Part shown: positions 1 to 8,672 of the stretch, in pieces | How positions within the stretch are numbered: the stretch's first letter is position 1 | How the letters are laid out: every line of letters starts with the position of its first letter | NCBI GenBank assembly: GCA_023425615.1 | Contig: JAFACJ010000323.1 | Span: 1 to 8,672, forward strand | DNA length: 8,672 bases | Origin: Actinomycetes bacterium | Lineage (GTDB): Bacteria > Actinomycetota > Actinomycetes > Streptosporangiales > Streptosporangiaceae | Direction: 5' to 3' | Made by a program: the position numbers and the translations under genes | Notes under the pieces: generated by a model | What the model was told of the DNA's origin: nothing | Database searches by the model: none | Seen by the model: the letters and a program-made list of their open reading frames with translations, nothing else

Positions 1-91
1 CATCAGCACAGCACGACATCATCTCAGCAGACCACCTGAAAAGCCACGTAAGACATGGTCTAAACAACCAACCCAGTTACACCGAAAACTC

Positions 92-114
92 GGCTCTGTT
101 GCACTTTCGGTGGT
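92..114 (+). repeat. Left terminal inverted repeat of the MITE-like element
   Basis: This end begins GGCTCTGTTG and finishes with CACTTTCGGTGGT. It pairs with 262-284 in inverted orientation at 20 of 23 bases. It is preceded directly by GAAAACTC at 84-91. Confidence 0.75.
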
Positions 115-261
115 AGCGGAGCGTAACGACTCCCGAACGCTGGCCAGCAGCGAGACAGGCGCTCCAGGTGGTTGCTTCGGGTGATCCGTGACCTGAGCTC
201 GAAGCCAGAAAGCGGGCGTTTCGCCGGGGGCTCGCCCCGTCATCCGATATCACGTTCGGTC

Positions 262-284
262 ACCACCGAAAGTGAGTCAGAGCC
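262..284 (-). repeat. Right terminal inverted repeat of the MITE-like element
   Basis: Read on the - strand it begins GGCTCTGACT and finishes CACTTTCGGTGGT, matching the left end except at three adjacent bases. It is followed by the second copy of GAAAACTC at 285-292. Confidence 0.75.
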
Positions 285-443
285 GAAAACTCGACAGACC
301 CGACCCACGAACGCCTGGCACCCAGAGGGCTGTCGTCAATCGGACGCGCTGTCCGCGGCACAGGCGGATATTGAAGACTGGTGTGATGTCAGTCACCGTG
401 TTGCTGGGGGTGGTGGCCGACGGTTGGGCGGGTTTGTGGACTG

Positions 444-477
444 TTGACATGCTCCCATATTGTTGCCTGAAGGCAAC
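444..477 (+). promoter_or_regulatory. Promoter and MarR-type operator candidate
   Basis: TTGACA at 444-449 is a consensus -35 box, and AT-rich CATATT lies at 456-461. The exact -10 pairing is unclear, because 17 bp from TTGACA falls inside the palindrome. Positions 462-477 form a perfect palindrome with 7-bp arms and a 2-bp centre (GTTGCCT-GA-AGGCAAC), ending 12 bp before the regulator start codon. Palindromes with TTGCC/GGCAA half-sites are typical of MarR-family operators. I infer that the regulator downstream binds here and represses itself and the co-directional genes behind it. The placement over the promoter and leader fits steric repression. Confidence 0.6.
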
Positions 478-489
478 TAAGGGGGTGTC

Positions 490-921
490 ATGGATCCGAG
501 TGATGAGATTCATCGGTCGTTCGGCAGGCTCTTTGATTCGTGGCTGGTCAACACGCGCTCTGTCGCGGCGCGGATCGATCCTGAGCTCGGCTACAACGGC
601 TTGATCATCTTGTCCTGGTTGACGTATCGCGAGTCCGCTCGGCTGACGGACGTCGCCGATCAGTTCGGTGTCGGCAAGGGCACGATGAGCCGGCAGCTCG
701 CCGCGCTCGAAGAGCGTCGGCACGTGGTGCGCCAGGCGTGTGTGGACGATGGGCGGACCGTGTTGTTCAGTGTCACCCCGTCCACGAAGGAAGCGATCGC
801 TCGCGCCCGAAGCGATGACTGGGCCTGGCGGAAGGACGCCCTGTCCCACTGGGACCCGGACGAACTGGCCCTGCTCGCGCAGCTCCTGAAACGAATCACC
901 GATCTCGAAGAGTCCCGATAG
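490..921 (+). CDS. MarR-family winged-helix transcriptional regulator
   Basis: The 143-residue product has the usual MarR length. Helices at about 5-30 and 108-140 would form the dimer interface. The helix-turn-helix lies at about 52-73 (LTDVADQFGVGKGTMSRQLA), with recognition helix GKGTMSRQLAALEE. The wing lies at about 80-96 and contains the family's D-x-G-R-T signature (VDDGRT). MarR proteins bind palindromic DNA as dimers and usually release it when small aromatic or toxic ligands bind; the ligand here is unknown. The start is ATG 490, preceded by AAGGGGG at 479-485. The gene lies 49 bp upstream of the MFS transporter on the same strand, the classic pairing of a MarR repressor with the efflux pump it controls. 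The palindrome at 462-477 is the obvious operator. Confidence 0.9.
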   Translation: MDPSDEIHRSFGRLFDSWLVNTRSVAARIDPELGYNGLIILSWLTYRESARLTDVADQFGVGKGTMSRQLAALEERRHVVRQACVDDGRTVLFSVTPSTKEAIARARSDDWAWRKDALSHWDPDELALLAQLLKRITDLEESR

Positions 922-970
922 GGCCCCGGCCTCCCATCCTCACCGTCTCCCCATGCGTCAAGAGAGAGGA

Positions 971-2443
971 ATGCGCTTGACGGCCTCCCCGACCCACACA
1001 GCTCCGACCCAGGTAACCGGAGCGGACCGGGCGTCCGCCGGTGCGGGAACAGCGATCGGCGTGCTGGTTCTCGCCGCTTTCGTGATGTTCTTGAATGAAA
1101 CGGTGCTGAGTGTCGCTTTGAAGACGCTCAGCGAGGATCTCGGATTGCCGACGTCGACGATCCAGTGGGTGACGAGTGTGTTCCTGCTGGCGATGGCCGT
1201 GGTGATCCCCACCACCGGGTATCTGCTGGAGCGGTTCACCGAACGCCAGGTGTTCTTCGCTTCGACGCTGCTCTTCACCGTCGGCACTCTGTGCTGTGCG
1301 TTGGCCCCGAACTTCGCGGTCCTCATCGGCGGCCGCGTGCTGCAGGCGTGCGGTACCGCGATCATCATGCCGTTGCTGATGACGACGGTCATGAGGATGG
1401 TCCCGGCGGACCGCCGCGGTGCCGTGATCGGCAGTATCACCGTCGTCACCGCGGTTGCCCCGGCGCTGGGCCCGACCGTGGGCGGAGTCGTCCTCGGAGC
1501 GCTGGGCTGGCGGTGGCTGTTCTGGATCGTCCTGCCCTTGATGATCGCCACCATCGTGGTCGGCGGCCTCAAGCTCCGGCCGAACCATCCTTCGGCGGCG
1601 ACTCCATTGGACGTCCTCTCGATCCCGTTGACCGCTCTGGGCTTCGGAGGTCTCCTGTACGGGTTGTCCTCGATCGGCAAGGGCTCGACCGACGCCGCGA
1701 CCGTCATCGCGCTCGCGGTCGGGGCGATGGCGTTCGCCGGGTTCATCGCCCGCCAGCTCCGCCTCCAGCGCCGAGACCGGGCGCTGCTCGATCTGCGTGC
1801 CCTGGCCCACCGCCGCTTCGCCGTCGCGGTCATCATCGTCGCGCTGCTGTTCACCTGCATGATGGCCGTCACCGCCGTGCTCCTGCCCCTCTACCTGCAG
1901 ACGGTGCTCGGTGAGAGCACCGTCGTCAGCGGGCTCGTCATGCTCCCCGGCGGCCTCGCGCTCGGGCTGCTCGGCCCGCTCGTCGGGCGCCTCTACGACC
2001 GCGTCGGCGCACGCGCACTCGTGCTGCCCGGCGCGTTCCTGACGGCGATCGCTCTCGGCCTGTTCCCGGTCCTGGGCGGGGCGAGCCCGCTGTGGCTCGT
2101 GGTGGTGATCCACGTCCTGCTCATGGCAGGCATCGGTACGATGATGGCTCCGCTGAACACCGACGCCCTGTCCTCGCTGCCCGCGAACATGTACTCCCAT
2201 GGCAGCGCGATCATCACCACGATCCAGCAGGTCGCCGGTGCTTTCGGCATCGCCCTGTTCGTGACCGTCGCCACCCTCGCCTCGACCACCGCCCAGCAGG
2301 CGCCTGACACCGCCGGACTCCACGCCGCGTTCACGATCATGGTGGTCTTCGGTGTGGCCGCGTTCGCCATGACGTTCCTCGTCCGCGGAACCAGAACACG
2401 AACCACCGAATCCACCGCATCGCGTCGTGCCGACGCGAACTGA
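971..2443 (+). CDS. MFS transporter, DHA2 (EmrB/QacA-like) multidrug/H+ antiporter
   Basis: The 490-residue membrane protein has about 14 hydrophobic segments, as in the DHA2 drug:proton antiporters. Visible signatures are the TM1 stretch LNETVLSVAL (about 41-50), with Glu43 where many relatives carry Asp; motif A between TM2 and TM3 (GYLLERFTERQ, about 83-93); and the antiporter motif C in TM5 (APALGPTVGG, about 163-172). It probably sits in the cytoplasmic membrane and exports an unknown toxic compound using the proton gradient. I chose ATG 971 because a purine run lies just upstream (958-970), although the spacing is very short. An in-frame ATG at 953 has only pyrimidine-rich sequence before it and would add 6 residues. 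The gene follows the MarR gene and precedes the SDR gene by 52 bp, suggesting one operon. Confidence 0.92.
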   Translation: MRLTASPTHTAPTQVTGADRASAGAGTAIGVLVLAAFVMFLNETVLSVALKTLSEDLGLPTSTIQWVTSVFLLAMAVVIPTTGYLLERFTERQVFFASTLLFTVGTLCCALAPNFAVLIGGRVLQACGTAIIMPLLMTTVMRMVPADRRGAVIGSITVVTAVAPALGPTVGGVVLGALGWRWLFWIVLPLMIATIVVGGLKLRPNHPSAATPLDVLSIPLTALGFGGLLYGLSSIGKGSTDAATVIALAVGAMAFAGFIARQLRLQRRDRALLDLRALAHRRFAVAVIIVALLFTCMMAVTAVLLPLYLQTVLGESTVVSGLVMLPGGLALGLLGPLVGRLYDRVGARALVLPGAFLTAIALGLFPVLGGASPLWLVVVIHVLLMAGIGTMMAPLNTDALSSLPANMYSHGSAIITTIQQVAGAFGIALFVTVATLASTTAQQAPDTAGLHAAFTIMVVFGVAAFAMTFLVRGTRTRTTESTASRRADAN

Positions 2444-2495
2444 CACAGCAGAGATCAGCAGAACCATCGGATCAACGAGCAGGAGAGGAGCAGCC

Positions 2496-3359
2496 ATGAC
2501 GGTTGCAGTGGTGACCGGTGCGAGCCGGGGCGCCGGCAAAGGCATCGCGGTCGCACTCGGCAGCACCGGAGCGACGGTGTACGTGACCGGCCGAAGCACA
2601 TCCGGGACGCAGACGCCGTGGGGCGGGTCGATCCACGAGACCGCCGAACAAGTGACCGCCGCTGGAGGCACCGGAGTGGCGGTCGAGGTCGACCACGCCG
2701 ACGACGACGCGGTGGCGGCACTGTTCACCCGCGTCCAAGCCGAGCAGAGCCGTCTCGACATCCTGGTGAACAACGCCGCGAAACTGGTCGGCACGAACAC
2801 CGTCGGCGGCTTCTGGGAGAAACCACTGGAAGCGGCGGACCTGATCCAGGTCGGCCTCCGCTCCCACTACGTATCCGCCTACCACGCCGCACCGCTGCTG
2901 ATCGCCAACGGACGAGGGCTGATCGTGAGCACCGGACACTACGGAGCCGTGTCCTACCACCAGGGCCCCGCATATGGAGCGCAGAAGGCCGGGTCGGACA
3001 AGATGATCGCCGACATGGCCAAAGAACTGCGCCCGCACCGGGTGGCGGCGGTGTCGATCTGGATGGGCGGCCTGAACACCGAACGCGCCCGAGCCCACCT
3101 GGCGAGCCTGCCACCCGAACACCGCCCAACAGTGAAGCGGGAATCACCGGAATTCACCGGCCGCCTCATCGCCGCGCTCTATGAATCCGACGAACTCATG
3201 GCGTTGTCCGGACGCGCGCTCATCGGCGCCGAACTCGGCACCCACCTCGAAGTGCTGGATGTCGACGGCACAGCGCCGAAGTCACACCGGTACCGGCTGG
3301 GCGGGCCCCCGGAACTACACCGTTCCTTGCTCCCTTCACCAAAGGAGCACCAGGGGTGA
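2496..3359 (+). CDS. Short-chain dehydrogenase/reductase, DHRS1-like
   Basis: The 287-residue soluble Rossmann-fold oxidoreductase has the cofactor motif T7-G-A-S-R-G-A-G14, Arg33 after the second strand (TGR, hinting at NADP(H)), the NNAA motif at 92-95, and the catalytic pair Tyr160 and Lys164 (YGAQK). The whole chain follows the DHRS1-like branch: FWEKP (106-110), GLRSHY (120-125), and a C-terminal segment with LSGRALIGAELG and DVDG. The best serine candidate is Ser145, 15 residues before Tyr160 rather than the usual 12-13. The substrate is unknown. ATG 2496 is preceded by GAGGAG (2485-2490) at 5-nt spacing. An in-frame ATG at 2427 overlaps the MFS gene and lacks that site. The stop overlaps the GTG of the former quinone-oxidoreductase gene. 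Confidence 0.92.
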   Translation: MTVAVVTGASRGAGKGIAVALGSTGATVYVTGRSTSGTQTPWGGSIHETAEQVTAAGGTGVAVEVDHADDDAVAALFTRVQAEQSRLDILVNNAAKLVGTNTVGGFWEKPLEAADLIQVGLRSHYVSAYHAAPLLIANGRGLIVSTGHYGAVSYHQGPAYGAQKAGSDKMIADMAKELRPHRVAAVSIWMGGLNTERARAHLASLPPEHRPTVKRESPEFTGRLIAALYESDELMALSGRALIGAELGTHLEVLDVDGTAPKSHRYRLGGPPELHRSLLPSPKEHQG

Positions 3360-3393
3360 AGGCGATCGCCGTCACGGAGTTCGGCGGCTCCTA
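3356..3393 (+). pseudogene. 5' fragment of a quinone oxidoreductase (zinc-free MDR family), cut by IS630
   Basis: A GTG at 3356 overlaps the SDR stop codon (GTGA), with AAGGAG about 9 nt upstream (3342-3347), a textbook coupled start. It encodes MKAIAVTEFGGS, the usual N-terminus of NADPH:quinone oxidoreductase-like proteins. The reading then meets TAG exactly at the IS630 insertion point (TA at 3392-3393). The rest of the gene resumes at 6044. If one TA copy and the transposon are removed, the TAG is still there in frame, so the insertion alone does not explain it. Family proteins are usually about 310 residues, so only a dozen codons remain here. Confidence 0.8.
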
Positions 3394-3419
3394 GTGGCTT
3401 GTCTCCCAACGTTGCTGGG
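3394..3419 (+). repeat. Left inverted repeat of the IS630 element
   Basis: It starts GTGG and contains CAAC-G-TTGCTGGG, aligning with the right end at 19 of 26 positions. TA at 3392-3393 precedes it. Confidence 0.8.
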
Positions 3420-3478
3420 ATTTGATCTCGGCGGGTGGGCCCGGCAGCCTGGTCCCGGAGTCGTTCTGGGAGGTGGTC

Positions 3479-3720
3479 GTGGCACGCAAACCCGAGGTGT
3501 TCGTCCGGGCGTTGACGATGGAGGAAGGCCGAAAGCTGCAGCGGATCACCCGCTTGGCCAAGGATCCCGTCAAACTGCGGCGGGCGATCGTCGTCCTGAT
3601 GTCCGCGCAAGGCCAATCGGCGTCGGCGATCACGTCGTTGATGCAGGTCAGTGATGATTACGTCCGTTCGGTGGTGCACGCGTTCAACGAACGGGGGTTC
3701 GGTGCCCTGGACCCAAAATG
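3479..3720 (+). pseudogene. IS630 transposase, N-terminal part (interrupted)
   Basis: This stretch encodes the first 80 residues and two bases of codon 81 of an IS630-family transposase. It starts at GTG 3479 with GGGAGG at 3468-3473 and 5-nt spacing. An upstream TTG at 3422 in the same frame lacks such a site. The part contains the helix-turn-helix DNA-binding domain (about 30-70, with SASAITSLMQVSDDYVRSVV) and ends FGALDPK. The next codon, TG|G for Trp, is split by the IS110 insertion. Translation would run on for a few codons into the IS110 end (CAPIGFVK) and stop at 3745. The missing catalytic half is at 5180-6035. Confidence 0.85.
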
Positions 3721-3735
3721 TGCCCCTATAGGTTT

Positions 3736-3741
3736 CGTCAA
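3736..3741 (-). promoter_or_regulatory. -35 box at the IS110 right end (junction promoter half)
   Basis: On the - strand TTGACG overlaps the transposase stop codon near the right end. If the element circularises (right end, core CG, left end), this box lies exactly 17 bp before TTACCT at the left end. That would form a promoter reading into the bridge RNA and transposase. The -10 match is weak. IS110-type elements are known to form such junction promoters; for this copy it is inference. Confidence 0.35.
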
Positions 3742-4940
3742 GTGATGACGGCGGTCGGGGCTTGGTAGAGGGTGCCGTCGCGGAGCATGGCGAACAGGAC
3801 GTCGATGCGGCGCCTGGCGAGGGCGATGATGGCGGCGACGTGGTGCTTGCCTTCACGGCGCTTGCGGTCGTAGTAGGCGCGTGATTCTGGCTGGGCCAGC
3901 GAGGCGAACGCTGCCAGGTAGAACGCCCGTTTGAGCTGCTTGTTGCCTCGTTTGGATGGATGCTCACCGCGGATGGAGGACCCCGATTTTCGGGTGACCG
4001 GTGCGAGTCCTGCGTAGGCGGCCAGGTGTCTGGCGGTAGGGAAGGCCTCGCCGTCGCCGACGTCGATCAAGATGCGGGCGGCGGTTCTGACTCCGATACC
4101 GGGCATGGAGGTCAGGATCTGGGAGAGGGAATGGGCCTCCAGCAGTTCCTCGATACGCTCGGCGAGGACTTGCCGCTGGTCCAGGAGCGAGCCCAGCATG
4201 TCCGCGAGGCTGGGGACGATGAGCGCAGCGGCGTCGGTTCCCGGCACCACGACGGTCTGCTCGTCCAGCGCGGTGAGGATATCGTCGGTGAGGCGTTCGG
4301 CCATCCGGGGTGCCTTGGGCCGGATCAGGGTGATCAGCCGGCGTCTTCCGGCCTTCCTGATCTGAGCCGGGGAGCCGAACCTTCCCAGCAGCGCGAGGAC
4401 TGCCGGGTGCTCGAGCGGTGGGCCCAGCACCCTTTCCAGCCCGGGGTGGATCTGGGTGAGCAGGCCTCGGAGCCGGTTCTTGGTCCTGACGACCTCGCCG
4501 GCCAGGTCGTCGTCGAAGCCCACGACCATCTTCAGCTCGGCGAGAGTCTCGTCGTCGTCCTTCAGTCGGCGCAGGGTATGCGGCATGGTGCGAGCAGCAT
4601 CGGCGATGATCGCGGCGTCACGGGCATCGGTCTTCGCCTCACCGGCATACAGGTCGGCGATCCGGCGCATGGTCAGCCCGGGAAGGTAGGCGATGCGGCA
4701 GCCCATGTCGCGGGCCACGGCCAACGGAAGCGCGCCTATGGATGCCGGCTGATCGACGACCACCAGCATGGTTCCGTGCCTGGACTGCAGCTTGGAGAAC
4801 ACCTCACGGAGCTTCGGCTCGTTGTTGGGCAGCCGTCGGTCGAACACGCGCTTGCCCGCCGGAGTCAGCGCGGTCGCATGGTGCTCACCCTTGCCGACGT
4901 CCAGGCCGAGGTAGACGGCGATGTCACCGGAATCGATCAC
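3738..4940 (-). CDS. IS110-family transposase (DEDD/serine recombinase)
   Basis: The 400-residue product has an N-terminal RuvC-like DEDD domain and a C-terminal Transposase_20 domain with a serine nucleophile. Counting from the GTG, the acidic residues are Asp14 (YLGLDVGKG), Asp63 (VVVDQPAS), Asp105 and Asp108 (KTDARD). Their spacing of 49, 42 and 3 equals that of D11, E60, D102 and D105 in IS621, with Asp in place of the Glu. The C-terminal part has SMPGIGVRTAARI (about 278-290), GLAP (311-314) and SGSSIRG (319-325), holding the probable catalytic serine, then KRGNKQLKR. I chose GTG 4940 because GGAG lies 5 nt upstream. An in-frame ATG at 4964 adds 8 residues but has a weaker site. The enzyme recombines element and target DNA guided by the bridge RNA. 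It looks intact. Confidence 0.93.
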   Translation of the reverse strand: MIDSGDIAVYLGLDVGKGEHHATALTPAGKRVFDRRLPNNEPKLREVFSKLQSRHGTMLVVVDQPASIGALPLAVARDMGCRIAYLPGLTMRRIADLYAGEAKTDARDAAIIADAARTMPHTLRRLKDDDETLAELKMVVGFDDDLAGEVVRTKNRLRGLLTQIHPGLERVLGPPLEHPAVLALLGRFGSPAQIRKAGRRRLITLIRPKAPRMAERLTDDILTALDEQTVVVPGTDAAALIVPSLADMLGSLLDQRQVLAERIEELLEAHSLSQILTSMPGIGVRTAARILIDVGDGEAFPTARHLAAYAGLAPVTRKSGSSIRGEHPSKRGNKQLKRAFYLAAFASLAQPESRAYYDRKRREGKHHVAAIIALARRRIDVLFAMLRDGTLYQAPTAVIT

Positions 4941-4984
4941 GTGCTCTCCACTTGCGATGCTCATCCCGGCCTGATCTGCGGCAT

Positions 4985-5170
4985 CGGTCTGCCGGCAATC
5001 ACGTTACGAAGAGACTGCCCGCCCAGGTCTGGGACTGGCGCTCGTGCCCCTCATCAGCGGTCTGCCGACGCCTCCGATTCCTGGCGACACCACATTTTCG
5101 ATCATGATCAACATGGAGCGGAGGTCATACCAGGAACGAAGGCCGGGAGCCCTGTTGCAGGGCCACGAAG
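4985..5170 (-). ncRNA. Putative bridge RNA of the IS110 element
   Basis: Reading 5' to 3' on the - strand, the first structure is a hairpin GCCCTG-CAA-CAGGGC (5163-5149). The target-binding loop follows, closed by TTCCTGG/CCAGGAA (5136-5130 with 5084-5078). On its 5' side CCGCTCCAT (5121-5113) equals the reconstructed target, and on its 3' side AAAATG (5098-5093) is complementary to core plus right target. Then comes the donor-binding loop, closed by GTCGGCA/TGCCGGC (5069-5063 with 4997-4991, one G-U pair). Its 5' side AGGGGCACG (5051-5043) equals the element's right end plus core CG, and its 3' side GTAACG (5007-5002) is complementary to core plus left end. An apical CCCAG/CTGGG hairpin sits at 5033-5022. 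Order and architecture agree with the published IS621 bridge RNA, which is similar in length. The exact ends are estimates. Confidence 0.8.
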
Positions 5171-5179
5171 AAGGTAACG

Positions 5180-6035
5180 GAGCGGGGGCCGTCCGCGGAG
5201 GATCGGTGAGTGGGTGCGCGAGCGCATCTGCCTGATCGCCCGGACGACCCCCGCCGAATGGGGCATCACCGCTTTTTCGACGTGGAGCCTGTCGAAGCTG
5301 GCCGCCCACCTGGAGAACGTCGGCCTCGTCACTTCGCTCAGCCGCACGCACCTGGCTCGGATCCTGAAGGCCGGCGGGGTGTCGTGGCAGACCACCACGA
5401 CGTGGAAGAGCAGCAACGATCCGGACTTCATCACCAAGATGCACGCCGTCCTGGCCCTCTACGACACCCCGCCGCAGGGCGGGCGGGTGATCTGCGTGGA
5501 CGAGTTCGGTCCCCTCAACCTGATGCCGCGCAAAGGCAAGGCCTGGCGGCCGAGGACGCATCCGGCCAGGCTGCGAGCCACGTTCAACCGCAACGACGGG
5601 GTCCGGCACATGCTCGGCGCCCTCGATCTGGCGGCCGGCCGCCTCTACTACCGGATCCGCCACCGCAAACGGTGGCAGGAGTTCCTGTCCTTCCTCAAGA
5701 GCCTGCGCGCACGATGGCCCGGCGACCGCCTGCACGTGATCATGGACAACTACTCGCCGCACAAACACTCCCAGGTCAGAGTCTGGGCCGAGGCCAACGA
5801 CGTCGACCTGGTGTTCCTGCCCACCTACGGCTCCTGGCTGAACTGGATCGAGTCCGAGTTCGCCGCACTGCGCTACTTCGCCCTCAACGGAACCGACCAC
5901 CGCAGTCACGACGAGCAGAACGCCGCGATCGGCGCCTACGTCCGCTGGCGCAACCAGCACGCCCAGCCGAAGGTCAGCTTCGCGGCCAGTTCCCCGATCC
6001 GCTCCTGGACCAGTTACCCCAGCAAGGTTGCGTAA
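5180..6035 (+). pseudogene. IS630 transposase, C-terminal catalytic part (interrupted)
   Basis: This is the remainder of the IS630 transposase, beginning with the last base of Trp81 and then SGGRPRRIGEW. It carries the full DDE domain: Asp188 (VICVDEFG), Asp270 (VIMDNYSPHK) and Glu305 (NWIESEF), numbered in the 365-residue joined protein. The 34 residues between the second Asp and the Glu are the hallmark D34E spacing of IS630/Tc1 enzymes. A GTG at 5214 could start a shortened product lacking the DNA-binding domain. With 3479-3720 the total is 1098 nt, in frame, with no other lesion seen. The stop at 6033-6035 lies within the right inverted repeat. Confidence 0.88.
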
Positions 6036-6043
6036 CGCACCAC
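6018..6043 (-). repeat. Right inverted repeat of the IS630 element
   Basis: Read on the - strand it starts GTGG and contains CAAC-C-TTGCTGGG, matching the left end at 19 of 26 bases. TA at 6044-6045 follows. It overlaps the last codons of the transposase. Confidence 0.8.
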
Positions 6044-6756
6044 TAGATTCTCCACATGACTGAGCTGCCTATGCCTGGCCCCGGTCCCGGCCAGGTCCGC
6101 AGCCGGGTGCGCGTCGTAGGCATGAGCCCCGCCGACCAGAACACTCACACCGGTCTCTACGTCGATTCCTCCCTAGGTGCCCAGGACCGAGACCGCGACG
6201 CTCCCCATGAACTCCCTCCTTGTACTGCTCGCCGTCGACGCGCTCAGTGTCCAGGCAGCGCGACGGTCGCGGTCATCGGAACAGTCGGCATGGTTGGCGA
6301 CTACGCCATTCAGCTTGCCAAAACCTGAGGCCTCCGGGTCGTCGCCGACGCCGCGACCCGGGACGAGACCCTGGTCTGCGACCTCGTCGTGGATGTCATC
6401 GTTCCTCGTGGCGATGGCTTCACATCAGCCGTGACCAAGCCGGCTCTTGGCGGCGTCGACGGACTGATCGACGCGGCCATGATCGGCCCGAGCGTCACCG
6501 AGGCGGTACGGAACGGGTGCGTGGTTCCACGGTTCGCGATGACGAAGGCGTCAGCGAACACGACGCGGCCTTCCGGTCGGCCCCGGTCTGCAACCATCGC
6601 GCCGACCGGATCATGGTGGACGAGATTCAGTTCCGGCCCGACACCTCCGTCCTCGCTCTACGACTCGCCGCAACCTATCCGGCCATGTTGGCGGCTGAAG
6701 CCCACTGGCGGCGCGACGCCGATGGGGCGTGGGGACGCATCGTCGTCGAACCCTGA
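6044..6756 (+). pseudogene. 3' remnant of the quinone oxidoreductase, multiply broken
   Basis: The protein can be followed through three frames. TELPMPGPGPGQVRSRV and GMSPADQNTHTGLY (6059-6154) are the N-terminal GroES-like part. After an apparent deletion of roughly 60 codons comes TATLPMNSLLVLLAVDAL (from about 6192). A lost base near 6254 shifts the frame to the cofactor-binding strand VAVIGTVGMVGDYAIQLAK (G-x-x-G-x-x-G). TGA at 6326-6328 interrupts before GLRVVADAATRDETL. A second lost base near 6527 shifts to TVRDDEGVSEHDAAF and the C-terminus LRLAATYPAMLAAEAH ending GRIVVEP at 6756. The family reduces quinones or enones with NADPH. Several independent lesions show that decay is not due to the transposon alone. 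I do not expect a functional product. Confidence 0.82.
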
Positions 6757-7051
6757 CCGGTCGCGACGCCGCAGCGGTCTCTCGCCAACGTTGTCAGAGG
6801 GGATCGAGGCACGCCGACGTGCACCCCCGGGGACCTGGCCGAGTGTCTCTGAGTGCGCTCTTGAACGGAGAGCAATGAGATGGTTGTCACATGGCAGTTT
6901 GTGCCAATATGCTCCGCTGTGACACGTACCACCCCCTGGCAGGACTCGTCTCTGGGGCGCGGACTATCAAACGCTCGCCGGATGGCCCGGCCAGGCCGGC
7001 TGATCGGTCAGCAGCAACTCGACCACTCAGCCCGAAAACGAAGGACAGCCG
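6757..7051 (+). other. Non-coding leader region before the second MFS gene
   Basis: I see no gene or protein remnant in these 295 bases. Besides the promoter candidate at 6884-6924 there is a GC-rich perfect palindrome CCGGCC-A-GGCCGG at 6987-6999 in the presumed leader. The transcribed leader would be about 130 nt. No rho-independent terminator is evident after the oxidoreductase remnant. Confidence 0.5.
6884..6924 (+). promoter_or_regulatory. Promoter with overlapping symmetrical operator candidate
   Basis: TTGTCA (6884-6889) and TATGCT (6908-6913) are separated by 18 bp and fit an actinobacterial sigma-A-type promoter (TAnnnT -10). Two inverted symmetries overlap it: TGGCA-GTTTG-TGCCA at 6892-6906 fills the spacer, and TGTCACA (6885-6891) pairs with TGTGACA (6918-6924) around the -10 box. 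Such placement suggests repression by a dimeric regulator, which is not encoded next to it in this window. Confidence 0.5.
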
Positions 7052-8602
7052 ATGACAGGAATAGAGACCGGCAGCCCCGCGTCTCGTGGGGCTGCGGCAG
7101 AACACGGGGAACCGATCACGGCACGAGTCGTACTCGGCATCTGCTTCGTGGTCTTGACCGCGGAACTGGCGGCCGCATCAGCCCTCATGGTCGCAACAGC
7201 GCTTCCGCATCTTGCGGCCGAGTTCGACAAGTCTGATGTCTCCTGGACCTTCACGTCCTCCGCGCTGTTCGCCGCAGTCATCGTGGGGGTCGTTGGCAAA
7301 GCCGCAGACCTCTACGGCAAACGGCTGGTGTTCGTGGCGTTGACGGTGATCTCGGTACTCGGGTCGATCGTCTCCGCGGTGGCACCGAACTACGAGGTCT
7401 TCATCTCTGGCCGCGCGCTTCAAGGGACGACCTACGTTCTGCTCGCGATGGGCGTCTCACTGATTCGCGACGTGTTTCCGAAGCGTGCCGTGGTGGTCGC
7501 CATCTCGATCGTCGCGACTGGAACGGCGATCTTCAATGTCATCTCCCCATTCGCCGCAGGCTGGCTGACCGACTCCTTCGGCGTGCTCTCCATCTTCTGG
7601 GCGATGGCGCTCATGGCTGCAGTGGGCGCCATCGGGGTCATGGCATTCGTCCCCGAGTCGCCGATCCGCGTGCAGGCCCGTCTCAATCTGGTGGCCGCCC
7701 TGCTTCTCGGCGCCGGGACGGGCGTCCTCATCTACGCCCTCGGAAACGGGCAGGCCTGGGGCTGGTCTTCTGCGAAGTTCATCGGGTACATCGTTGGTGG
7801 TCTGGCGTGCTACACCGCCTGGATCGTCTGGGACATGAGGTTCAGCGACCCCCTGATCGACTTCAAGCTGCTCCGGTCCCGCGGCATGCTCTGGACCCTC
7901 ATCGCAACGATCTGCGTCTATGCCCTCTTCAACCCAATCGTGTCTGTGATCCCCAGCATGCTCCAGACGCCGGAAGGGGTTGCGGGTGGCTATGGCTTCG
8001 GCCTGACCGCCAACGACGTCGCCCTGTTCCAGATCCCGTTCGCCGTCCTTCTCATGGGAACCGGTGTCGTCATGGGCCTCATGAGCAAGCGCTGGGGCGT
8101 CAAGATTCCCTTCGCGGTAGGCATGACCCTCGTTGCGACAAGCCTGCTGATCTTGTCGGAACTTCCGACCGGGGACGTGGAGATGCTCGGGCTCCTCGGA
8201 GTTCTCGGCCTCGGCTTCGGCCTGTGCTTCTCCGCCCTTCCCAATCTGCTCGTCCAGTCCGCTCCGATGGATCGCCAAGGGATCGCCGCCGTCATGCAGA
8301 ACGTCGTGTCGAACATCGCCGCGTCGAGCTTCCTGCAGGTGACCTTCACCGCGTTGGCGGCCAACGCCGTCGTGGTCGATGGCGGCTACTACTACTCGGG
8401 GCCGGACTTCACGCTCGCCTACCGCGCCTTGGCCGTCGTCGCTGTCATCGGGGTCGTCGTGGGCGTGCTTCTCCCACTTGGCCGGCGACGTGACGTCCTG
8501 GGGATGACGGCAGGCTCCAGCGATGCGGTATCGATGGCCGAGGAGATCAACGAGTCTGCCGCAGTGACCGGTCCCGGTGGTAGTGGGGCTTCGGGCCGAT
8601 AG
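7052..8602 (+). CDS. MFS transporter, 14-segment DHA2-like
   Basis: The 516-residue membrane protein has about 14 hydrophobic segments and hydrophilic tails (1-24 and about 480-516). Motif A is clear between TM2 and TM3 (GKAADLYGKR, 82-91), with RALQG at 121-125. The TM5 antiporter motif is degenerate: GTAIFNVISPFAAGWL (157-172) has a proline but not the usual Gly-Pro. Glu38 in TM1 is the obvious charged membrane residue. It is probably a proton-driven exporter in the cytoplasmic membrane; the substrate is unknown. It differs clearly from the transporter at 971-2443 and is not a duplicate. ATG 7052 follows AAGGA (7041-7045) at 6-nt spacing. It stands alone behind its own promoter candidate, with no regulator beside it. 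Confidence 0.9.
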   Translation: MTGIETGSPASRGAAAEHGEPITARVVLGICFVVLTAELAAASALMVATALPHLAAEFDKSDVSWTFTSSALFAAVIVGVVGKAADLYGKRLVFVALTVISVLGSIVSAVAPNYEVFISGRALQGTTYVLLAMGVSLIRDVFPKRAVVVAISIVATGTAIFNVISPFAAGWLTDSFGVLSIFWAMALMAAVGAIGVMAFVPESPIRVQARLNLVAALLLGAGTGVLIYALGNGQAWGWSSAKFIGYIVGGLACYTAWIVWDMRFSDPLIDFKLLRSRGMLWTLIATICVYALFNPIVSVIPSMLQTPEGVAGGYGFGLTANDVALFQIPFAVLLMGTGVVMGLMSKRWGVKIPFAVGMTLVATSLLILSELPTGDVEMLGLLGVLGLGFGLCFSALPNLLVQSAPMDRQGIAAVMQNVVSNIAASSFLQVTFTALAANAVVVDGGYYYSGPDFTLAYRALAVVAVIGVVVGVLLPLGRRRDVLGMTAGSSDAVSMAEEINESAAVTGPGGSGASGR

Positions 8603-8672
8603 GCATGCTTCATACATCACGCCGCACGCGATGACCGACTGACAGGCTGGTGGGGCCGGGGGACCGCTTCCC
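8603..8672. other. Downstream end of window, nothing recognised
   Basis: Seventy bases follow the transporter stop. I see no hairpin with a T-run, and no start of another gene that I can support. Confidence 0.4.

Follow-up and report, generated by a model that had tools for sequence, protein, structure and literature searches.

An IS110-type element inserted in an IS630 gene encodes a predicted bridge RNA that matches its insertion site and its own joined ends

How one insertion sequence comes to lie, without a scar, at one exact position inside the gene of another is the question raised by the stretch of actinobacterial DNA analyzed here (8,672 nt, contig JAFACJ010000323.1 of a member of the Streptosporangiaceae; hereafter the window). 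An original prediction, made from the letters of the sequence, had proposed that the left end of an IS110-type element in this window carries a bridge RNA, with two loops and four guide segments matching donor and target. The reading at which we arrive, and to which we give a probability of roughly 0.9, is that this left end encodes a predicted bridge RNA matching the joined ends of the element as well as the IS630 gene, and that the RNA likely led the recombinase to the exact site. As a bridge RNA, it appears to be of the kind already known from IS110 elements, with an unusual core and unusual targets.

The element occupies positions 3721-5178 on the minus strand, with a shared base C at both edges (3720 and 5179), as delimited by the reading of the junctions and by empty sites in intact IS630 relatives. 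Its host, identified by profile search, is an interrupted IS630 gene on the plus strand whose halves lie on both sides: the 5' (HTH) part at 3422-3719 ends at DPK and is recognized by PF13518, PF13384 and PF13551 on an open reading frame (3422-3745) whose final codons belong to the inserted element, and the 3' (DDE) part at 5180-6035 is recognized by PF13358 (E 6.6e-19 on 5214-6035). Read directly on the minus strand, the left junction is CCGCTC-C5179 followed by G5178 TTACC, and the right junction is GGGGCA-C3720 followed by A3719 TTTTGG. The exact empty target, GGACCCAAAATGGAGCGGGGG, is present in two of four intact IS630 homologues (L121, NZ_CP108601.1, and L122, NZ_CP108847.1; both Streptomyces genes from plasmids), where it reads GAC CCA AAA TGG AGC GGG GG (DPKWSGG) and equals the two flanks of the window fused over the single common C; the other two homologues (L123 and L124) retain AAAATGG, followed by a different codon. 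The insertion is thus scarless and site-specific, the empty site explaining both flanks with no duplication past the shared C. A search of viral contigs returned one partial relative and no copy of the exact empty target. The genome of Streptomyces phage TurkishDelight (NC_073473.1, 41595-42967) carries a 73%-identical IS110 relative, with 95% of the element covered.

Around the IS630/IS110 pair, the window encodes a MarR-type regulator, an MFS transporter and a short-chain dehydrogenase on the left (490-3359) and a second MFS transporter on the right (7052-8602); positions 6056-6760 resemble, by eye, a decayed oxidoreductase gene. At 90-286, a pair of imperfect inverted repeats of 35 nt each (80% complementary, spaced by 127 nt, starting near GGCTCTGTTGCAC) looks like a small MITE-like element and may resemble IS6-type ends.

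The layout of the element is that of the IS110 group, with a long noncoding left end upstream of the transposase gene (4965-5178) versus a short right end (3721-3737). Between them, the minus strand encodes a 408-aa IS110 recombinase (3738-4964; PF01548, E 1e-50, and PF02371, E 1.8e-26, the DEDD_Tnp_IS110 and Transposase_20 domains). A sequence search of the PDB at E 0.001 matched ISCro4 and IS621 only, ISCro4 (9t56) being the top match (E 3.1e-17) with a well-aligned part of only 122 residues. The AlphaFold2 model of the protein (pLDDT 86.4) was similar to IS621 (8wt9, E 2.3e-11) and to ISCro4 (9t56, E 9.8e-11), with a TM-score of about 0.5 by query length, and its eleven best structure matches were all IS621 and ISCro4 chains, over about 395 columns. 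D113 and D116 are invariant among 24 aligned proteins, and D22 and D71 nearly so. The latter residue, nearly invariant in the clade, lies within VVVDQP at a position that would correspond to E60 of IS621, as judged from spacing only.

Reading the left end on the minus strand recovers the four proposed guide segments where the original prediction had placed them, in the proposed order of target loop, then donor loop. The left target guide, CCGCTCCAT (5113-5121), matches over 9 nt the IS630 target that had been reconstructed from the flanks, and that exists as an exact empty site in L121 and L122; the right target guide, AAAATG (5093-5098), is complementary to CATTTT of the target, a match found family-wide. 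On the donor side, the left guide, AGGGGCACG (5043-5051), equals the right end of the element (TAGGGGCA, 3721-3728) plus C and the first base of the left end (GTTACC, 5173-5178), and the right guide, GTAACG (5002-5007), is complementary to CGTTAC at the left end, in a pairing that reaches 8 nt (GTAACGTG being the complement of CACGTTAC).

Matches of this kind could be accidents of a GC-rich left end full of C-runs, and we therefore scored them in 5,000 dinucleotide shuffles of the 208-nt left end. Single parts can indeed be common: a right target guide of at least 6 nt was found in 1,125 of the 5,000 shuffles and is not significant alone. The left target guide (at least 9 nt) recurred in 32, the left donor guide (at least 9 nt) in 14 and the right donor side (at least 8 nt) in 79. 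Jointly, the target pair was matched in 4 shuffles and the donor pair in none, and no shuffle reached the summed match length. The argument from improbability made in the original prediction thus stands for the 9-mers and for the joint match (0/5,000), fails for the 6-nt right target guide taken alone, and so rests on the 9-mers together with the evidence from the family. As guides also covary across relatives with their flanks and with the right ends (see below), and as these counts refute it, we regard a chance origin as practically negligible.

The relatives comprised the closest 80 of 401 confirmed elements from species genomes, and more from plasmids and other genomes. We distinguish group A, with guides in the style of the window (45 rows, reduced to 35 distinct sites after removal of duplicates, of which 31-33 were usable per test), from group B, a sister clade in which guides and sites alike are poly-C and whose recombinase is 77-79% identical. 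The original prediction had looked to related copies to see whether guides change with the flanks, and in group A the target guides do track each element's own flanks. Right target guide and right flank of the same element agree in 153 of 155 bases over 31 sites (shuffled mean 135.6; 0/20,000), and the guide predicts the first base right of the crossover at 30 of these sites (shuffled mean 14.6; 0/20,000): C with C at 15, T with T at 14 and A with A at one, the window, the single miss (L118) adjoining the crossover. Four loci were omitted from this test, L007 and L014, which are without a right end, and L084 and L021, whose right flank (GTTAC) matches at two of five positions each; with the latter two counted, 157 of 165 bases agree, and the first base does so at 30 of 33 sites. 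The right flank at L084/L011 and L021 starts with GTTACC, the element's own right-donor motif, and not with the guide-coded xTTTT; a reading of these loci as tandem copies was rejected because the covariance model described below finds no second bridge RNA there.

The left target guide agrees with its own left flank at 198 of 264 positions over 33 sites, L083 and L087 (contig edge) being omitted (shuffled pairs 167.6; 0/50,000); this score permits two registers, since a slide by one C is the best fit in several relatives, and the shuffles were given equal freedom. In a fixed register the agreement is 170 of 264 positions (1/20,000 shuffles), and the match run adjoining the crossover, taken with one site per guide (n=21), was equalled in 0 of 2,000 shuffles in each of 200 draws. 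Three left flanks (L015, L127 and L128) are without a guide match; all three end in TCACA, and those of L127 and L128 are alike. At seven sites with identical target guides (L111-L116 and L127) the outer flanks differ, and six of them retain [G/A][G/T]CCCC to the left of the crossover and TTT[TC]T to its right, L127 matching on the right side only. The donor guides covary likewise with the element ends: the left donor guide repeats the right end of its element in 32 of 33 sites (AGGGG with AGGGG in 21, AGAGG with AGAGG in 11, one exception; 0/20,000 shuffles), and the base coded by the right donor guide is the first base of the left end in 57 of 60. Because the guide segments change together with the DNA that they match, the landing site was likely found by RNA base-pairing.

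These data also bear on the idea that the recombinase itself prefers sites made of a C-run and a T-run, the left-end segments being conserved for some other reason. Most targets do contain CCCC and TTTT, and shuffled pairs already match at 5.1 of 8 positions, so that much of the match is shared background. Against this, differing guides go with differing flanks, with T, C or A right of the crossover according to the guide (30/31): the AAAG-type guide of L126 is paired with CCTTT, the poly-C clade combines GGGG guides with C-run sites, and among the 31 sites the sole A-type site and the sole T-type guide are both those of the window. A preference residing in the protein thus seems very improbable to us, and we retain guidance by the RNA.

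The core of the predicted RNA (4980-5164, minus strand; 5164-4994 in the covariance model, completed by the consensus fold) consists of a 5' stem-loop (5148-5164), a target-binding loop with its stems (5070-5143), a donor-binding loop with its stems (4994-5066) and a 3' hairpin. We aligned 27 of 31 distinct left ends, omitting L086 (deletion) and the close copies L115, L130 and L030, and scored 42 named pairs after removal of guide-to-guide pairs. These pairs are formed in 98.8% of the cells, versus 29-45% when the partner is slid; helix 1 of the 5' stem-loop is paired in 97.9% of the cells, with two pairs changed on both sides, helices 2-4 of the target loop in 99.1-100%, and helices 5-7 of the donor loop in 95.7-99.5%. 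Changes on both sides affect 7 pairs and 21 cells (0/500 shuffles), and further pair types are no more numerous than in shuffles (25 vs 24.3; 209/500).

The two-loop fold, which the original prediction had asked to see confirmed by a covariance model, is supported: a model built from 26 relatives, with the window excluded, finds the window at 5164-4994 with 163.7 bits (E 9.2e-43). It also scores 117-139 bits at nine of ten poly-C loci tested, 85.5 bits at L072 (a poly-C element with an interrupted donor loop) and 53-58 bits for four elements of 65% identity; L090, L091 and L095, three IS110 elements at a greater distance, lie below its detection, with no match at E 1. An Rfam search gave zero matches even at E 1, and folding of the window as a single sequence gave a different best structure (z only -2.2) in which the two loops are poorly visible. 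The consensus fold of the relatives agrees with the claimed enclosing stems and two loops, as in IS621. Taken across the clade, the predicted pairing and fold are therefore supported by covariation.

Where the likeness to IS621 ends is at the core. The original prediction had proposed a core of CA or CG, of which the first base holds, as donor and target have a single base in common at the crossover, C, and the second does not, being unshared. We counted the junction bases over 60 distinct left flanks picked by pattern (25 from group A and 35 from group B, a subset of the loci). The base after C is donor-coded at the left junction in 57 of 60 sites and target-coded at the right junction in 53 of 55, both counts referring to distinct flanks that are not proven to be independent events. 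The left-junction exceptions are L049 and L074, with a target-coded C, and L013, with a base coded by neither guide. At the handshake positions, for which Watson-Crick pairs only were counted, the target-loop nucleotides TG (5091-5092, minus strand) fit the donor CA; across the family, the two nucleotides following the right target guide pair with the donor in 31 of 33 sites and with the target in 0 of 35, in line with the handshake model. The TG at the donor-loop position (5000-5001, minus strand) also fits the donor CA (donor 31 of 32, target 0 of 32). In IS621, donor and target have the core CT in common, T9 hardly ever varies and the top-strand cut follows T9 (PMC11208158). The proposed resemblance to IS621 is thus borne out for the loop order and the stems, and not for the core, with its one shared base, nor for the donor-loop handshake nucleotides, which misfit the target (0/32).

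A two-base core as in IS621, with the mismatched second base repaired later, would account for the overlap of the two target guides, and likewise of the two donor guides, at C and the base that follows, which resembles that of the IS621 guides over their core, and for the target-coded base at the left junction of L049 and L074. Unbiased repair or replication would however yield mixtures, and the outcome is one-sided at both junctions (57/60 donor-coded, 53/55 target-coded); we consider such later repair unlikely. Heteroduplex segregation as the source of the base pattern was a first thought and was dropped, as was a move of the IS621 register by one, the guide overlap and the handshake positions keeping the register of IS621. 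With a single shared base and this register kept, the simplest reading would be a crossover directly 3' of C. A published survey found cores as end repeats and limited its guide-motif analysis to CT cores (PMC11208160), so that elements like that of the window, with a one-base core, may have been passed over.

With a crossover directly 3' of C, a mechanism can be proposed. In an excised circle, the right end would join the left end (..TAGGGGCA-C-GTTACC..), and this circle junction would form a promoter transcribing the RNA, for which TTGACG (3736-3741, minus strand) is a possible -35-like hexamer. TTGACG is seen in 20 of the 20 right ends of relatives examined, and in all 43 group A rows it keeps a distance of 16 nt to the crossover base, the hexamer itself being part of the pattern by which these rows were extracted and the spacing left free; a consensus scan for promoters and terminators in the linear window found none. 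The donor loop would then pair with the joined-end junction and the target loop with CCGCTC-C-ATTTT of an IS630 gene, and the recombinase would swap strands directly 3' of the single shared C. Transcription, complex formation and strand chemistry would proceed as in IS621, from which this scheme borrows them.

The interrupted gene of the window is no isolated case in group A, in which a transposase gene adjoins 26 of 35 sites (on both sides in 17, on one side in nine; at L088 only at E 6e-5), namely 25 IS5/IS4-like genes and the IS630 gene of the window. In group B, whose right flank was located for only 37 of 63 sites, a transposase gene adjoins 1 of the 63 (Fisher p 4e-15 vs group A); as the seeds were drawn from group A loci (five of them IS5/IS4-like, with PF13340, PF01609 or both), other transposase types are undercounted in both groups. 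Three relatives lie in settings of their own. At L052 (left end near 2375), an IS110 of the poly-C type has split the bridge RNA gene of another element within the C-run of the target guide, for once the guide DNA being itself the target; L055, whose left end is near 1775, forms a head-to-tail pair with a sibling element, the right end of which makes up its left flank (..GGGGCACCCCCC joined to GTTACC); and L032 holds two equal-scoring copies 1.9 kb apart (3770 and 5678).

Transposase genes may be hit simply because they contain the words that the guides read. The word AAAARGGGGC occurs 32 times in four Streptomyces genomes (38.7 Mb), versus 23 times for its reverse as control, and IS5-like genes contain 16 of the 32 sites, for the most part at codons of the AKKG or ARKKG type. 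The 12-nt guide word of the window, AAAATGGAGCGG, occurs 31 times in 295 genomes (control 20), and of 30 sites examined, 10 fall on PKWSG codons of IS630 genes. The guide words are rare and often coincide with conserved transposase codons, and their availability explains much of the targeting of transposase genes. We give about even odds to availability being the whole explanation, without any selection for homing to mobile elements; the observed 26 of 35 exceeds 16 of 32, though the two sets are unmatched and copy number is uncontrolled. Homing to transposase genes as a selected strategy would be an interpretation beyond these counts. In its widest form, which we put forward tentatively and hold to be somewhat doubtful, this IS110 lineage would consist of RNA-guided parasites of other insertion sequences, with bridge RNAs tuned to conserved transposase codon words (AKKG of the IS5 type, PKWSGG of IS630), a host family switched by changes in the target guide, and a core of one base, leaving the second core position available for targeting. 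Should targeting of transposase codons be a genuine strategy, such elements would hold other transposons in check by inserting into them.

Bridge RNAs are already known, as are natural retargeting and family members with other mobile elements as targets; what is new, as far as open-licence papers show, is a clade combining a one-base shared core with guide words on conserved transposase codons. Among open-licence PMC papers, we found no report of IS110 elements homing to transposase genes or of one-base cores. In this clade, natural insertions reveal the guides for target and donor as well as the handshake positions, which makes the core homology needed, the point of strand crossing and natural guide reprogramming testable. 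A one-base core would also widen the choice of sites for bridge recombinases as tools.

Among the closest known systems is that of IS621 (Durrant 2024, PMC11208160; Hiraizumi 2024, PMC11208158). In both, the left end encodes the RNA, which has a 5' stem-loop and carries the target loop ahead of the donor loop; the left guides repeat the sequence of the top strand, whereas the right guides are its complement. The handshake nucleotides of the target loop fit the donor in both, and the recombinase fold is the same. The two systems differ in the length of the recombinase (408 aa in the window versus a 328-residue chain), in the core (a single shared C followed by a base that differs between donor and target, versus a CT dinucleotide), in the donor-loop handshake nucleotides, which fit the donor here and are expected to fit the target in the IS621 model, and in the targets, many of which are transposase codons here and which are REP elements for IS621. 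ISCro4 (PDB 9t56), the top PDB sequence match, was compared by its recombinase alone. The seekRNA of IS1111 and IS110 types (Siddiquee 2024, PMC11187229) is likewise encoded in a noncoding region upstream of the transposase gene and is naturally retargeted by guide change, and the length of the window's transposase falls within the range of the IS110-containing subgroup (395-455 aa); natural reprogramming is there described for the pair ISEc11/ISXne4, whereas here many guide variants occur within one IS110-type clade, together with covariation of the donor guides. Finally, IS4321/IS5075, which target the terminal repeats of the Tn21 family, and other IS1111-type elements, which target attC, also take another mobile element as their target; in the descriptions available, the sites are repeats or recombination sites, whereas here the guide word lies in the coding part of transposase genes.
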